Positions 1 through 64,000 of a stretch of 64,000 nt of DNA are shown in pieces; position 1 is the stretch's first letter; every line of letters begins with the position of its first letter. The translations under genes were made by a program, and so were the position numbers. The notes under the pieces are model-generated. The model was not told where the DNA came from, searched no databases, and saw nothing but the letters and a program-made list of their open reading frames with translations. Location of the stretch: NCBI GenBank assembly GCA_022482815.1, contig JAKVOM010000001.1:2686946-2750945 (forward strand), given 5' to 3'. The DNA is from Acidaminococcus sp. (GTDB taxonomy: Bacteria > Bacillota > Negativicutes > Acidaminococcales > Acidaminococcaceae).

Positions 1-1388
1 CCAATGGCAAATCCATCATACCCATCCATCGTTGCAGAATCGCTAATAGTGACCGTGTTACCCGAAACGTCACCGGAACTTGACACATAACCGCCATAGA
101 CGTTAGCTGATTCCGATTCGCTGATGCTTACCGTGTTATTCTCTGCATTCCCAGTAACAGCACGGCCTCCATAAACATAAACAGCGTCAGAGTTACTGCT
201 GAGGCTGACGACATTGTCTGAAGCATCACCTGATGACGCCGTGTAGCCGCCGTAAATGCCTTCCGATACGGAGGAGGATGTCAGCGTTACCGTGTTACCC
301 GTGGCATCCCCTTCTGTTTTGACGTATCCGCCATAGGCATTTGCCGATACAGTAGACGATGTCAGAGTTACGCTGTTATCTGATGCGTCACCTGTTCTCG
401 ACCAACCGCCATAGACACTTTCACCAATGCTGGAATCGTTGATAACTACACTGTTACTTGTGGCGTCCCCAGTCCCCGATACGTAGCCACCATAGACGCT
501 GCCGTCTACCGTGGAACTATCCACCACGGAAACCGTATTGTCAGATGCATTCCCGCTGTCCCCCCAACCGATTGCCCAAGCGCCATAGACGTCTTCTGTT
601 GCATTGGAATTCGTAAGGGTGACACTGTTTTCTAAAGCATCGCCATTATTACCGCCAAAGCCGCCGACCACTAACATGGTCAAGGTGGAATTTGTGGCGG
701 TTACATTGTTTCCTGTTGCGGTCCCTTGTACCACTTTATAACCGCCGTAAACAGGGATATTCACCGTGGAATCGGTGATGATGACAGTATTATTTTCAGC
801 ACTTCCGTACATAGCTCTCCCACCATAGACACCCGAATCAATATTAGAGGCTCTGCGGGCAGAAATAGTGGAATTATTTATAATAATACTGTTATTTGCT
901 GCGACTCCCTCAACCGTATAACCGCCAATGATGTTGTAATTTCCTGACACATTGGAATTTGTAAGACTAATACTGTTATTCGTCGCGTTGCCGACACCAG
1001 AACCGTTCGTGACGGATTCGTATACATAGCCGCAGATTACTCTGCCGAACAGGGTGGAATTCGTAGCGGTAATACTGTTTCCTATCGCGCTGCCGCCTAC
1101 AATCGAATCCGCATAGCTGCCAAACATGTTGCCTCTAGTGGTAACGTTGTCCAGGGTGATAGAACTATTCAGGACATTAGGATAATCGGTAGTCGAAGGC
1201 TCAATAGCAATGGAAGTCCACATTCCATCCGTAGCATAAATTGTTGTATTCGAATAAGACAATTGGTCGCCCGAATAACCTATGACTGTGGTTGCGTAGC
1301 CTGTCGAAGCACAAAGAGGAATTGTCCCCATACAAATCACACCCACCAAAATCGCCTTTTGGGCTGCATGACTCACCCAACGTTTCAT
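1..1388 (-). CDS. Autotransporter-type adhesin with VYGGY repeats (partial, 3' end outside window)
   Basis: The frame is open from the ATG at 1388 to the window edge (about 462 codons), so the C-terminus is missing. An AAGGGAGG Shine-Dalgarno lies just upstream. It starts MKRWVSHAAQKAILVGVICM, a basic/hydrophobic signal peptide ending near CASTGYA, clearly paralogous to the signal of the adhesin at 3752-8602. From about residue 90 the protein is ~22-residue repeats of the type VYGGY-x-GDA-x-N-x-VTI-x-S, including degenerate YVYGG and AYGGY versions, which would stack as a right-handed beta-helix passenger. The paralog ends in an autotransporter barrel, so one is expected off the left edge. 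Role inferred: surface adhesin or antigen. The family is secure, the function is not. Confidence 0.85.
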   Translation of the reverse strand, partial: MKRWVSHAAQKAILVGVICMGTIPLCASTGYATTVIGYSGDQLSYSNTTIYATDGMWTSIAIEPSTTDYPNVLNSSITLDNVTTRGNMFGSYADSIVGGSAIGNSITATNSTLFGRVICGYVYESVTNGSGVGNATNNSISLTNSNVSGNYNIIGGYTVEGVAANNSIIINNSTISARRASNIDSGVYGGRAMYGSAENNTVIITDSTVNIPVYGGYKVVQGTATGNNVTATNSTLTMLVVGGFGGNNGDALENSVTLTNSNATEDVYGAWAIGWGDSGNASDNTVSVVDSSTVDGSVYGGYVSGTGDATSNSVVINDSSIGESVYGGWSRTGDASDNSVTLTSSTVSANAYGGYVKTEGDATGNTVTLTSSSVSEGIYGGYTASSGDASDNVVSLSSNSDAVYVYGGRAVTGNAENNTVSISESESANVYGGYVSSSGDVSGNTVTISDSATMDGYDGFAI

Positions 1389-1548
1389 AAAGCCTCCCTT
1401 CAACTCCAGAAAAACCTGCACAGATCGGCGTTCACGTCGCTTCGGCAGCATCTTCTTTGCGCCGGACGTGGGTGCCCACTCCTCTTCATTTGCCGTTAAT
1501 CTATGCTTAGATTTGTATTTTATTCCCCGTAAATTTTTTCTTGTATTT

Positions 1549-1600
1549 ATTATAACACTCATTATTAATTTATAGTATGAAAATAATGATAATTTATATT
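1549..1600 (-). promoter_or_regulatory. Promoter of the partial VYGGY adhesin, with AT-rich upstream element
   Basis: On the minus strand there is an extended -10 (TG-T-TATAAT; + strand ATTATA at 1549-1554 followed by ACA). Immediately upstream is an AT-rich block containing AATAAT-GATAAT hexamers (about 1577-1598). The same arrangement and sequence recur upstream of the paralog at 8773-8825. The hexamers resemble Fur-type operator half sites, which is inference only. No good -35 is visible, consistent with an extended -10 promoter. Confidence 0.5.
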
Positions 1601-1660
1601 GAAAAGTATTTCACGGAATATTAGATTAACGATAAGAAGAATAGATGGCGAGAAAAAAAG

Positions 1661-1800
1661 CTATCCTCCGCCACTTCGTGGCCCCTCCTCCTTCCTACGG
1701 ACGGAGGTGGCAGAGGAATTCCAAACCTTACGGTTTGGCTTAACTTGAGCGACGTCGAAGAAGGTCTCTTTAATTTACAGCCGCTGTTTTTATTTTCATT
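1661..1800. repeat. Dispersed intergenic repeat, family F (diverged copy)
   Basis: This stretch contains GCCACTTCGTGGC, a GGAGG-rich block and AAACC-TTACGG-TTTGG, in the same order as the inverted-repeat arms at 37015-37150 and 40105-40234 and the copy near 22080-22185. It lies between the adhesin promoter and the ISL3 element and has no convincing ORF. The remaining 1801-1954 also holds only repeat-like sequence. Confidence 0.55.
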
Positions 1801-2020
1801 AGAGCAAACCGACACAGGATGTTTGCTGCGTTGGATCCTTCTTCCAAGCCGCCCCACTCATGGCGGCTTCGGAAGGAGAACCGCAGTCAGCGCTGATGAT
1901 AGGAAGGGCTGACGAGTGCGGTGGAGGGATAGCTTCTTTTATCTTTTTCCATTTGCTTTTTTGGTTCTTCACGGAAATTTGTGGACTAGAAGACATTTGA
2001 CTATTGAAAAAGGACATTAA

Positions 2021-2062
2021 CTCCTCCAAAATATAAGCGACGAAACCATACCTTGGGAGGAG
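2021..2062 (+). promoter_or_regulatory. Hairpin sequestering the transposase ribosome binding site
   Basis: CTCCTCC at 2021-2027 is perfectly complementary to GGAGGAG at 2056-2062, which is the Shine-Dalgarno of the transposase (ATG at 2066). A transcript entering from outside the element would fold and hide the site. A transcript starting between the arms would not. This is a known style of translational protection in insertion sequences; here it is inferred from pairing only. Confidence 0.6.
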
Positions 2063-2065
2063 AAA

Positions 2066-3415
2066 ATGTCCTTTACTAATTACACTATTCAAAATAATGC
2101 AGAATGTCAAGATGTCTTTTACAATGTCTTCATGCCGGAAGACCCTTTTGATGACAGCCAGGAGATTGTTATTTGCAGTGAAAAGAAATATACCGACTTC
2201 CGTTGTCCTAAATGTGGTCAGAAAATGTATTCTTACGAGCCATTTTCTACCTACTTGAAAAGTTTTCCTGCGTATCCTGAGCATACCAGGATGATCCGCT
2301 TTGAAGGGCATCGCTTCCGTTGCTCCTGCTGCCATGCAACCATCACTGAGCCTATTCCCTTTAAATATCCCGGGACTCGCATTACCATGAGGGCTTCCCT
2401 TTGGATTGAGACGCTGCTTCGTAATGGAATCCCTGCCAATGCAATTGCCAAGATGTCAGGAATTCACTGGAGCACGATTCGCTATGTCCACAAACAGCTC
2501 ATGGATGAATCTCTCGATAAATATGAAATGGAATTGGAGCTGACCTCTTACAAGCCCCGTTTTCTGGCCATCGATGAGTTTGCTATCCATAAGGGACACA
2601 CTTATGCCACTTGCGTCATGGATTTAGCGACAGGTTATATTCTCTGGGTCGGCAGAGGTCGGGCGATAGCTGACTTCGAGCATTTCTTCAAGGAATATGA
2701 TCAGACAAAGCTGACAGAGGTCAAGGCAGTCGCCATGGATATGAACGCTTCCTACAACAAGCTGGTACAAGAACATCTGCCGCAAGCTAAGGTCGTGTAT
2801 GATCGTTACCACATGCAGGCTCAATTCGGGAAGGAAGTATTAGGTGTAGTAAGACTTGATGAGGCCAGAATGCATAGGGATAAAGCCAGAAACATGCAAG
2901 AAGCATTAAAAGACGCAAGCAATGAAGACAAGCCGGCTTTGAAAGAGCAGATATTCAATGAAAAGAAGAGCTACCACAAATTGAAGAAAGTCCGCTGGCC
3001 GTTACTCACCAATGAAGATAGGCTGAATCCTAAGAACAAAGAAGCGTTGCAGGCCATCTTTGCAGAGCACGAGGATCTGGCAATATGTTATTCCATGAAG
3101 GAAGAGATGGTAGCCCTCTATGAATTAAGGGACTATGACAAGGCTCTTGCAGGATGGAAGCGCTGGTTTAAAGCTGCACTAGGCAGCGGGATTCCGGCCC
3201 TGGTTAGGTTTGCTAAGATTAAGCTGCCAAGGATAGACGGTCTGGTGAACCATGCCCTGTACCCGATAAACACAGGGAAGCTTGAGGGTTTCAACAACAA
3301 GATTAAAGTGGCCAAAAGAAGAGCGTACGGATACAGAGATGATGAGTACTTTTTCACGTTAATTCGCTACCTCTCAATTCCGACCGTAAGAGGTATACTC
3401 CCGAAAAAAACGTGA
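2066..3415 (+). CDS. ISL3-family transposase
   Basis: The protein has 449 residues and is full length for ISL3 (IS204/IS1001/IS1096/IS1165) transposases. The N-terminal zinc-binding part has CPKCG (about residue 50) and CSCC (about residue 90), followed by a helix-turn-helix region (AIAKMSGIHWSTIRYVHKQL). The DDE catalytic core shows D in LAIDEFAIHKGH, D in AVAMDMNASY and E in GKLEGFNNKIK near the C-terminus. It starts at ATG with a GGGAGGAG ribosome binding site that is held in a hairpin. No frameshift is seen, so the enzyme is probably active. It catalyses cut-and-paste transposition of its own element through the terminal repeats. It differs clearly from the second ISL3 transposase at 14072-15289. 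Confidence 0.95.
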   Translation: MSFTNYTIQNNAECQDVFYNVFMPEDPFDDSQEIVICSEKKYTDFRCPKCGQKMYSYEPFSTYLKSFPAYPEHTRMIRFEGHRFRCSCCHATITEPIPFKYPGTRITMRASLWIETLLRNGIPANAIAKMSGIHWSTIRYVHKQLMDESLDKYEMELELTSYKPRFLAIDEFAIHKGHTYATCVMDLATGYILWVGRGRAIADFEHFFKEYDQTKLTEVKAVAMDMNASYNKLVQEHLPQAKVVYDRYHMQAQFGKEVLGVVRLDEARMHRDKARNMQEALKDASNEDKPALKEQIFNEKKSYHKLKKVRWPLLTNEDRLNPKNKEALQAIFAEHEDLAICYSMKEEMVALYELRDYDKALAGWKRWFKAALGSGIPALVRFAKIKLPRIDGLVNHALYPINTGKLEGFNNKIKVAKRRAYGYRDDEYFFTLIRYLSIPTVRGILPKKT

Positions 3416-3433
3416 AGAACCGCTTTTTTTAAC

Positions 3434-3553
3434 TATGTTTCAGACGTGGTCAGATGCAAGGAAGGCGGGTGTGGGGCCTGTAAGATGTACACAAATAGTA
3501 CCTCGACAGGTCACGCACCCGCCTGACACAGCAGATGGCCGCGAATGAGGCAT
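3434..3553 (-). repeat. Structured element A, copy 3 (shorter, diverged)
   Basis: Long imperfect hairpin. Its inner stem GGCGGGTG/CACCCGCC corresponds to CCGAATTA/TAATTCGG in copy A1 (15844-15990), with entirely different but still complementary bases. The central loop keeps GTAC-ACAAATA-GTAC and GACAGGTCA. The outer arms are shorter than in the other copies. It lies downstream of the adhesin at 3752-8602 on that gene's strand, after the terminator, and the ISL3 element is inserted right next to it. Confidence 0.55.
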
Positions 3554-3559
3554 AGGCTA

Positions 3560-3660
3560 AAAAAAGCTTCTTTAATGTGAACTGGAGGCTTGAGACGACG
3601 AGACTTGTCGAGGAGCGAAAGTCCCCAGGCGACGCCGATGCTCCAACGTGATATGGGCTC
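3560..3660 (-). repeat. Partial structured element B, copy 3
   Basis: Next to A3 there is AAAAAAAGCTTCT followed by GAGACTTGTCGA (about 3604-3615), the same start and loop core as element B copies at 21529-21591 and 24918-24980. The stem is poorly preserved. It keeps the gene-B-A order seen at the other two composite copies. Confidence 0.35.
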
Positions 3661-3666
3661 TTATGC

Positions 3667-3709
3667 GAAAAAACGACCCCATTACTTTTTTTCTAAGCAA
3701 TGGGGTCGT
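3667..3709 (-). terminator. Rho-independent terminator of the 1616-residue adhesin
   Basis: The 11-bp perfect stem ACGACCCCATT/AATGGGGTCGT (3673-3683 and 3699-3709) is followed on the minus strand by a run of U (+ strand AAAAAA, 3668-3673). It sits 43 bases after the adhesin stop codon. Confidence 0.85.
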
Positions 3710-3751
3710 CGCATTTCATCAAATTAGCGCGATTTGTGCGCTGACTTTCCA

Positions 3752-6700
3752 TCAGAACGTCCACTTCACCAGTGCCCTAACACTAGCTCCCTCTTCCTTC
3801 CCAATCCATCCTCTCAAAGACAGGTCGTAAATCAAATTCTTTCCGCCTTTGCCTTCCCAGCCGAGTTCCATCATGCCGCTGCTGCCCTGGACGGATGGGC
3901 TCGGTGTATCTCCGCCGCCAAAGTGAGCAGTGCTTTCGTTATCGAATTCGTACTGATAAGCAGCCCCCACGTACCAGGATCCGAGATCCTTTTCATCGTG
4001 GATGTAGCGCGTGCCGATGCGAATCTTACTGCTGTCGACGTCATCGAATTCATAGTGTTCACCTGTAGCGAGCTTTGCACCGAAACTATCCTGATGGCTA
4101 TACAGGTAACGCAGATACGTATCAAGGCGAACGTTGTCGCCAAACTTGTTCACTTTGCCGAAGCCCAGATGGAATCCATAGTACGGCGTGCGGTAATCGT
4201 AGTCTTCGTGGACTCTCGTAGTACCGATCAAGAGGTCATTGGAATTGTAGTCGGCGCTTACGCGGCCGCCGCGGACACTGCCGTCGATATACCAGCCGCT
4301 GTTGAAGTTCTTCTGTGCGAAAACACCGCCGCCAATATAGTGGGCATTGCCGTTGGCATGGATGCCGCCGTCAATGTAGCTGTCATAGTCACCGTTGCCG
4401 TATTCCACGAATGGTCCGACGAGGAACGAGCCTGACTTATCTTCATACCGTCTCGCAATGCCGAGAACGGTGTTCCAGCCGTCGCTCTCGACGTGAGAGC
4501 CGGTGTTGTAGCGCATATTCTTATAAGCTGCGGCCACAAACGGTGTCCACGTCCAGTCAGAACTCACCTTCACAGCCTTTGCGGCATTCCAGAGGGCACT
4601 GTCCACGAGGAAATCACCGCCGCTGGAGACGAGGGCTGCCGTATAAGTCGGCGTCTCAACGAGGGATTTTGTCTGTTCGTTCAAGGTCGTTTCTTCCGAT
4701 TCCGGAATAACCAGTTTAATGTAGTCGCCGGAGTCATTTTCCGTACGGGTCTCGATCACAGCCGTTGTTTCCGTAGAAACGCCCTGGTAGACCGTGCCCG
4801 ACATGGCTGTCGATAAAGCACCGTTCGTCGTATCGATGGTACCGGAAAGCAGCGTAATTTCTTCACCTGGGTTCAGTACGACAGAGCCGTTTACATAAGC
4901 CGTCGCCAGAAGTCCCGTAGAAGGAATCGTCGTTGTTCCTGATACGGTAAGCATGGTATCACCGTTTGAGGTACCTGCAGGCACGTAGAAGTTGATTGCG
5001 TCAAAGTTCTGGATGGAGTTGGCCTTGCTGTTCAGGCCCGTCACGTTCAGCGTGTTGCCGCTTACAACGTCGCCGGATCCGGTCGTATAACCGCCGTAAA
5101 GATCACCCACGTCGACGGTCCCGTCGAGGGTCACCGTATTGCTGATGGCATCGCCCATATCCGTATAGCCGCCGTACACGTCACCCGTTGTAGAAGCGCT
5201 GATAGTCAGCGTGTTACTTGATGCGTCGCCCGTTACGGTATAACCACCGTACAGGTCTCCCGTCGTCGAAGATGTCACCGTAAGGGTGTTATCCGAAGCA
5301 TCGCCTTCTGACGAGTAGCCCACATAGGTATCGCCGTCCACAGTCGAAGAGGTAATGGTAACCGCGCTATCCGAGGCATCACCCGTTGTCGTATAGCCGG
5401 CATAGACGTCACCGGCTACTGTAGAAGAAGTAACTTCCGCTTCGTTATTAGAAGCACCGGTCGTACCCATACCGCCGTAAACAGTACCGTTCACAGTAGA
5501 AGCACTGACACTGGCGCTGCTGCTACTGGCAGTACCCTCCGCCGTGTAGCCGCCGTAAATATCAACGTTGGCAGTAGAACCATCGGTCAAAGAAATACTG
5601 CTTCCCGATACGCTGCCATCCCCTGTATAAGCGCCATAGGCAGCATTTTCCACGGTGGTGTTATTGAGGGTGACAGTGCTGTCTGAAGCATTTCCGGACG
5701 GCGTATAGCTGCCGTAAACGCCATTGTTAAGTGTAGAGCCGGTCGCGGTGACACTGCCCGAAACATCGCCTGAAGAGGTATAGCTGCCATAGACCGTTTT
5801 TGAAGTGGTCAAAGATGTGGCAGTCACGCTATTTCCCGTCGCTCCTGTCGTACCCATGCCGCCGTAAACCGTTACATCAAGGGTAGCATTGTTCACTTCC
5901 ACAGTGTTATCCGAAGCAGTGCCTACTGCCGTATAGCCGCCGTAAACATCGTTCTTAAGGATGGAGCCATCAGTGTTTGTAATATTGCTGATTGTAACGC
6001 TGTTTTCTGTCGCGTCGCCATCCTCTGTATAACCGCCGTAAGTTGTTCCGTCTACTTCGGAATTATCGACGCTCGCGCTGTTGCCGCTGGCGGTACCCGC
6101 AGCCGTATACCCACCATAGATACTAATATTGTCGGCAGTAGAACCATCGGTCAAAGAAATACTGCTTCCCGATACGCTGCCATTTCCTGTATAAGCGCCG
6201 TAGGCAGCATTTGTCACTGTAGTGCCACTGAGAGTAACGCTGCTGCCTGTGGCATTTCCGGACGGCGTATAGCTGCCGTAAACACCATCGTTGAGAGTAG
6301 ATCCAGTCGCGTTGACACTGCCTGAAACATCACCTGAAGTCGTCGTATAACTACCATAGACGGTTTGTGAAGTGGTCAAAGACGTGGCGGTCACGCTATT
6401 TCCCGTCGCTCCTGTCGTACCCATGCCACCGTAAACTGTTACCCCCAGGGTAGCATTATTCAAAGTCACACTATTATCCGAGGCTGTGCCCGCTTCTGTA
6501 TAGCCGCCGTAGATATCATCACCAATGGTAGTACTGGACCCATCAATGTTGCTAATGGTGACACTGCTTCCTGTCGCGTTTCCGGATGACGTATAGGCAC
6601 CGTAGACATGATTTGCCACATTAGTATTATCGATGGTAACACTGCTGTCAGTGGCATTGCCCGATGGTGTACAACTGCCGTAAACACTGCCTCCCAGGGT

Positions 6701-8602
6701 AGAATCTGTTGCGGTCACACTACCTGAAACATCGCCCGATGTTGTCGTATAGCTGCCATAGACAGTATGGTCTGAAACAGTCGAATTTGTGAGTTCAACA
6801 GCATTTCCCGTCGCACCGGTTGTGCCTCTGCCGCCATAGACCGTCACTGACAGTTTAGAGTCATTAATTGTGACACTGTTATCTGAGGCCGTGCCGTCTC
6901 CCGAGTAACCGCCATAGACGCTGTCGCCAATGCTGACAGTCGCGGTAGTATCGCCGACGGTGATAGTAGTGGTATCGTCAATGTTGTTAAGAGTAACGCT
7001 GTTTCCCGACGCTACGCCTGCACTCGTGTAGCCGCCATAGACACCATCGCCGATGCTAGAACTACTTACAGTCACAACGTTACCAGAGGCCGTGCCCTCA
7101 TCCGTGTAGCCACCAGCAACGTAGCTCCCCGCAGTCGAGTCACTCATGGTAACCGTATTTCCCGTTGCATCGCCATCCCGGGTATAACCGCCAAAAACGG
7201 CGTACACCACGCTGGACCCGTTGGTAAAGGAAATGCTGTTTCCGGTGGCATTGCCTGACAACGAATAACCGCCCCAGACGCTATTTTCTCCAGTTACACT
7301 GGAAGCACTGATGGTGACAACGCCACCTGTGGCATTGCCCGATATGGAGTAGCTGGCGTAGACATCGCCTGTAAGTTCAGACGATGTAATCTCAACTTTA
7401 TTATCCGACGCGCTGCCTCCGTATCCGCCAATAACACTTACTGCTACTTCAGAGTTCTTGACAGTGACAACATTGTTTGAAGCAGTACCGTTCAGTGCGT
7501 AACCGCCATAGAGACTCTCTCCCAGAGCAGTAGTACTATTAACGCTATTGAGAGTGACACTGTTACCAGTCGCATTGCCATCTGTCGATTGACCTCCATA
7601 GACTGCGCCTGTACCTGTCGAAGAAGTGATAGTAACTACGTTATTTGAAACGTCACCGCTGGCCTCGCCGCCGTAGATGGATCCTTTTATGGCTGCATCG
7701 GTGATAGTTGTTGTATTTCCTGAAGCCGTACCCGACACGGCATACCCCCCGATGACATCGTCTGTAACGGTAGAACTGTTTTCAACAGTGACGGTATTAC
7801 TATCTGCGCTGCCACTCGTTGTATAGCCGCCATAAACGGCACGTCCGACAGTAGTACCGCCGGTAATGGTAACGACGTTGCTCGTAGCATCTCCCAAATC
7901 TGTATAGCCGCCGGCGACGCTGTTTGTTACTGCATAACCGTTAATATAGACGACGTTTTCCGAGGTATCACCCGATTCCGTGTAACCGCCGTAGACGTAG
8001 TTACTGGCGGTATAAGTAGTAGAATCGGTGGTATAGGAGTCGGTAAGGGTAACAGTGTTTCCCGTCGCGTCACCTTTCTCCGTATTTCCTCCATAGACAC
8101 TTCCAGCCACACTGGTATCTTTAAGGGTAACGCTATTTGTTGAGACATCCCCCGAAGTAGCTGCATAGCCACCCATCACACTGCTATTCAAGGTAGAGCT
8201 TGTAGCGGTGACACTGTTTCCCGTCGCGTTGCCTGAATCCGCATAAGCACCATAAACCCTTCCATTGGCGGTTGAATCAGTTAACTTAATTGAGCTGTTC
8301 AGAACAGCCGGCGTATCAGTGGAAGATGTCAGAATATAAACCGAAGTATTAGAAGTTGTGCTGAGCGTCACACTGGAAAACACCAGTTGATCCCCTGATT
8401 GGGCCACAACCCGGCCGGTGCTTGTACCGCTACTGAACGTGTACGTCGTCGTCTCCGAACTATCCGTACTCGTCGTATAAGTCAGGCCCCCGTCCGAGCG
8501 CAATGCCGCATAAACCGTCGTTTCATGAAGAGGAATTGTACCCATGCAAATGACAGCCAGTAATATTGCCTTTTGGGTTCCTCGATTTACCCAATATCTC
8601 AT
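3752..8602 (-). CDS. Giant autotransporter adhesin with about fifty VYGGY repeats
   Basis: The protein has 1616 residues. A basic, hydrophobic signal peptide (residues 1-32, ending TVYA) is followed by a short unique region. From about residue 95 to 1180 there are roughly fifty ~22-residue repeats of consensus VYGGYT-x-GDAS-N-x-VT, giving a regular beta-helix passenger. After a linker, the last ~270 residues form an autotransporter beta-barrel (alternating aromatic strands, starting near the SSDWTWTPFVAAAYKN region) ending ALVKWTF, with the terminal Phe recognised by the BAM machinery. The ATG has GGAGGG five bases upstream. Expected outcome: Sec export, barrel insertion in the outer membrane and surface display. 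Several repeats are near-identical blocks, for example the VYGGMGTTGATGNSVTATSL unit, showing internal duplication. A paralog is at 1-1388. Confidence 0.93.
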   Translation of the reverse strand: MRYWVNRGTQKAILLAVICMGTIPLHETTVYAALRSDGGLTYTTSTDSSETTTYTFSSGTSTGRVVAQSGDQLVFSSVTLSTTSNTSVYILTSSTDTPAVLNSSIKLTDSTANGRVYGAYADSGNATGNSVTATSSTLNSSVMGGYAATSGDVSTNSVTLKDTSVAGSVYGGNTEKGDATGNTVTLTDSYTTDSTTYTASNYVYGGYTESGDTSENVVYINGYAVTNSVAGGYTDLGDATSNVVTITGGTTVGRAVYGGYTTSGSADSNTVTVENSSTVTDDVIGGYAVSGTASGNTTTITDAAIKGSIYGGEASGDVSNNVVTITSSTGTGAVYGGQSTDGNATGNSVTLNSVNSTTALGESLYGGYALNGTASNNVVTVKNSEVAVSVIGGYGGSASDNKVEITSSELTGDVYASYSISGNATGGVVTISASSVTGENSVWGGYSLSGNATGNSISFTNGSSVVYAVFGGYTRDGDATGNTVTMSDSTAGSYVAGGYTDEGTASGNVVTVSSSSIGDGVYGGYTSAGVASGNSVTLNNIDDTTTITVGDTTATVSIGDSVYGGYSGDGTASDNSVTINDSKLSVTVYGGRGTTGATGNAVELTNSTVSDHTVYGSYTTTSGDVSGSVTATDSTLGGSVYGSCTPSGNATDSSVTIDNTNVANHVYGAYTSSGNATGSSVTISNIDGSSTTIGDDIYGGYTEAGTASDNSVTLNNATLGVTVYGGMGTTGATGNSVTATSLTTSQTVYGSYTTTSGDVSGSVNATGSTLNDGVYGSYTPSGNATGSSVTLSGTTVTNAAYGAYTGNGSVSGSSISLTDGSTADNISIYGGYTAAGTASGNSASVDNSEVDGTTYGGYTEDGDATENSVTISNITNTDGSILKNDVYGGYTAVGTASDNTVEVNNATLDVTVYGGMGTTGATGNSVTATSLTTSKTVYGSYTSSGDVSGSVTATGSTLNNGVYGSYTPSGNASDSTVTLNNTTVENAAYGAYTGDGSVSGSSISLTDGSTANVDIYGGYTAEGTASSSSASVSASTVNGTVYGGMGTTGASNNEAEVTSSTVAGDVYAGYTTTGDASDSAVTITSSTVDGDTYVGYSSEGDASDNTLTVTSSTTGDLYGGYTVTGDASSNTLTISASTTGDVYGGYTDMGDAISNTVTLDGTVDVGDLYGGYTTGSGDVVSGNTLNVTGLNSKANSIQNFDAINFYVPAGTSNGDTMLTVSGTTTIPSTGLLATAYVNGSVVLNPGEEITLLSGTIDTTNGALSTAMSGTVYQGVSTETTAVIETRTENDSGDYIKLVIPESEETTLNEQTKSLVETPTYTAALVSSGGDFLVDSALWNAAKAVKVSSDWTWTPFVAAAYKNMRYNTGSHVESDGWNTVLGIARRYEDKSGSFLVGPFVEYGNGDYDSYIDGGIHANGNAHYIGGGVFAQKNFNSGWYIDGSVRGGRVSADYNSNDLLIGTTRVHEDYDYRTPYYGFHLGFGKVNKFGDNVRLDTYLRYLYSHQDSFGAKLATGEHYEFDDVDSSKIRIGTRYIHDEKDLGSWYVGAAYQYEFDNESTAHFGGGDTPSPSVQGSSGMMELGWEGKGGKNLIYDLSLRGWIGKEEGASVRALVKWTF

Positions 8603-8772
8603 AATGCCCTCCTTCGAACTCCAGAGGAAAATGCACAGATTGGGTACCCGCGTCTATTGGCAGTGTCTCCAATCGCCGCCGGACGCGGGTACCCACTCCT
8701 CTTCATCAGCCGCTGATCCGTGCTCGATATGTATTTCAATTTCCCAAATAATTTATCCCTTTATTACGGTAT

Positions 8773-8825
8773 ATTATAACATTAATTATTATTTTAGAGT
8801 AGCAAAATAATGATAACTTATATTT
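8773..8825 (-). promoter_or_regulatory. Promoter of the giant VYGGY adhesin
   Basis: An extended -10 TG-T-TATAAT (minus strand; + strand ATTATA at 8773-8778) lies below an AT-rich block with AATAAT-GATAAC hexamers at about 8807-8818. The whole ~220-bp leader from here to the start codon aligns with the leader of the paralog (1389-1610), including a GCCGGACGYGGGTRCCCACT stretch, so transcription control is probably shared by the two genes. Confidence 0.55.
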
Positions 8826-8859
8826 GAAAATACTTGGTAAAGCAAGGGGTTAACAATAA

Positions 8860-9100
8860 GAAAAAGGTGGGGTCGAAGCTATGGCGCTTCGCACAAAAAG
8901 AAAGCTGTGGCCGCCAGAGGCGGCGAGCCTTCGGCAGAGCGCAAAAATAAAAGAAAATAAAAAGCGCCTTTGGCTTCTGACATTGAACCTGGGGTGCGGA
9001 AAACAGTGACGTCGTAGAGGGTGTAAAAGAAATAAAGCATACACCCCATTCAGGAACGTATGCCCGAATAACACAATTTTTACTTTTCTTTTTATGAACG
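8860..9100. repeat. Intergenic repeats, families C and B, plus weak terminator
   Basis: Family C (GGCGCTTCGC-x-CAAAAAG, then CTGTGGCCGCCAGAGGCGG) at about 8880-8930 is followed by family B (AAAAGCGCCTTTGGCTTCTG, then TGACGTCGTAGAGGGTGTAA) at about 8960-9030. The same C-then-B order occurs at 12100-12245. A GCATAC/GTATGC hairpin at 9037-9063 followed by U-rich sequence on the minus strand may end the operon transcribed from 11035. No gene is seen here. Confidence 0.6.
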
Positions 9101-9112
9101 GCACTCAGCTCA

Positions 9113-9943
9113 TTATTTCCCCGGCTGCAAAGGCCCGTAAAAATAGCTGGCCGTTGCGCCGCCGTCCATCAGAAGGGCCGAGCCTGTCATGAAGGACGCC
9201 CGGTCACTGAGGACAAAGGCCGCCAGCTGTGCGATTTCATCAGCCGTCCCCGGCCGTCCTGCCGGACATTTCTTGAACATATTTTTATAAAAATCACCGC
9301 GCGGACCATTGAATTCATCGAGTGCCAGCGGCGTCACAATGATGCCCGGCGCAATGGCATTGATGCGTGCCCCGCGGGCTCCCCACTTCACGGCTTCTCC
9401 CATGACGCGTTTTTCATTGCAGCGCTTGGCCAGCTGGTACGCATGGAGCGTATCCTTAATCTGATCTTTTTGAAGGAAAGGAAGCGCAAGGAGCGATTCC
9501 GTATCCGCCGTAGCAAGGGCTCTGTCTTCTTCCGGCGTCAGTTGCGGCATACGCCAGCCGGACTGGCTGCTGATGGTAATTCCGCTGCCGCCCGGTGTAA
9601 TCACTTTACCGACTTCTTCGAGCAGGACAGCCGTCCCGTAGAGGTCGACTTTAAGGATACTTTCAATAGAAGCCTGGCTGGGAGATACACCGGCCCCGTT
9701 GATGAGCATCTTGATGGGTCCGAATTGCTGCGCCTTTTGGATAAAGTTTTTTATGGACTCACGCCTCGAAAGGTCTGCTTCCACAGCTTCCACATCAAAC
9801 CCCGCTTCCGTCAACAGTTTCGCCGCCTCGCGGGCATGAGCAAGGCTGCGGTCTCCCATGACAATTTTTTTATTGTAGCCGACACTCCGGGCACAGGCGA
9901 CACTGATTTTACCGGCACCCATAACAAGCAGTACATCTTTCAT
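9113..9943 (-). CDS. SDR-family oxidoreductase
   Basis: The 276 residues have a Rossmann-fold short-chain dehydrogenase layout. The nucleotide-binding loop is GAGKISVACA, a departure from the usual TGxxxGxG. INGAG near residue 87 stands for the NNAG motif, SSQSG near 128 supplies the catalytic Ser, and YQLAK near 168 is the YxxxK active site. The C-terminal part (APGIIVTPL, GRPGTADEIAQLAAFVLSD, GSALLMDGG) is standard for the family. It should reduce or oxidise a carbonyl/alcohol substrate with NAD(P); the substrate is unknown. It is the last gene of an operon with the flavodoxin-like (12 bases upstream) and acetyltransferase genes, opposite a LysR gene that probably controls them. SDR assignment is firm. 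Confidence 0.9.
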   Translation of the reverse strand: MKDVLLVMGAGKISVACARSVGYNKKIVMGDRSLAHAREAAKLLTEAGFDVEAVEADLSRRESIKNFIQKAQQFGPIKMLINGAGVSPSQASIESILKVDLYGTAVLLEEVGKVITPGGSGITISSQSGWRMPQLTPEEDRALATADTESLLALPFLQKDQIKDTLHAYQLAKRCNEKRVMGEAVKWGARGARINAIAPGIIVTPLALDEFNGPRGDFYKNMFKKCPAGRPGTADEIAQLAAFVLSDRASFMTGSALLMDGGATASYFYGPLQPGK

Positions 9944-9955
9944 CGTATTTCCTCC

Positions 9956-10474
9956 TTAGAAATTTCTCTTTACCCACGCTTCGATGGTCTTTTGGGAAGC
10001 GCCTACATCGGCCCCGCGGATAGCAAGGCCCTCACCGACATTGGCCTGCGGATAAAGCTTACGAAGATCATTTGCTGCATGCCCAAGTCCGGATCCTTCG
10101 TGCGTCATGACAGGAAAAAGATTCTTTCCGGCAAGATCCAAGGCATCGAGCTGCGTAAAGATGGCCATGGGATACGTACCCCACCAACACGGTCCCGCAA
10201 CGATGATATTTTGGTACTCGTCCGCGCTTTCGAGCATTTTCTTAAGGTGCGGCCGGGCGTTCTCACTCAGTTCGCTTCTTGCTTCTTCCGTGCATGCATT
10301 GTAATCGGCGGCATAAGGCTTTTCTGTTTCGACTTCAAAAAGATCGACGGGCATAAGCTGAGCAATTTTCTCCACGACAGCTTCCGTGTTTCCCTTTACC
10401 AGATTCTTGATGGAGCCTCTCACATAGTTTTCTCCCTTGCGGGAATAATAAATGACTAAAGTCTTGTTCATCAC
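9956..10474 (-). CDS. Flavodoxin-like protein
   Basis: The 172 residues begin MMNKTLVIYYSRKGENYV, the FMN phosphate-binding loop of flavodoxins in a variant form (YYSRKGENY). NTEAVVEKIAQ follows, with AGPCWWGTYPMAIFTQLD around residue 95 (isoalloxazine-contacting loop) and MTHEGSGLGHA near 125. This matches the single-domain flavodoxin/NAD(P)H-quinone-type proteins that bind FMN and carry electrons. The start may be the second Met. It is the middle gene of a three-gene operon, 6 bases after the acetyltransferase stop and 12 bases before the SDR gene. The partner enzyme is not evident; the SDR downstream is a candidate only by position. Confidence 0.85.
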   Translation of the reverse strand: MMNKTLVIYYSRKGENYVRGSIKNLVKGNTEAVVEKIAQLMPVDLFEVETEKPYAADYNACTEEARSELSENARPHLKKMLESADEYQNIIVAGPCWWGTYPMAIFTQLDALDLAGKNLFPVMTHEGSGLGHAANDLRKLYPQANVGEGLAIRGADVGASQKTIEAWVKRNF

Positions 10475-10480
10475 GGCCTC

Positions 10481-11035
10481 CTAAATCTTTTTGACCACGT
10501 GCGCCGGATTACCAACGGCCACGCAATAATCAGGGATATCTTTCGTCACGACGGAACCGGTTCCGATGATGGCGCCTTCACCGATGGTGACTCCTGGCAG
10601 GATGCTCACACGAGCCCCAATCCAGGCATTTTTCTTGATATGGATTTCCTTTGTCATAATGGTGCGGATATTTCTCGGCTCATGATTGACGGTAAAAAGT
10701 CCTACGCCGGGACCCATCATGACGCCGTCCTCGATGGTCACCGTGCCTACGGACATGATAGTAAGATGGTGATTGCTAAGGACGTTGTGCCCGATATTCA
10801 CTCGGCAGCCGCAGTCGATATCAAAAGGCGGAATCAGATAAGAATCATCAGGCATACGGCCCGCAAACAGTTCCTTTTCCAAGGCCTTGATTTTATCGGT
10901 CTTGCCGGGATCCAGTTGACGGATTTCATGGCAGACCTTGGCACAGCGGCCAAATTCTTTACCAGCCTCAGCAAGATATTCCGGATTTCTGATATCATAA
11001 TGTTTTCCATTTCTCAAATCTTCAAAAACGCTCAT
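10481..11035 (-). CDS. Sugar O-acetyltransferase (maltose/galactoside acetyltransferase type)
   Basis: The 184 residues are the normal length for the LacA/Maa/NodL group. The N-terminal Mac-type helical part is residues 1-60 (RNPEYLAEAGKEFGRCAKVC). Left-handed beta-helix hexapeptide repeats follow (INIGHNVLSNHHLTIMSVGT, VTIGEGAIIGTGSVVTKDIP). The catalytic His is in FTVNHEPRN. It transfers acetyl from acetyl-CoA to a sugar hydroxyl, probably for detoxification or modification of sugars. It is the first gene of the operon, preceded by GGAGG at a good distance and by a well-formed promoter in the LysR intergenic region. Confidence 0.92.
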   Translation of the reverse strand: MSVFEDLRNGKHYDIRNPEYLAEAGKEFGRCAKVCHEIRQLDPGKTDKIKALEKELFAGRMPDDSYLIPPFDIDCGCRVNIGHNVLSNHHLTIMSVGTVTIEDGVMMGPGVGLFTVNHEPRNIRTIMTKEIHIKKNAWIGARVSILPGVTIGEGAIIGTGSVVTKDIPDYCVAVGNPAHVVKKI

Positions 11036-11101
11036 GGACGGAGCCTCCTTTTCTTATCTAAACCAGTTTCACTGAAGTTGCATCCTCGCTTCGTTAATGT
11101 T

Positions 11102-11138
11102 AGTATAAAGGCGGATATTTTATTTTTCAAATTGAAAA
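11102..11138 (-). promoter_or_regulatory. Promoter of the acetyltransferase operon with LysR-type palindrome
   Basis: The minus strand has TTGAAA (+ 11125-11130), a 17-base spacer and TATACT (+ 11102-11107). The -35 lies inside the palindrome TTTTCAA-A-TTGAAAA (about 11124-11138), of the T-N11-A kind bound by LysR proteins. A second AT-rich inverted repeat, ATGATTT...AAATCAT, spans 11142-11168 towards the divergent lysR-type gene. Operator function is inferred from position. Confidence 0.65.
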
Positions 11139-11202
11139 TATATGATTTTAATTTAATTTTTAAATCATAGTTCCGTAAGTTCGGATAGTTTGGAGGTCAG
11201 TT

Positions 11203-12081
11203 ATGAATACGAAACAAATGGAATATATCCTCGCCATCATGGAAACCAGGAATTTCAACCGGGCCGCAGAAGCTCTCTACATCTCGCAGCCTACCCTCAC
11301 TTATCAAATCAAACTGGTCGAAAAAGAAATCGGCTTCAGAATCTTCGACCGTTCTTTCCGAGGAATCACCCTGACGCCGGCGGGGGAACAGTTTGTCACG
11401 ACCGTCCGAAACGTTCTGACGGATCTCAAGATTGCCGTGGAACAAGGACAAAATGTGTCCCGTAAGTATACCCAGGACATCCGCATCGTAGAGCCTATCC
11501 GCAGTGCCCTGCCCCTCCTGCCCCGGGTCATCGAAGCCTTTGAGGCCGCCCATCCCCACACTTCTGTGACCCCGGGCTTTGACTGGCACAATGGTCTGAC
11601 GCGGTTTCTCAAAGGGGAATATGATATTATCTTCGACCTCTACGAAAATGTCCGCCAAATCCCGGACATTAATGTCCATCCCCTCTTTTCCAGCAAAATT
11701 TACCTGGTTACGCGCACGGATGATTCCCTGGCAGGAAAGGATCTCATCCATGAAAACGACCTTGCCGGCAGGACGCTCATGGTCGGTGGTCCCAGTCCGG
11801 AACCCCTGCGGGCCGTTCAAAAGAGAGTTGTTACCCACGTGGAATGCTCCCATTTCAACAGTGAAAGCCATGATATGTCCCTGACCTATGTGGCGAGCAA
11901 ACGGGCTATTGTCCTCGCCCCGGGGTTCCTCCACGAACACACGGACGACTTTTGCTGGACGCCCTTCGACTGCACGGAAACCATCCCCTGCGTGCTGTGC
12001 ACGCATAAGGAGGATAAGCGGGAGGAAGTGAAGGAATTAGTGGAAAGTCTTGTTGAGATGCACAAGAGAAGCTTTCATTAA
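11203..12081 (+). CDS. LysR-family transcriptional regulator
   Basis: The 292 residues carry an N-terminal winged helix-turn-helix (residues 1-60: YILAIMETRNFNRAAEALYI, SQPTLTYQIKLVEKEIGFRI, FDRSFRGITLTPAGEQF) typical of LysR proteins. A periplasmic-binding-like effector domain from about residue 90 to the end has the usual hydrophobic/charged pattern (FLKGEYDIIFDLYE, SKRAIVLAPGFL). The start ATG has TTTGGAGG nine bases upstream. It is transcribed away from the acetyltransferase-flavodoxin-SDR operon across a 167-bp gap with palindromes, the classical arrangement of a LysR activator and its target. The inducer is unknown. Confidence 0.93.
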   Translation: MNTKQMEYILAIMETRNFNRAAEALYISQPTLTYQIKLVEKEIGFRIFDRSFRGITLTPAGEQFVTTVRNVLTDLKIAVEQGQNVSRKYTQDIRIVEPIRSALPLLPRVIEAFEAAHPHTSVTPGFDWHNGLTRFLKGEYDIIFDLYENVRQIPDINVHPLFSSKIYLVTRTDDSLAGKDLIHENDLAGRTLMVGGPSPEPLRAVQKRVVTHVECSHFNSESHDMSLTYVASKRAIVLAPGFLHEHTDDFCWTPFDCTETIPCVLCTHKEDKREEVKELVESLVEMHKRSFH

Positions 12082-12094
12082 AAAGCTGAAATAA

Positions 12095-12250
12095 AAGCTA
12101 TGGCGCTTCGCGCAAAAAAACGCTGTGGCCGCCAGAGGCGGCTGTATGAATAAAAGAAAACAAAAAAGCGCCTTTGGCTTTTGGCATATGGCATTTAGCC
12201 CGGTGCGCGCAAAGTAGTGACGTCATGGGGAGTGTAAAAGAAGCTTTTTA
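12095..12250. repeat. Intergenic repeats, families C and B
   Basis: Family C (ATGGCGCTTCGCGCAAAAAA, then GCTGTGGCCGCCAGAGGCGG) is followed by family B (AAAAGCGCCTTTGGCTTTTG, then GGCATATGGCATTTAGCC, then TAGTGACGTCATGGGGAGTG). A second family-B piece in inverse orientation is at about 12482-12530. Between them, 12330-12480 holds a small hairpin (AGCGGCT/AGCCGCT) and nothing I can identify as a gene. Confidence 0.65.
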
Positions 12251-12277
12251 CTCATTGCCCGTTTCTTTCCATAAAAT

Positions 12278-12321
12278 AAGAGCTGTGGAGAAGTTCTATT
12301 ACGTACTTCTTCACAGCTCTT
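12278..12321 (+). terminator. Stem-loop, probable terminator after the LysR gene
   Basis: A 17-bp perfect stem, AAGAGCTGTGGAGAAGT with its complement (12278-12294 and 12305-12321), lies about 200 bases after the LysR stop codon. The U-tract is weak (TTGCTATTATT). A closely similar hairpin is at 51349-51390. Confidence 0.55.
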
Positions 12322-12523
12322 GCTATTATTAGTATTTCAATAGTTAAGGCAAAGCCAAAAAGTAGCCGGTCACTATGTGAAAAGCTAAGTACCAGCAGCA
12401 AATTCTATCAGAATCTAGCCAAACTAGCGGCTCGTACGATTGTACCAGCCGCTGCACACTAACCACCCACTACTTTTACGCATGCAAGGCTAAAAGCTAG
12501 ATGCCATATGCCAAAAGCGCCTT

Positions 12524-13408
12524 TTATTTTTTATACAGTGCGTTAAACACTTTACGTAATTTTTCGTCACGTGCTCTGGTAGCCTCAACATCCTTCCCGT
12601 TGGAATAATCGTAGAAGCCTTTCTTTGTCTTGACGCCCAGTTCTCCTTTTTCGTAATGTTCCTTCAGAAGCACCGGGACGGTATGGCGATCATCCAAATC
12701 TTCCATGAGGTAGCTTGCCACGTGATAGAATGTATCCAGGCCGCCAAAGTCCATGGTCTCGAGCGGGCCGATGCAGGCCCAGCGGAAAGCAAGGCCATAC
12801 TTCATGACAGCATCTATATCTTCAGCCGACACGACGCCTTTTTCCACGAGAGAAAGAGCTTCACGGATTACAGCAAGCTGCAGCCGGTTGGCGGCAAAAC
12901 CGAGGACGTCTTTGTTGACAATGACGGGTTTCTTCCCGATGGACTGTCCCAGTTCCTTTACCGTTTCGGCAACACTCTGGAGGGTCTTATCGTTTTTGAT
13001 GATTTCAATAAGGAGAATCAGCGTCGGCGGATTAAACCAGTGCATGCCCAGGAAGCGCTCCGGATGGGTCACGAATTTTGCCAGGCCGTTGATGGAAAGG
13101 CCTGATGTATTGGTCGCAATAATGGTGTTATCGCTGACGATTTTGCAGAGAGACTCATAAAATCCCTGCTTAATCTTTATATCTTCCGTCAGATTCTCGA
13201 TAACGATGTCCCGGGAAGCGAGTTCCTTCATATCCGTCGTATAGCAAATCTTATCGCGGCTGCTTTCACTGATAAGAGTCTTTGCCCGTTCGAGGGTGGG
13301 AACGCGGTGGTTCCAAAGCGTAACCTCATATCCATAGGAAGCAAAGATATCCGCCATGGAATAGCCCATGGTTCCGGCTCCGGCAATCCCGATTTTCTTA
13401 ATTTGCAT
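12524..13408 (-). CDS. hbd: 3-hydroxyacyl-CoA dehydrogenase (3-hydroxybutyryl-CoA dehydrogenase type)
   Basis: The 294 residues have the N-terminal NAD-binding site IGIAGAGTMG (residues 6-15) and family signatures ENLTEDIKIKQGFYE and TNTSGLSI. The catalytic-His motif is MHWFNPP (usually HFFNP). The C-terminal domain has GFAANRLQLAVIREALSLVE and a KTKKGFYDYSNG end. It oxidises (S)-3-hydroxyacyl-CoA with NAD, or the reverse, a step of butyrate or crotonyl-CoA metabolism in fermentative anaerobes. No other butyrate-pathway gene is adjacent, so its exact pathway is open; the symbol is by family. The ATG has a GGAG-type site upstream. The 3' end runs into a family-B repeat. Confidence 0.88.
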   Translation of the reverse strand: MQIKKIGIAGAGTMGYSMADIFASYGYEVTLWNHRVPTLERAKTLISESSRDKICYTTDMKELASRDIVIENLTEDIKIKQGFYESLCKIVSDNTIIATNTSGLSINGLAKFVTHPERFLGMHWFNPPTLILLIEIIKNDKTLQSVAETVKELGQSIGKKPVIVNKDVLGFAANRLQLAVIREALSLVEKGVVSAEDIDAVMKYGLAFRWACIGPLETMDFGGLDTFYHVASYLMEDLDDRHTVPVLLKEHYEKGELGVKTKKGFYDYSNGKDVEATRARDEKLRKVFNALYKK

Positions 13409-13511
13409 CTTATGTCTCTCCTTTCAAGGCAACAATCTGAAGCAATTCGAATTCATCATAGCACAGGGGGAGAAAAGATTCCACTCAGCACTGCCCGTGA
13501 GACGATCTGCT

Positions 13512-13561
13512 AAAAAAATAAAGGAACCGCATTACGTCATTCTCGGCGTTCATGCGATTCC
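13512..13561 (-). terminator. Terminator of the small lipoprotein gene
   Basis: The stem GGAACCGCAT/ATGCGATTCC (13523-13532 and 13552-13561, one wobble) is followed on the minus strand by UUUAUUUUUUU. It sits about 26 bases after the stop codon at 13587. Confidence 0.75.
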
Positions 13562-13586
13562 GCTCTCTTACGTGAGGTTCACTCTG

Positions 13587-13799
13587 TCAAAACGGTTTCA
13601 TGACCTTAAGGGTCACATCCATCGCCATATGTCCCTTTACCTTTGAATGAAATACAAACATAGGCTGTTTCTGAGTTAATTCGGAGTCCCCTCCGTCTCC
13701 CTGCTCAATTTGAATTATCCCTTTTTTAGTGCAAGCCGCTGCTGCGGCCAGGAGCGTACACAGGCCCGCTGCCATCCATACAGCATGAGATCTTTTCAC
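13587..13799 (-). CDS. Small putative lipoprotein
   Basis: The 70 residues start at GTG with AGGAGG eight bases upstream, which decides the start. Residues 1-22 form a lipoprotein signal (MKRSH, hydrophobic stretch, then LLAAAAAC) with the lipidated Cys at about position 23. The mature part is only 48 residues (CTKKGIIQIEQGDGG...) and matches nothing I recognise. It has its own terminator and stands alone between the 3-hydroxyacyl-CoA dehydrogenase gene and the ISL3 element. Probably a membrane-anchored small protein. Confidence 0.65.
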   Translation of the reverse strand: MKRSHAVWMAAGLCTLLAAAAACTKKGIIQIEQGDGGDSELTQKQPMFVFHSKVKGHMAMDVTLKVMKPF

Positions 13800-13960
13800 G
13801 GTCGCTATCCTCCTCTGCCATTGTGAAGTTTATTATATCGCTTGCACCCTGGGGATTCAAGCAATGAACAAGGTTCGAATTTTCTGCTTGTGAACTGCCG
13901 ATTGACTATATAGTTAATTTATACAGGTGCAGGCATAAAAAAAGGTTCTATAATAAATGT

Positions 13961-13996
13961 TGGGGTGAGGAAATATTCTTTCCTCACCCCATTTTT
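13961..13996 (+). terminator. Terminator just inside the left end of ISL3 copy 2
   Basis: GGGGTGAGGAAA/TTTCCTCACCCC is followed by ATTTTTG and overlaps the terminal repeat. It should stop transcription coming into the element from the left, keeping the transposase silent after insertion next to active genes. Confidence 0.7.
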
Positions 13997-14006
13997 GCAT
14001 AAAAAA

Positions 14007-14079
14007 GTGGACATAGACGGCATCCACTCTTACAATTAAATCGCCAAACCTAAATGAAAGGAAGATGGCCTATGTCCAC
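14007..14079 (+). promoter_or_regulatory. Inverted repeat covering the transposase start codon
   Basis: GTGGACATAG (14007-14016) is perfectly complementary to CTATGTCCAC (14070-14079), which contains the ATG of the transposase. In a read-through transcript the start codon would be paired. This parallels the ribosome-site hairpin of ISL3 copy 1 and supports 14072 as the start. Confidence 0.55.
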
Positions 14080-15289
14080 ATTTGATTATATAGCAAATTC
14101 CTTGAATGTCAAAGGTAACGTAATAAAAAAATGCATCCACAGTGAGCAACAAATTGAATTTATTATGGAACTGAATCGAGCTGTTGTCCAATGCCCTAAT
14201 TGTCATGCGAAGACCGATAGAATCAAGGATTACCGTTGGCAAAGGATTGCTATCGGATCCATTTTGCACCAACAGGCTTTTGTCCGATTACATAAAAGAA
14301 GATACGTTTGCCCTTGCTGCGGTCGTACATTCTTTGAAACCGTCCCGTTCCTGCAGCGTTATCAACGCAAATCAAAAGATCTGCAGATGCAGATTATGGT
14401 GTCGTGTTTTCAAAAGCGCAGCTTCACAGATATAGCGGCTGACTTCCACACATCTACTACAACGGTCATACGTTACTTTGACCGCCTTCATTTCCCTCAT
14501 CCCCAACACCTTCCCCAAGTCCTGGCCATGGATGAATTCCGGGGCAATGCTCATGGACAAAAGTATCAGGTCAGCATTACAGACGTAGAACACAATGAGC
14601 TCATCGACATTCTGCCAAGACGTGATGCAGACTGGATTATACGTTATTTTCTTCGCTATCCTAAAGCGGAGCGAAGAAGGGTTCGCTATGTTGTAATGGA
14701 CATGTCTGCCCTTTTTCGTTCTGTCTATAAAACAATGTTCCCGAATGCCACACTGATAGCCGATAGATTCCATGTACAGCGACTTGTTCTCTGGGCTATG
14801 GAAAGAGTAAGGAAAGACATTCAAAATACGTTTCCAAAGACCTCACCTTATTTGAAACATAATAAGAGGATTCTCCAAAAGAGGGGAACAACACTAAGTG
14901 GAGAAGAGCTGGTAAAGCTGCGCTGCATCCTCTCTCAATCTGATGAACTGAGGCGTGCATATATACTCAAAGAAGCATTTCACAAAGTATTGAGGCAGAA
15001 GACTGAATTGGCTGCGAAGCGGGAGCTAAACAAATGGTTAGCTATGGTAATGGGCTACAACTTAGATGCTTTTAAAGGGATTTTAAGATCTTTTAAAGAT
15101 TGGGAGGCTGCAATTATTCAAGCAATTATCCAGCCATACTCCAATGGATTCACAGAAGGCTGTAACAACCTGATTAAGACGGTTAAGAGAGTTGCATTTG
15201 GAATGCGTGATTTCAACAGATTTAGGAACCGGATTCTCTATGTGAATTGGCAAAAAAGGAACTCGGCAAATGCCTTGCCGAGTTCCTAA
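14072..15289 (+). CDS. ISL3-family transposase (second type)
   Basis: The 405 residues begin MSTFDYIANSLNVKG. GGAAG lies about eight bases upstream of this ATG; an upstream in-frame ATG at 14054 is less well placed. The zinc-ribbon part has CPNCH and CPCCGRTFFE (residues 45-90), followed by a helix-turn-helix (RSFTDIAADFHTSTTTVIRY). The DDE core has D in LAMDEFRGNAHGQKY, D in YVVMDMSALFRS and E in GFTEGCNNLIKTVKRVAFGM near the C-terminus. It is intact, only distantly related to the transposase at 2066-3415, and probably active on its own 24-bp ends. Confidence 0.94.
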   Translation: MSTFDYIANSLNVKGNVIKKCIHSEQQIEFIMELNRAVVQCPNCHAKTDRIKDYRWQRIAIGSILHQQAFVRLHKRRYVCPCCGRTFFETVPFLQRYQRKSKDLQMQIMVSCFQKRSFTDIAADFHTSTTTVIRYFDRLHFPHPQHLPQVLAMDEFRGNAHGQKYQVSITDVEHNELIDILPRRDADWIIRYFLRYPKAERRRVRYVVMDMSALFRSVYKTMFPNATLIADRFHVQRLVLWAMERVRKDIQNTFPKTSPYLKHNKRILQKRGTTLSGEELVKLRCILSQSDELRRAYILKEAFHKVLRQKTELAAKRELNKWLAMVMGYNLDAFKGILRSFKDWEAAIIQAIIQPYSNGFTEGCNNLIKTVKRVAFGMRDFNRFRNRILYVNWQKRNSANALPSS

Positions 15290-15333
15290 AAGGCGATTTA
15301 GTTGTGGGGCACCCCAACATTTGACAAAGAACC

Positions 15334-15378
15334 TAAAAAAACGAACTTCCTTTCTCAACACGAGAACAGGAAGTTCGT
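15334..15378 (-). terminator. Terminator of the His-Gln-Lys tRNA operon
   Basis: The perfect 11-bp stem ACGAACTTCCT/AGGAAGTTCGT (15341-15351 and 15368-15378) is followed by U7 on the minus strand. The U-tract is also the ISL3 target site. Confidence 0.88.
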
Positions 15379-15390
15379 ACCTGTAGAAAA

Positions 15391-15466
15391 TGGTGATCCA
15401 CCCGGGATTTGAACCCGGGACACCCTGATTAAAAGTCAGGTGCTCTACCAACTGAGCTAGTGAATC
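15391..15466 (-). tRNA. tRNA-Lys (anticodon UUU)
   Basis: 76 nt with encoded CCA. The acceptor GATTCAC pairs with GTGGATC (one G-U), followed by T8-A9 and D-stem GCTC/GAGC. The anticodon loop is CTTTTAA, and the T-arm has GGTTCAAATCC. Third tRNA of the operon. Confidence 0.97.
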
Positions 15467-15470
15467 AACT

Positions 15471-15546
15471 TGGCTGGGGCAGCTGGACTCGAACCAACGC
15501 ATGCGGGAGTCAAAGTCCCGTGCCTTACCGACTTGGCTATGCCCCA
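15471..15546 (-). tRNA. tRNA-Gln (anticodon UUG)
   Basis: 76 nt with encoded CCA. The acceptor is TGGGGCA/TGCCCCA, the anticodon loop CTTTGAC (anticodon TTG), and the T-loop GGTTCGAGTCC. Second tRNA of the operon, four bases from tRNA-Lys. Confidence 0.97.
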
Positions 15547-15552
15547 TTAAAA

Positions 15553-15629
15553 TGGGGTGGCTGGTGAGGATCGAACTCACGCGTGCCGGAGCCACAATCC
15601 GGTGTGTTAACCGCTTCACCACAGCCACC
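15553..15629 (-). tRNA. tRNA-His (anticodon GUG)
   Basis: 77 nt including the extra G at position -1 typical of tRNA-His, with encoded CCA (AGCCACCCCA 3' end as in other bacteria). The anticodon loop contains GTG and the T-loop is GTTCGATCC. First tRNA of the operon. Confidence 0.97.
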
Positions 15630-15660
15630 ATGTCGTACTGGACATCCCAGCGACTTGATT

Positions 15661-15689
15661 ATATTACCATATTACGTATAGCGTGTCAA
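15661..15689 (-). promoter_or_regulatory. Promoter of the tRNA operon
   Basis: The minus strand has TTGACA (+ 15684-15689), a 17-base spacer and TAATAT (+ 15661-15666), ending about 32 bases upstream of tRNA-His. It is a near-consensus vegetative promoter. The stretch 15690-15843 upstream of it holds no recognisable gene. Confidence 0.8.
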
Positions 15690-15843
15690 TGTTTTTTTAC
15701 ACTAATTTTTCATTTGCAGCAAGGTGTCAACCCCTTATTCTGCATAAAAGGTGCTTAGAAAAATAGAGAAGAATGGTTATTGTTAAATTCTCTCTTCTCA
15801 ATTCAGTAAAATACTTATTTTCGGCGCCGTTTTTAGTTCCCTT

Positions 15844-15990
15844 TTTCACAGAAGATTTGCTGCAAGACAGCCACAGATGCGCGAAAGACCGAATTAGGGC
15901 CGCGAAGTCGTACAAACTACGTACGTCGAGAGGTCATAATTCGGTCTGACAAAGCAGATGTGGCTGGATTCTGCAAATCGCTCTGTGAAA
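15844..15990 (-). ncRNA. Structured element A, copy 1 (147 nt, undescribed)
   Basis: Nearly the whole 147 nt folds as one long interrupted hairpin. The outer arms are TTTCACAGA/TCTGTGAAA, then GATTTGC/GCAAATC, CAGCCACA/TGTGGCTG and GACCGAATTA/TAATTCGGTC. The apical part has CGTAC-AAACTA-CGTACG and GAGAGGTCA. Copy A2 has exactly the same length, with compensated changes in the stems. The element follows the HutP-like gene and its terminator (B1). Whether it acts as RNA, as a DNA repeat or as a mobile hairpin is not known; ncRNA is a provisional type. Confidence 0.5.
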
Positions 15991-15996
15991 TTCCTT

Positions 15997-16060
15997 AAAA
16001 AAGCTCTCAGATAAGATGCGTGCGAGGCAAGCCGAGCACCAGATTATCTGAGGTGCCTTT
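15997..16060 (-). terminator. Element B, copy 1: terminator hairpin of the HutP-like gene
   Basis: On the minus strand the outer AAAG/CTTT and inner TCAGATAA/TTATCTGA stems close over a loop reading CTGGTGCTCGGCTTGCCTCG then CACGCAT, followed by GAGAGCUUUUUU. The loop is conserved in copies at 21529-21591 and 24918-24980, although the stem sequence differs. The hairpin starts 8 bases after the stop codon. Confidence 0.75.
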
Positions 16061-16067
16061 AATAAGC

Positions 16068-16499
16068 TCAGTCTTCCGCTGCCAACGTCCTGTGCCCCAT
16101 ACCCACAGCTAACTCATTTAAGTTTAATACGCCGACGCTCATAAACACAGCTACACATACATGCTCCCCATAGCGGGCAATGCCAATCTTGCCGCCCACA
16201 TTGAATCCGGAAGCCTTCGTCATGACCTGGGCCAGCGCTTCATGCGCGGCGCCTGCCACCGTACCGGCCCCGACGTGGGAATCCGTTACGATGTGCTGCC
16301 GTTCTGCCGCCACCATAGCTCTTTCTACAATTTTCGTCACGGACGGAAGAAATTCTCCGCCAAAGTTCACGGCTGCTGTACGGAATCCTTCGGCAGCAAA
16401 AGCATCCTTCAGGCGGTCTTCTTCCTCCCGCGTTGCGGATAGTGCCATACGGAGTGCCGCCCGTCCTACATCTATACTCTCATACACCTTATTTGCCAT
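16068..16499 (-). CDS. HutP-family protein
   Basis: The 143 residues are close in size to Bacillus HutP (about 150). The C-terminal half matches the HutP pattern: GTVAGAAHEALAQVMTKASG, then NVGGKIGIARYGEHVCVAVF, then LNELAVGMGHR. The N-terminal part (VGRAALRMALSATREEEDRL) is a helix as in HutP. HutP is an L-histidine- and metal-dependent RNA-binding antiterminator of histidine-utilisation operons. No hut gene is nearby, so the target here is unknown; a role as a histidine sensor is inference. It lies next to a tRNA operon whose first gene is tRNA-His, separated by the A1/B1 elements. The start ATG has a weak GAG-type site. Its terminator is element B1. Confidence 0.75.
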   Translation of the reverse strand: MANKVYESIDVGRAALRMALSATREEEDRLKDAFAAEGFRTAAVNFGGEFLPSVTKIVERAMVAAERQHIVTDSHVGAGTVAGAAHEALAQVMTKASGFNVGGKIGIARYGEHVCVAVFMSVGVLNLNELAVGMGHRTLAAED

Positions 16500-16733
16500 A
16501 ATAAACGCTCTCCATTCTACCGTTCTGAACGCTCTTTATTATAGCAGTTTAATACAGTCGATAGCAAGAAAGTTACCACTTATGCCACATTCTGCGAATC
16601 AATTAGCAGTCAGTAGAAAATAGATTTCTTTAACTTTAAGGTGTTATGAGCAGATGCTGCAGTTCTGACTAAATGCCAAATGCAATATCTAAAAGCGCTT
16701 TTGTTTTCATTTCTTCAGTCCGCCGACTTGTAG

Positions 16734-16762
16734 TTGCTTCTTAAAAATATACCTGTTACAAT
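16734..16762 (+). promoter_or_regulatory. Promoter of the 76-residue protein gene
   Basis: TTGCTT, 17 bases, TACAAT, ending 32 bases before the start codon. Upstream, 16640-16712 is an inverse family-B repeat; the rest of 16500-16733 shows nothing identifiable. Confidence 0.7.
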
Positions 16763-16794
16763 AATCTCAAACTATCCAAAGGAGGGGCAGATGC

Positions 16795-17025
16795 ATGTCA
16801 GTCGTCATTGCAGAACAACTCAAGGCCGGAATCATCCTGGGCGATCCGGACAATGAGCAGTACATCTACATGCCCGGCAGCGAAATCGGCGTCGACAATC
16901 CCATGTGCATCTACGAGGATAAGGGAAACAAAACCGACCTGCACCTCAAAGAAGCCGTGGAGCTGGCTAAGCGCCTGACGCTGAAACCTGCGGTTCACCC
17001 CATATACGGAAAAAGAGCCTACTGA
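16795..17025 (+). CDS. Hypothetical 76-residue protein
   Basis: The start ATG is preceded by AAGGAGGGG at good spacing, and the gene has its own promoter and strong terminator, so it is a real monocistronic gene. The sequence MSVVIAEQLKAGIILGDPDN, with later LHLKEAVELAKRLTLKPAVHPIYGK, has no signal peptide or membrane segment and looks like a small soluble alpha/beta protein. I do not recognise the family. The stop codon lies inside the terminator stem. Confidence 0.8.
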   Translation: MSVVIAEQLKAGIILGDPDNEQYIYMPGSEIGVDNPMCIYEDKGNKTDLHLKEAVELAKRLTLKPAVHPIYGKRAY

Positions 17026-17046
17026 GTATATAAGGCTCTTTTTTTA
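17010..17046 (+). terminator. Terminator of the 76-residue protein gene
   Basis: AAAGAGCCT/AGGCTCTTT with an 11-base loop, then a T8 run. The left arm overlaps the last codons. Confidence 0.9.
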
Positions 17047-17189
17047 TGCCTGGTTTAATGAATAATTTTACTTTTAGATTATGTGAGTGCCGTAACCGGC
17101 GCCAAGAGGCATCTTTCGCTGAAACGGAGGATACAAACTCTTGATACGACTGTACGCGCTATAAACCGCCATATTTTTTACTCTCCCTA

Positions 17190-17218
17190 TTGACTATTTA
17201 TACATCACAGAGTATAAT
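17190..17218 (+). promoter_or_regulatory. Promoter of the amino-acid-binding lipoprotein gene
   Basis: TTGACT (17190-17195), 17 bases, TATAAT (17213-17218), starting transcription about 30 bases before the start codon. Such a short leader leaves no room for a riboswitch. Confidence 0.85.
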
Positions 17219-17256
17219 CATTCATATCCTAAAGAAACAGATGGAAGGCACTATTC

Positions 17257-18099
17257 ATGAAACTGAAGACCAGGATTCTGGCAGGCCTCACAGCGCTGTG
17301 CATGGCAGCCGCCTTTACCGCCTGCGGATCTGATACCAATAAAAAAGAAACTGCTAAACCGGACGAAGCTAAAGTGCTCCGCATCGCCACGAACGCAACA
17401 TATGTTCCCTTCGAATTCAAGGACAAGGATGCAAACGGCAGCGAAAGTGACTACAAGGGCATGGAAATCGACATGATCCGCGAAGTCGCCAAGCGCCTCA
17501 ACATGAAGCCGCAAATGGAAAACATTCCCTTTAACGGTATCATCCCTGCCATCCAGTCCAAATCCGTCGATATTGCCGCAACCGGCATGACGATGACGAA
17601 GGAACGGGCCAAGAAGGTCTGCTTCGCCGCTCCGTTCTACGAATCCAAACTGGCTATCGTCGTTCCTACAGAAAGCACCGTAAAATCGGTCGCTGATCTC
17701 AAGGGACAGACCGTAGCCGTCATGGTCGGTACGACCGGTGCCAAGTACGCACAATCCCATGGCATCAACGTCAAACAATTCGATAACAGCGCCACGGCGC
17801 TCCTCGAGGTCCAGGTCGGCAACGCGCCGGCGGCCATCGTCGATAAGCCCGTTGGCGAATACTTCTCCACCATCGAAGGAAAAGGCAAAGGGAAGGTCAG
17901 GATCATTCCTATCCCCGATTCCAAATCCGAACTGCTGGGCTTCGTCCTGAACAAAGACGACAAAGACCTGCAGCAAAAGGTCAATAAGGCCATTGCCGAT
18001 ATGAAAAAAGACGGCACCTATGCAAAGATCTACAAAAAATGGTTCAACGCGGACGCTCCGGATCTTCCGGAATCCGCTGAGAAAGCCCTTGGGCTATAA
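17257..18099 (+). CDS. Amino-acid ABC transporter substrate-binding lipoprotein (family 3)
   Basis: The 280 residues start with a lipoprotein signal with lipobox FTAC (lipidated Cys near residue 23) and a Lys/Asp-rich tether. A family-3 solute-binding domain runs from about residue 40: IATNATYVPFEFKD, GMEIDMIREVAKRLN, PFNGIIPAIQSKSVDIAATG, MTMTKERAKKVCFAAPFYES, LKGQTVAVMVGTTGAKYA and a C-terminal KDGTYAKIYKKWF. This is the glutamine/arginine/polar amino acid type. No permease or ATPase gene is adjacent; own promoter and terminator show it is a stand-alone gene whose transporter lies elsewhere. Confidence 0.93.
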   Translation: MKLKTRILAGLTALCMAAAFTACGSDTNKKETAKPDEAKVLRIATNATYVPFEFKDKDANGSESDYKGMEIDMIREVAKRLNMKPQMENIPFNGIIPAIQSKSVDIAATGMTMTKERAKKVCFAAPFYESKLAIVVPTESTVKSVADLKGQTVAVMVGTTGAKYAQSHGINVKQFDNSATALLEVQVGNAPAAIVDKPVGEYFSTIEGKGKGKVRIIPIPDSKSELLGFVLNKDDKDLQQKVNKAIADMKKDGTYAKIYKKWFNADAPDLPESAEKALGL

Positions 18100-18174
18100 C
18101 AAACTTGCCGGCCGCACTTTCGCGGAGTCCCGTGAGGCCCCAACCCGAATCAGCGGCGTCACAAGCTTGTAAAA

Positions 18175-18223
18175 ACAGACCCTTTCGTTTCTCCTGTGAG
18201 AGAACGTAAGGGTCTGCTTTTTT
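18175..18223 (+). terminator. Terminator of the substrate-binding protein gene
   Basis: CAGACCCTT/AAGGGTCTG with extension CG/CG and a T6 run (CTGCTTTTTTA). It lies about 75 bases after the stop codon. Confidence 0.88.
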
Positions 18224-18325
18224 ATGTTCCTTTTTATACCCAAAGAAACTGCTTCCCGCGCGCGGATCTCCCATCTCATGCGAAAAGATGCTATACTGAT
18301 CTCGTTAGTATAAGGAGGGAAAACT

Positions 18326-21300
18326 TTGAACACGCGCACGCTGCCCAGCGGTATTTATGAAAAAATTATTTCCGAGGAATTTGGCAAAATCCTGGACGAA
18401 GCGATCCAAAGCGGCGAAATCTCGGCCCGCATGCAGACCCTGGATCCGCAGGATGCCGTCAATTATCTTGCTTCCTATGTCAAAGAGATTGTACAGCGCT
18501 GTCTGAAGACGATTGCTGACAGTGAAAAAGAGGATAACAACGGGGAGCTCCTCACGAGCGAACTAACACTTACGAATGAAGTCATCCGCCTCTTAGCAAA
18601 TAAGATCAAGGAGCTTGGCAAGGGCCATGAAATCAAGCAGGCCGATTTTTTGCTGACCCAGCTCACGCAAAAAATGAACCGTTTAAAAGATACACCACTT
18701 CCTCGCCCCGAGACGTCCCTCTCCCGCTCCTTTCTCTTTACCAACAGCCAGAAAGATATTTCTCTTGTTTCCGAACTGCGGCGCGAAATCGCCTCTTCCG
18801 ACCGCATTGATTTTCTGGTTTCCTTCATTAAATTCTCCGGTTTCTCCATGATTCGCCCGGAGCTCATTCGTTTTACCAATAATGGCGGAAAGATGCGCAT
18901 CCTCACGACGACTTACATGGGTGCGACAGATCCAAAGGCCATCGAAGAATTGGCTAACCTGCCCAATACCGAAGTCAAGATTTCCTATAACGTCAAGGAA
19001 ACGCGGCTCCATGCCAAGTCGTACATCTTCCACCGCGAAAGTCATTTTTCGACGGCCTACATCGGGTCTTCCAATCTCTCCCACGCGGCCATTGCCGATG
19101 GCCTTGAATGGAACATGAAGATTACCGAGCGGGATATGCCGGACATCATGAAAAAGATGGACGCCACTTTTGAATCGTACTGGAATTCTGCCGAGTTTAA
19201 GTTATTTGATGCGAACAAGGATGCCGATGAACTGCAGCAGGCCATAGATGCAGAGCGCCACCCCGGTGAAAGGAAAAGTGCGGCTTCCTACACCTTTGAA
19301 ATCCGTCCCTACCCTTACCAGCAAATCATCCTCGACGCACTGCAGGTCGAACGGAAGGAGCGCCATCATTACCATAATCTGATTGTTGCCGCTACGGGTA
19401 CCGGCAAAACTGCCATTGCCGCCTTTGATTACCGCCGTTTCACCCGCAGCCGTAAAAAGGGTGCACGCCTGCTCTTTGTCGCCCACCGCGAGGAAATTCT
19501 GGAACAGGCGCTCTCCTGCTTCCGCCAGGTTATGAGGGATCCGAATTTTGGCAAGCTGTATGTCGGCCGTAATAAGACGGACGAATTGTCCCACCTCTTC
19601 ATGTCTATCCAATCCCTGGAAAGTACCCGGCTATGGGAACACATGACGCCGGATTACTATGACATGATTATCGTCGATGAATTCCATCACGCCGCTGCAA
19701 AGTCCTACCAGAATCTGCTTAGTTATTTCAAACCGAAGATTCTCCTGGGGCTCACGGCTACACCGGAACGCATGGACGGCAAGAATATATTGTCCTATTT
19801 TGACGGGCACATTGCCGCCGAGATTCGCCTGTCCGACGCCATTGAGCGCCGCCTGCTCTGCCCGTTCCATTATTTTGGAGTCGCCGATACAGTAGACCTG
19901 ACCCACATCAAATGGACGAATGGTCAGTATGACCTGAGTGAGCTGAACCACCTCTTTGCGCTCGATAGTGCGCCGGCCATGAAACGAGCTAGGGCCATCA
20001 GAGCGGCTGTGGATCGATATACGGCAGACAATCGAGACATCAAGGGACTCGGTTTCTGCGTTTCCATTGACCATGCCCATTTTATGGCGAGGTATTTCAA
20101 CGATCACGATCTTCCTTCCGCTGCCTTAACGGGCAAAGATTCGGATGAAACGAGAAAACAAGCCAGAACTGACCTGGAAACGGGAAAAATCAAGTTTCTC
20201 TTCGTCGTCGACCTCTTTAATGAAGGCATCGATATCCCTTCCATTAATACAGTTCTCTTCCTGCGTCCGACGAACAGTCTGACCATCTTCCTGCAGCAGC
20301 TGGGGCGCGGACTTCGTCTGGCACCGCACAAGGACTGCCTGACCGTTCTGGATTTTGTAGCCCAGGCGAATCGGAAATATAACTTTGCCGCTCGTTTTGA
20401 AGCGCTGCTCGGCGGCCGTCAAAATGGCAAGATCAAAAAGGAAATCGAACATGGTTTTCCCCACGTGCCCAAAGGGTGCTCCATCCAGCTCGAAGAAATT
20501 GCACAGAAACGGGTACTGGATAACATCAAGGCCCGTCTGCGCCGGAATGACTACTACAAGGAACTGATTCAGGAGCTTTATGAAGCAGCAGGACGCGTTC
20601 CCACGATTATGGAATTTATGAAAGCAGCCGGAATCGATCTGAACGTGTTCTATGACAAGACACGTTCCTTCACCCGCCTCTGCATGGAAGCCGGCGTGCT
20701 GCCATCCGTGCCGCCTGATGATACAGAAGAAAAGCTCACAAAGGCATTTCCGCGGATTCTTTCCATTGACTCACCGAAATGGCTGACCTTCCTGATGAAG
20801 AGCTTTGATACGCCGCCTTCTTCCCTTTCAGACGTCGAAAAACAGTATGCCCGGATGTGGCAGTTTACGCTTTTGGGGAGTGACGGAGAAGGTTTTGGGG
20901 AAACGCTGGCCCGCTTCCCGAGTGACAGTCCTTTTACGAAAGAACTCAAAGAAGTGCTTTCCATTCAGTATGATAGCTTCTCTGTACTCCCGGAAATGGC
21001 AAATCTGCCTTATCCCTGCGCCCTGGAAGTCTACTGCCATTATTCCCGCGACCAGATTTTTGCGGCACTGGGGGTCGATAAGCCAAGCAGCGTGCGGGAA
21101 GGCGTCAAGTACCTGGACCCTGGAAAAAGTAATACCGTTACAAAGCCAACAGATGTATTCCTCGTCACGCTGAATAAATCGGAAAAAGAATTTTCCGATA
21201 CAACGCTTTACGAAGATTACTCCATGAGTGAAACGCTCTTTCACTGGCAGTCACAAAACCTCACGACACCAGCTTCCACGACAGGACAGCGCTATATCCA

Positions 21301-21505
21301 CCAGCGGGAAAACGGCAATATCGTCCTGTTCTTTGTCCGCGAACGTAAGAAGGGTTTACACGATGTGGCTATGAGTTTCACCTTTTTGGGAAAAGCGCAG
21401 ATCGTCAGCTGGTCCGGTTCCCAACCTATGACAATCATATACAAACTCGAACACCCGATTCCTGCAAAATACATCCGTACTACTGATAGTGCTGGGGTAA
21501 TGTAA
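18326..21505 (+). CDS. PLD-nuclease/SF2 helicase fusion with DUF3427-type C-terminus
   Basis: The 1059 residues start at TTG with AAGGAGGG at proper spacing. Residues 1-110 are helical. About 135-290 is a phospholipase-D-like nuclease domain with HAKSYIFHR (H229, K231) and GSSNLSHAA. About 320-750 is an SF2 helicase with Walker A AATGTGKTAIAAF (355-362), motif II IIVDEFHHAA, motif III GLTATPERMDG, and motifs V/VI FNEGIDIPSINTVLFLRPTN and QQLGRGLRL. The last ~250 residues fit the DUF3427 region that accompanies such helicases. The family is usually annotated as a restriction-type helicase and occurs in defence contexts. Here it is solitary, with no methylase, so anti-phage activity is a hypothesis. 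Elements B2 and A2 follow. Confidence 0.9.
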   Translation: MNTRTLPSGIYEKIISEEFGKILDEAIQSGEISARMQTLDPQDAVNYLASYVKEIVQRCLKTIADSEKEDNNGELLTSELTLTNEVIRLLANKIKELGKGHEIKQADFLLTQLTQKMNRLKDTPLPRPETSLSRSFLFTNSQKDISLVSELRREIASSDRIDFLVSFIKFSGFSMIRPELIRFTNNGGKMRILTTTYMGATDPKAIEELANLPNTEVKISYNVKETRLHAKSYIFHRESHFSTAYIGSSNLSHAAIADGLEWNMKITERDMPDIMKKMDATFESYWNSAEFKLFDANKDADELQQAIDAERHPGERKSAASYTFEIRPYPYQQIILDALQVERKERHHYHNLIVAATGTGKTAIAAFDYRRFTRSRKKGARLLFVAHREEILEQALSCFRQVMRDPNFGKLYVGRNKTDELSHLFMSIQSLESTRLWEHMTPDYYDMIIVDEFHHAAAKSYQNLLSYFKPKILLGLTATPERMDGKNILSYFDGHIAAEIRLSDAIERRLLCPFHYFGVADTVDLTHIKWTNGQYDLSELNHLFALDSAPAMKRARAIRAAVDRYTADNRDIKGLGFCVSIDHAHFMARYFNDHDLPSAALTGKDSDETRKQARTDLETGKIKFLFVVDLFNEGIDIPSINTVLFLRPTNSLTIFLQQLGRGLRLAPHKDCLTVLDFVAQANRKYNFAARFEALLGGRQNGKIKKEIEHGFPHVPKGCSIQLEEIAQKRVLDNIKARLRRNDYYKELIQELYEAAGRVPTIMEFMKAAGIDLNVFYDKTRSFTRLCMEAGVLPSVPPDDTEEKLTKAFPRILSIDSPKWLTFLMKSFDTPPSSLSDVEKQYARMWQFTLLGSDGEGFGETLARFPSDSPFTKELKEVLSIQYDSFSVLPEMANLPYPCALEVYCHYSRDQIFAALGVDKPSSVREGVKYLDPGKSNTVTKPTDVFLVTLNKSEKEFSDTTLYEDYSMSETLFHWQSQNLTTPASTTGQRYIHQRENGNIVLFFVRERKKGLHDVAMSFTFLGKAQIVSWSGSQPMTIIYKLEHPIPAKYIRTTDSAGVM

Positions 21506-21528
21506 TACAAATTAAGTTAGTACAGTTT

Positions 21529-21591
21529 AAAGGCACCTGCCTCCCTCTGGCGTTCGACAAGTCTCACGCGCATCAGGAGGCAGAGCTTTTT
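21529..21591 (+). terminator. Element B, copy 2: terminator hairpin of the helicase gene
   Basis: AAAGGCACCTGCCTCC pairs imperfectly with GGAGGCAGAGCTTTTT around the conserved loop CTGGCGTTCGACAAGTCTCA then CGCGCAT. It is followed at once by element A2, the same B-then-A order as after the HutP-like gene. Confidence 0.78.
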
Positions 21592-21599
21592 ATAGGGAA

Positions 21600-21746
21600 T
21601 TTCACAGAGCGATTTGCAGAATCCAACCGCATGGACTTTGTCGAACCGAGTTGTGACCACTCAACGTACCTCTTTTGTACGCCCTCGTAGCCCCAACTCG
21701 GTTCTTCGCGTCCCTGCGGCTGTCTTGCAGCAAATCTTCTGTGAAA
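21600..21746 (+). ncRNA. Structured element A, copy 2 (147 nt, undescribed)
   Basis: Inverse of A1 and identical in length. The outer arms TTTCACAGA/TCTGTGAAA and GATTTGC/GCAAATC are conserved. The inner stem is CCGAGTTG/CAACTCGG where A1 has CCGAATTA/TAATTCGG, and ACCGCA/TGCGGC where A1 has GCCACA/TGTGGC, i.e. compensated changes. The apical region keeps the CGTAC/GTACG pair and the TGACC/GGTCA-side sequence. Type provisional. Confidence 0.5.
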
Positions 21747-21759
21747 ATTGAATAAATAA

Positions 21760-22200
21760 AAGAAGCTATCTTCCCCCCGCACTTGTCAGCCCTGACTACC
21801 GTCAGTGCTTCCTGCGGTGGATGATGGCCCTTATTATTCTATTCGTGCAAGGAGCGCAGCCTTGCTACAAAAAGGCCTTCTTTCATTTCACTTCGTGAAA
21901 TCAAAAGAAGGAGGAACCGCCTTGCGGTGGAAGACAGCTTCTTTTACCTTCGAAGTTTTATGACGTCATTGCTTTACACGCACCAGGCCAAATGCCATAT
22001 GCCAAAGGCGCTTTTTTATTTATACCTCTCTGCCGAAGGCCCGCCGCCTATGGCGGCCACAGCTTCCCAGCTTTAATTCAGTCAAACCGAAGGTTTGGCT
22101 ATCTTCTACAATCTCCTTCCACGCAGTCGGAAGGAGGATGGGTCACGAAGTGACGGAGGATAGCTTTCCCTTTGCGCGAAGCGCCACAGCGTTATTCTAA
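21760..22200. repeat. Cluster of intergenic repeats
   Basis: In order: family-F-like blocks (GCTATCTTCC, then GCGGTGGA) at 21768-21960; an inverse family-B copy (TGACGTCATTGCTTTACACG, CATATGCCAAAGGCGC) at 21960-22020; inverse family C (GCCGCCTATGGCGGCCACAG) near 22045-22070; and inverse family F (AAACCGAAGGTTTGGC, CACGAAGTGACGG) at 22083-22172. No gene is seen between the helicase and the MarR gene. Confidence 0.6.
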
Positions 22201-22218
22201 AAATTTTTACAGACTCTA

Positions 22219-22272
22219 TTGACAATCCCATCTCCCTGCTGTATACTGCATTTAGTTGAAAGTTCAACTAAA
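22219..22272 (+). promoter_or_regulatory. Promoter and palindromic operator of the MarR-GNAT-MFS-ACT cluster
   Basis: TTGACA (22219-22224), 17 bases, TATACT (22242-22247). Directly downstream is the perfect palindrome TTTAGTTGAA-AG-TTCAACTAAA (22251-22272), covering the expected transcription start. A MarR-family gene follows 20 bases later, so autoregulation through this site is likely. Confidence 0.82.
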
Positions 22273-22291
22273 TAGTAAAAGAGGAGGCAGC

Positions 22292-22732
22292 ATGAAAGTT
22301 ACCAATGACCTTTTGCGGAATATCGGTTCTCTCTGCCGCTGCGTCCAGTCGGTCATGGCCATGAAGTTCCGAACGTACGGTCTGCAGCGAGGTCAGTTCA
22401 TTTTTCTGACCCGCATCCATGAATCGCCGAGCATCCGCCAGACGGATCTCACAGCTGAATGCAATGTAGATAAAGGTACAACCGCCAAGGCCGTCAAGAA
22501 GCTGGAAGAAGCAGGGCTGGTCCGCCGCTCCCGGGACGAAAAAGACAAACGGGTCTGGCACCTGTCCCCCACGGACAAGGGTAACGGATTGTACGAAGAA
22601 CTGATTCAGGAAGAAAACCGGCAGATTGCTGTCGGGCTCAACGGATTTACAACTGACGAAATCAATCAGTTGCTGCAGCTCATCAGAAAATTGCAGCGCA
22701 ATGTCCAGTCGGACTGGCTGGAAAATCATTAA
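22292..22732 (+). CDS. MarR-family transcriptional regulator
   Basis: The 146 residues start at the ATG after GAGGAGG. A winged-helix MarR domain covers most of the protein: RGQFIFLTRIHESPSIRQTD, then LTAECNVDKGTTAKAVKKLE as recognition helix region, then GLVRRSRDEKDKRVWHLSPT as the wing with the typical DxRxx pattern. A C-terminal helical dimerisation part follows. It probably represses its own operon by binding the palindrome at 22251-22272. Downstream genes (GNAT, MFS, ACT) follow closely, suggesting control of export or modification of a small molecule, perhaps a drug or amino acid. The ligand is unknown. Confidence 0.92.
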   Translation: MKVTNDLLRNIGSLCRCVQSVMAMKFRTYGLQRGQFIFLTRIHESPSIRQTDLTAECNVDKGTTAKAVKKLEEAGLVRRSRDEKDKRVWHLSPTDKGNGLYEELIQEENRQIAVGLNGFTTDEINQLLQLIRKLQRNVQSDWLENH

Positions 22733-22744
22733 GGAGGATTAGAA

Positions 22745-23242
22745 ATGGAACTTGTAAAGGCAACGAAGAAAGATGCGGAAAGAATTATGGACATCATCAA
22801 CCAGGCAAAAGCTTTCCTCAAAGGCCAGGGGGTTGATCAGTGGCAGACCGGTTATCCGGCCATGAGCGATATTGAAAAAGACCTGAACGACGGAATCGGC
22901 TATGTCCTGAAGGACGAAGGAAAAATCATCGGCTACGCCGGCATCGATTCCCGTGGTGAAGAAGCATATGATACGTTGAAGGGCAGCTGGCTGAACAGTG
23001 ATCCTTATATCGTCATCCACCGCATGGCCGTCGACAACAGTGTCAGAGGCAAGGGTCTGGCCCAGAAGATGTTCGAAGCCTGCGAAGATTTCGCGCTGTC
23101 CCAGGGCATCCATAATATCCGCGTCGATACGGACGAAGACAACCATATCATGCGCCATATTATCGATAAAATGGGTTACCAATATACCGGAACCATCTGG
23201 TTTGACAACAGCACGAAAATTGCTTTCCAGAAAGTTTGCTGA
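22745..23242 (+). CDS. GNAT-family N-acetyltransferase
   Basis: The 165 residues begin MELVKATKKDAERIMDIINQ. The acetyl-CoA-binding motif A is HRMAVDNSVRGKGLAQKMFE (residues 97-116; V-x-x-x-x-R-G-x-G-x-A pattern), preceded by the strand VLKDEGKIIGYAGI, with a C-terminal DEDNHIMRHIIDKMGYQYTG. It transfers acetyl from acetyl-CoA to an amine; the substrate is unknown. It starts 12 bases after the MarR stop with AAGGAGG upstream, so it is in the MarR operon, a frequent pairing. Confidence 0.9.
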   Translation: MELVKATKKDAERIMDIINQAKAFLKGQGVDQWQTGYPAMSDIEKDLNDGIGYVLKDEGKIIGYAGIDSRGEEAYDTLKGSWLNSDPYIVIHRMAVDNSVRGKGLAQKMFEACEDFALSQGIHNIRVDTDEDNHIMRHIIDKMGYQYTGTIWFDNSTKIAFQKVC

Positions 23243-23307
23243 TTTGCTTTCCGCCCTGCCTGACGGCCGCGTAAAAAGCTGCTGATACAAAGAAAGGAGA
23301 ATGACCA

Positions 23308-24516
23308 ATGACTGCTGAAACAAAACGGATTACACCCGTCACCTTTTTCTTGTGCGGTCTTGCTGCCGTACTCCTCTACGGAATCAGCGGCGGCATCCGC
23401 TGCGATATCGGAATCCTTCTGAAACCGCTCATGGAGGCTACCGGACTTTCCTACCAGGAAGTCAGCTTTGCCATCGCCGTCATGCAGTTATCTTTCGGTG
23501 CCTTCCAGCCTCTCTTCGGGCTCATTGCGGCGCGCCGCTCCAATCGTTTTGTGCTTTTCCTGGGTGTCTGCCTGTATCTGGCGGGGTTAGCCTCCCTTCC
23601 TTTCATACATTCCATGGCGGGACTCATCGTGGCCGTCGGGCTCCTCATCGGGTCCGGGGCCGGAGCCATTTCGTTTGGGATTATCCTGGCGGCTGTTGTT
23701 TCTGCCGTAGGGCCTAAAAACGGGGCCATGATTTCCGGTTTCATCAATGCGGCGGCCGGTCTTGGTTCTACCATCCTGTCGCCTGTGATTGAAGGTGCTG
23801 TTGCAGGGGGAGGGCTTCCGGAAGCAGCCATGCGTCTGAGCCTTCCTGCAGCGCTGCTCCTCCCCGTAATTTTTTACCTGACGAATCGCAAGTATACAGG
23901 TGAAGACGCGCCGGCAGCTAAAGAACAGGCCGGGGCTTCGCTTTCTGCCCGGGAAATTTTCCGTTCCGCTTTTGCCAGTCACCCCTTCCGGTGCCTGGTC
24001 TGCGGATTTTCCACCTGCGGATTCCACATGGTGATTATTGAAGCTCACCTGTACTCCCAATTTGTATCCTACGGCATCGCAAGAGCCATGGCCGCGCGGG
24101 CCTATGGCTTCTACGGCATTGCCACGGTACTGGGTTCCCTGATTGCGGGATATCTCTCCACTAAGGTGCATAAAGGAAAGCTGCTGGCCTTCTACTACGG
24201 CTTCCGTGCCGTATGGGTCGCCCTGTATCTGTTCCTTCTGCCCAAGACATTTGCCACGGCCTGTCTCTTCAGCGTCGGACTTGGACTGACGGGCGGAGCT
24301 TCTGTACCGCCTACGTCGGGTGTCGTGAACGAGCATTTCCCGCTTGCCCAGACAGCTACGCTCATCGGCGTGCTCTTCCTGTGCCATCAGGTGGGTGCGT
24401 TCCTCAGTGCGTCCCTTGGCGGCGTCTGTGTCAATCTGACAGGCAGCTACGTGGCGATTTGGTGCGTGGATATTGCACTGTGCTGCTTCGCTTCGTTTGC
24501 CAGCTCAAGAATTTAA
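23308..24516 (+). CDS. Major facilitator superfamily transporter
   Basis: The 402 residues have about twelve hydrophobic segments and a loop around residues 190-215 (NRKYTGEDAPAAKEQAGASL) between the halves. The first half shows FGLIAARRSNRFVLFLGVCL, which fits the MFS loop 2-3 motif, and the glycine-rich GLLIGSGAGAISFGIILAAV. The family resembles oxalate/formate-antiporter-like or multidrug MFS carriers; the substrate cannot be read from sequence. AAAGGAGAATGACC precedes the start. It lies 65 bases after the acetyltransferase in the MarR-controlled operon. Confidence 0.9.
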   Translation: MTAETKRITPVTFFLCGLAAVLLYGISGGIRCDIGILLKPLMEATGLSYQEVSFAIAVMQLSFGAFQPLFGLIAARRSNRFVLFLGVCLYLAGLASLPFIHSMAGLIVAVGLLIGSGAGAISFGIILAAVVSAVGPKNGAMISGFINAAAGLGSTILSPVIEGAVAGGGLPEAAMRLSLPAALLLPVIFYLTNRKYTGEDAPAAKEQAGASLSAREIFRSAFASHPFRCLVCGFSTCGFHMVIIEAHLYSQFVSYGIARAMAARAYGFYGIATVLGSLIAGYLSTKVHKGKLLAFYYGFRAVWVALYLFLLPKTFATACLFSVGLGLTGGASVPPTSGVVNEHFPLAQTATLIGVLFLCHQVGAFLSASLGGVCVNLTGSYVAIWCVDIALCCFASFASSRI

Positions 24517-24532
24517 AAGAAAGAACGATACG

Positions 24533-24901
24533 ATGAAAATTCAATCCATTCCTTATGACTTCTCGGTCTGCAAAGTCAGGGATTATTCCGAAGTAAATTT
24601 TGCTTCTACCTATTGCTTCATCGGTAAAACGGACGAAGAAAATTCTTTGGTCTGCCTGACTACCGACGTCCCAAAAAATACAACAGCGCGGGACGACGGC
24701 TGGAAAGCCTTCCGCATTGAGGGCACGCTGGACTTTTCACTCATTGGAATTCTATCCAAAATTTCCACGCTCCTTGCCGAGCACAAAATCGGAATCTTCG
24801 CTATTTCCACCTATAACACCGACTATATCCTGACCAAAGCACAGCAGTACAACAAAGCATTAGCTGTACTACAGGAAAATGGGTATATTACGAGCATATA
24901 G
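24533..24901 (+). CDS. ACT-domain protein
   Basis: The 122 residues begin MKIQSIPYDFSVCKVRDYSE. The ATG follows an AAAGAAAGAACG stretch; a longer upstream reading overlaps the MFS gene and is less likely. The C-terminal half, GTLDFSLIGILSKISTLLAE then HKIGIFAISTYNTDYILTKA, is an ACT domain of the aspartate-kinase/CASTOR type, with an N-terminal companion half. Such small proteins bind amino acids and act as sensors. Its place as last gene of the MarR operon suggests sensing of the molecule handled by the transporter. It is followed by terminator B4. Confidence 0.88.
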   Translation: MKIQSIPYDFSVCKVRDYSEVNFASTYCFIGKTDEENSLVCLTTDVPKNTTARDDGWKAFRIEGTLDFSLIGILSKISTLLAEHKIGIFAISTYNTDYILTKAQQYNKALAVLQENGYITSI

Positions 24902-24917
24902 TTGAATACGAATTTTT

Positions 24918-24980
24918 AAAGGCACCTGCCTCACGCTGGCGTTCGACAAGTCTCGCGCGCATCGTGAGGCAGGTGCCTTT
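24918..24980 (+). terminator. Element B, solo copy 4: terminator between convergent genes
   Basis: The perfect stem AAAGGCACCTGCCTCACG/CGTGAGGCAGGTGCCTTT closes over a 27-base loop CTGGCGTTCGACAAGTCTCG then CGCGCAT that is almost identical to copy 2. It lies between the ACT gene (+) and the HD-domain gene (-), and can work in both directions. No element A follows. Confidence 0.85.
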
Positions 24981-24989
24981 CCTACGTAA

Positions 24990-26216
24990 TTATCCGTAAT
25001 ACCGATTCAAATCTTCCACAACACCCCCATCAATCTTCCCTTCCTCCACCATATCCTTCATGATGGAAATCGTCTTTTGATGGGAGAATCCGTCTTTATA
25101 GGGGCGCTTTTCCGTCAGCGCCTGATAAATATTAATACACCCAAGCAGGCGCTCCTCAAAGGTAAGATCTTTGCCCGTCAGGCCGAGACAGTACCCGCTG
25201 CCGTCGAGTTTTTCGTGATGGAACGAAGCCCAGTCACGAATATCTTCAAATCCAGGGATGCCGTTCAGCATATGATAAGTCCATTTCACGTGGAGCTTCA
25301 TTTCCGCAAATTCGCTGTCCGTCAGTTTTCCGGGCTTTTCCAATACGGCGGTGCGTACAGCCAGCTTGCCGTAATCGTGCAGTGCCGCCGCAAGAGTGAA
25401 ACGCTCGAGCTTATCCTCATCCCAGCCGTAATACTGCGCCATGTCACTGGCTTTGTGCATGATGCCCGCGGAATGGTCCTTCGTAAAGGAAGACTTATTA
25501 TCGACGATATAACAAAAGAACTGCGTGAGCTCCTCAATCTGTTCTTTAGAATACTCCTCTTCATCTTCCGGCAGCATCTCTTTAAGCAGTACATCGGGAC
25601 GTTCTTCCTGAAGGCGCTCGATGTCTTTCCAATGAATCGTCTCATCCATCAGCTCAAGGGCCCGCTCCGAGAATTCATGGTTTGCCCGCGAATGCATGCG
25701 GTCCATCATGGGCCGGAATTCTTCTTTTTTCAGGTGCGGCAGATCGTACCAGACATCCATGCGGTCTACCAGAAAAATAATCTGGGATTTGAAGTTGATT
25801 TCTGGTTCCGTAAGTCCCAACGGCCCGGAGCCATCGGCACATTCGTGATACATGAGCAGGATATCTTTCACGTCGCCATAAAAGGGCAGCTGCCGGATGA
25901 TCCGTTCGCCCAAAAGTGCGTGCACCTGGTCACCGCTGATTTTGCGTCCGTCAGGAAGCATTTCGAAATACTCCCTTCCATCGGCCTTGGCATCCCGCAG
26001 ATTACGCAGATTTTCCACGGCGCCGCAGTCATGAAGCAGCGCGCATTCCACAAAATCCATGAGTTCCGGCTGCGGCAGAAAGAGCGGTTTTGCCATCAGG
26101 CACGACAGATAGGCGACACGTTCCCCGTGCCCGCCGGTGGAACCCGTCAATGCTCGTTCTTCAATATCCAGTGCTTCAATCATCGGCATCAGGAAATACA
26201 ACAAACTCAGTTTCAA
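24990..26216 (-). CDS. Double HD-domain (HD-GYP-like) signalling phosphodiesterase
   Basis: The 408 residues start at TTG with GGGAGG nine bases upstream. There are two tandem HD modules. The first (about 30-190) has GHGERVAYLS, LLHDCGA and YHECADGSGPLG, where the GYP position is degenerate. The second (about 240-390) has KDHSAGIMHKASDMAQYYGW, ALHDYGK, LHVKWTYHML and FHHEKLDGSGYCLGL, i.e. GYC instead of GYP. HD-GYP proteins hydrolyse cyclic di-GMP or related dinucleotides. The second module keeps the metal-binding HD and HHE residues and may be active; the first looks degenerate. No sensory or membrane domain is present. It is convergent with the ACT-domain gene. Confidence 0.85.
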   Translation of the reverse strand: MKLSLLYFLMPMIEALDIEERALTGSTGGHGERVAYLSCLMAKPLFLPQPELMDFVECALLHDCGAVENLRNLRDAKADGREYFEMLPDGRKISGDQVHALLGERIIRQLPFYGDVKDILLMYHECADGSGPLGLTEPEINFKSQIIFLVDRMDVWYDLPHLKKEEFRPMMDRMHSRANHEFSERALELMDETIHWKDIERLQEERPDVLLKEMLPEDEEEYSKEQIEELTQFFCYIVDNKSSFTKDHSAGIMHKASDMAQYYGWDEDKLERFTLAAALHDYGKLAVRTAVLEKPGKLTDSEFAEMKLHVKWTYHMLNGIPGFEDIRDWASFHHEKLDGSGYCLGLTGKDLTFEERLLGCINIYQALTEKRPYKDGFSHQKTISIMKDMVEEGKIDGGVVEDLNRYYG

Positions 26217-26353
26217 TGCAGTCTGCCTCCCTTTCCTGTGAAAAATTTTACTCAGATAACTTCATTATACCCTATTTATCTTTCATTGCCTACGTAAAAG
26301 CATTGAATGACTGACAAAAAGTTTCAGCAAAGGAATGCCGTCCTCTGCTGCTC

Positions 26354-26830
26354 TCACTGCTGACGGCCCGCAAGTTCTTTTTTCACAAAGGCCCTGCATC
26401 CCTCGACGATATCCGCATAAGCCACATCAAAATTCCGCGTATACCACGGATCGGCCACATCGCGCGGATGATCCGTGTAATCAAGAAGCAGCGAGATCTT
26501 GTGCTGGGGGTCGCCTCCGCAGATACGATGCATATCATGAAGATTTTCCCGGTCCATGCCGATGATGAAATCATACCGGTCGTAGTCGTCGCGTGTCAGC
26601 AGTGCGGCCCGTTTGCCTGCCGGATCGATGCCGTGCTGCAGCAGCGTATCCCGAGCCGGAGGATAGATAGGGTTCCCCACACCGTTCCAAATCTCGTCCG
26701 TCGTCGTCGCCGCGGAAGCAATGAAAAATTCCTTTTCCCTTCCCGCCTTTTTCACCATGTCCTTCAGGACAAACTCAGCCACAGGACTGCGGCAGATATT
26801 ACCGTGACAGACGAAGAGAATTTTAGTCAT
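26354..26830 (-). CDS. Low-molecular-weight protein-tyrosine phosphatase
   Basis: The 158 residues have the P-loop FVCHGNICRSPVAEFVLKDM at residues 7-26 (CX5R with catalytic Cys 8 and Arg 14). The general-acid DP is in VADPWYTRNFDVAYADI near residue 130. It is full length for the family. It removes phosphate from phosphotyrosine proteins, often linked to polysaccharide export or arginine/tyrosine phospho-signalling; no matching kinase is nearby. GGAGTT precedes the ATG. It may be read through into the HD-domain gene 137 bases downstream. Confidence 0.93.
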   Translation of the reverse strand: MTKILFVCHGNICRSPVAEFVLKDMVKKAGREKEFFIASAATTTDEIWNGVGNPIYPPARDTLLQHGIDPAGKRAALLTRDDYDRYDFIIGMDRENLHDMHRICGGDPQHKISLLLDYTDHPRDVADPWYTRNFDVAYADIVEGCRAFVKKELAGRQQ

Positions 26831-27185
26831 TGTATGGTAACTCCTTTGATATAGAAATAAGTGGATAGTGATTGGTAGTTAGTACAATCGTGCTGAAATC
26901 CACCTTGGCGGATTCTTGAGACAGGCAGCCGATGACATTTGGTCTCTTGTTTCACTGCAAACCATCTGTCGGTGTGATGTCTCTCACACGTTTTTATTGT
27001 AACAGAAAATACGCACCTTATCAGCAGGAATCGTAAGAGAAAACAAAGTCATTTTCAAACAAAAAAGTCTCCAGGCTTATAAAACGCCTGGAGTCCCTGG
27101 AGGGATTTAGCGATGCTGAAATGGGCATCCACAAAAGCAAACTGTTATATATATAAGGCAATCCGTACCTTGCACACGCAGCGAT
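26831..27185 (-). other. Intergenic region with structured leader and a terminator
   Basis: At 27061-27093 CTCCAGGC/GCCTGGAG followed by U6 on the minus strand is the terminator of the thioredoxin-like gene. Between 26880 and 26995 the minus strand can form several hairpins (for example TGAGAGACA/TGTCTCA and AATCCGCC/GGTGGATT), which would lie in the 5' leader of the phosphatase gene. They match no riboswitch I know. Confidence 0.5.
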
Positions 27186-27515
27186 TCACCCGTTGCGAAA
27201 CTTCATGAGTTTCTCTGTTTTGGAGAGTGCCCGTTCCAAACTGAAGTACCCGCACTCCCGCCGGGTCAGCTGCCCATCGATGTAAGTCAGGAGCGTCGGT
27301 GCGCTCAGTACGCCCATCTGTACGCTTTGCTGCAGGTGCTTTTCCATGGGCACATAGACAACATTAAATTCCGGATGTTTTCGGCTCCACATCTGCAGTT
27401 TAGAGGCGATAGCACGGCAGGGACTGCAGGTCTGCGTTCCAAACTGGATAACGAGGCAGTCGTTATCGGCAATCAGCTGCGGAAGTTTCCATGCTCCGCT
27501 AAGCACAGTGTACAT
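27186..27515 (-). CDS. Thioredoxin-like protein
   Basis: The 109 residues begin MYTVLSGAWKLPQLI; GGGGAGG nine bases upstream selects this ATG over one at 27536. The active site is GTQTCSPCRAIASKLQMW (CSPC instead of CGPC) near residue 30. The cis-proline loop is VLSAPTLLTYIDGQLTRREC near 75. The thioredoxin fold is complete. It likely exchanges dithiols in the cytoplasm, as no signal peptide is present. The TSCPD gene is 76 bases upstream on the same strand; the two may form an operon ended by the hairpin at 27061-27093. Confidence 0.9.
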   Translation of the reverse strand: MYTVLSGAWKLPQLIADNDCLVIQFGTQTCSPCRAIASKLQMWSRKHPEFNVVYVPMEKHLQQSVQMGVLSAPTLLTYIDGQLTRRECGYFSLERALSKTEKLMKFRNG

Positions 27516-27591
27516 GAAAGAGTACCTCCCCTTCATTTCCGGCCCCCGGATGATTATGCCATCACAACGTGAACCTTGGGTTTCAGCGTAT

Positions 27592-27855
27592 TCAGGCAGT
27601 TTTCATCTGCCGAAGTGCCTTTTCTACGCCGCGGGCCAGCTGATCGGCGCAGGAAGTAGGACGGTCGCCGCAGCGATTGCCCTTAAGAAGGTTCACAACT
27701 TTTTCAGCGCGTTCCCCTTCCAATAACTTAGAAATCGCGCTCAGATTGCCTGGGCATCCGCCAAAAAAATGTATGTCATGAATTTTCCCATCTTCCAGGG
27801 AAAAATGAATCAACTGAGAACAGGTACCTTGCGTTTTTACCTCAAACTGCTTCAT
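27592..27855 (-). CDS. TSCPD-domain protein
   Basis: The 87 residues have the family signature RPTSCADQLARGVEKAL near the C-terminus (TSC-DQL) and HDIHFFGGCPGNLSAISKLL in the middle, matching the short TSCPD proteins (TIGR03905 type) related to the C-terminal domain of B12-dependent ribonucleotide reductases. Four conserved cysteines suggest metal or redox chemistry. Function not established. GGAGCGAC precedes the ATG. Confidence 0.85.
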   Translation of the reverse strand: MKQFEVKTQGTCSQLIHFSLEDGKIHDIHFFGGCPGNLSAISKLLEGERAEKVVNLLKGNRCGDRPTSCADQLARGVEKALRQMKTA

Positions 27856-28056
27856 GATTGTCGCTCCTTTTTATCACATTTTGGCAATTTGTATGTATTT
27901 TACTGATATCGTTATTATACTTAGTATTAAAAACTTATCAAGTACGCAGTTTTTACTTGTATGGTATGAAAAAACTGATTGGGAGTGGAAAAGAAAAAAC
28001 GCATTTGGCACGCAGCCTGAGCTCAGCAAACGAATTCTATAAATTGAAAGGGCAGC

Positions 28057-28102
28057 AAAAAAGGAGCTTTGATGCAGAAGAGTCACATCAAAGCTCCTTT
28101 TG
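28057..28102 (-). terminator. Terminator of the 807-residue autotransporter
   Basis: AAGGAGCTTTGATG/CATCAAAGCTCCTTTT around 28061-28102 is a perfect long stem with U6 on the minus strand, 42 bases after the stop codon. The rest of 27856-28056 shows no gene. Confidence 0.88.
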
Positions 28103-28143
28103 AGTCTTATTAAAGTTTAACTATATCCCACAGTTTCGTTTCA

Positions 28144-30567
28144 TCAGAACATCCATCTGAGTCCGGCGTTGAACTGCCATTTGGTCGTAATATCTCCGCC
28201 GAAGGATTTTTCCACGTCGCCGTAGAGGGCAGCGTTCTTACCGAGGGTGACTTTTCCGCCGATACCGACTTTATACCAGGTATCGCGGGCTGCGACCGTG
28301 CCGTTGAAGGTAGTAGAATCAGCACCAAGGAGGCTGACTTCTTTGTCGTCGCCGAATTCATGGAAGACGTTGAATTTAAGGTAGAACTGGTTGGGTTCCT
28401 TTTCATAAGGATTGCGGAAAAGCCGCCCTAGACGGAATCCCAGTCTTCCAATCAAGCTGTTCATACTTTCCTGATGAACTTTTACGCCGTTCGTGATTGT
28501 ATAGTCTGCGTCGCCGATGTCGCCGTAGACGAGCTGGGTCTGCGGTTCGAAGAACCATTCGTTGCCGAGGTTGAACTTCTTCCCGTATTCGACGCTGGCC
28601 GCCCAGGCTTTGGTGCTGTAATCGGCACTGGCGGACTCGTTATCCGCAAAGATCGTATATTTATTCTTGTAGTGATTGTACTGGAGGACGTAGTCCATGT
28701 ACTCGCCGCCGTTACCGGCCCAGCCGGCATAGAGGGAACCGCCGTACATGTGCAGGTCGCCGGTGCCGTCGTCGTAAGAAGCATCACCGACTGTCGTCTG
28801 GTAAGCACCGCCTACGTACCAGTTACCGCGCTTTGCCGGAATGCGCCGGTCATAACCAATTTGGTAGAAATCCCAGTCGTAATCATAATGTCCGAACTGA
28901 TGGGATTCCATCTCGCCGGTCTTCCAGCGGACCCAGACGCCGTCATTCGCGCCGGAGTAGTCCCGCAGTTCACCCATGCGCTGGTTCAGCGTATCGATGG
29001 AGCGGTGGGAAATGTAGTCCCCGTACAGAAGAGCCGTGGCAGATCTGGCCGTGTCCGTCGTTTCCGTCGTCTCTTTATCGACGCCTACAATATACCAGTC
29101 ATCATCGGCCAGTGTCCCGAATTTTGTCGACACGATGTTCTTTTCCAGGATAGGCGTGTAGTCGTACAGTGTACCTTCCACCAGCGTAGACGTGCTGGAG
29201 AGTCCTACCAGATTCAAGTGGCTTGTCACATCACCGATTCTCACCGGATTGCTAGCAGTGATGCCTTCCAGTTTGCTGCCGTCAATCGGCTGAACATACA
29301 GTGTTCCCGAGCCAGTCGGCACGACCACAAAGTCGGACCCGTTGCGATAGGTGCTGTCCACGGTGCTGCCATTAGCATCCATGCGCAGGATACCGCCGTC
29401 GGAGTTCAGTTTGCCGATATATAAGTGATCCACCGTATCGGCCGCATTGGTATGCTTGTTAAGACCGTGCATATTAATGATACCGCCTTCTTCCAGGTTG
29501 ACCATCCCGATATAGGAAGCCTTGACGGATTCATCGCCAAAGGCCGGGTCATCGGTCTGCATAATATCAGGTACCCATTGGGCACCGTCGGCAAGGCGGA
29601 GCATGAGGAAGCTGTTTTCACGCGGCTTATACCAGCCGGTACTTTCATCCCGTACGATACCCCCGACTTCCGCGCCGTACCAGACGGAGTCGCTGCCGCT
29701 CATGGCGAGCCGCACCATACCCTTTTTCACATCGATATTCCCGAAGATTTGAATCTTGGCATTGGGATCGACGATATTCCCTTCCTGGTCAGCCGTAGCG
29801 TTGATATTGACGACGCCGCCGTACTTGCCGCTCACAGCATCGTTCTTGCTGACGCCGATGGCATATTCCCCATCATAAGCGTCTCTGACCGATGTCAGGT
29901 TCGTATTGATAAAGACATCACCCGTCAGGTTCAGGACAGATTCTGCGCCCTGAGAGGTGCCTTCCACGAGGGCGTATACCCCGTTATGGGCCGCCTGGGT
30001 GGCATCTTTAAAATCTACGGTACTATCCAGGTAAAGATTATTAATGGTCACATTGGCACTGGTCGAACCGCTGTTGGCAACGCGGATATTGGTAACTTCC
30101 AAAAGTCTGCCGTCGAAAGCGTTTTCGACATCGGTATTGATGGTGACGTTGTCCATATTGATATTGCCGCCGTAAATCTGTATGACGCGCAATTTTTCGT
30201 TAGCCCGGCCGGTACTCTCGATGGAGACATTGTTAATGGTCCTGTCTCCGCCAGTGTGAAGCAGGGTGGAATGATATTTCCAGTGCAGCTCATCGGGATT
30301 CGTCCAGCTGCTGGGAAGCGTATCGTCCGCACCCAGTTTCGCTGCGACATTATAGGAAGAATACGTCGGCATATCCGCTGCTGACTCTGTATCGATTGAA
30401 ATACCTTGATGCGCATTCACCAGTTCATCGCCGCTGTTATAAGAAAAATCGGGATTCGTGGCATTCATACTGGTACTTTCTGCGGCGAAAACGTTATGTG
30501 CCGGGTAAAAAGTACCTGCACTTATAAACGCCAACGTCGTCAACAAAAATAATCGTCTGCTCTCCAT
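28144..30567 (-). CDS. Autotransporter with pertactin-like passenger
   Basis: The 807 residues start with signal peptide MESRRLFLLTTLAFISAGTF... to NVFAAES. The passenger of about 480 residues is rich in beta-helix strand patterns (TINNVSIESTGRANEKLRVI, INMDNVTINTDVENAFDGRL). An autotransporter barrel starts near residue 520 (MGELRDYSGANDGVWVRWKT) and ends NAGLRWMF with terminal Phe. It belongs to the pertactin/AIDA type (NLTGDVFINT and similar motifs) and is not close to the tandem array members. GGGAGG precedes the ATG. It has its own promoter (30668-30696) and terminator. Role inferred: surface protein. Confidence 0.92.
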   Translation of the reverse strand: MESRRLFLLTTLAFISAGTFYPAHNVFAAESTSMNATNPDFSYNSGDELVNAHQGISIDTESAADMPTYSSYNVAAKLGADDTLPSSWTNPDELHWKYHSTLLHTGGDRTINNVSIESTGRANEKLRVIQIYGGNINMDNVTINTDVENAFDGRLLEVTNIRVANSGSTSANVTINNLYLDSTVDFKDATQAAHNGVYALVEGTSQGAESVLNLTGDVFINTNLTSVRDAYDGEYAIGVSKNDAVSGKYGGVVNINATADQEGNIVDPNAKIQIFGNIDVKKGMVRLAMSGSDSVWYGAEVGGIVRDESTGWYKPRENSFLMLRLADGAQWVPDIMQTDDPAFGDESVKASYIGMVNLEEGGIINMHGLNKHTNAADTVDHLYIGKLNSDGGILRMDANGSTVDSTYRNGSDFVVVPTGSGTLYVQPIDGSKLEGITASNPVRIGDVTSHLNLVGLSSTSTLVEGTLYDYTPILEKNIVSTKFGTLADDDWYIVGVDKETTETTDTARSATALLYGDYISHRSIDTLNQRMGELRDYSGANDGVWVRWKTGEMESHQFGHYDYDWDFYQIGYDRRIPAKRGNWYVGGAYQTTVGDASYDDGTGDLHMYGGSLYAGWAGNGGEYMDYVLQYNHYKNKYTIFADNESASADYSTKAWAASVEYGKKFNLGNEWFFEPQTQLVYGDIGDADYTITNGVKVHQESMNSLIGRLGFRLGRLFRNPYEKEPNQFYLKFNVFHEFGDDKEVSLLGADSTTFNGTVAARDTWYKVGIGGKVTLGKNAALYGDVEKSFGGDITTKWQFNAGLRWMF

Positions 30568-30667
30568 AATCTTCCCTCCCGATTTTTCATTGTTATCTTT
30601 CTATTTTTTGATTTTTTAAAAAATTTAATTGTAACTTAAATGAATTCAGTAAATTGTCTTCATGGCA

Positions 30668-30696
30668 AGTATATCATAACAATTTATTTTTGACAA
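30668..30696 (-). promoter_or_regulatory. Promoter of the 807-residue autotransporter
   Basis: The minus strand has TTGTCA (+ 30691-30696), 17 bases and TATACT (+ 30668-30673), then a 5' leader of about 95 bases. AT-rich TTAATTATTAATTTATAAA immediately upstream resembles the AT blocks before the other autotransporter genes. Confidence 0.75.
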
Positions 30697-30714
30697 CATT
30701 AATTATTAATTTAT

Positions 30715-31340
30715 AAAGTGTTTTTGTTCTTTATCACGAATATTTATTTATTACTAAAATACTCTATTCCCTTTCAAGCCCCCTCTGGCCGTCGGCTGCC
30801 AGATGTAAAATTTATTACACAATTGTTCTTCTTCCTAAATTCTTTTGTGATTCCGGAAGAAAAAACAGACCTGATTTTCTTTTTCTCTGTACCTTATTGT
30901 CATTTTCACAGCGAAGTTTTGAAGACTCAATCCGTCATTGTTAGGACTTAATGAAGAAAAAAGACTGAAAACACTGCTGAATAATATGCAAATGCTGCCG
31001 ATATGATAAGAAAAAGTGCTTTTAGCCTATGGCCTCAGCGGCGAAGAAAAAAGTAATTAGTGACGAACGGTTAGTACACCCGTGCGGGCAGATGCTATTG
31101 AATGCTATTATTTTTTATATCTTGCTAAAATTTACTTAAGAATGAAATGCCGGCATACTACATTCTGTCATCAAGAAAAGTCTAACGCTAAAGTACTGCA
31201 GATAATTTCTTCCGCCAAAATTCACAGTTCCAGTAGTCTTCGTTACCGGTTCTTAGTACCGATTTTCACTCTCGATGAAGCTGGAATAATTTTTACAAAT
31301 TGTTATGTTTTATACGTATCACATGCATTCCTATGTACGG
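30715..31340. other. Gap without recognisable gene
   Basis: A 620-bp AT-rich stretch. Short open frames on the + strand (about 30718-30951 and 31082-31348) lack ribosome sites and resemble nothing known. A fragment of family B (GTGCTTTTAGCCTATGGCCT) is at about 31015-31035. Confidence 0.5.
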
Positions 31341-31344
31341 ATTC

Positions 31345-31373
31345 TTGACACACATTATGACAGTCTATAGGAT
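31345..31373 (+). promoter_or_regulatory. Promoter of the carboxylesterase pseudogene
   Basis: TTGACA (31345-31350), 17 bases, TAGGAT (31368-31373), 45 bases before the ATG at 31419. Confidence 0.65.
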
Positions 31374-31418
31374 GTGAATAAGAAACCAAGGCGTTTGTAC
31401 AACAAGGAAGTGTTTTTT

Positions 31419-33005
31419 ATGAGCCATAGGAATCTAAAGAAATTATTATTGCTGGCGGCAGTGCTTTCCACCGTATCAGCCTCTTCTGCGGGAACTGTCC
31501 AGGCAGCTTTTGGAACCGGGACAACGAACAACATGTCGGTGCTCCACACAGCTGCCGCCTATAATCCTCATTCACAGGACGCCGTAACTGCCTCCGATGC
31601 CAGTATCGTCGACGTGACAGGCGGAAAAATCCGCGGCTCTGTGCACAATGGGATTTATCAGTATTTAGGCGTCCCCTACGCAGAAGCTGCGAAACGGTTT
31701 GTGAAAGCCAGCCCGGTTACCTCGTGGAAAGGGGTAAAAGATGTTACATCGTACGGAGCAATCTCTCCTCAATATCTATTTGGAACAGACCGGCCGATTA
31801 CCGACGTACCCGTTTCCAACAATTGCCAGAACTTAAATATCTGGACGTCCACCCTGGATCCTGAGGCAAAAAAAACCGGTCATGGTCTGGCTCCATGGCG
31901 GCGGATTCGTCAGCGGCAGCGGAAATGAAGGCTGGTACGACGGTGAGAACCTGAGCCGGAAGGGTGACGTAGTCGTCGTAGCCATCAACCACAGGCTGAA
32001 CGTACTGGGGCACTTGGATTTGTCCGCTTACGGAGAAAAATACAAGGATTCCGCCAACGTCGGCAGTATGGACATGGTTGCGGCACTGCGCTGGATTCGT
32101 GCCAACATTTCCCGCTTCGGCGGAGACCCCGACAACGTGACCCTCTTCGGTCAGTCCGGCGGCGGCAGTAAGATATTGGAGGCCTGTTCCAGAAAGCCAT
32201 CGTGCAAAGTGGGACATCGGACACGACAGGAATTCGTTTTACCCCGTCAGCCATCAGCAGAGAAGTGACGGAAGAAACGCTGAAAAATCTGGATCTGAAT
32301 CCGGAACTGTTGGAAGAACTTCAGACAATACCCGTAGAAACGCTATGGAAAGCTACGGAGAAAGCGCTGCAAACCGTAGCTGACCGTCACCGGATTCCCA
32401 GTCCTCTGGGAGATGGGTACAGTCTGATGTTCCAACCCGTATCGGGGACGGATTTTCTGCCCCTGGATCCCGTGCAAGAGCATGGTTTCGCTCCTTCCGG
32501 AAAAGATGTGCCTCTCCTGATTGGGAGCAATCTGAACGAATGGACGACTATCTTCCCCTTCACGGCACATAAAAATATGACGGAGCGGCAAAAAATCCTG
32601 TACGCCAAAGCATATCCACAAGAAGATTTTGACACGGCTGAATTTGTGGACACACGGTTTCGTCCTACGACCAAACTGGCAATGGATCACAAGGCAGAGC
32701 AAAACGGAGCTCCCGTCTACGCCTACATGTTCACTAAGCAAATCGGCAATGCCGGTGTCTACCACACGGCTGAAATTCCCTTCGTATTCAGCAATACGAA
32801 GGAAACCTCTCCCCTTGCAGACACCATGACGGCCCTTTGGAGCAGTTTTGCCCATACAGGCATTCCCAAAGCGAAAGGCGTATCCAAATGGAAGCCCTAC
32901 ACTGTTCAAAACGGATACACGATGATTCTGGACGACCATAGTTATCTGACTCAACATCATGATGATGCATTGATGCAGGCCATGACGAACAGCGAATTGC
33001 GCTGA
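31419..33005 (+). pseudogene. Secreted type-B carboxylesterase, disrupted by two lesions
   Basis: Three frames together give one alpha/beta-hydrolase of the type-B carboxylesterase/lipase family. Part one (31419-~31870) has a signal peptide (KKLLLLAAVLSTVSASSAG) and GIYQYLGVPYAEAAKRF. A frameshift in the run of eight A at 31868-31876 separates it from KPVMVWLHGGGFVSGSG and the nucleophile motif TLFGQSGGGSK (about 31870-32170). A second lesion at about 32170-32185, probably a deletion of some 10 codons' worth with loss of frame, leads to GLFQKAIVQSGTSDTTG and the C-terminal part to 33005. The latter contains the acidic residue region GSNLNEWTTI and the catalytic His in VYHTAEIPFVF. All catalytic residues survive, so decay is recent. 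Function before decay: hydrolysis of esters outside the cytoplasm. Confidence 0.85.
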
Positions 33006-33251
33006 AGCGATAAAATCATTACCAGTTGCAGCTCAAGACGCTGGAGCAAGCTTTTCTATACGCCGGTTTGCTTAAAAAAATGCCTTTGACATCTGACCTG
33101 AATTCAGCAATGTACCTTTACAAATCCCCAGCGAGTGAAAGCCCTTGGTTTTAACCATGGGATGAAACTTGTCCACTAAAAACAAAATGATATTTTGCAT
33201 GCTCGTAGATGGTTAATTGATAATTATCTATCAATATGTTATGCTAACATC

Positions 33252-33653
33252 ATGGAAAATAAATATTTCAGGACAAAAACAACAGTATCTTTCATCAACT
33301 ATCATTTTGTATTCTGTCCCAAATACCGCCGCAAGATATTCTTGATTCCTCATGTCGAGGAGAGATTCAAGGAGCTGACACGGCAGATATGCGAGGAACT
33401 TAAAATTGAAATCCTTGCTATGGAATGCCATATCGACCATGTGTATTTGTTTTTAAGGTGCTGGCCGAAGCAATCCCCTGCCGAAATTATGAGGGAGGTG
33501 AAAGGAGCTTCCTCCCATCGACTTCGAGATGAATTTCCTCAACTGAGTGGCATGTCGTCATTATGGACCAGGAGCTATTTTGTTTCGACGGCCGGCAATG
33601 TCAGCAGCGAAACGATTAAACGCTATGTGGATACTCAAAAAACCAGGGGGTGA
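33252..33653 (+). CDS. tnpA: IS200/IS605 transposase TnpA with altered HUH motif
   Basis: The 133 residues begin MENKYFRTKTTVSFINYHFV. The single-strand transposase (Y1, HUH) fold is recognisable: FCPKYRRKIF, AMECHIDHVYLFLRC, REVKGASSHRLRDEFP, SYFVSTAGNVSSETIKRYVD. The catalytic Tyr in IKRYVDTQ is present. The metal-binding pair normally HxH (DHVH) reads DHVY here, the second His being replaced by Tyr (TAT instead of CAT/CAC, one transition). That should impair metal binding, so the enzyme may be inactive and the element depend on a related TnpA elsewhere. An upstream in-frame extension to 33195 has no ribosome site. Confidence 0.9.
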   Translation: MENKYFRTKTTVSFINYHFVFCPKYRRKIFLIPHVEERFKELTRQICEELKIEILAMECHIDHVYLFLRCWPKQSPAEIMREVKGASSHRLRDEFPQLSGMSSLWTRSYFVSTAGNVSSETIKRYVDTQKTRG

Positions 33654-33659
33654 AAAGCA

Positions 33660-34775
33660 ATGGTCAGGACATTCGGGTTCAAGCTGTTCCGTGCTAAGCG
33701 GAACAAAAAACTGCATCGGCAGATTAATGCTGCCGGAATGGCCTACAATCATTGCATTGCCCTGCATAAGAGATATTGGAAACTGTACCATAAGTCATTG
33801 AACCTCTATGCGCTCCAGAAGCATCTCACGAAGCTTAAGAAAATACCGCGTTTTGCTTATCTGAAAGAGATTGGCTCGCAAGCCTTACAAGATGTTACTC
33901 AACGCATTGACAGGGGCTATAAGCTTTTCTGGGAAAACCTGAAGCGGGAGCGGAAGACGGCACCACCAGGATTCCGCAAGGTGCGAAAGTATAAATCCTA
34001 TACGCTCAAACAGGCTGGTTGGAAACTGGATCAGGAACATGGTATTGTCTATATCGCAAAACAGAAATACCGCTATGCGAAAAGCCGCAACATCGAAGGC
34101 AAGATTAAGACATTGACTATCAAACGGGACAGTCTTGGTGATATCTATCTCTATTTCACCTGCGAATTGCCGGATATCGAAGTAGGAGCACGAACAGGTA
34201 AAAGCGTCGGCTTCGATTTCGGTTTCAATGGCAAAATGCTCATAGCTGAAAATCCGGAGGAAGATATCCGGGAACCAAGATTTTTCTGCAAAGCCAGGAA
34301 CGAAATTGCCCGTGCCAATCGCAAGCTGTCCAGGAAACGTATGCAGTCAACCAATCGGTGCAGGGCTCGCCAGGAATTGGCTCGTCTGCATCGTAGGATT
34401 GCGAATCAGCGTAATGCTTTTCACTGGCAGTTGGCAAGAGAATTATGCTCCCGCTACGCAGTCATCTGTCTTGAGGACTTGAATATGAAGTTCATGCAGA
34501 AAGGCCACGGGAAAAAGGTTATGGACTACGGGCTTTCTGAGTTCGAGAATATCCTCGCTTATGTAGGCAGGCAGGTTGGTACAAGAATCGTTAAAGTAGA
34601 TCCATACTTCCCGTCTAGCCAACTCTGCTCGGAATGCAGCTATAAGAATCCTGAGATGAAAGATCTCCGTATTCGCGAATGGGTTTGCCCTGCCTGTGGT
34701 TCGCATCATGACAGGGACAGGAATGCTGCCCGTAATATCCATCAGGAAGGCCTGCGAATACTTGAATCGGCCTGA
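33660..34775 (+). CDS. tnpB: TnpB RNA-guided endonuclease
   Basis: The 371 residues are full length for compact TnpB (ancestor type of Cas12). The N-terminal wedge/REC-like part is MVRTFGFKLFRAKRNKKLHR. RuvC-like motifs are SVGFDFGFNGKML (first Asp, residue about 188), ICLEDLNMKFM (Glu, about 275) and DRDRNAARNI (last Asp, about 358). The zinc finger between is CSECSYKN...CPACGSHH. All catalytic residues are present. It cleaves DNA next to a TAM with a guide RNA taken from the element's right end. GGGGTG precedes the start, six bases after tnpA. Confidence 0.95.
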   Translation: MVRTFGFKLFRAKRNKKLHRQINAAGMAYNHCIALHKRYWKLYHKSLNLYALQKHLTKLKKIPRFAYLKEIGSQALQDVTQRIDRGYKLFWENLKRERKTAPPGFRKVRKYKSYTLKQAGWKLDQEHGIVYIAKQKYRYAKSRNIEGKIKTLTIKRDSLGDIYLYFTCELPDIEVGARTGKSVGFDFGFNGKMLIAENPEEDIREPRFFCKARNEIARANRKLSRKRMQSTNRCRARQELARLHRRIANQRNAFHWQLARELCSRYAVICLEDLNMKFMQKGHGKKVMDYGLSEFENILAYVGRQVGTRIVKVDPYFPSSQLCSECSYKNPEMKDLRIREWVCPACGSHHDRDRNAARNIHQEGLRILESA

Positions 34776-34862
34776 AGTAAACAATACTGGGCGGGGCATC
34801 GTCCAGCTGCAGGAGTCCTCGTAAGACTATCGCAAGGTAGCAGAGGGCGTTAGTCACTCAGG
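34776..34862 (+). ncRNA. Probable omega-RNA/right-end region of the IS605 element
   Basis: In this family the guide RNA is transcribed over the 3' end of tnpB and the right end. The 87 bases here contain CGTCCAGCTGCAGGAG, TCCTCGTAAGACTATCGCAA and AGAGGGCGTTAGTCACTCAG with short hairpins. The guide segment would begin just beyond the right end, which is now where IS1182 sits. Position and role are inferred from the family. Confidence 0.4.
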
Positions 34863-34955
34863 AAGGGGCTGTCGCAAGTGACCGATTTTTAATCCCTGAA
34901 ATAACTTGCTAAAGGCCCCAATTTGCCTTACTTTTTAGTTGAATATGTTTTGAGA

Positions 34956-35014
34956 TGAAAAAAGGGCGCACGAAATTAAGCAACCCTAAGTTGCTTTTTT
35001 CGAGCGCTCTTTTC
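34956..35014 (-). terminator. Terminator of the IS1182 transposase
   Basis: Nested hairpin on the minus strand: GCGCTCGAAA/TTTCGTGCGC outer and GCAAC/GGTTGC inner, followed by CUUUUUU. It starts within ten bases of the transposase stop codon. Confidence 0.7.
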
Positions 35015-35021
35015 GTATCTT

Positions 35022-36650
35022 TTAGGCCTCTTTTTTCAACGGATATAAGTGCAAATCCTCTTTGCCGTTTTGAACTTTGTGATGGACCTTCAGGACATTC
35101 CGTGCCATGGCACATATTCCCACTGTTACCAGGGCATTTCCTTTGCCTCGGGTTTCTAGTCTTCTGACGTTTAATGAATCCTTGAGATCCGCAAAGGCTC
35201 CTTCTGCCTGTATACTGCGGTTCATCCTCAGTTCCTTACCATATTCGGAAGTAATGTTCTTCAGGGATTCTGCCCTCAGTGCAGCAAAATTCTTCGAGAC
35301 CACTAATTTCTTGTTTCGTTTCTCCATGGGTGTCCTGCAATTGTTCCCATGGATGCACTGTTCCTTGTAGGGACAACCGCTGCAGTCCTTACATTCGTAA
35401 TATGTTTTCTCTGACACATATCCTGACCGGTTCTTTACCTGGGTTACTTTGCTGACTTTCAGCAGTCTCCTACCTTTACAGATATACATGTCTTGCTCAG
35501 GCAAATATGTCATGTTTTCTGCTTTGCCGATGTCGTTCTTATACTTTTTCCTCTTGCTTCTTTCATAATTGTTAGGCTTGATATATGAAGTATACTGATT
35601 CTTCTTCAGCCAGACCAAGTTCTCTTCGCTTTCATAGCCTGCATCGGCTACAATGTTTGCAAATTTCTGACCAAAGTGGGCTTCAAATCCTTCAAGAAAA
35701 GGAATGAGTGTCCGCATATCTGTGGGATGCGCACTCACATCTGCAAACAAGGTAAAACCGGAATTGTTTGCATATTGGACATTGTATCCCGGCTTTAAGG
35801 TGCCATTAAGCATGGCGTCTTCTTTCATCCTCATAAAGGTAGCATCCGGGTCTGTTTTGGCAAAGCTGTTCCGTTCCCCACAGATATGAAGCTGCTTCGT
35901 ATACACCTTAAGCCGTTTGAGATAGTTAGCTAAAATCTCATAGTACTTCTGTAGGATGGTCTTTCTTTTCCCACATCCGTGAACAAACTCGATCCCTTCA
36001 GCCCGCTTTATGACAAGCAGTTTTTTTAGGAGCTTCTTTAAATGACGGATGTGGAAAGTGTTTCCGTAACAGACCTTGATCCCGAAACGTTCCTCGATTT
36101 CGGGAACCAGTTGCTCCAGTTTCTCTATGAGTTTGTTCTGGCTGCCTAAGACTCTGTTTTTCCAAACAAATTTGTATTTGTTTGCCACAGATTCAATTTT
36201 TGTCCCATCGATGAACAGGCTATCCAGCGTGATGAAACCGCGAGCCAGCAGCCATTTATCCATCTGAATCATGAGCTCCTTGATACATGGTTTTAGATGG
36301 AGGGAACAAAATCTTGCAATGGTTGCATTATCCGGAGCTTTTTTCCCATCTAAGAGGAACATGAAATGAGTGTCTCTTTTACAGGATTGCTCTATCTTAC
36401 GCGAACCACGAATTCCTTCCATACATGCATAAATGACGATTTCCAGCAGCTGAATTGGTGACGTTAATTTATTCTCGACATGAGAATACGTGTCATACAA
36501 TGCCTTTACATCCATCCCTTCTACCATGGCACGCACCAAGCGAACAGGATCGTCATTAGGGATTTGTACTTCAAAATTTAGAGGAAGAAAAAGTTGATAA
36601 GAACTGCCAATTTTTGTATAATCCTTTTGTGTAGGTTTCTTTTTTTGCAT
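35022..36650 (-). CDS. IS1182-family transposase
   Basis: The 542 residues are intact and of usual length. N-terminal DUF772-like region: FLPLNFEVQIPNDDPVRLVR, LLEIVIYACMEGIRGSRKIE and APDNATIARFCSLHLKP. The DDE core has D in DSLFIDGTKIESVANKYKFV, D in ANIVADAGYESEENLVWL and E in SIQAEGAFADLKDSLNVRRL. The zinc-like cysteines CKDCSGCPYKEQC are typical of IS1182. It moves its own element. The start is ATG at 36650; no good ribosome site is visible, and a long perfect hairpin (36666-36700) stands right upstream. Confidence 0.95.
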   Translation of the reverse strand: MQKKKPTQKDYTKIGSSYQLFLPLNFEVQIPNDDPVRLVRAMVEGMDVKALYDTYSHVENKLTSPIQLLEIVIYACMEGIRGSRKIEQSCKRDTHFMFLLDGKKAPDNATIARFCSLHLKPCIKELMIQMDKWLLARGFITLDSLFIDGTKIESVANKYKFVWKNRVLGSQNKLIEKLEQLVPEIEERFGIKVCYGNTFHIRHLKKLLKKLLVIKRAEGIEFVHGCGKRKTILQKYYEILANYLKRLKVYTKQLHICGERNSFAKTDPDATFMRMKEDAMLNGTLKPGYNVQYANNSGFTLFADVSAHPTDMRTLIPFLEGFEAHFGQKFANIVADAGYESEENLVWLKKNQYTSYIKPNNYERSKRKKYKNDIGKAENMTYLPEQDMYICKGRRLLKVSKVTQVKNRSGYVSEKTYYECKDCSGCPYKEQCIHGNNCRTPMEKRNKKLVVSKNFAALRAESLKNITSEYGKELRMNRSIQAEGAFADLKDSLNVRRLETRGKGNALVTVGICAMARNVLKVHHKVQNGKEDLHLYPLKKEA

Positions 36651-36665
36651 ATTTAAATTCTACAC

Positions 36666-36700
36666 CAAGGCGCGGTCTCATTCAATGAGGCCGCGCCTTG
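36666..36700 (-). promoter_or_regulatory. GC-rich hairpin ahead of the IS1182 transposase
   Basis: CAAGGCGCGGTCTCATT and its complement meet with almost no loop, one wobble pair, 16 bases before the ATG. It has no U-tract on the minus strand and may block ribosomes or read-through rather than terminate. Confidence 0.5.
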
Positions 36701-36828
36701 CTTTTACCTTGTTTTTGATACAAAAGAGGCCGTCGCAAAATGCGACAGCCCCGGATGTCAAAAGTTCATGACAAAACTGACGAAACAATTTTGCACCGAC
36801 GGCAGCCTGCGTAAAAGGGGCGGTGAAA

Positions 36829-37008
36829 AAATAAAAAGGCGCCTTTGGCGTATGGCCTATGGCATTTAGCCTCGTCTGCAGCAGGGTGGTAAGGCCTTTA
36901 ATTCAAATAAAATATGATATAAAACCTGAAATTTAGCAGTTAACCTAAATTTCAGGTTTTATTTTAAAAAGGCGCTTTTAGCCTTTTACTTATGACACTT
37001 AGCATTAG
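36829..37008 (+). repeat. Intergenic repeats: family B and hairpin element D, copy 1
   Basis: Family B (AAAAGGCGCCTTTGGCGTAT, then GGCATTTAGCCTCGTCTGCA) is followed by element D, a hairpin TAAAACCTGAAATTTAG/CTAAATTTCAGGTTTTA (36914-36962), and another family-B piece. The same B-D combination in inverse orientation is at about 47785-47920. No gene is present in 36753-37010. Confidence 0.65.
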
Positions 37009-37014
37009 ATTGGT

Positions 37015-37150
37015 ACTATCTTCCGCCACTTCGTGGCCTCCTCCTTCCGACTGCGTGGAAGGAGGTCCCAAAGGAATACCCAACCTGACGGTTTGGTTTA
37101 ATGAAAGGAAATTTTTCTTTCACGGGCGGGCTGCGGAAGGCGAAAAAAGA
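37015..37150 (+). repeat. Inverted-repeat arm left of nrdGD (family F)
   Basis: About 130 bases (CTATCTTCCGCCACTTCGTG ... AACCTGACGGTTTGGTTTAA ... CTTTCACGGGCGG ... CGGAAGGCGAAAAAAG) match the reverse complement of 40105-40234 with only about ten differences. Together the arms bracket the nrdG-nrdD operon. Confidence 0.88.
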
Positions 37151-37182
37151 AAGGGATAAAAATTTCACCCGATTTTGTATAA

Positions 37183-37234
37183 AATACTATATATTGTAGA
37201 ACGCTATTGACATCGATACAAAATATAGTATGAT
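37183..37234 (+). promoter_or_regulatory. nrdGD promoter with two NrdR-like boxes
   Basis: TTGACA (37207-37212), 16 bases, TATGAT (37229-37234). Box 1 TACTATATATTGTA (37185-37198) and box 2 ACAAAATATAGTAT (37218-37231) resemble the NrdR consensus ACACTATATATTGTGT. Their centres are 33 bp apart, close to three helical turns as usual for NrdR pairs. Box 2 overlaps the -10, which would give repression. nrdR itself is not in the window. Confidence 0.75.
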
Positions 37235-37307
37235 TATAGGTGTATTCTCATAGAACAATTACGTCTGCCGAGAAAAGGACGGCAGCAAAAAACAGGAAGG
37301 TGATTTG

Positions 37308-37817
37308 ATGACAGAAATGAAAGTACGGATTGCCGGCGTCAAACGCCATTCCTGTGTGGACGGACCCGGTGTCCGTTATACTCTTTTCTTCCAGGGCTGC
37401 CCGCATGACTGCCCGGGCTGCCAGAACATGGATACCCATGACAGGAACGGCGGAATGGAAGAGGATGTCGGGGACGTAACTGCCGATTTGCTTTCCACCC
37501 GGTACCTGGACGGAGTCACCCTTTCGGGCGGGGATCCTCTCATGCAGCCGGAAGCAGCCGCTGTCATAGCGGAAGCTGCGGAAAAAGCAGGATATCCTGT
37601 ATGGTTATATACCGGCTGGACATGGGAAGCGATCCTGTCGGGAAGTGCTGGAAATGCAGTCAAAAAGGTTCTTCCCCATATTACGGTCCTGGTGGACGGT
37701 CCCTACAAAGCGGCCCTGAACACGGGTACCACAAAGTGGCGCGGAAGTTCCAATCAGCGATTAATATGGGTACCGGAAAGTATCCGTACGGGAAAGATAG
37801 TGCTTTGGCAAGAATAA
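37308..37817 (+). CDS. nrdG: Anaerobic ribonucleotide reductase activating protein (radical SAM)
   Basis: The 169 residues have the radical-SAM cluster motif CPHDCPGCQN (CxxxCxxC) at about 30-40, with GDPLMQP (GGDPL motif) near 65 and VDGPYKAAL near 130, typical of NrdG. It uses a 4Fe-4S cluster and S-adenosylmethionine to put the glycyl radical on NrdD. The start is the ATG at 37308 with AGGAAGGTG upstream; a TTG one codon earlier is also possible. It precedes nrdD by 17 bases, the reverse of the common nrdD-nrdG order. Cotranscription is clear. Confidence 0.94.
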   Translation: MTEMKVRIAGVKRHSCVDGPGVRYTLFFQGCPHDCPGCQNMDTHDRNGGMEEDVGDVTADLLSTRYLDGVTLSGGDPLMQPEAAAVIAEAAEKAGYPVWLYTGWTWEAILSGSAGNAVKKVLPHITVLVDGPYKAALNTGTTKWRGSSNQRLIWVPESIRTGKIVLWQE

Positions 37818-37834
37818 AGGAGGCTGGGTCATAA

Positions 37835-40021
37835 ATGGAAAGCAAATGGAGCAGCACGACAGCTGCTCAAAACGGGGACAGCGGAGTCTATTATCCTGGA
37901 GGCCTGAAAGAGGTCATCAAACGGGATGGAAAAGTGGTTCCTTTTGAGGCTACCAAAATAGAGAATGCCGTTGCAAAGGCACTGATGGCCACCGGCGAAA
38001 TCAATGCCCGTGACGTGTCTGCCGTAGCAAGGGCCGTAGAACTGATTGTCGTTTCTGCCCTGTCCGAACAGGGAACGGCTGTTCCCAATGTGGAGCAGAT
38101 TCAGGATCATGTCGAAGAAGCGCTGATGAAATGCGGATATCCGAAGACGGCCAAGGCTTATATCCTGTACCGCGACCGGCACAAGAAGGCCCGTAACACC
38201 AAGCAGGCCCTTCTCGATTACCGCAAGCTGGTCAATGGATATATCGGTGAAAACAAAGATTGGCGAGTCAAGGAAAATTCGACCGTCACCATGAGTCTTG
38301 GTGGCCTGATTCTCAGCAATTCCGGCGCTGTCACGGCTAATTACTGGCTCACGGAAGTTTATGATGATGAAATTGCAGAAGCCCACCGGCGCTGTTTCAT
38401 TCACCTTCATGACCTTTCCATGCTGTCCGGTTATTGTGCCGGCTGGAGCCTGAAGCAGCTCATCGAAGAAGGGCTCGGCGGTGTACCGGATCGGATTACT
38501 TCCGCCCCGGCAAAACATCTGTCGACGCTGTGCAACCAGATGGTCAATTTTTTAGGCATCATGCAGAATGAATGGGCAGGTGCCCAGGCATTTTCGTCTT
38601 TTGATACCTACCTGGCGCCTTTTGTCAAGGTAGATAACCTTTCTTACGAAGAAGTAAAACAGTGCATCCAATCCTTTATCTATGGCATCAATACGCCTTC
38701 CCGTTGGGGCAGCCAGGCGCCTTTTACCAACGTGACGCTGGACTGGACTGTTCCGGAAGACCTTGCTAATTGGCCTGCCATCGTCGGCGGCAAGGAGATG
38801 GATTTCAATTATGGAGACTGCCAGAAGGAAATGGATCTGATCAACAAGGCATTCCTTGAAACCATGATTGAAGGAGACGCCAATGGCCGCGGGTTCCAAT
38901 ACCCCATCCCGACCTACTCCATTACCAAGGATTTTGATTGGAGTGAAACGGAAAACAACCGCCTGCTCTTTGAAATGACGGCAAAATACGGCACTCCTTA
39001 TTTTTCGAACTATATCAATTCCGATATGAAGCCGTCGGATGTGCGGTCCATGTGTTGCCGACTGCGCCTTGACCTGCGTGAACTCAGAAAAAAGGGCGGC
39101 GGCTATTTCGGCTCCGGTGAAAGTACGGGATCCATTGGTGTGGTAACCCTCAACCTGCCCCGCATGGCATACCTGGCCAAGGATGAGGAAGACTTTTACC
39201 GCATCCTGGACCACTACATGGATGTAGCGGCGCGTTCCCTCGACATCAAGCGGCACGTCATTACCAACCTTCTTGATAACGGAATGTATCCGTACACGAA
39301 GCATTACCTGGGCAGTTTCCGAAACCACTTCTCTACCATCGGTCTCATCGGCATGGAGGAAGCGCTGCTGAACGCCTCCTGGGTGCATGAAGATCTGACG
39401 ACGGAAAAGGGCCGCAGACTCGCGGTAAAGTGCCTGCAGCACATGAGAAACCGTCTGTCCGACTACCAGGAACAGTATGGGGATTTGTTTAACCTGGAAG
39501 CGACTCCGGCAGAATCGACTACCTACCGTTTTGCCAAACATGATGTGGAGGAATTCCCTGATATCATCACCGCTGCCCACGAAGGACAAGCTCCTTATTA
39601 CACCAACAGTTCCCACCTTCCGGTCGGTTATACCGATGACATCTTTGAAGCGTTGGAAATGGAAGATGAACTGCAGACGCTTTATACTTCCGGAACCGTT
39701 TTCCACGGCTTCCTCGGGGAACGTCTGCCCGATTGGAAGTCAGCCATGAACCTGGTCAAAAAGATTGCCGTAAACTTCAAACTTCCCTACTACACTTTGA
39801 GCCCGACCTACTCGGTCTGCCCGAAAGACGGCTACATTTCCGGAGAACATTTCACATGTCCGAAGTGCGGCGGCGAAACGGAAGTCTATTCGCGGATCAC
39901 CGGTTATTACCGTCCTATCCGCAACTGGAACGACGGAAAAGTATCTGAGTTCCAGAATCGCCGGACCTATAAGAAAAAAGAAGAAACTACGAAAAAGCGC
40001 TTTCAGGAATCTGCCATGTAA
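37835..40021 (+). CDS. nrdD: Anaerobic (class III) ribonucleoside-triphosphate reductase
   Basis: The 728 residues begin with an ATP-cone (residues 20-115: EVIKRDGKVVPFEATKIENA, ... GYPKTAKAYILYRDRHKKAR) for allosteric control. The ten-stranded glycyl-radical barrel follows, with HLHDLSMLSGYCAGWSLKQL, GGVVTLNLPRMAYLAK-like and NHFSTIGLIGMEEAL signatures. The C-terminal zinc site reads CPKDG...CPKCG (one of the four Cys replaced by Asp), and the glycyl-radical loop is RITGYYRPIRNW. It makes deoxyribonucleotides without oxygen. AGGAGGCTGGG precedes the ATG. NrdR-like boxes and a strong terminator delimit the operon. Confidence 0.96.
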   Translation: MESKWSSTTAAQNGDSGVYYPGGLKEVIKRDGKVVPFEATKIENAVAKALMATGEINARDVSAVARAVELIVVSALSEQGTAVPNVEQIQDHVEEALMKCGYPKTAKAYILYRDRHKKARNTKQALLDYRKLVNGYIGENKDWRVKENSTVTMSLGGLILSNSGAVTANYWLTEVYDDEIAEAHRRCFIHLHDLSMLSGYCAGWSLKQLIEEGLGGVPDRITSAPAKHLSTLCNQMVNFLGIMQNEWAGAQAFSSFDTYLAPFVKVDNLSYEEVKQCIQSFIYGINTPSRWGSQAPFTNVTLDWTVPEDLANWPAIVGGKEMDFNYGDCQKEMDLINKAFLETMIEGDANGRGFQYPIPTYSITKDFDWSETENNRLLFEMTAKYGTPYFSNYINSDMKPSDVRSMCCRLRLDLRELRKKGGGYFGSGESTGSIGVVTLNLPRMAYLAKDEEDFYRILDHYMDVAARSLDIKRHVITNLLDNGMYPYTKHYLGSFRNHFSTIGLIGMEEALLNASWVHEDLTTEKGRRLAVKCLQHMRNRLSDYQEQYGDLFNLEATPAESTTYRFAKHDVEEFPDIITAAHEGQAPYYTNSSHLPVGYTDDIFEALEMEDELQTLYTSGTVFHGFLGERLPDWKSAMNLVKKIAVNFKLPYYTLSPTYSVCPKDGYISGEHFTCPKCGGETEVYSRITGYYRPIRNWNDGKVSEFQNRRTYKKKEETTKKRFQESAM

Positions 40022-40062
40022 CGGAAAAGAGAATCTGCAAGAGAACATAGCGAATAAGTATT

Positions 40063-40110
40063 AAAAAAGACTGTGGACCAATGAACAATCATTGATTCAC
40101 AGTCTTTTTT
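40063..40110 (+). terminator. Terminator of the nrdGD operon
   Basis: AAAAAAGACTGTGGA/TTCACAGTCTTTTTT with inner CAATGA/TCATTG: a long near-perfect stem with T6. Its T-run is the first part of the right inverted-repeat arm. Confidence 0.92.
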
Positions 40111-40234
40111 CGCCTTCCGCCGCCCGTGAAAGAAAAATGGCCTTTCATTAAACCAAACCGTCAGGTTGAGTATTCCTTTGGGACCTCCTTCCACGCAGTC
40201 GGAAGGAGGAGGCCACGAAGTGGCAGAAGATAGT
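40105..40234 (-). repeat. Inverted-repeat arm right of nrdGD (family F)
   Basis: Reverse complement of 37015-37150 with very few differences (for example GGAAAT versus GGCCAT and GGGCGGGCTGCGG versus GGGCGGCGG). It ends 25 bases before the stop codon of the first array autotransporter. Confidence 0.88.
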
Positions 40235-40258
40235 TTCTTTTAGCGCCAAGGCTTTTCC

Positions 40259-43213
40259 TCAAAACTTCCAGTTGATTCCGGCACGAATGTTGTACGTTCT
40301 TGAAAAGTCATTTCCAAAGTACCTCTCCGCATCGAGATAGAAATATTGTTTATCCCCAATCTTGCTGCTATATCCCAGACCTACAACGCCCCACGTACCG
40401 CTTTGGTCGGCTTCGTTCACCAGACGGTCACTGCCATAACGAACGGTTACATCGTTACCATCCAGAAATTCATGGAGCAAACTTGCCTTGAAGTACAGCT
40501 TGCTGTCCGTCCTTTCATCAAGGTTCTGAACCAGGTCAAAGCCCAGACGCCCGATGAGGCTCCAATCATGGTCACTATCGACATGCAGCCCCTGAGAATC
40601 TTCGTAATCATAGCCACCGATGTAGGACAGCTGCAGCTGTGCCTGCGGCACAAAACTCCATTTTTCGTCGAGCTTATTGACCCGGCCGTATTCCGTGGAG
40701 AGGCTGTACACGTCCTGGCTGTAGTCCCCGTCATATTTAAGGCCCGTATGATGATCAACAGCACCGTATTCCGTCTTCACATGATGGTACTTGAAATAGT
40801 TATCCCAGTAGCTGTGTGTTCCCTGTTTCCAGGCCGGCTTCTTCGCCATTTCTTCTGCACTCGGGTAATATTCATGCGTATCGAACAGGCTCACCGTAAA
40901 GTCGCGTATTTCGAGGTCACCGCCGTACCCTTCCCAGCTGCCCGATTCCTTTCCGTAGGATACAGAGGCACTGAATCGGTCATTTCGTTCCTCATCCTGG
41001 CGGGTTACAACAGTATAGCCCAGTTCGTACGTGTTTCCGTCTACCTCACCGACGCCGTCGACGCCGAGGTTGCGGTATCTCAGACGCACCCAGCCGCCCT
41101 GGTCCGCACCCGGCGTGAAGTACACGATCTGACCGGTACGGTCCGTAAACGTATCAAGGTCCGTCACGTAACGCCACACAATGTCCCGAGTTTTAGCTGG
41201 TGTAACGGCACCGGCGTTCTCTTCTACCGCAGTTGATTTTACAAGGTAGATGTTCGTGGCGTCGTCTCCGCCGTACAAGCTGGCGACCGTCGCCTGTGAC
41301 GGTTTTTCACCATCATCGTAGTTCTCATCTGCGTCGGGGTCCTCGGAAATGGTACGGTAGTCAACGGTCAGGACGTCGTTATAAAGGCCATCGACCGCGT
41401 AATACGTTCTTCCTTCCGTAAATCCGCCGCCGGAATTTTTCACCGTAGCAAACCGCACGGCGTCGCCGTCACTCATCTGGTTGTTCAGCTCACTCAGATT
41501 TTTCACGACAAGTGTCTGCGAGTCAGACGTTCCGTTCACGACGTAAATCATGTCGCTCTGGGAATGATCCGCGTAGTTGAGGTCGAGGGCCCACGTGTGA
41601 GAACCCGTGACGGTTCCGACTTGCAGCGCTTCGCCGCCGTCCTGGTAATAAACCGTGCCGCCATTACCCGAAAGACTCGTGAGGGAGCTGGAATCGGTCA
41701 TAAGCCAGACAGCACTGTCATTGAGTTCCAAGTTGATCGTGCCGATTTGCTCTTCCGTTGCTTCCCCGTTTTGGTAAGCTAAGAGTCCCGTATCAGATTC
41801 ACCGGTCCAAAGGGCCGTATCACTGAACGTCAAATCAGCCGTTCCTTCTTCTGTTGCTTCCACATTTCCTGTCAGATAGGAATCAGACCCCGCAAAAACG
41901 ACATTCGCTTCGCTCCCCGTTCCTATTACGGAAATCAGACCATCCACCTGTTTAGCCGATTCGGTATCTTCCGCAGTAACCGTACCGCCGTCCGATACAG
42001 TGATAGCGCTTTCGGTGCCGGAGAGAACCGCCCCTGCTTCGAAAGTTATCGTACCGCCACTGGAAGCGACATCTGTATCTGCAGTAACTTCCGTATCCGA
42101 ATGAAGCGTCACTGTTCCGCCGGAAGCAGAAATTCCCGTTTCCAACGCACCGATTACAGCATTTCCGTCATAATCTGCCGCATCACCGCCGATGAAAATA
42201 CCTTCGCCGGCGGTAAATTCGGTCGTACCGCTTTCATTCAGGATACCATACCCCATCTCTCCGGTAATATTGGTAGCGCCTCCGCTCTCAGAAGTAATCG
42301 TACCGCCGTTATTATGGACGGCTGCGGTGTCGTCATAGTCGATGGTATTTACGATGTCGACGTCGCTCCCTGCGTCCATCTCAAAAGCAGCGCTGCCGGC
42401 GATATACACGACGTCTTTATTCATAAATGTGCCGGTAGGCGTCGTAGTCCATGTCCACAGCCGGATATCGCGCCCTGCAGTAAACGTCTGCTCTCCCTCT
42501 GAAAGTGCTTTGAGAGCAGAACCGGCCGCATTCACAAGAATCGAACCGGACTCACTTTCAAACAGCGCATTACCTTTAGAATTTGTGGCAACACCGAGGG
42601 AGTTTACATCAATTACAATATTCCCCGTCATATTGACCCTGGAAACGCTCTCTTTTTTTGTCGAAAAACCAGCGTAGGAAGCAGCCTCTGTCTCCTGACT
42701 AGTAATTGTTAACGAGTTTCCATTAATTTCAATCAGGCCGCCAGTCCCGGAATTCATGACTTTGTTTCCCATGTCTTGCCTCGTGTTCAATGAAACATCA
42801 CCGGCATTCAGGATTTGGACTGTATCATTACTTGTCCCGTCACCCTTGTCTAAAATACCAATAATGACATAATTTACATCCATTGATAAATCATAGCCTT
42901 GCATATCCAGAGAAATCGTACCATCACTGGCTCCATTTCCCATGCCAATCATGTACAGATTGCCAACTCCTTGTGAAATTGAAACATCTGAAACTGCTTT
43001 GGCAGAAATTGTTCTGCCGCTTTCACTTGTTCCCCTAAAATTGGCAAAAGTATCACTGGGTAAGCTGTAAGTTCCGCCGATGGTAGTTTCCTGCCCGGGC
43101 TGCAAATACGAAGCTTCTCCCTGCGGCACAGCGCAGAGATACGGAAAAGCCGCTGCCGCAAGGGCTAGTAGTATGCTCTTTGTTAAGTTGCGACTCCTCT
43201 TCAACCTTCCCAC
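40259..43213 (-). CDS. Autotransporter, array subfamily I, member 1
   Basis: 984 residues from the GTG at 43213, chosen because GGAGG lies nine bases upstream and because it aligns with the starts of members 2 and 3; an open frame continues to an ATG at 43351. The signal peptide is LTKSILLALAAAAFPYLCAV to QGEAS. Passenger residues ~45-690 are rich in Gly/Thr/Ser/Asp with beta-helix spacing (GTGSEANVVFAGSDSYLTGN). The barrel of ~290 residues runs from RDIVWRYVTDLDTF to NIRAGINWKF. Between about 40625 and 41274 its DNA is the same as member 3 as far as I can see, while its last ~300 bases follow member 2: a mosaic. Role inferred: surface antigen or adhesin. Confidence 0.92.
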   Translation of the reverse strand: MGRLKRSRNLTKSILLALAAAAFPYLCAVPQGEASYLQPGQETTIGGTYSLPSDTFANFRGTSESGRTISAKAVSDVSISQGVGNLYMIGMGNGASDGTISLDMQGYDLSMDVNYVIIGILDKGDGTSNDTVQILNAGDVSLNTRQDMGNKVMNSGTGGLIEINGNSLTITSQETEAASYAGFSTKKESVSRVNMTGNIVIDVNSLGVATNSKGNALFESESGSILVNAAGSALKALSEGEQTFTAGRDIRLWTWTTTPTGTFMNKDVVYIAGSAAFEMDAGSDVDIVNTIDYDDTAAVHNNGGTITSESGGATNITGEMGYGILNESGTTEFTAGEGIFIGGDAADYDGNAVIGALETGISASGGTVTLHSDTEVTADTDVASSGGTITFEAGAVLSGTESAITVSDGGTVTAEDTESAKQVDGLISVIGTGSEANVVFAGSDSYLTGNVEATEEGTADLTFSDTALWTGESDTGLLAYQNGEATEEQIGTINLELNDSAVWLMTDSSSLTSLSGNGGTVYYQDGGEALQVGTVTGSHTWALDLNYADHSQSDMIYVVNGTSDSQTLVVKNLSELNNQMSDGDAVRFATVKNSGGGFTEGRTYYAVDGLYNDVLTVDYRTISEDPDADENYDDGEKPSQATVASLYGGDDATNIYLVKSTAVEENAGAVTPAKTRDIVWRYVTDLDTFTDRTGQIVYFTPGADQGGWVRLRYRNLGVDGVGEVDGNTYELGYTVVTRQDEERNDRFSASVSYGKESGSWEGYGGDLEIRDFTVSLFDTHEYYPSAEEMAKKPAWKQGTHSYWDNYFKYHHVKTEYGAVDHHTGLKYDGDYSQDVYSLSTEYGRVNKLDEKWSFVPQAQLQLSYIGGYDYEDSQGLHVDSDHDWSLIGRLGFDLVQNLDERTDSKLYFKASLLHEFLDGNDVTVRYGSDRLVNEADQSGTWGVVGLGYSSKIGDKQYFYLDAERYFGNDFSRTYNIRAGINWKF

Positions 43214-43530
43214 CAAAATACGCCTCCATATCACGAACCTGAAAACAAATTCTCCACGCCTGTTTTCATTTATTTCCATATTTTCTGTCTCTTTTATTGA
43301 CGGCACAGATTCACTCATTTTCAATATGATGGCAGACAGACCTCTGTACAATACTGCAGATTGTATTCATCCGCACAGGAAATCATCCTGGACATGCTTT
43401 GACAGAATTTTTTGAGCTTCTACTTTTTCCTGCACCATGTGAAGCATAATCTATCTTCATTACTAAGTTAAGTTCTTTTCTGTTTCTGATAGACTCTTCA
43501 GAAGGCTCTGTTGGGTCTGGTGCCTTTTCC
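43214..43530. other. Short gap with upstream open frame
   Basis: The frame of the preceding gene stays open to 43351 but without coding-like composition or ribosome site. No AT-rich promoter block like those of members 2 and 3 is present, so the promoter of member 1 may have been replaced by recombination. Confidence 0.4.
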
Positions 43531-44010
43531 TCAGAACTTCCAATTGATTCCGGCACGAATGTTGTACGTTCTTGAAAAGTCATTTCCAAAGTACCTCTCC
43601 GCATCCAGATAGAAGTACTGCTTCTCCCCTATTTTGCTGCTATAGCCAAGACCTACAACGCCCCACGTACCACTCTGGTCGGCTTCGTTCACCAGACGGT
43701 CACTGCCGTAACTTACGGTCACATCGTTGCCATCCAGGAATTCATGGAGCAAACTTGCCTTGAAGTACAGCTTGCTGTCCGTCTTTTCATCAAGGTTCCT
43801 TACCAGATCAAAGCCCAGGCGGCCAATGAGACTCCAGTCATGGTCGCCGTCCACGTGCAGGCCCTGGGAATCTTCGTAATCATAGCCGCCGAGGTAAGAC
43901 AGCTGCAGCTGTGCCTGCGGCACAAAGCTCCACTTTTCGTCGAGCTTATTGATCCGGCCGTATTCCGTGGAGAGGCTGTACACGTCCTGGCTGTAGTCCC
44001 CGTCATAATT
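43531..44010 (-). pseudogene. Barrel-only fragment of a subfamily I autotransporter
   Basis: About 160 codons, DYSQDVYSLSTEYGRINKLD to NIRAGINWKF, are nearly identical to the last part of the barrels at 40259 and 44404. Identity to the paralogs stops abruptly at about 44010 (CCCCGTCATA), where an AT-rich stretch resembling the upstream region of array genes begins. Signal peptide, passenger and two thirds of the barrel are absent, so no functional product is expected. It looks like a deletion between a gene's upstream region and its 3' end. It could serve as donor for gene conversion. Confidence 0.85.
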
Positions 44011-44403
44011 GAATTAAATTTTCTACTGTATATTTTATAGTAACAATTTAATATCGTCCAGTAATAATTATAAAAATTATTTAATTTAAATAAAAAGAAT
44101 ACCAGATGTTACAAATATTGCAGTTACGCTGACGCAAAAATAAAAGTGCCAGCCTCTTGTCAATCTTAGTTAAGTTAAACCATAAGGTTTGGAATTCCTC
44201 TACAAACTCTTAAGGAGAGCCTGCCTTGCGGTGGAAGATAGCTTTAACAAAACAAAAATCAAGGCACACGCTCCATTAAAAAGCGCATGCCTCAATGCCA
44301 CAATTACTTTTCTATTTACCGTTTCCAAGCTCTAACCGCCATAGCTGCCGAAGGCAGTCACAGCATCACAGTTTTTTTTTGCGCGAAGCGCCACAGCATT
44401 TAT
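44011..44403. other. Gap: promoter-like AT block and downstream repeats
   Basis: 44011-44110 is AT-rich and resembles the regions upstream of members 2 and 3 (TGTATATTTTATAGTAACAA versus TGTATATTTTACAGTAACGA at 51178). 44165-44250 is family-F-like. 44262-44310 has a hairpin (GGCACACGCT/AGCGCATGCC), and 44345-44400 is an inverse family C copy (TTTGCGCGAAGCGCCACAGC), directly after the stop of member 2. The same hairpin-plus-C block follows the gene at 58546. Confidence 0.6.
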
Positions 44404-47361
44404 TTAAAACTTCCAGTTGACTCCAGCCCTAACGTTATATGTGTGGGAAAAGTTATTGCCAAAATACCTCTCCGCATCCAGATAGAAGTACTGTTTATCT
44501 CCGATCTTGCTGCTATATCCCAGACCTACGACACCCCACGTACCGCTTTGGTCGGCTTCGTTCACCAGACGGTCACTGCCATAACGAACGGTTACATCGT
44601 TACCATCCAGAAATTCATGGAGCAAACTTGCCTTGAAGTACAGCTTGCTGTCCGTCTTTTCATCAAGGTTCCGAACCAGGTCAAAGCCCAGGCGCCCGAT
44701 AAGGCTCCAATCATGGTCACTATCGACATGCAGCCCCTGGGAATCTTCGTAATCATAACCGCCGAGGTACGATAGCTGCAGCTGTGCCTGCGGCACAAAA
44801 CTCCATTTTTCGTCGAGCTTATTGACCCGGCCGTATTCCGTGGAGAGGCTGTACACGTCCTGGCTGTAGTCCCCGTCATATTTAAGGCCCGTATGATGAT
44901 CAACAGCACCGTATTCCGTCTTCACATGATGGTACTTGAAGTAGTTATCCCAGTAGCTGTGTGTTCCCTGTTTCCAGGCCGGCTTCTTCGCCATTTCTTC
45001 TGCACTCGGGTAATATTCATGCGTATCGAACAGGCTCACCGTAAAGTCGCGTATTTCGAGGTCACCGCCGTACCCTTCCCAGCTGCCCGATTCCTTTCCG
45101 TAGGATACAGAGGCACTGAATCGGTCTTTTCGTTCATCATTCTGACGGGATACGGTCGTATACCCCAGTTCGTACGTGTTTCCGTCGACTTCACCAACAC
45201 CATCCACGCCGAGGTTGCGATATCTGAGGCGCACCCAGCCGCCCTGGTCCGCACCCGGCGTGAAGTATACACTTTGGCCGGTACGGTTCGTGAAGGTATC
45301 GAGGTCCGTCACATAACGCCACACAATGTCGCGAGTTTCGCTTGGTGTAACTGCACCGGCGTTTTCTTCCACTTCGGTTGATTTCACAAGGTAGATATTC
45401 GTAGCGTCGTCACCGCCGTACAGGCTGGCAACCGTCGCCTGTAACGGTTTTTCACCGTCATCGTAGTTCTCATCTGCATCGGGATCCTCAGAAATCGTAC
45501 GATAGTCGACGGTCAGGGCATCGTTATAAAGGCCACTTGCCACATAATATGTCGTGCCTTCGTTGAAGCCGCCTCCGGCGTACTTCACGGTAGCAAAGCG
45601 CACGGCATCGCCGTCACTCATCTGGCTGTTCAGCTCACTTAGATTCTTTACGACAAGCGTCTGGGTATCAGACGTACCGTTTACGACATAAATCATATCG
45701 CTTTGGGAATGGTCCGTGTAGTTGAGGTCGAGTGCCCAGGTGTGGGAGCCCGTAACGGTTCCGACCTGCAGAGCCTCGCCGCCGTCCTGATAGTAGACCG
45801 TGCCGCCATTGCCGGAAAGGCTCGTGAGAGAGCTGGAATCCGTCATGAGCCAGACAGCGCTGTCGTTGAGTTCGAGATTAATTGTACCGGTTTGTTCTTC
45901 CGCCATTTCTCCGCTTTGGTAAGCTAAGAGCCCTGTATCGGACTTGCCGGTCCAAAGGGCCGTATCACTGAACGTCAAATCAGCCGTTCCTTCTTCTGTT
46001 GCTTCCACATTTCCTGTCAGATAGGAATCAGACCCGTTAAATACAACATCTGCCTTGCTTCCCGTCCCCGACACGGAGATCAGGCCTTTTACCTGTTTAG
46101 CAGAAGCGGTGTCTTCCGCAGAAACCGTGCCGCTGCCATCGACAAGGACAGCGCCTTCCGACCCATTAAGGACAACTCCCTTTGCAAAGGTCACCGTACC
46201 GCCATTTGAAACGACAGCCTGCTGCGCCGTAACTTCCGTATCCGAATGCAGTGTAACCGCTCCGTTTGCGGCAGCGATTCCCTTTTCCAAAGCGCCGACG
46301 ACTTCATCTCCGGCAGAATCCCACGCATCGCCGCCGATATAGATTCCGCCGCCCGCCGTAAGGTCAATCGTTCCCTTGTCGTTGATAATGCCGTTTCCCG
46401 TTTCACCGGTAATCACAGTTGTACCGCCGCTTACGGACGTTACCGTACCGCCGTCATTATGGAGGCCCACTGTTCCGTCGTAATCAATCGTATTGACGAT
46501 ATCAATGTTAGCCCTTGCATTCATATCAAGAGCAGCGCCGCCGGTGACATACACCACGTCTTTATTCGTAAAAGTAGGGCTGCTGTCTGCCGTAGTCCAC
46601 GTCCACAACTGGATATCCTTCCCTGCTTTGAAGGTCTGCTGGCCTCCTGAGCGTCCCTTAAAAGCCGATCCGGCGGCATTTACCAGGATCGAACCGGATT
46701 CACTTTCAAAAGACGCATCGCATTGATTATTCACGGTTACGCCGAGTGAATTCACATTGACCGCAATATCCCCCGTCGTGTTGACTCTGGAAACACTTTG
46801 GCGATTTGTCACAAATCCCGGATAAGAGTTAGACTCTGAGTCCTGGCTCGAGATGGTCAATGAGTCGCCCTGAATTTCAAGCAGACCGTTAATTCCGGAA
46901 TTCATGACTTTGTTAGTGCTTTCATTCTCAGTACTCAGCGTAACATCGCCGGCATTCAGAATCTGGATGGTATTATTGCGGGTTCCGGCATTGTTATCAT
47001 TCAGGACCCCGATAACGACGTAAGTTACGTTCATTGACAAATCGTGACCCTGCATATCCAGAGAAATCGTGTCATTACTGGCCCCGTTTCCCATACCGAT
47101 AGCATAGCGTCCGCCGGCCCCCTGCGAAACCGAAACATCCGAAACAGCTTTGACAGAAATTGTCATGCCGCTTTCACCGCGCCCGTTAAAATTCGCAAAG
47201 GTATCGTTTCCGAGGCAATAGGATCCACCGATTGTCGTCTCCTGACCAGGCCACAGGTTCGAAGCTGCCACCTGCGGCACAGCGCAAAAATACGGAATTG
47301 CCGCCACTAGGGCTGTGAGTATCCTCTTTGTCAAGTAGTACGTCTTGTCTGACCTTCTCAT
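44404..47361 (-). CDS. Autotransporter, array subfamily I, member 2
   Basis: The 985 residues start at the ATG at 47361 with CGGAGG nine bases upstream. Signal peptide: MRRSDKTYYLTKRILTALVA to VPQVAAS. The start of the mature protein (NLWPGQETTIGGSYCLGNDT) and most of the passenger align with members 1 and 3, but with many substitutions in residues ~60-420. The region from TGNVEATEEGTADLTFSDTA onward is strongly conserved. The barrel from RDIVWRYVTDLDTF ends YNVRAGVNWKF. No disruption is seen. Upstream AT-rich DNA (47490-47620) with TTGGAC-N16-TATACA may be its promoter. Family C repeats follow the stop. Confidence 0.93.
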   Translation of the reverse strand: MRRSDKTYYLTKRILTALVAAIPYFCAVPQVAASNLWPGQETTIGGSYCLGNDTFANFNGRGESGMTISVKAVSDVSVSQGAGGRYAIGMGNGASNDTISLDMQGHDLSMNVTYVVIGVLNDNNAGTRNNTIQILNAGDVTLSTENESTNKVMNSGINGLLEIQGDSLTISSQDSESNSYPGFVTNRQSVSRVNTTGDIAVNVNSLGVTVNNQCDASFESESGSILVNAAGSAFKGRSGGQQTFKAGKDIQLWTWTTADSSPTFTNKDVVYVTGGAALDMNARANIDIVNTIDYDGTVGLHNDGGTVTSVSGGTTVITGETGNGIINDKGTIDLTAGGGIYIGGDAWDSAGDEVVGALEKGIAAANGAVTLHSDTEVTAQQAVVSNGGTVTFAKGVVLNGSEGAVLVDGSGTVSAEDTASAKQVKGLISVSGTGSKADVVFNGSDSYLTGNVEATEEGTADLTFSDTALWTGKSDTGLLAYQSGEMAEEQTGTINLELNDSAVWLMTDSSSLTSLSGNGGTVYYQDGGEALQVGTVTGSHTWALDLNYTDHSQSDMIYVVNGTSDTQTLVVKNLSELNSQMSDGDAVRFATVKYAGGGFNEGTTYYVASGLYNDALTVDYRTISEDPDADENYDDGEKPLQATVASLYGGDDATNIYLVKSTEVEENAGAVTPSETRDIVWRYVTDLDTFTNRTGQSVYFTPGADQGGWVRLRYRNLGVDGVGEVDGNTYELGYTTVSRQNDERKDRFSASVSYGKESGSWEGYGGDLEIRDFTVSLFDTHEYYPSAEEMAKKPAWKQGTHSYWDNYFKYHHVKTEYGAVDHHTGLKYDGDYSQDVYSLSTEYGRVNKLDEKWSFVPQAQLQLSYLGGYDYEDSQGLHVDSDHDWSLIGRLGFDLVRNLDEKTDSKLYFKASLLHEFLDGNDVTVRYGSDRLVNEADQSGTWGVVGLGYSSKIGDKQYFYLDAERYFGNNFSHTYNVRAGVNWKF

Positions 47362-47995
47362 TAGCACTCACCTCCGTATTGCGGACATAACGACAAATCC
47401 TATTTACTTATCTGCCGAATTTATTGTTATATTTTCTGTTCTTTTACCACCCTTCCGCAGGTGATAATTTTTTCTTTTTTACACGTAAAATATTATTTAT
47501 TATTAGAAATTATTTTAAGAATTGTATTTATTAAATGTTTCTCTTATATATTGTATAACAATACTATTATGTAGTCCAATATTAATTATTAGAATAAATT
47601 ATTAGTAGTAAATAAAATAATAAATGTTACAATCATTGCAGTTTGGAGATGAGTAATCTTTTGCCCATAGTCGAATGGTGACTTTCTTTTAGAAAAAGCG
47701 CCTTAAACTTTTGACGTCTGACATTTATTCCCGGTTTGCCAGCAGAATAGTATGGTCTGACGGCAAAAAGGGAATAAAAAAGAGTAAAAAATAAAACCTG
47801 AAATTTAGGTTAACCGCTAAAATTCAGGTTTTATATATATTTGAATCAAAAGCTTTAATACGCTGTTGCAGACGGGGCCAAATGCCATATCTAAAAGCCA
47901 TAAGCGCTTTTGTAGTATCGTTTTCAAAGCTTTATTACCATTGCTGCCGAAGGCAGCCACAGCTTTCTCTTTGCGCGAAGCGCCAAGGCTTTTAG
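47362..47995. repeat. Gap: AT-rich promoter region, element D copy 2 and family B/C repeats
   Basis: 47460-47640 is the AT-rich upstream region of member 2. 47694-47760 is family B. 47785-47920 is element D (AATAAAACCTGAAATTTAGG/AATTCAGGTTTTAT hairpin) joined to inverse family B (CAGACGGGGCCAAATGCCAT), i.e. the inverse of 36829-36965. 47942-47993 is inverse family C, ending at the stop codon of member 3. Confidence 0.65.
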
Positions 47996-50947
47996 TTAAA
48001 ATTTCCAGTTTACACCGGCCCTGATATCGTAAGTTCTCTCAAAATCGTTGCCGAAATACCGTTCTGCATCCAGATAGAAGTACTGCTTATCCCCAATCTT
48101 GCTGCTGAAGCCCAGACCGACTAAGCCCCAAGTACCGCTCTGGTCGCCTTCGTTCACCAGACGGTCACTGCCATAACGAACGGTTACATCGTTACCATCC
48201 AGAAATTCATGGAGCAAACTTGCCTTGAAGTACAGTTTGCTATCGTGACTGTCATGAAAATCACGAACCAGATCAAAACCCAGGCGCCCGATAAGGCTCC
48301 AATCATGGTCACTATCGACATGCAGCCCCTGGGAATCTTCGTAATCATAACCGCCGAGGTACGATAGCTGCAGCTGTGCCTGCGGCACAAAACTCCATTT
48401 TTCGTCGAGCTTATTGACCCGGCCGTATTCCGTGGAGAGGCTGTACACGTCCTGGCTGTAGTCCCCGTCATATTTAAGGCCCGTATGATGATCAACAGCA
48501 CCGTATTCCGTCTTCACATGATGGTACTTGAAATAGTTATCCCAGTAGCTGTGTGTTCCCTGTTTCCAGGCCGGCTTCTTCGCCATTTCTTCTGCACTCG
48601 GGTAATATTCATGCGTATCGAACAGGCTCACCGTAAAGTCGCGTATTTCGAGGTCACCGCCGTACCCTTCCCAGCTGCCCGATTCCTTTCCGTAGGATAC
48701 AGAGGCACTGAATCGGTCATTTCGTTCCTCATCCTGGCGGGTTACAACAGTATAGCCCAGTTCGTACGTGTTTCCGTCTACCTCACCGACGCCGTCGACG
48801 CCGAGGTTGCGGTATCTCAGACGCACCCAGCCGCCCTGGTCCGCACCCGGCGTGAAGTACACGATCTGACCGGTACGGTCCGTAAACGTATCAAGGTCCG
48901 TCACGTAACGCCACACAATGTCCCGAGTTTTAGCTGGTGTAACGGCACCGGCGTTCTCTTCTACCGCAGTTGATTTTACAAGGTAGATGTTCGTGGCGTC
49001 GTCTCCGCCGTACAGGCTGGCAACCGTCGCCTGTGACGGTTTTTCACCGTCATCGTAGTTCTCATCTGCATCGGGATCCTCAGAAATCGTACGATAGTCG
49101 ACGGTCAGGGCGTCGTTATAAAGGCCATCGACCGCGTAATACGTTCTTCCTTCCGTAAATCCGCCGCCGGAATTTTTCACCGTAGCAAACCGCACGGCGT
49201 CGCCGTCACTCATCTGGCTGTTCAGCTCACTCAGATTTTTCACGACAAGTGTCTGCGAGTCAGACGTTCCGTTCACGACGTAAATCATGTCGCTCTGGGA
49301 GTGATCCGCGTAATTAAGATCGAGTGCCCAGGTGTGGGAGCCCGTAACGGTTCCGACCTGCAGCGCTTCGCCTCCGTCCTGGTAGTAGACTGTACCGCCG
49401 CTGCCGGAAAGGCTCGTAATCGCACTGGAATCCGTCATGAGCCAGACAGCACTGTCGTTGAGTTCCAGGTTGATTGTACCTATTTGGTCTTCCGTTGCTT
49501 CCCCGTTTTGGTAAGCTAAGAGTCCCGTATCAGATTCACCGGTCCAAAGGGCCGTATCACTGAACGTCAAATCAGCCGTTCCTTCTTCTGTTGCTTCCAC
49601 ATTTCCTGTCAGATAGGAATCAGACCCCGCAAAAACGACATTCGCTTCGCTCCCCGTTCCTGTTACTGAGATCAGGCCATCCACCTGTTTGGTCGATTCG
49701 GTATCTTCTGCAGTCACCGTGCCGCCGTCAGATACCGTGATAGCGGTGCCTTCGATGCCGTTAAGGATTGCCCCTGCCTCAAAAGTTATCGTGCCGCCGC
49801 TCGAAGCAACAGCAGTATCTGCTGTCACTTCTGTATCGGAGTGCAGTGTCACCGTACCACCGGAAGCAGAAATCCCCGTTTCCAAAGCACCAGTCACAGC
49901 ATTTCCATCATAATCTGTGGCATCACCGCCGATAAAGATGCCCTCACCGGCCGTAAATTCAGTCGAACCGCTTTCATTCAGGATGCCGTACCCCATTTCG
50001 CCGGTAATCGTTGTGGTACCGCCGCTTACGGAAGTAATTGAGCCGTCTTTGTTATGAATAGCGACCGCCCCATCATCCTGGATGGTGTTCACAATATCAA
50101 TGTCATTTCCTGCGTCCAGCGTAAGATCACCGCTGCGGGTGGTATGTACTACATATTTCATTGTATCTGTTACGATATCGGATGACCACAGCCGGATATC
50201 TTTCCCTGCTTTAAGTGTTAACTTCCCTTCTTCGGTCGCCCCGGCTGCAGTACCGGCCGCATTGATAAGAATAGATCCGTCCTCACTTCCTAAATATGTC
50301 TCACCTTGTGAATACGAGGCAGCGCCAATAGAGTTCACATCAACGACAATATCTCCCGTCATATTGACTTTGGTAACGCTTTGAAAACCTGTCATAAACG
50401 CATTATTTTCATTAGGGGTTGAATCCTGGCTCGTAATCGTTAATGATTTTCCTTGAATTTCAACCAGACCATTTGTTCCGTAATTCAACACTTTGTTTGT
50501 TGCATCTGTATCCGTATGCAGCGTGATATCGCCGCCATTTAGGATCTGAATAGTGTTGTTATCGGTCCCATCATTTTGATCAACGATACCAACAGCGACA
50601 TAATTTACATCCATTGATAAATCATAGCCCTGCATATCCAGGCGAATTGTGTTATTATTAGCTCCATTTCCCATGCCGATGGCATACATATTGGAAGCCC
50701 CTTCCGAAATCGAGACATCCGAAATGGCTGTGGCAGAAATCGTCTGACCGCTTACAGTGGCATAGGTACCGTCAAAGTTAGCAAAGGTGTCATCGCCAAG
50801 GGCATAGGAACCTCCGATAGTAGTCTCACCGGGCTGCAGATACGAAGCTTCCACTTGCGGCAGCACGCAGAAATACGGAAAAACCGCTGCCAAAAGAGCC
50901 GGCAGTATTCTATTTTTTAAGTTGTAAGTTCCGCCTAATCTGCTCAC
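47996..50947 (-). CDS. Autotransporter, array subfamily I, member 3, with subfamily II barrel end
   Basis: 983 residues from the GTG at 50947 (GAGGTG upstream; aligned with member 1; an in-frame GTG at 50965 is the alternative). Signal peptide: LKNRILPALLAAVFPYFCVL to QVEAS. The mature start SYLQPGETTIGGSYALGDDT, the passenger and most of the barrel are subfamily I. The last ~90 residues instead read FDLVRDFHDSHDSKLYF ... NEGDQSGTWG ... FSSKIGDKQ ... FERTYDIRAGVNWKF, the subfamily II pattern. The gene therefore appears to be an intragenic chimera. Barrel geometry should be unaffected. No promoter consensus was secured; the AT block at 51110-51270 is the likely place. Confidence 0.93.
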   Translation of the reverse strand: MSRLGGTYNLKNRILPALLAAVFPYFCVLPQVEASYLQPGETTIGGSYALGDDTFANFDGTYATVSGQTISATAISDVSISEGASNMYAIGMGNGANNNTIRLDMQGYDLSMDVNYVAVGIVDQNDGTDNNTIQILNGGDITLHTDTDATNKVLNYGTNGLVEIQGKSLTITSQDSTPNENNAFMTGFQSVTKVNMTGDIVVDVNSIGAASYSQGETYLGSEDGSILINAAGTAAGATEEGKLTLKAGKDIRLWSSDIVTDTMKYVVHTTRSGDLTLDAGNDIDIVNTIQDDGAVAIHNKDGSITSVSGGTTTITGEMGYGILNESGSTEFTAGEGIFIGGDATDYDGNAVTGALETGISASGGTVTLHSDTEVTADTAVASSGGTITFEAGAILNGIEGTAITVSDGGTVTAEDTESTKQVDGLISVTGTGSEANVVFAGSDSYLTGNVEATEEGTADLTFSDTALWTGESDTGLLAYQNGEATEDQIGTINLELNDSAVWLMTDSSAITSLSGSGGTVYYQDGGEALQVGTVTGSHTWALDLNYADHSQSDMIYVVNGTSDSQTLVVKNLSELNSQMSDGDAVRFATVKNSGGGFTEGRTYYAVDGLYNDALTVDYRTISEDPDADENYDDGEKPSQATVASLYGGDDATNIYLVKSTAVEENAGAVTPAKTRDIVWRYVTDLDTFTDRTGQIVYFTPGADQGGWVRLRYRNLGVDGVGEVDGNTYELGYTVVTRQDEERNDRFSASVSYGKESGSWEGYGGDLEIRDFTVSLFDTHEYYPSAEEMAKKPAWKQGTHSYWDNYFKYHHVKTEYGAVDHHTGLKYDGDYSQDVYSLSTEYGRVNKLDEKWSFVPQAQLQLSYLGGYDYEDSQGLHVDSDHDWSLIGRLGFDLVRDFHDSHDSKLYFKASLLHEFLDGNDVTVRYGSDRLVNEGDQSGTWGLVGLGFSSKIGDKQYFYLDAERYFGNDFERTYDIRAGVNWKF

Positions 50948-51477
50948 CAAAATACACCTCGACACCCATTAACATACAAACGAATCCTGTCTATCTGCCA
51001 GGGCTATTGCTATCTTTTTCGCCTTTTCTTACTGTCCGTACCGAATCTATAAAAAGTTCTCTTGAAGACGCTCCGGCAATTCATCGGGCTCCTAGTTTTG
51101 CCCTCCGAGGCCCGCAAATTATTATCTATAGTTATCTATAAGCTATTATTCAAAAGATATTTTTGTCGATTCGTCCCTGTATATTTTACAGTAACGATTT
51201 AAAATAGTCTACAATTAATCATTAGGACAATTTATTACAAAAGAAAATTAAATAATAAGTGTTTCAATTTAATCACTTTTCACACACAAAAAAGTTTACC
51301 CTCACTGCAGCAGTGTTCGTCCCCCTTGAATGCACCAATAAAGACAAAGGGAGCTGTGAAGAAATGACCTCTCATTTCCCCACAGCTCCCTGCTAATATT
51401 TACTTTTTCATGACCAGCCGCCAAAGGCGATCACAGTGTCACAGCTTTCTTTTTGCGCGAAGCACTAAAACTTTTAT
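50948..51477. other. Gap: AT-rich upstream region, hairpin and family C repeat
   Basis: 51120-51270 is AT-rich and shares TGTATATTTTACAGTAACGA with 44025-44050. The stem GGGAGCTGTGAAGAAATGA with its near-complement (51349-51367 and 51372-51390) is the probable terminator of the downstream minus-strand gene pair. 51416-51475 is inverse family C, ending at the stop codon at 51478. Confidence 0.6.
51349..51390 (-). terminator. Probable terminator of the amber-interrupted autotransporter
   Basis: A 19-bp stem with two mismatches (CC opposite AA). On the minus strand it is followed by CUUUGUCUUUAUU. It is very similar to the hairpin at 12278-12321. Confidence 0.6.
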
Positions 51478-54423
51478 TTAAAATTTCCAGTTTACTCCGG
51501 CTCTGATATCATACGTCCGTTCAAAATCGTTGCCGAAGTAACGTTCTGCATCCAGATAGAAGTACTGTTTATCTCCAATCTTGCTGCTGAAGCCCAGACC
51601 GACTACGCCCCAGGTACCGCTCTGGTCGCCTTCGTTTACGTAGCTGTCACCATCGTAGCTCGTTGTGACATCGTTGCCGTCGAGGAATTCATGGAGCAGC
51701 GATGCCTTGAAATAAATCTTGCTGTTGCGGCTGTCGTGCAAATCGCGAACCAGGTCAAAACCAAGACGTCCGATGAGACTCCAGTCGCTGTCGCCGTCGA
51801 CATGGAGGCCCTGGGAATCCACGTAATCATAGCTGCCCAGATACGACAGCTGCAGCTGTGCCTGCGGTACCCAGAACCAGTCTTCGTTCATCATGAGCTT
51901 ATGACCGTATTCCGTAGAAAGATTCCACACGTTTTGATCATAGTCACCGGAATACTTTGTGCCCACGACGTGATCATAAGCGTCGTATTCAGTCTTCACA
52001 TGATGGTACTTCAGGTAGTTATCCCAATAAGCATGGGACTCTTTCTTCCATTCCGGCTTATTGGCAAGCTCTTCTGCAGAAGGATAGTATTCATGAGTAT
52101 CGTAGAGGTTCACGGAGAAATCCCGTACCGTCAAGTCGCCGCCATACCCTTCAAACTGACCCTTCGGCTTGCCATAAGCCACGGAGGCGCTGAAGCGGTG
52201 CTTCCGTTCATCATTCTGTCTGGATACTGTCGTCCAGCCCAGTTCGTATGTATTTCCGTCGAGTTCGCCGACACCATCAACACCGAGATTGCTGTATCCC
52301 AGACGTACCCAGGCGCCGCGTTTGCCTTCATCCGTAAAGTACCGCGCTTCACCGTCACGCTTCGTGAACGTATCCAGCGTCGTCATATAACGCCAAATCA
52401 TGTCACGGTTGCGGCTTGGTGACACGGCACCATCGTTGAGTGTTTCTTGCTTAACCAGATAGATGTTTGTCGCATCATCCAGACCATAGGCCACATCAAG
52501 GTCAGCATCGTAAGTATCTGTCCGGTTAGGATCGGACGACACCGTACGATATTCCGTCGTCAGCGTATCATTATAGAGGCCATTAACAATGACATAATCA
52601 TTACCCAGGAAGCCTCCGCCGGCATCTGACTGCACGGTTGCATAGCGGACAGCATCACCGGCACTCATTTCGCTGTTAAGCTGCTCCAGATTCTTGACAT
52701 TCAGTGTCTGATGGTCGCTCGTACCCGTCCGGGCATAGAGCATATCGCTGTGCGTTTTATCCGCATAGGAAAGATCCATATCATACGTATGGGAACCGGA
52801 AACGCCTTCCGTAATTTCCAGATGATCGCCGCCATTTGCGAAATGAACCGTACCGCCGTCACCCGAAAGCGTGCTGATGGAACTGGAACCGGTCATAGTC
52901 CACAAACTCCTGCCATACATTTCCAGATTGATGGTCCCCATGCGGTCCGTTCCCCTGTCCTCGAGGGCCACTAAACCGGAAGCATTTGTTGTCGTCCCCG
53001 TTAAGGTACTTCCATCAGTCAGCGTAAGATTAATAGTCCCGCCTACAAACTGGTCCGGATCCTCGGTCCCATCCTGGTAGGAAGCCAGATACGTCCCCGT
53101 CAGGTCAATTTTTTGCTCACTCTGCTGCGCATCTGTCCGCGGAGCTATGGTAATAGTTCCTTTGTTATAAGCTGCTACGTCGCCTTCAATCGTTGACGCG
53201 CCATCGTACTGCAAATCAATGGAAGCCCCGTCGCCAGTAGGATTACCCGAATCATCTTCATCCTGTCCGTCTGCCTGCAAGGCCGTATCACTTTCCACAA
53301 TGGTCTGTCCTTTAAGGGTAGTTTGAGCTCCATATACGGAAACTATCCCTACATCAGGCGCCACAATGCGGTTGGTTCCTGTGCCTGTAATGACCGATAT
53401 ATCACTGCTCGTCTGGTTATAAATTCCATAGGCATCGGTTTCGATATCATTGTCGCCGCTGCCGGCCGTAAGTGTAACAGACCCTTCCTGGAACGTGACA
53501 AGTCCTGCCGCACTGGTGCCGCTGACACGGACAATATTACTGCCATTTGTTGTCTCAACTTCCACAACCCCAAGACGGTCCGCCTATACACCTTCACCGG
53601 CTGCACTCGTCGAAACTGTCATCACATTATCTTTTTCAGCGCTGACGAGCAAATGTCCCTCTCTTAGTTCACCAGGGTGGTCCTTATCCCTTCCTGAGGC
53701 GTTAAGTGCGATGTGAGTTGATGAAAAGACATTGCTGCCCTTTTCGGCAATAATAGAGGCTTCAGCCCCAAATTTTGCATAAACGGCCTTATCCTCATTA
53801 TCAGGGTCAGTGGAGGAAATCACATTATCCCCGTTCAGGGCCTTAATCGTCGTTGTTCCTTGATTTACAAATACGGCGTCCTTAGTCGATGAATCAGATT
53901 GTGAAGAAATAGAAATCTCATTGCCGCTGCGGCCAATTACTTCTATATTGGCTTCCGGTGTCACAACACTTACGGCAGAATTGACACCTTTAAGAATATT
54001 TTTATCAGCCTCAAGATGGATCTGTCCGCCATTATTTGCATAGACAGCCGTATCCCGGATTCCCATTCCGGTAATTTCATTGTTCTGGGCTGCGTTCATT
54101 GTCAGTGTGCTGGAATCATTCACCCAAGCACCCCACCAGGCGTTTGTCCGGCCCGTATAATTATCTGTAGCTGTGTTGCTGCCGGTTGTGGCATTGATTT
54201 CTACCTGAGCACCGTTGTTCACTAAAATAGCCGTTGCTTGATAAGAGTCAGTAATGCGAAATTCATTCTCATCGTCTGAGTACGTATAGAGTCTGTCATT
54301 GTTCCCCGCATTCTGTGACCACGTTGCATCCTCGAAAACTGCAGCTCCCGCCAGCCGGGGCAGCCCGCTGATCAACAAACCTGACAAAGCCAATTGAACT
54401 GCTAAAATTGTCTTTCTTTTCAT
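51478..54423 (-). pseudogene. Autotransporter, array subfamily II, member 1, with in-frame amber codon
   Basis: The reading frame from the ATG at 54423 (AAGGTGAGGAG upstream) codes 981 positions to the stop at 51478 and is interrupted only by one TAG at 53584-53586, in the context STSAAGEGV-TAG-ADRLGVVEVETTNGSN. Both sides are in the same frame. N-terminal part: signal peptide MKRKTILAVQLALSGLLISG and passenger repeats of the N-x-I/GDN type. C-terminal part: rest of the passenger, and a barrel from RDMIWRYMTTLDTF to FERTYDIRAGVNWKF. Without read-through only a 279-residue secreted fragment would be made. A single substitution would restore it, so this may be a recent mutation or a switchable allele. 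Confidence 0.88.
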
Positions 54424-54546
54424 CTCCTCACCTTTTCCTTCTTCAACTCCTTGCATCAGTCCAAGACTTTTCATTCATCTGTAGCTTCCAAAAGGAAGAC
54501 AGTCTTGCAAAGACAGCGGACGTCAACACCGAAAGATTTATTGATA

Positions 54547-54611
54547 GAAAAGTACCTGCCTCACAAGGTGTGCGAAATTATTCGTGCACCCCAATAAGGC
54601 AGGTGCTTTTT
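54547..54611 (-). terminator. Terminator of the autotransporter ending at 54614
   Basis: AGTACCTGCCT/AGGCAGGTGCT (54551-54561 and 54597-54607) with an inner hairpin GGTGTGCGAA/TTCGTGCACC. T/A runs on both sides. The stem sequence resembles element B, but the loop is different. Confidence 0.75.
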
Positions 54612-54613
54612 TC

Positions 54614-57600
54614 TTAGAACTTCCAGTTTACTCCGGCTCTGATGTCATACGTCCGTTCAAAATCGTTGCCAAAATATCTTTCTGCATCCAGATAGAAATA
54701 TTGTTTATCACCAATCTTGCTGCTGAAGCCCAGACCGACTACGCCCCACGTACCACTTTGGTCGCCTTCGCTTACGTAACGGTCGCCGTCATAGCTCGTC
54801 GTGACATCATTGCCGTCCAGGAATTCATGGAGCAGTGATGCCTTGAAATAAATCTTGCTGTCGCGGCTGTCGTGCAAATCGCGAACCAAATCAAAGCCCA
54901 GACGGCCGATAAGGCTCCAGTCGCTGTCGCCGTCGACATGCAGGCCCTGAGAATCCACGTAATCGTAGCTGCCGAGGTAAGACAGCTGCAGCTGTGCCTG
55001 CGGTACCCAGAACCAGTCCTTACTTAGCATGAGTTTATGGCCATATTCGGTAGAAAGGTTCCACACGTTCTGGTCGTAGTCTCCGGAATACTTCGTGCCG
55101 ACGACATGATCGTACGCGTCGTATTCAGTCTTCACATGATGGTACTTCAAGTAGTTATCCCAATAAGCATGAGATTCTTTCTTCCATTCAGGCTTATTGG
55201 CCAGCTTCTCCGCAGAAGGATAATATTCGTGCGTATCATAGAGATTGACGGAGAAATCCCGCACCGTCAAATCGCCGCCGTACCCTTCGAAGTGGCCCTT
55301 TGGCTTCCCATAAGCCACGGAGGCGCTGAAGCGGTGCTTCCGTTCGTCATTCTGCCTGGACACCGTTGTCCAGCCCAGTTCATACGTGTTACCATCGAGT
55401 TCGCCGACGCCGTCAACGCCTAAGTTGCTGTATCCCAGACGTACCCAGGCGCCGCGTTTGCCTTCATCCGTAAAGTACCGTGCCTCACCATCGCGCTTCG
55501 TGAACGTATCGAGCGTCGTCATATAGCGCCAGATCATGTCACGGTTGCGGCTTGGTGTCACGGCACCATCGTTGAGGCCCTCGGCTGTCTTCACGACGTA
55601 GACGTTCTGGGGATCCGTGTAAGGATCGACGTAGAGGGCATTGACATCAGCTGTGGTCGGCTTATTCGTGCCATCGCCGTTATATTCGTCATTATAAGCT
55701 TCCGTATTGAGCGGATCCGTTGCCACGTCGCGGTATTCGATGCTTAAGGTATTCCGGTAAAGACCGCTTGTCGATGTGGAAATCACTTTGCCGTCGCGAA
55801 ATTCGTCCAGGGAATTTCCCACTACGGCAAAACGCACCGCGTCGCCGGCCTGCATTTCACTGTCGAGTTCGGACAGGTTCTTAATCTGAAGCGTCTGCTC
55901 GTCGCTCGTACCTTCGTTAATGTAGAGCATATCACTTTGGGTTCCGTCCATGGAAAAGTCCATAGCAAAGGTATGGGAACCGGTGAGCGTACCAATCTGC
56001 AGGGCATAGCCGCCGTTTTGGTAGTATACCGTGCCGCCGTTTCCGGAAAGGTTCGTTACACTGCTGGAATCCGTCATGTACCACAGGGCATCAGCCGGCA
56101 GGTCGATATTGACGGTACCTTCCCGTTCTGTTCCCTTGTCGTCAGCGAGGTCATACGCTACCGAGGATGTGCCTGTAAAGGTACTGCCGCCCGTAAGGTC
56201 AAGTTCCACCGTACCACCTTCATATTCCAAAGGATCGGTAAGTGTCTCATTTCCGTAGGCAACAATATTACTAGTCACATTGATTGTTGCATCACTGCTT
56301 GCCGGAGTGACTGTTACCGTGCCGTCCTGCATCGCGGTGATATCGCCGTCGATAGTGCTGTCAGCACCATAGTTGACATTCACTGCCGCGTTCACCGTCT
56401 GGGTCGAATCCGTGTATGGTGCGGCCGCCATAAGAGCTATATTATCACTGCTGATCTGCGAGGAACCGGTCACGCTCACAGAACCGCCATACTTAGCGTA
56501 TACGCCGGCTTCCGTTCCCTCAATGATGTTGCTGCCGCCCGTGGCCGTAATTTCCGTTTCGCCGCCTTCAGAATACACGGCTGTATTCGAACTCATAATC
56601 TCGTTATTACCGTTTTCTGCCGTCACTTTCGTACTGCCGAAGCAATCGTAGATTCCGATAGCACCCGAAGCATTCTCGGCTTTAATGGTATTGTTCCCGT
56701 TCGTGGCAGAGACTGTGACCGTACCGGCCACATTTTCAACAGCGGAAATATACGTGGCATCATTGATTCCCGTCACTATGATTTCATTGGAACCGTTTTG
56801 GGCAGTGAGATTGGTTTCCCCACTGCTTAACCAGTTAGCGATCCCAGCCGAATACTTCGGGCCGGAAACCGTGACTACGTTATTTCCGCTTACTGACGTC
56901 AGGTTGACACTGCTGCCATATCCGTAGATGCCATAGCAATAATAGCTTGCACTGCTGCCGGGAGACGTCGCCTCCACCGTATTATCCGTTCCGGCTGTCA
57001 TATTCATGGTCGAATTGTAAGAATAAATACCGTACCAAGTAGAAGATACGGTATTGCTGCCCTGAGTGGCTGTAAGATTCACACTGGCTTCATCATCATC
57101 ATCGTCTGCCCAGACAAGGATGCCCACACCTGCTTCACCCTTAGCTGAAATCGTATTGTTCCCAATATCTGCCGTCACATCTACCTCTATGTCATTATGC
57201 ACGGTATGGCCAACACCTTGGTCATCTTTATAGCGATAATAATCTTCTGCGCTAATGCCAAACGATTGACCACCCACAGACGTAGCATCAGCGGTAATCT
57301 CATTATTGCCGCCGGTAGACTTAATGCTGATGGTAGTAGAATATCCTTCCAACGTAAATTCGTGTGAAGGATTGCCCCATACGCCATAATTAGTACCCTG
57401 AATAATATTGTCTTTACCGGCCGTCATGTAGAGGTTACTGCCTTGGTATACTCCGGCGCCATAATCGTTTGCCCCAAGACCGATGATATTGTTACTGCCT
57501 TTTTCTGCCGTCAAGTACAGCGTAGCCGTATTGGAAACAGAAATACCCCACCAACTGTCATAATTTGTGCTGGTAGAGCGGTCGCGGCTCGTCGCAGTAT

Positions 57601-57865
57601 TGTCACCCTCTGTTGCCGTAATGCTAACTACACCGTCATTCTTCACCCAGATGCCGACGTTTCCCTGACCGCCGCTGGCGCCTTGGTAATTGTCAGCGCT
57701 GGAATCGATGTAAAACTGGTTCGACGTATCCGATTCTACGACATTTGGTTGATCGATATCCCAATGAGTATTGAGATATACTGTTGCTTCAGCCTGACCA
57801 TACACGCCCATCATGAGCAGAGCACTGAGTACCCCTGCCACTTTTATCCCCATAAACCTTCTCAT
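54614..57865 (-). CDS. Autotransporter, array subfamily II, member 2
   Basis: The 1083 residues start at the ATG at 57865, with GAAGGAGG eight bases upstream; an upstream in-frame start at 57907 is not supported. Signal peptide: MRRFMGIKVAGVLSALLMMG to GQAEA. The passenger of about 740 residues consists of ~20-22-residue units such as SVNLTSVSGNNVVTVSG, TVSATNGNNTIKAEN and NMTAGTDNTVEA (G-x-N-x-I/V pattern), suggesting a beta-helix distinct from the VYGGY type. The barrel from RDMIWRYMTTLDTF ends FERTYDIRAGVNWKF. Intact. It shares signal and passenger architecture with the next member and its barrel with both subfamily II genes. Confidence 0.94.
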   Translation of the reverse strand: MRRFMGIKVAGVLSALLMMGVYGQAEATVYLNTHWDIDQPNVVESDTSNQFYIDSSADNYQGASGGQGNVGIWVKNDGVVSITATEGDNTATSRDRSTSTNYDSWWGISVSNTATLYLTAEKGSNNIIGLGANDYGAGVYQGSNLYMTAGKDNIIQGTNYGVWGNPSHEFTLEGYSTTISIKSTGGNNEITADATSVGGQSFGISAEDYYRYKDDQGVGHTVHNDIEVDVTADIGNNTISAKGEAGVGILVWADDDDDEASVNLTATQGSNTVSSTWYGIYSYNSTMNMTAGTDNTVEATSPGSSASYYCYGIYGYGSSVNLTSVSGNNVVTVSGPKYSAGIANWLSSGETNLTAQNGSNEIIVTGINDATYISAVENVAGTVTVSATNGNNTIKAENASGAIGIYDCFGSTKVTAENGNNEIMSSNTAVYSEGGETEITATGGSNIIEGTEAGVYAKYGGSVSVTGSSQISSDNIALMAAAPYTDSTQTVNAAVNVNYGADSTIDGDITAMQDGTVTVTPASSDATINVTSNIVAYGNETLTDPLEYEGGTVELDLTGGSTFTGTSSVAYDLADDKGTEREGTVNIDLPADALWYMTDSSSVTNLSGNGGTVYYQNGGYALQIGTLTGSHTFAMDFSMDGTQSDMLYINEGTSDEQTLQIKNLSELDSEMQAGDAVRFAVVGNSLDEFRDGKVISTSTSGLYRNTLSIEYRDVATDPLNTEAYNDEYNGDGTNKPTTADVNALYVDPYTDPQNVYVVKTAEGLNDGAVTPSRNRDMIWRYMTTLDTFTKRDGEARYFTDEGKRGAWVRLGYSNLGVDGVGELDGNTYELGWTTVSRQNDERKHRFSASVAYGKPKGHFEGYGGDLTVRDFSVNLYDTHEYYPSAEKLANKPEWKKESHAYWDNYLKYHHVKTEYDAYDHVVGTKYSGDYDQNVWNLSTEYGHKLMLSKDWFWVPQAQLQLSYLGSYDYVDSQGLHVDGDSDWSLIGRLGFDLVRDLHDSRDSKIYFKASLLHEFLDGNDVTTSYDGDRYVSEGDQSGTWGVVGLGFSSKIGDKQYFYLDAERYFGNDFERTYDIRAGVNWKF

Positions 57866-58545
57866 TTTTATTCCTCCTTCATACCCCACAATTACATCAA
57901 TAGTCAAAATAGATAGTTAATAAATTCACATTTATCAGACTATTCTGACCGTATTGTGAAAAAGAAAGAAAAGTTCTCGCTGGAAGGATAGCTTCTGCCC
58001 CATAATAAGGTACTCATACCTCATAATTATGGTTCTGCCTGCTGACACAAAGATTATTAATTGCTATTAATAGGGTTTAATAGTAAACGTTTTTATTTAT
58101 TGATATCTTACAAAATAATTTACTATTTAAGAACCTTCTTCCATTTCTTTAGTTTATTGATTTTTCAATAATTTGTCAACTAAATTAATAACATCTGAGT
58201 TAACGATAGTCATAAACATTTAAACTGTGACACTATGCCGCTTCCACGATTATATCCATGGTAGAAAATCAGTACGTGGATTTGCTGGCAGCGCGACAAC
58301 TGAATATCGGCTGTTTATTTGCAAAGAATTGCACGAATAAAAAGTGTTGTAAGTTTTTTAGAGAGCTTATTCGACGCAGCTATGCGGCATTGAATAAGGG
58401 AGACCGTTTTGCAGGGGAAGATAGCTTCATAAAAAATCAAGGCATACGCCCCCAAAGAAGCGTATGCCTCATTACCACAATTACTTTTTATTTGCTTTCT
58501 CTAAAATTTTACTGCACTGTTGCTGAAGGCAGCCACAGCTTTTAT
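57866..58545. other. Gap: AT-rich promoter region and 3' repeat block
   Basis: 57950-58210 is AT-rich upstream DNA of member 2 without a clear promoter. A short + strand frame near 58258 has no ribosome site. 58434-58545 holds a hairpin (GGCATACGC/GCGTATGCC) and inverse family C sequence, nearly the same as the block at 44262-44400 following another array gene. Confidence 0.55.
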
Positions 58546-61500
58546 TTAGAACTTCCAGTTGACTCCCGCTCTGATATCGTAAGTTCTCTCAAAATCGTTG
58601 CCAAAATACCGCTCTGCATCCAGATAGAAGTACTGTTTGTCCCCGATCTTGCTGCTGAAGCCGAGACCGACTACACCCCATGTACCGCTCTGGTCGCCTT
58701 CATTCACATAGCGGTCGCCGTCATAGCTCGTTGTAACATCGTTGCCATCCAGGAATTCATGGAGCAGTGATGCCTTGAAGTAAATCTTACTGTCGCGGCT
58801 GTCATGAATATCACGAACCAGGTCAAAGCCCAGGCGGCCGATGAGACTCCAGTCACTATCGCCGTCGACATGCAGGCCCTGGGAATCTACGTAATCGTAG
58901 CTGCCGAGGTACGACAGCTGCAGCTGTGCCTGCGGTACCCAGAACCAGTCTTCGTTCATCATGAGCTTATGACCGTATTCCGTAGAAAGGTTCCACACAT
59001 CCTGGTCGTAGTCTCCGGAATACTTCGTGCCGACGACATGATCATAAGCGTCGTATTCAGTCTTCACATGATGGTACTTCAAGTAGTTATCCCAATAAGC
59101 ATGGGACTCTTTCTTCCACTCCGGCTTATTGGCGAGCTTCTCTGCAGATTGATAGTACTCGTGCGTATCGTAGAGGTTCACGGAGAAATCCCGTACCGTC
59201 AAGTCGCCGCCATACCCTTCGAATTGGCCTTTTGGCTTTCCGTAGGCTACGGATGCACTGAAACGATGCTTCCGTTCGTCATTCTGCCTGGACACCGTTG
59301 TCCAGCCCAGTTCATACGTGTTGCCGTCGAGTTCGCCGACGCCGTCAACGCCTAAGTTGCTGTAGCCCAGACGCACCCAGGCGCCACGCTTGCCTTCATC
59401 CGTAAAGTACCGTGCCTCACCATCACGCTTCGTGAACGTATCCAGCGTCGTCATATAGCGCCAGATTAAGTCACGGTTACGGCTTGGCGTCACGGCACCG
59501 TCATTGAGCCCTTCGGATGTCTTCACGACGTACACGTTCTGAGGATCCGTGTAAGGATCGACGTAAAGAGCATTCACATCAGCTGTAGTCGGCTTGTTCG
59601 TTCCATCGCCGTTATATTCGTCGTTATAAGCTTCCGTATTGAGCGGATCCGTTGCCACGTCGCGGTATTCGATGCTTAACGTATTCCGATAGAGGCTGCT
59701 CGTTGTGGTAGCGATGACTTTACCGTCACGGAATTCATCCAGCGAATTTCCTACTACGGCAAAACGCACTGCGTCGCCGGCCTGCATTTCACTGTCGAGT
59801 TCAGACAAGTTCTTGATCTGCAGCGTCTGCTCATCGCTCGTACCTTCGTTGATGTAGAGCATATCACTTTGGGTTCCGTCCATGGAAAGGTCCATGGCAA
59901 ATGTGTGGGACCCTGTCAGCGTACCAATCTGCAGGGAATAGCCGCCGTTTTGATAGTATACCGTGCCACCATTGCCAGAAAGGTTCGTTACACTGCTGGA
60001 ATCCGTCATATACCACAGAGCATCGGCCGGCAGGTCGATATTGACGGTACCTTCCCGTTCCGTGCCTTTATCGTCAGCGAGATCATACGCCACCGAGGAC
60101 GTGCCCGTAAAAGTACTGCCGCCCGTAAGTTCCAGGTCCACGGTGCCGCCTACATATTCCGAAGGTTCTGCCTCACGGGTAGTGTTCGTGCTTGAATCCA
60201 CGACAATCGGTTCATGTCCGTAAGCAACGATATTACCGGTCACATTGATTGCTGCATCGCTGCTTGCCGGGGTAACCGTGACCGTACCGTCCTGTATCGC
60301 GGCGATGTCTCCGTCAATGCTGCTGCCGGCGCCGTAGTTAACGTTGATGGCTGCATTCACTGTCTGGGTCGAATCCGTATAAGGTGAGGTCGCCAAAAGA
60401 GCTATATTATCACTGCTGATTTGTGAAGAACCGGTCACGTTCACAGAGCCGCCAGACGTAGCGTATACGCCAGCTTCCGTTCCCTCGATGATGTTGCTGC
60501 CGCCCGTAGCTGTAATCGTTGTTTCGCCGGCTTCAGAAAGTACGGCTGTCCCAGTGCTCGTAATGTTATTGCTGCCGTTTTCTGCTGTTACTGTTGTACT
60601 GCCATAGAAATCATAAATGCCCTTAGCTTCGGAAGCGCAATTAGATTCAATAGTATTGTTCCCGCCAGCAGAGGAAACATTGACCGTACCGCCATCCTCA
60701 GTTTTAATGCCAATGACATTTTCATCCTCACTGGTTCCATTTGCCGTTACGGAAATGGTATTATCTTTTCCAGCCGTCATATCAACTGCAGCGAAATCGT
60801 AGGTAAGTACGCCGCATTCCGTGGAAGAAATAGTGTTACTTCCCTCCGTAGCTGTAAGTTTCACGTTAGCGCCACTGTGTTGGGCGAGAATGCCATAGGC
60901 ATCCAAACCATCTGCCGCACTGACCGAAACAGTATTGTTTCCTACATCTGCGGTTACATTTACTGTCACTTTGTAAGCCGGGGCAATGCCGTATGCTCCC
61001 AGGGTTTCGGATGTAGAATTAACTATAATCTCATTATTGCCCCCGATGGACTTAATATTGACAGCAAGAGGTAAGTCCTCCTTCTTATTATGATACCAGG
61101 GATTTTTAGAATCGCCCCATATGCCAATAGTGGCAGCCCGTATCTTATTGTCTTTTCCGGCCGTCATATTAACATTAGCGCCCCGCGTGGCATCTGGATC
61201 AACACCGCCGCGGTATACACCGACGCCATAGTTTTTAGGGCCAAGGCCAATAATATTGTTGCTGCCTTTTTCTGCCGTCAAATCCAGCTGCGCATTTTCG
61301 TCGACAGATATTCCCCACCATCTTTCAAAGTCGGTACTAGTCGCTTGGTCACGGCTTGTCGCCGTATTATCGCCTTCCGTTGCCGTAATACTGACAGTCC
61401 AGTCATCGCTCACCCAAATACCAACATTCCCTTTTCCGTCATCTGCTCCCTCGTAATTGTCAGCTTCGGAATTAATATAGAATTGGTTAGACTCATCTGA

Positions 61501-61644
61501 TGCTATCTTAGTTTTTGAGCCGTGATCGGAATAAAACCACCAATGAGCATTCGTATAATCCTTTGCCTCTGCCTGCCCGTATATGCCCATCATAAGCAGG
61601 GCACTGAGCACGCCTGCTGCCTTTTTTCCAAAAAATCTTTTCAT
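58546..61644 (-). CDS. Autotransporter, array subfamily II, member 3
   Basis: The 1032 residues start at the ATG at 61644 after AGGGGAGG; a longer frame to 61674 exists. Signal peptide: MKRFFGKKAAGVLSALLMMG to GQAEA, nearly the same as member 2. The passenger has the G-x-N-x-I repeats (VNMTAGKDNKIRA, VNVTADVGNNTVSVSA, TVTAENGSNNITSTG). Regions after SGGSVNVTGSSQISSDNIAL are almost identical to member 2, including the linker TQSDMLYINEGTSDEQTLQI and the barrel, while the N-terminal halves differ. So variation is concentrated in the exposed N-terminal passenger. The C-terminus is FERTYDIRAGVNWKF. Intact. It is the last gene of the array. Confidence 0.94.
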   Translation of the reverse strand: MKRFFGKKAAGVLSALLMMGIYGQAEAKDYTNAHWWFYSDHGSKTKIASDESNQFYINSEADNYEGADDGKGNVGIWVSDDWTVSITATEGDNTATSRDQATSTDFERWWGISVDENAQLDLTAEKGSNNIIGLGPKNYGVGVYRGGVDPDATRGANVNMTAGKDNKIRAATIGIWGDSKNPWYHNKKEDLPLAVNIKSIGGNNEIIVNSTSETLGAYGIAPAYKVTVNVTADVGNNTVSVSAADGLDAYGILAQHSGANVKLTATEGSNTISSTECGVLTYDFAAVDMTAGKDNTISVTANGTSEDENVIGIKTEDGGTVNVSSAGGNNTIESNCASEAKGIYDFYGSTTVTAENGSNNITSTGTAVLSEAGETTITATGGSNIIEGTEAGVYATSGGSVNVTGSSQISSDNIALLATSPYTDSTQTVNAAINVNYGAGSSIDGDIAAIQDGTVTVTPASSDAAINVTGNIVAYGHEPIVVDSSTNTTREAEPSEYVGGTVDLELTGGSTFTGTSSVAYDLADDKGTEREGTVNIDLPADALWYMTDSSSVTNLSGNGGTVYYQNGGYSLQIGTLTGSHTFAMDLSMDGTQSDMLYINEGTSDEQTLQIKNLSELDSEMQAGDAVRFAVVGNSLDEFRDGKVIATTTSSLYRNTLSIEYRDVATDPLNTEAYNDEYNGDGTNKPTTADVNALYVDPYTDPQNVYVVKTSEGLNDGAVTPSRNRDLIWRYMTTLDTFTKRDGEARYFTDEGKRGAWVRLGYSNLGVDGVGELDGNTYELGWTTVSRQNDERKHRFSASVAYGKPKGQFEGYGGDLTVRDFSVNLYDTHEYYQSAEKLANKPEWKKESHAYWDNYLKYHHVKTEYDAYDHVVGTKYSGDYDQDVWNLSTEYGHKLMMNEDWFWVPQAQLQLSYLGSYDYVDSQGLHVDGDSDWSLIGRLGFDLVRDIHDSRDSKIYFKASLLHEFLDGNDVTTSYDGDRYVNEGDQSGTWGVVGLGFSSKIGDKQYFYLDAERYFGNDFERTYDIRAGVNWKF

Positions 61645-62156
61645 TTTGTCCTCCCCTAATTCCCAGTTACTCAAATATTCAAAACAAATAATTAATAAGT
61701 CTATATTTATCGGTTTATTCTTACTGCATCACGAAGCAGTAAGAGACTCGTGCCCGAGAGAACAAGTCTTGCCTCCAAAACAAGACCTGGAATCGCCTCA
61801 CCTTATGGTCCTGTTGTCACAAGGTATATTTAGAATTATTGAACTATTTCTGAACTAGTTTAAAATTGTAATCACTCTTATTTATTTTTATTATAAAAAT
61901 TTATATATTAATTGAAATTTTTTATCTATAATTTTAGTTTATTGATTTTCCTATAATTTGTCAACCGTATCTGGCGGATATTTACAGTTAGGTTAATAAT
62001 AGCCAGAGACGTCCATCTGTGAAGCTAAAACGAGGAAAGTCAAAAAATAAAAAGACACTTTTGGCTTTTGTCCTGAGTCAAAAGACCTGTTTTTATAAAA
62101 TTAATGACAACGTTGTTTCGGCAATTCTACTGCCTACATGACAAACCACGACCAGT
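61645..62156. other. Gap without gene
   Basis: AT-rich upstream DNA of the array gene (61840-61960), then a fragment of family B (AAAAAGACACTTTTGGCTTT, about 62048-62070). Nothing else recognisable. Confidence 0.5.
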
Positions 62157-62200
62157 AAAAAAAGCAGAGTGAAACGAATTTGAGTCGCTTCACTCTGCTT
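62157..62200 (-). terminator. Terminator of the alpha/beta hydrolase gene
   Basis: AAGCAGAGTGAA/TTCACTCTGCTT with further pairing CGA/TCG, and U7 on the minus strand (+ 62157-62163). Confidence 0.85.
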
Positions 62201-62283
62201 CTATATTTCTTTAGTTAAGGTAAAAATATTCCCTTATTTAAAACATTTTAATTCATGAGAATCCATTGCCGAATTTCCATGTT

Positions 62284-63222
62284 CTATTTTACTTCACCAG
62301 ACAGTACATCCTGTTTTTCCAAAAAAGCTACAATTTCATTCATAGCCTCATGAAAGCTGCTTCGCTCCGGGAACGTATGGCCCGTGCCATGAATGATATG
62401 AAGCTTTCCCTGAGGATAAACTGCCGCTGCCCTTTCGGAATATCCCACCGGAACTGTCTGATCCTTGTCACCATGAATCAGAAGCACCGGCTTGTTGAAC
62501 TTACCCATATCCTCGTAGAAATCGAAATTCCACATATCGACAGCATATTTTTTACCTAAGGTAATCCAATCCTGATAATTCACGATATCGTCCACATCAT
62601 CCAGGGAAGCATAAAGCTTATGCAGTTCATCCGTGATGACGAAAGCCGGATAAAGTAAAATCATTGCCTGCAATTTGTCAGTGTGCCGGCTGGCCACAAT
62701 GGAGGCTACCGCGCCTCCCTGGCTTTCTCCTAATAAAATGATATGGTCCTTATCGACAAAATCCCAGTTTTCGGCAGTCTTCAGCACGGATTCCAGATCA
62801 GCGACCTCCGTCATCACGGACATTTCTGTGGTCTTTCCTTCGCTGCGGCTTTGAGCGCCGCCCCCGCGATAATCGAAAATATAGACGGCGGCACCCCGTG
62901 ATGCAAGCTCCTTGGCATAATCCACACCTACTTCATGACTGGCACCAAGCCCATGAGAAAAAATAATGAGCGGCATTTTTCCACTGCACGTTGGACGATA
63001 AAGCTGTCCATAAATATATTTTCCGTCATTAAAGGCAGGTTGTTCCGTAACCGTATAGGCGTGCCGACGGGCTAGTATTTTGCCGGCAGTCTGTGAAGCA
63101 GTCTCCGATACCGTCATTGCTGCTTCCTTCGCAAAGGCAGCGGGTATATTCGGAGAATCTGCCATCAGAACGGCAGCCGACAAAAGCACTACCATAATCC
63201 GCAATGATTTCTTATTATCCAT
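62284..63222 (-). CDS. Secreted alpha/beta hydrolase (feruloyl/cinnamoyl-esterase-like)
   Basis: The 312 residues start at the ATG at 63222, with TCGGAGG seven bases upstream. Signal peptide of about 30 residues (NKKSLRIMVVLLSAAVLMAD to AAFAKE). The alpha/beta-hydrolase core has the oxyanion region IIFSHGLGASHEVG, the nucleophile GESQGGAVASIVA (Ser near 167), the acid GDKDQTVPVGY (Asp near 260) and the base GTGHTFPERSSFHEA (His near 287). Proteins of this type cut ester bonds of plant-derived phenolics or other substrates; the exact one is unknown. The presence of a signal peptide places it in the periplasm or outside. Confidence 0.9.
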   Translation of the reverse strand: MDNKKSLRIMVVLLSAAVLMADSPNIPAAFAKEAAMTVSETASQTAGKILARRHAYTVTEQPAFNDGKYIYGQLYRPTCSGKMPLIIFSHGLGASHEVGVDYAKELASRGAAVYIFDYRGGGAQSRSEGKTTEMSVMTEVADLESVLKTAENWDFVDKDHIILLGESQGGAVASIVASRHTDKLQAMILLYPAFVITDELHKLYASLDDVDDIVNYQDWITLGKKYAVDMWNFDFYEDMGKFNKPVLLIHGDKDQTVPVGYSERAAAVYPQGKLHIIHGTGHTFPERSSFHEAMNEIVAFLEKQDVLSGEVK

Positions 63223-63330
63223 GGTTTCCTCCGAGAACCCTTGAAAGAGAGTTCCATAAATCATTTTTCACTTATGTATCCTGAATTCAAAAACCTCTTT
63301 TAATGTTTCCACAGGCGGGCGGCGATTTTC

Positions 63331-63651
63331 TCACCCATGAGGAATCACTGTCATATACAAAAGGACATCCAGGGCAATCGCAGCTATGACGCAGAGAATC
63401 ACAGGAACTTTCTTCCATGCAAGAATGGCAGCAATCAGACCGCCGAAGACGCCGATCTCCCTGTGTGCCGTGTCGACACTCAGGATGCCCGGAAAGATCA
63501 AGGCTGCCATCGCTGTACAAGGAATCATCGTGAGAAACTTTTCCACCTTTTTAGGCAGTACGATTTTTTCCATAATAAGGGACGGGAGCACCTGGGGTAC
63601 ATAGGTCACGAGGGCCATGCCCAGAATCATAATCATCAGGGACGTATTCAT
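63331..63651 (-). CDS. azlD: Branched-chain amino acid transport protein AzlD
   Basis: The 106 residues contain four hydrophobic segments: MIMILGMALVTYVPQVLPSL, FLTMIPCTAMAALIFPGILS, GVFGGLIAAILAWKKVPVIL and CVIAAIALDVLLYMTVI. This is the standard size and pattern of AzlD, the small partner of AzlC in branched-chain amino acid export. Its ATG overlaps the azlC stop (ATGA), as in intact azlCD pairs. Since azlC upstream is broken, azlD probably has no working partner from this locus. Confidence 0.92.
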   Translation of the reverse strand: MNTSLMIMILGMALVTYVPQVLPSLIMEKIVLPKKVEKFLTMIPCTAMAALIFPGILSVDTAHREIGVFGGLIAAILAWKKVPVILCVIAAIALDVLLYMTVIPHG

Positions 63652-64000
63652 GATTCCACCCCGCTTCCTGCCAAGTCGGGCATGAAATAAACGCCTGCGA
63701 AGGCCCCTAAAATCATCGATGTAATGACTGCCCAGCTGCCGGGCATCACACCTGTCCCATTCCCCAGTTGAGAAGGGCTGTCAGCAAAACCAGCAAAGAC
63801 AGGCGGCGATTTCCTTTGGCGTGAGGAATGAGGAGCGCAATAAAAGCTGCATAAAAAAAGCAATACCAAAGCTATCAATGACAATGGGCGGAAGAAAATC
63901 AGTCAGGAAGCAGCCGCCTACCGTACTGAGGACAAAAAAGAAATACATGGACGTATTGGCCCCCAGAAGGAAAGGATAGCTCCGTTCCTACGACAGGGAA
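63648..64000 (-). pseudogene. azlC: azlC, decayed (partial, 5' part outside window)
   Basis: AzlC sequence is spread over three frames. From the right edge one frame reads RSYPFLLGANTSMYFFFVLS and continues to IDSFGIAFF, with an in-frame TAG at 63988-63990. A one-base loss in a T-run (GCTTTTTTT near 63854) moves to AAFIALLIPHAKGNRRLSLL then VLLTALLNWGMGQV. A two-base insertion at a GTGTG (near 63750) moves to MPGSWAVITSMILGAFAGVY and the end GSGVES overlapping azlD. At least two frameshifts and one nonsense codon make it non-functional. AzlC is the larger membrane subunit of the branched-chain amino acid exporter. Confidence 0.8.

Follow-up and report, generated by a model that had tools for sequence, protein, structure and literature searches.

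A dispersed hairpin repeat family with fixed loops and paired stem changes in Acidaminococcus and in genomes of several other phyla

Behind the HutP gene of this Acidaminococcus sp. lie two adjoining hairpins, termed B and A, and the question raised by the locus is what kind of element they form. The window analyzed here, meaning the whole stretch of 64,000 nucleotides, contains hairpin A more than once. Hairpin A1 (15844..15990) folds better on the plus strand and hairpin A2 (21600..21746) on the minus strand; we refer to the better-folding strand as S. Both are 147 nt long, as the initial annotation had claimed, and both are real hairpins, with folding energies on the better strand of −73.4 kcal/mol for A1 (mean of 200 shuffles −36.7 kcal/mol, z −10.0) and −80.4 kcal/mol for A2 (mean of 200 shuffles −40.6 kcal/mol, z −11.5). 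A covariance model of the core finds three sites in the window, one each in A1 (15870-15965, 96.6 bits), A2 (21625-21720, 85 bits) and a diverged copy, A3, whose core lies at 3447..3542 with S on the plus strand (80.4 bits) and whose outer arms are gone; the opposite strand of A1 is a weak match to the same model (E 0.043). The compensated inner stems described earlier are present, namely CCGAATTA/TAATTCGG, CCGAGTTG/CAACTCGG and, in A3, GGCGGGTG/CACCCGCC. Two further features that had been called conserved hold in part: the TTTCACAGA outer arms occur in A1 and A2 and not in A3, and represent just one of several arm classes among the 27 intact copies in the genome, and A1 and A3 have the tip AGGTCA where A2 has TGGTCA.

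The initial annotation had also placed a gene, then B, then A at three sites, and this order is found at two of them. The HutP gene (16068..16499, minus strand; PF09021, E 1.1e-45) carries B1 and A1 at its 3′ end, with hairpin B1 (15997..16060, minus strand, z −3.7) beginning 7 nt past the stop codon and terminator-like in the direction of the gene. Hairpin B2 (21529..21591, plus strand, z −2.9) is likewise terminator-like in the direction of its neighbor, a ResIII/DUF3427 helicase gene with a PLD domain (18326..21505, plus strand), and adjoins A2; both gene identities agree with those first proposed. At the third site, B3 is a mere remnant (3600..3614) recognized by eye from the loop signature GAGACTTGTCGAGGA, with no stable hairpin (z +0.49). 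The adhesin frame to which this site had been assigned is without a Pfam match and its stop codon lies about 210 nt from the end of the A3 core, whereas an ISL3 transposase gene identified by Pfam (2066-3415) is nearer, the core beginning about 30 nt behind it. Genes with identical C-terminal residues adjoin three hairpin A copies, this ISL3-type gene and those at loci L025 and L020.

Across the source genome, B adjoins 26 of the 27 intact A copies (25 recognized via a pattern, one by eye), and at the remaining copy, 445275, a different hairpin occupies the usual position of B. One B hairpin in the window, at 24918..24980 on the plus strand, stands without A with both of its arms complete, and by eye A occurs without B in A. 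fermentans and A. massiliensis. B is thus a second, independently occurring repeat that usually accompanies A in the source genome. It has the form of an intrinsic terminator, a G+C-containing stem followed by a T run, and judging from this shape it probably terminates transcription of the preceding gene.

In the aligned copies of hairpin A, the unpaired letters are fixed and the sequence of the stems is free. The plan on S reads 5′-stem-CAGATrC-GCGAA-[inner stem, GTAC-loop-GTAC tip]-GACAAA-GyAGATG-stem-3′, with a core consensus of CAGATrCGCGAAAG...TGACAAAGyAGATG, and the core model covers 97 positions of the 147-nt full hairpin. The outer stem has an internal loop of the AAGA/GATT type on S; next to this stem CAGAT faces CAGAT, and tandem G-A pairs can be made out there by eye. 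The loop GCGAA faces GACAAA, and beyond it rises an inner stem of free sequence that in the source genome ends in GAAG facing TCGA and then the GTAC-loop-GTAC tip; other Negativicutes have variants such as TAGG facing ACAAC. The inner stem seems dispensable, because a few copies in A. massiliensis and A. fermentans are without the whole of it and retain GCGAA or GCAAA, three letters and GACAAA.

The stems covary strongly. In a core alignment of 35 sequences from several phyla, 94.9% of 944 pair cells form and 22 of 27 pairs show two-sided changes, a count that is favored by the prior removal of four weak pairs from the 31 of the fold of L001 (paired in only 22 to 26 of the 35 sequences). The core covariation score is 0.628, against 0.182 (sd 0.013) for shuffled alignments and at most 0.120 when the partners are slid. 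Among the 27 full-length copies of the source genome, for which all pairs were kept, two-sided changes are seen at 35 of 51 pairs, with a score of 0.403 against 0.165. Because of the common ancestry of the copies, and because a single member supplied the structure, these figures are not probabilities, yet the effect is large. The 27 copies come from 33 rows, the chimeras 74369, 75321, 75585, 1884587 and 2823227 and the window's A3 having been set aside, and further partial BLASTN matches stand outside the alignment. R1, the covariance model of the core, was built from 35 of 55 candidate sequences, 16 of them taken from the 27 own copies and 19 from the 28 external ones. Candidates L054:7671, L059, L061, L062, L071, L075, L080 and both L055 candidates were left out, and the E-values of the model are rough. 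The paired changes support selection on the structure, as had been suggested from the window, and do so in both alignments. Repair within palindromes could pair changes without selection; such repair would also tend to erase the fixed mismatched loops, which have persisted.

Hairpin A is a copy of an interspersed repeat family that reaches across phyla, with loops fixed on S and stems that vary in pairs. BLASTN with A1 gives 47 full and partial matches in the 3.06-Mb source genome, one of them A1 against its own other strand, and R1 finds 53 copies there at E ≤ 0.001. Outside it, BLASTN with A1 found matches in only two of 60 relatives, and a search by sequence alone is weak for this family. 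The source genome is congeneric with A. fermentans (WCA-389-WT-5B) and A. massiliensis. R1 matches occur in 22 of 59 genomes of the Acidaminococcaceae, the source included, where they track genera (7/7 genomes of genus g17, 0/14 of g13). A covariance search of the Negativicutes, as proposed in the initial annotation, was positive in at least 37 of 150 genomes and 19 of 63 genera with the source genome counted, and at the level of the phylum at least 6 of 299 genomes matched at E ≤ 1e-4, or at least 5 of 298 without the source; the class and phylum counts are lower bounds, coming from stricter filters with few candidates scored per genome. The observation is more general than the copies in the window suggest.

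Ten of 12 genomes reached via external matches are R1-positive. Three 'Deltaproteobacteria' metagenome-assembled genomes (MAGs) and one Acidobacteria MAG are high-copy carriers with 26 to 38 copies each (38, 33, 31 and 26 in G083 to G086), G092 holds one copy, and further carriers are Brocadiaceae and Patescibacteria MAGs; on inspection by eye, 14 of 40 external stretches were considered chance matches in coding sequence. As several carriers are MAGs, single assignments may be binning errors. The match in an 'Acholeplasmataceae' MAG (G091) has the same coordinates as that in the Acidaminococcaceae member G015 (loci L061 and L063), and its label looks wrong. The four high-copy MAGs are harder to explain by binning because their stems differ from those of the Acidaminococcaceae. 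Carriage by phages or plasmids is unsupported: A1 has no BLASTN match among plasmids and phages, and one exact pattern gave ten viral contig stretches, all judged to be coding chance matches with weak folds, these searches covering A1 itself and that single pattern.

The family also has a preferred strand. All 27 own copies are more stable on S, which is antisense to the gene ahead of B and A, with RNA parameters (mean −18 kcal/mol) as well as with DNA parameters (mean −7.9). The same holds for 39 of 40 copies from other genomes (the exception being L104) and 19 of 20 further Negativicutes copies (exception L231), most copies outside the source genome having been picked by a model of S. The paired columns read on S contain 59 G-U and 16 A-C cells, an excess that is expected if S is the folded strand, while G-U pairs in the best folds number only 71 versus 58. 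Purine-rich loops, which the energy model favors, give part of the preference and of the energy gap. A bias toward the lagging strand was considered and set aside; with the origin near 0.45-0.73 Mb from the GC skew of the loci, the approximately 33 of 52 copies whose S is opposite to the fork (a hand count of low weight) merely follow the direction of the genes.

In the source genome, the position of the element relative to genes also follows a rule. A frame of at least 100 codons antisense to S terminates at a distance of 40 to 100 nt from A in 24 of the 27 intact copies, and B lies in the interval. This extends to the whole genome the order and orientation first seen in the window. On the other side of A, such a frame lies within 100 nt in 2 of 27 copies and within 300 nt in 8 of 27. 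In A. fermentans and A. massiliensis, inspection by eye shows that the gene is followed by an invariant left end, which reads GGCTnACGCATAACCCAG in gene orientation and can provide the stop codon of the gene. The placement rule is weaker outside the source genome: among 20 Negativicutes copies, a frame within 110 nt lies on the opposite strand in 16 and on the S side in 8 (open frames rather than confirmed genes), and copies in either orientation to genes are present in the delta MAGs.

These observations bear on two readings in which A would act at the RNA level. In the first, B and A together form a terminator and mRNA stabilizer on the gene strand, similar to a REP. The gene-sized frames that end within 100 nt on the gene strand at 24 of 27 copies are consistent with such a device, as is the terminator-shaped B beside 26 of the 27. 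It nevertheless seems quite improbable to us, because in all 27 copies A folds less stably on the gene-sense strand, and because the pairing of A with B is not fixed: A stands without its partner in A. fermentans and A. massiliensis, as a B hairpin does in the window. The related proposal that A is an RNA released after the terminator has become less likely on similar grounds: S is opposite to the preceding gene in all 27 own copies, the same strand of the motif is favored in 58 of 60 copies elsewhere, B lies between the gene and A, and A and B swap partners.

In the second reading, S itself would be transcribed, from the convergent side or antisense into the 3′ end of the gene, and its loops would bind a protein that controls 3′-end processing or stability. 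The strong two-sided covariation, the purine-rich conserved loops and the G-U excess on S all fit an RNA of this kind, and so does the recurrence of the element behind the same genes. Copies lie at the 3′ end of guaA in four Acidaminococcus species, one of them common to A. fermentans and A. massiliensis; two delta MAGs have a copy behind a gene whose product ends in GTIEWE, as the guaA product does, and in two Patescibacteria MAGs copies follow genes with products ending like Tuf and SSB (the names guaA, Tuf and SSB are taken from the C-termini rather than from a family search). Against this, the guaA copies of the four species represent three different stem sets, B separates the gene from A in the source genome, the samples from the delta MAGs and from other Negativicutes include copies in which S is the sense strand of the gene before them, and by eye the cores of different phyla have no promoter or terminator in common. 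We regard a functional RNA as unlikely, if less so than the gene-strand device. Nor did A match a known RNA family, in agreement with the first assessment: at the gathering score, Rfam 15 returned only tRNAs in the window and in 14 loci holding relatives, with three sub-threshold hits around A1.

The way in which copies are scattered and combined is better fitted by movement. Between the two closest A copies the similarity is 99%, against 50-55% for their flanks, and a second pair reaches 97% between flanks of the same similarity. The B copies of this second pair are only 62% alike, which marks A and B as separate units. One chimera, copy 228328, has left and right arms of different classes, tandem copies in the same orientation occur, and by eye new copies lie inside old ones (L132, behind guaA, and L127, L134 and L135).

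Several other features were seen around the copies. Two other palindromic repeat modules interrupt A at its tip or arms in the source genome (L024, L030, L034, L035 and others), one beginning GGGAGCC.ATGA and the other containing GGAACTGAGCGCCAACGATCC...GGCCGAAGGCCGC. At about 670-970 of L134 there is a possible remnant, CCAGGCGCTGGGTTATACGTCAGCC, without the hairpin interior, as might be left by deletion or excision from one arm to the other. Frames resembling IS110 transposases were noted by eye near copies 1884587 and 228328 (L049 3-668 and L013), and a further recurrent neighbor seen by eye is the 5′ part of a gene for a group II intron-like reverse transcriptase, close to copies 1839480, 2233062 and 1884587 (L040, L037 and L049). 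A retron msd hairpin would have a retron reverse transcriptase in its vicinity; the genome has three RVT_1 matches at two places, of which the 420-aa one is of the group II intron type by eye.

We infer that hairpin A is a non-autonomous mobile element recognized in trans as the folded single strand S, and we assign this reading a probability of roughly 0.55. A trans-acting factor would read the loops and the shape on single-stranded S, either as ssDNA or as an RNA copy of S, and would tolerate any stem; the element would settle immediately behind genes, and settled copies would then recombine with other copies. A mobile single-strand hairpin accounts for the dispersal, nesting, chimeras, free stems, fixed loops and strand preference, and among the options first put forward a hairpin mobile element fits best, although no target duplication was found. 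An empty site with such a duplication was sought in two ortholog comparisons lacking the copy, both too rearranged to show ends. The genus-following distribution and the shared guaA copy mean that old, vertically kept elements also fit. By itself, a mobile hairpin does not account for the marked bias in the orientation of copies behind genes of the source genome; here our guess would be selection against a very stable hairpin in sense mRNA.

Among known mobile systems, the integron recombination site was weighed as a structural parallel. An attC site keeps structure rather than sequence, is folded on its bottom strand and lies behind a gene, with the boxes RYYYAAC...GTTRRRY around the hairpin. 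Hairpin A likewise keeps structure, folds on the antisense strand and sits behind a gene, so that it might serve a tyrosine recombinase as an attC-like target folded from the bottom strand. The free stem sequence, the fixed loops and the tandem copies in one orientation would suit such a target, and integron integrases over the cut-off occur in 4 of 19 genomes, the four high-copy MAGs (G083 C45, G084 C50, G085 C119 and G086 C283), against 0 of 14 controls; these four are a lead only. No core boxes were seen by eye in the copies, the search for boxes having covered the integron regions, and the inspected copies adjoin ordinary genes rather than cassette arrays. No integrase exceeds the cut-off in any of 12 Acidaminococcaceae, the source genome and 11 family members. 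In five stretches around integrase hits there was no convincing R1 match (best E 1.8), and the sole attC-like site in the integron regions differs from hairpin A. With no copy in the integron regions inspected, integron arrays are not supported as the setting of the family, and we hold an integron-like site to be highly improbable.

A parent transposase was sought in two ways. No R1 match was found at 14 Y1/RAYT loci with filters off and E up to 1, nor at the Y1 loci of the source genome (L043-L048) at E up to 0.1. A Y1 gene at E ≤ 1e-6 is absent from R1-positive genomes including G002, G006 and G024 (99% complete). G000 has six Y1 genes, those inspected being of the IS200/IS605 type by eye, and at least four RAYT-like loci carry terminal repeats of their own. 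Y1/RAYT is thus not supported as the parent, since no copy lies at the 14 loci and several carriers lack Y1. A transposase between hairpin pairs facing in opposite directions is not supported either, the ten such stretches inspected holding ordinary-looking genes. MITEs are small, dispersed elements with inverted-repeat arms that can be nested. Hairpin A resembles them in all four respects and differs in that its interior, rather than its ends, is conserved; no target duplication was seen in the two ortholog comparisons, and no parent transposase was found.

By kind, hairpin A is a stem-loop repeat, as REPs are. Published descriptions portray a REP as a single stem-loop of 20-40 bp with a GTAG- or CGTC-tagged foot (PMC3733652), and REP/REPIN, ERIC and bcr1 as imperfect palindromes present in tens of copies, intergenic and often less than 20 bp from the 3′ end of a gene, the CGTC REPs being without a dedicated transposase (PMC3733652, PMC2267715). 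Hairpin A is similarly an imperfect palindrome that occurs in tens of intergenic copies near the 3′ ends of genes. It is unlike REP/REPIN in its length of 147 nt, its several fixed internal loops, its favored strand and the lack of any RAYT link found, and its loops are constant across phyla with unrelated stems. No tagged 20-40 bp unit was seen, nor, by eye, a GTAG or CGTC tag at the foot of the hairpin. Relative to the families described in the consulted passages of PMC3733652, PMC2700814, PMC3543383 and PMC2267715, hairpin A stands out by its cross-phylum loop code, its size and its strand preference. The family is apparently unnamed. Twelve short sequence strings searched in the literature matched only seemingly unrelated papers, and the repeat could already be pictured among multicopy Geobacter sequences in supplementary files; similar repeats may also have been seen in other genomes.

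Many of the hairpin repeat families described so far are restricted to a single species or to a few. The loop code of hairpin A recurs, on stems that are unrelated, in Negativicutes as well as in MAGs of 'Deltaproteobacteria', Acidobacteria, Brocadiaceae and Patescibacteria, which implies a shared recognition factor or function. We tentatively suggest that the family may be a previously undescribed mobile hairpin present across several phyla, whose purine-rich loops would be read by a trans factor and which would insert behind genes and inside older copies without a known transposase. The covariance model offers a direct route to the recognition factor, through comparison of genomes with and without the family and through use of the S hairpin as bait.
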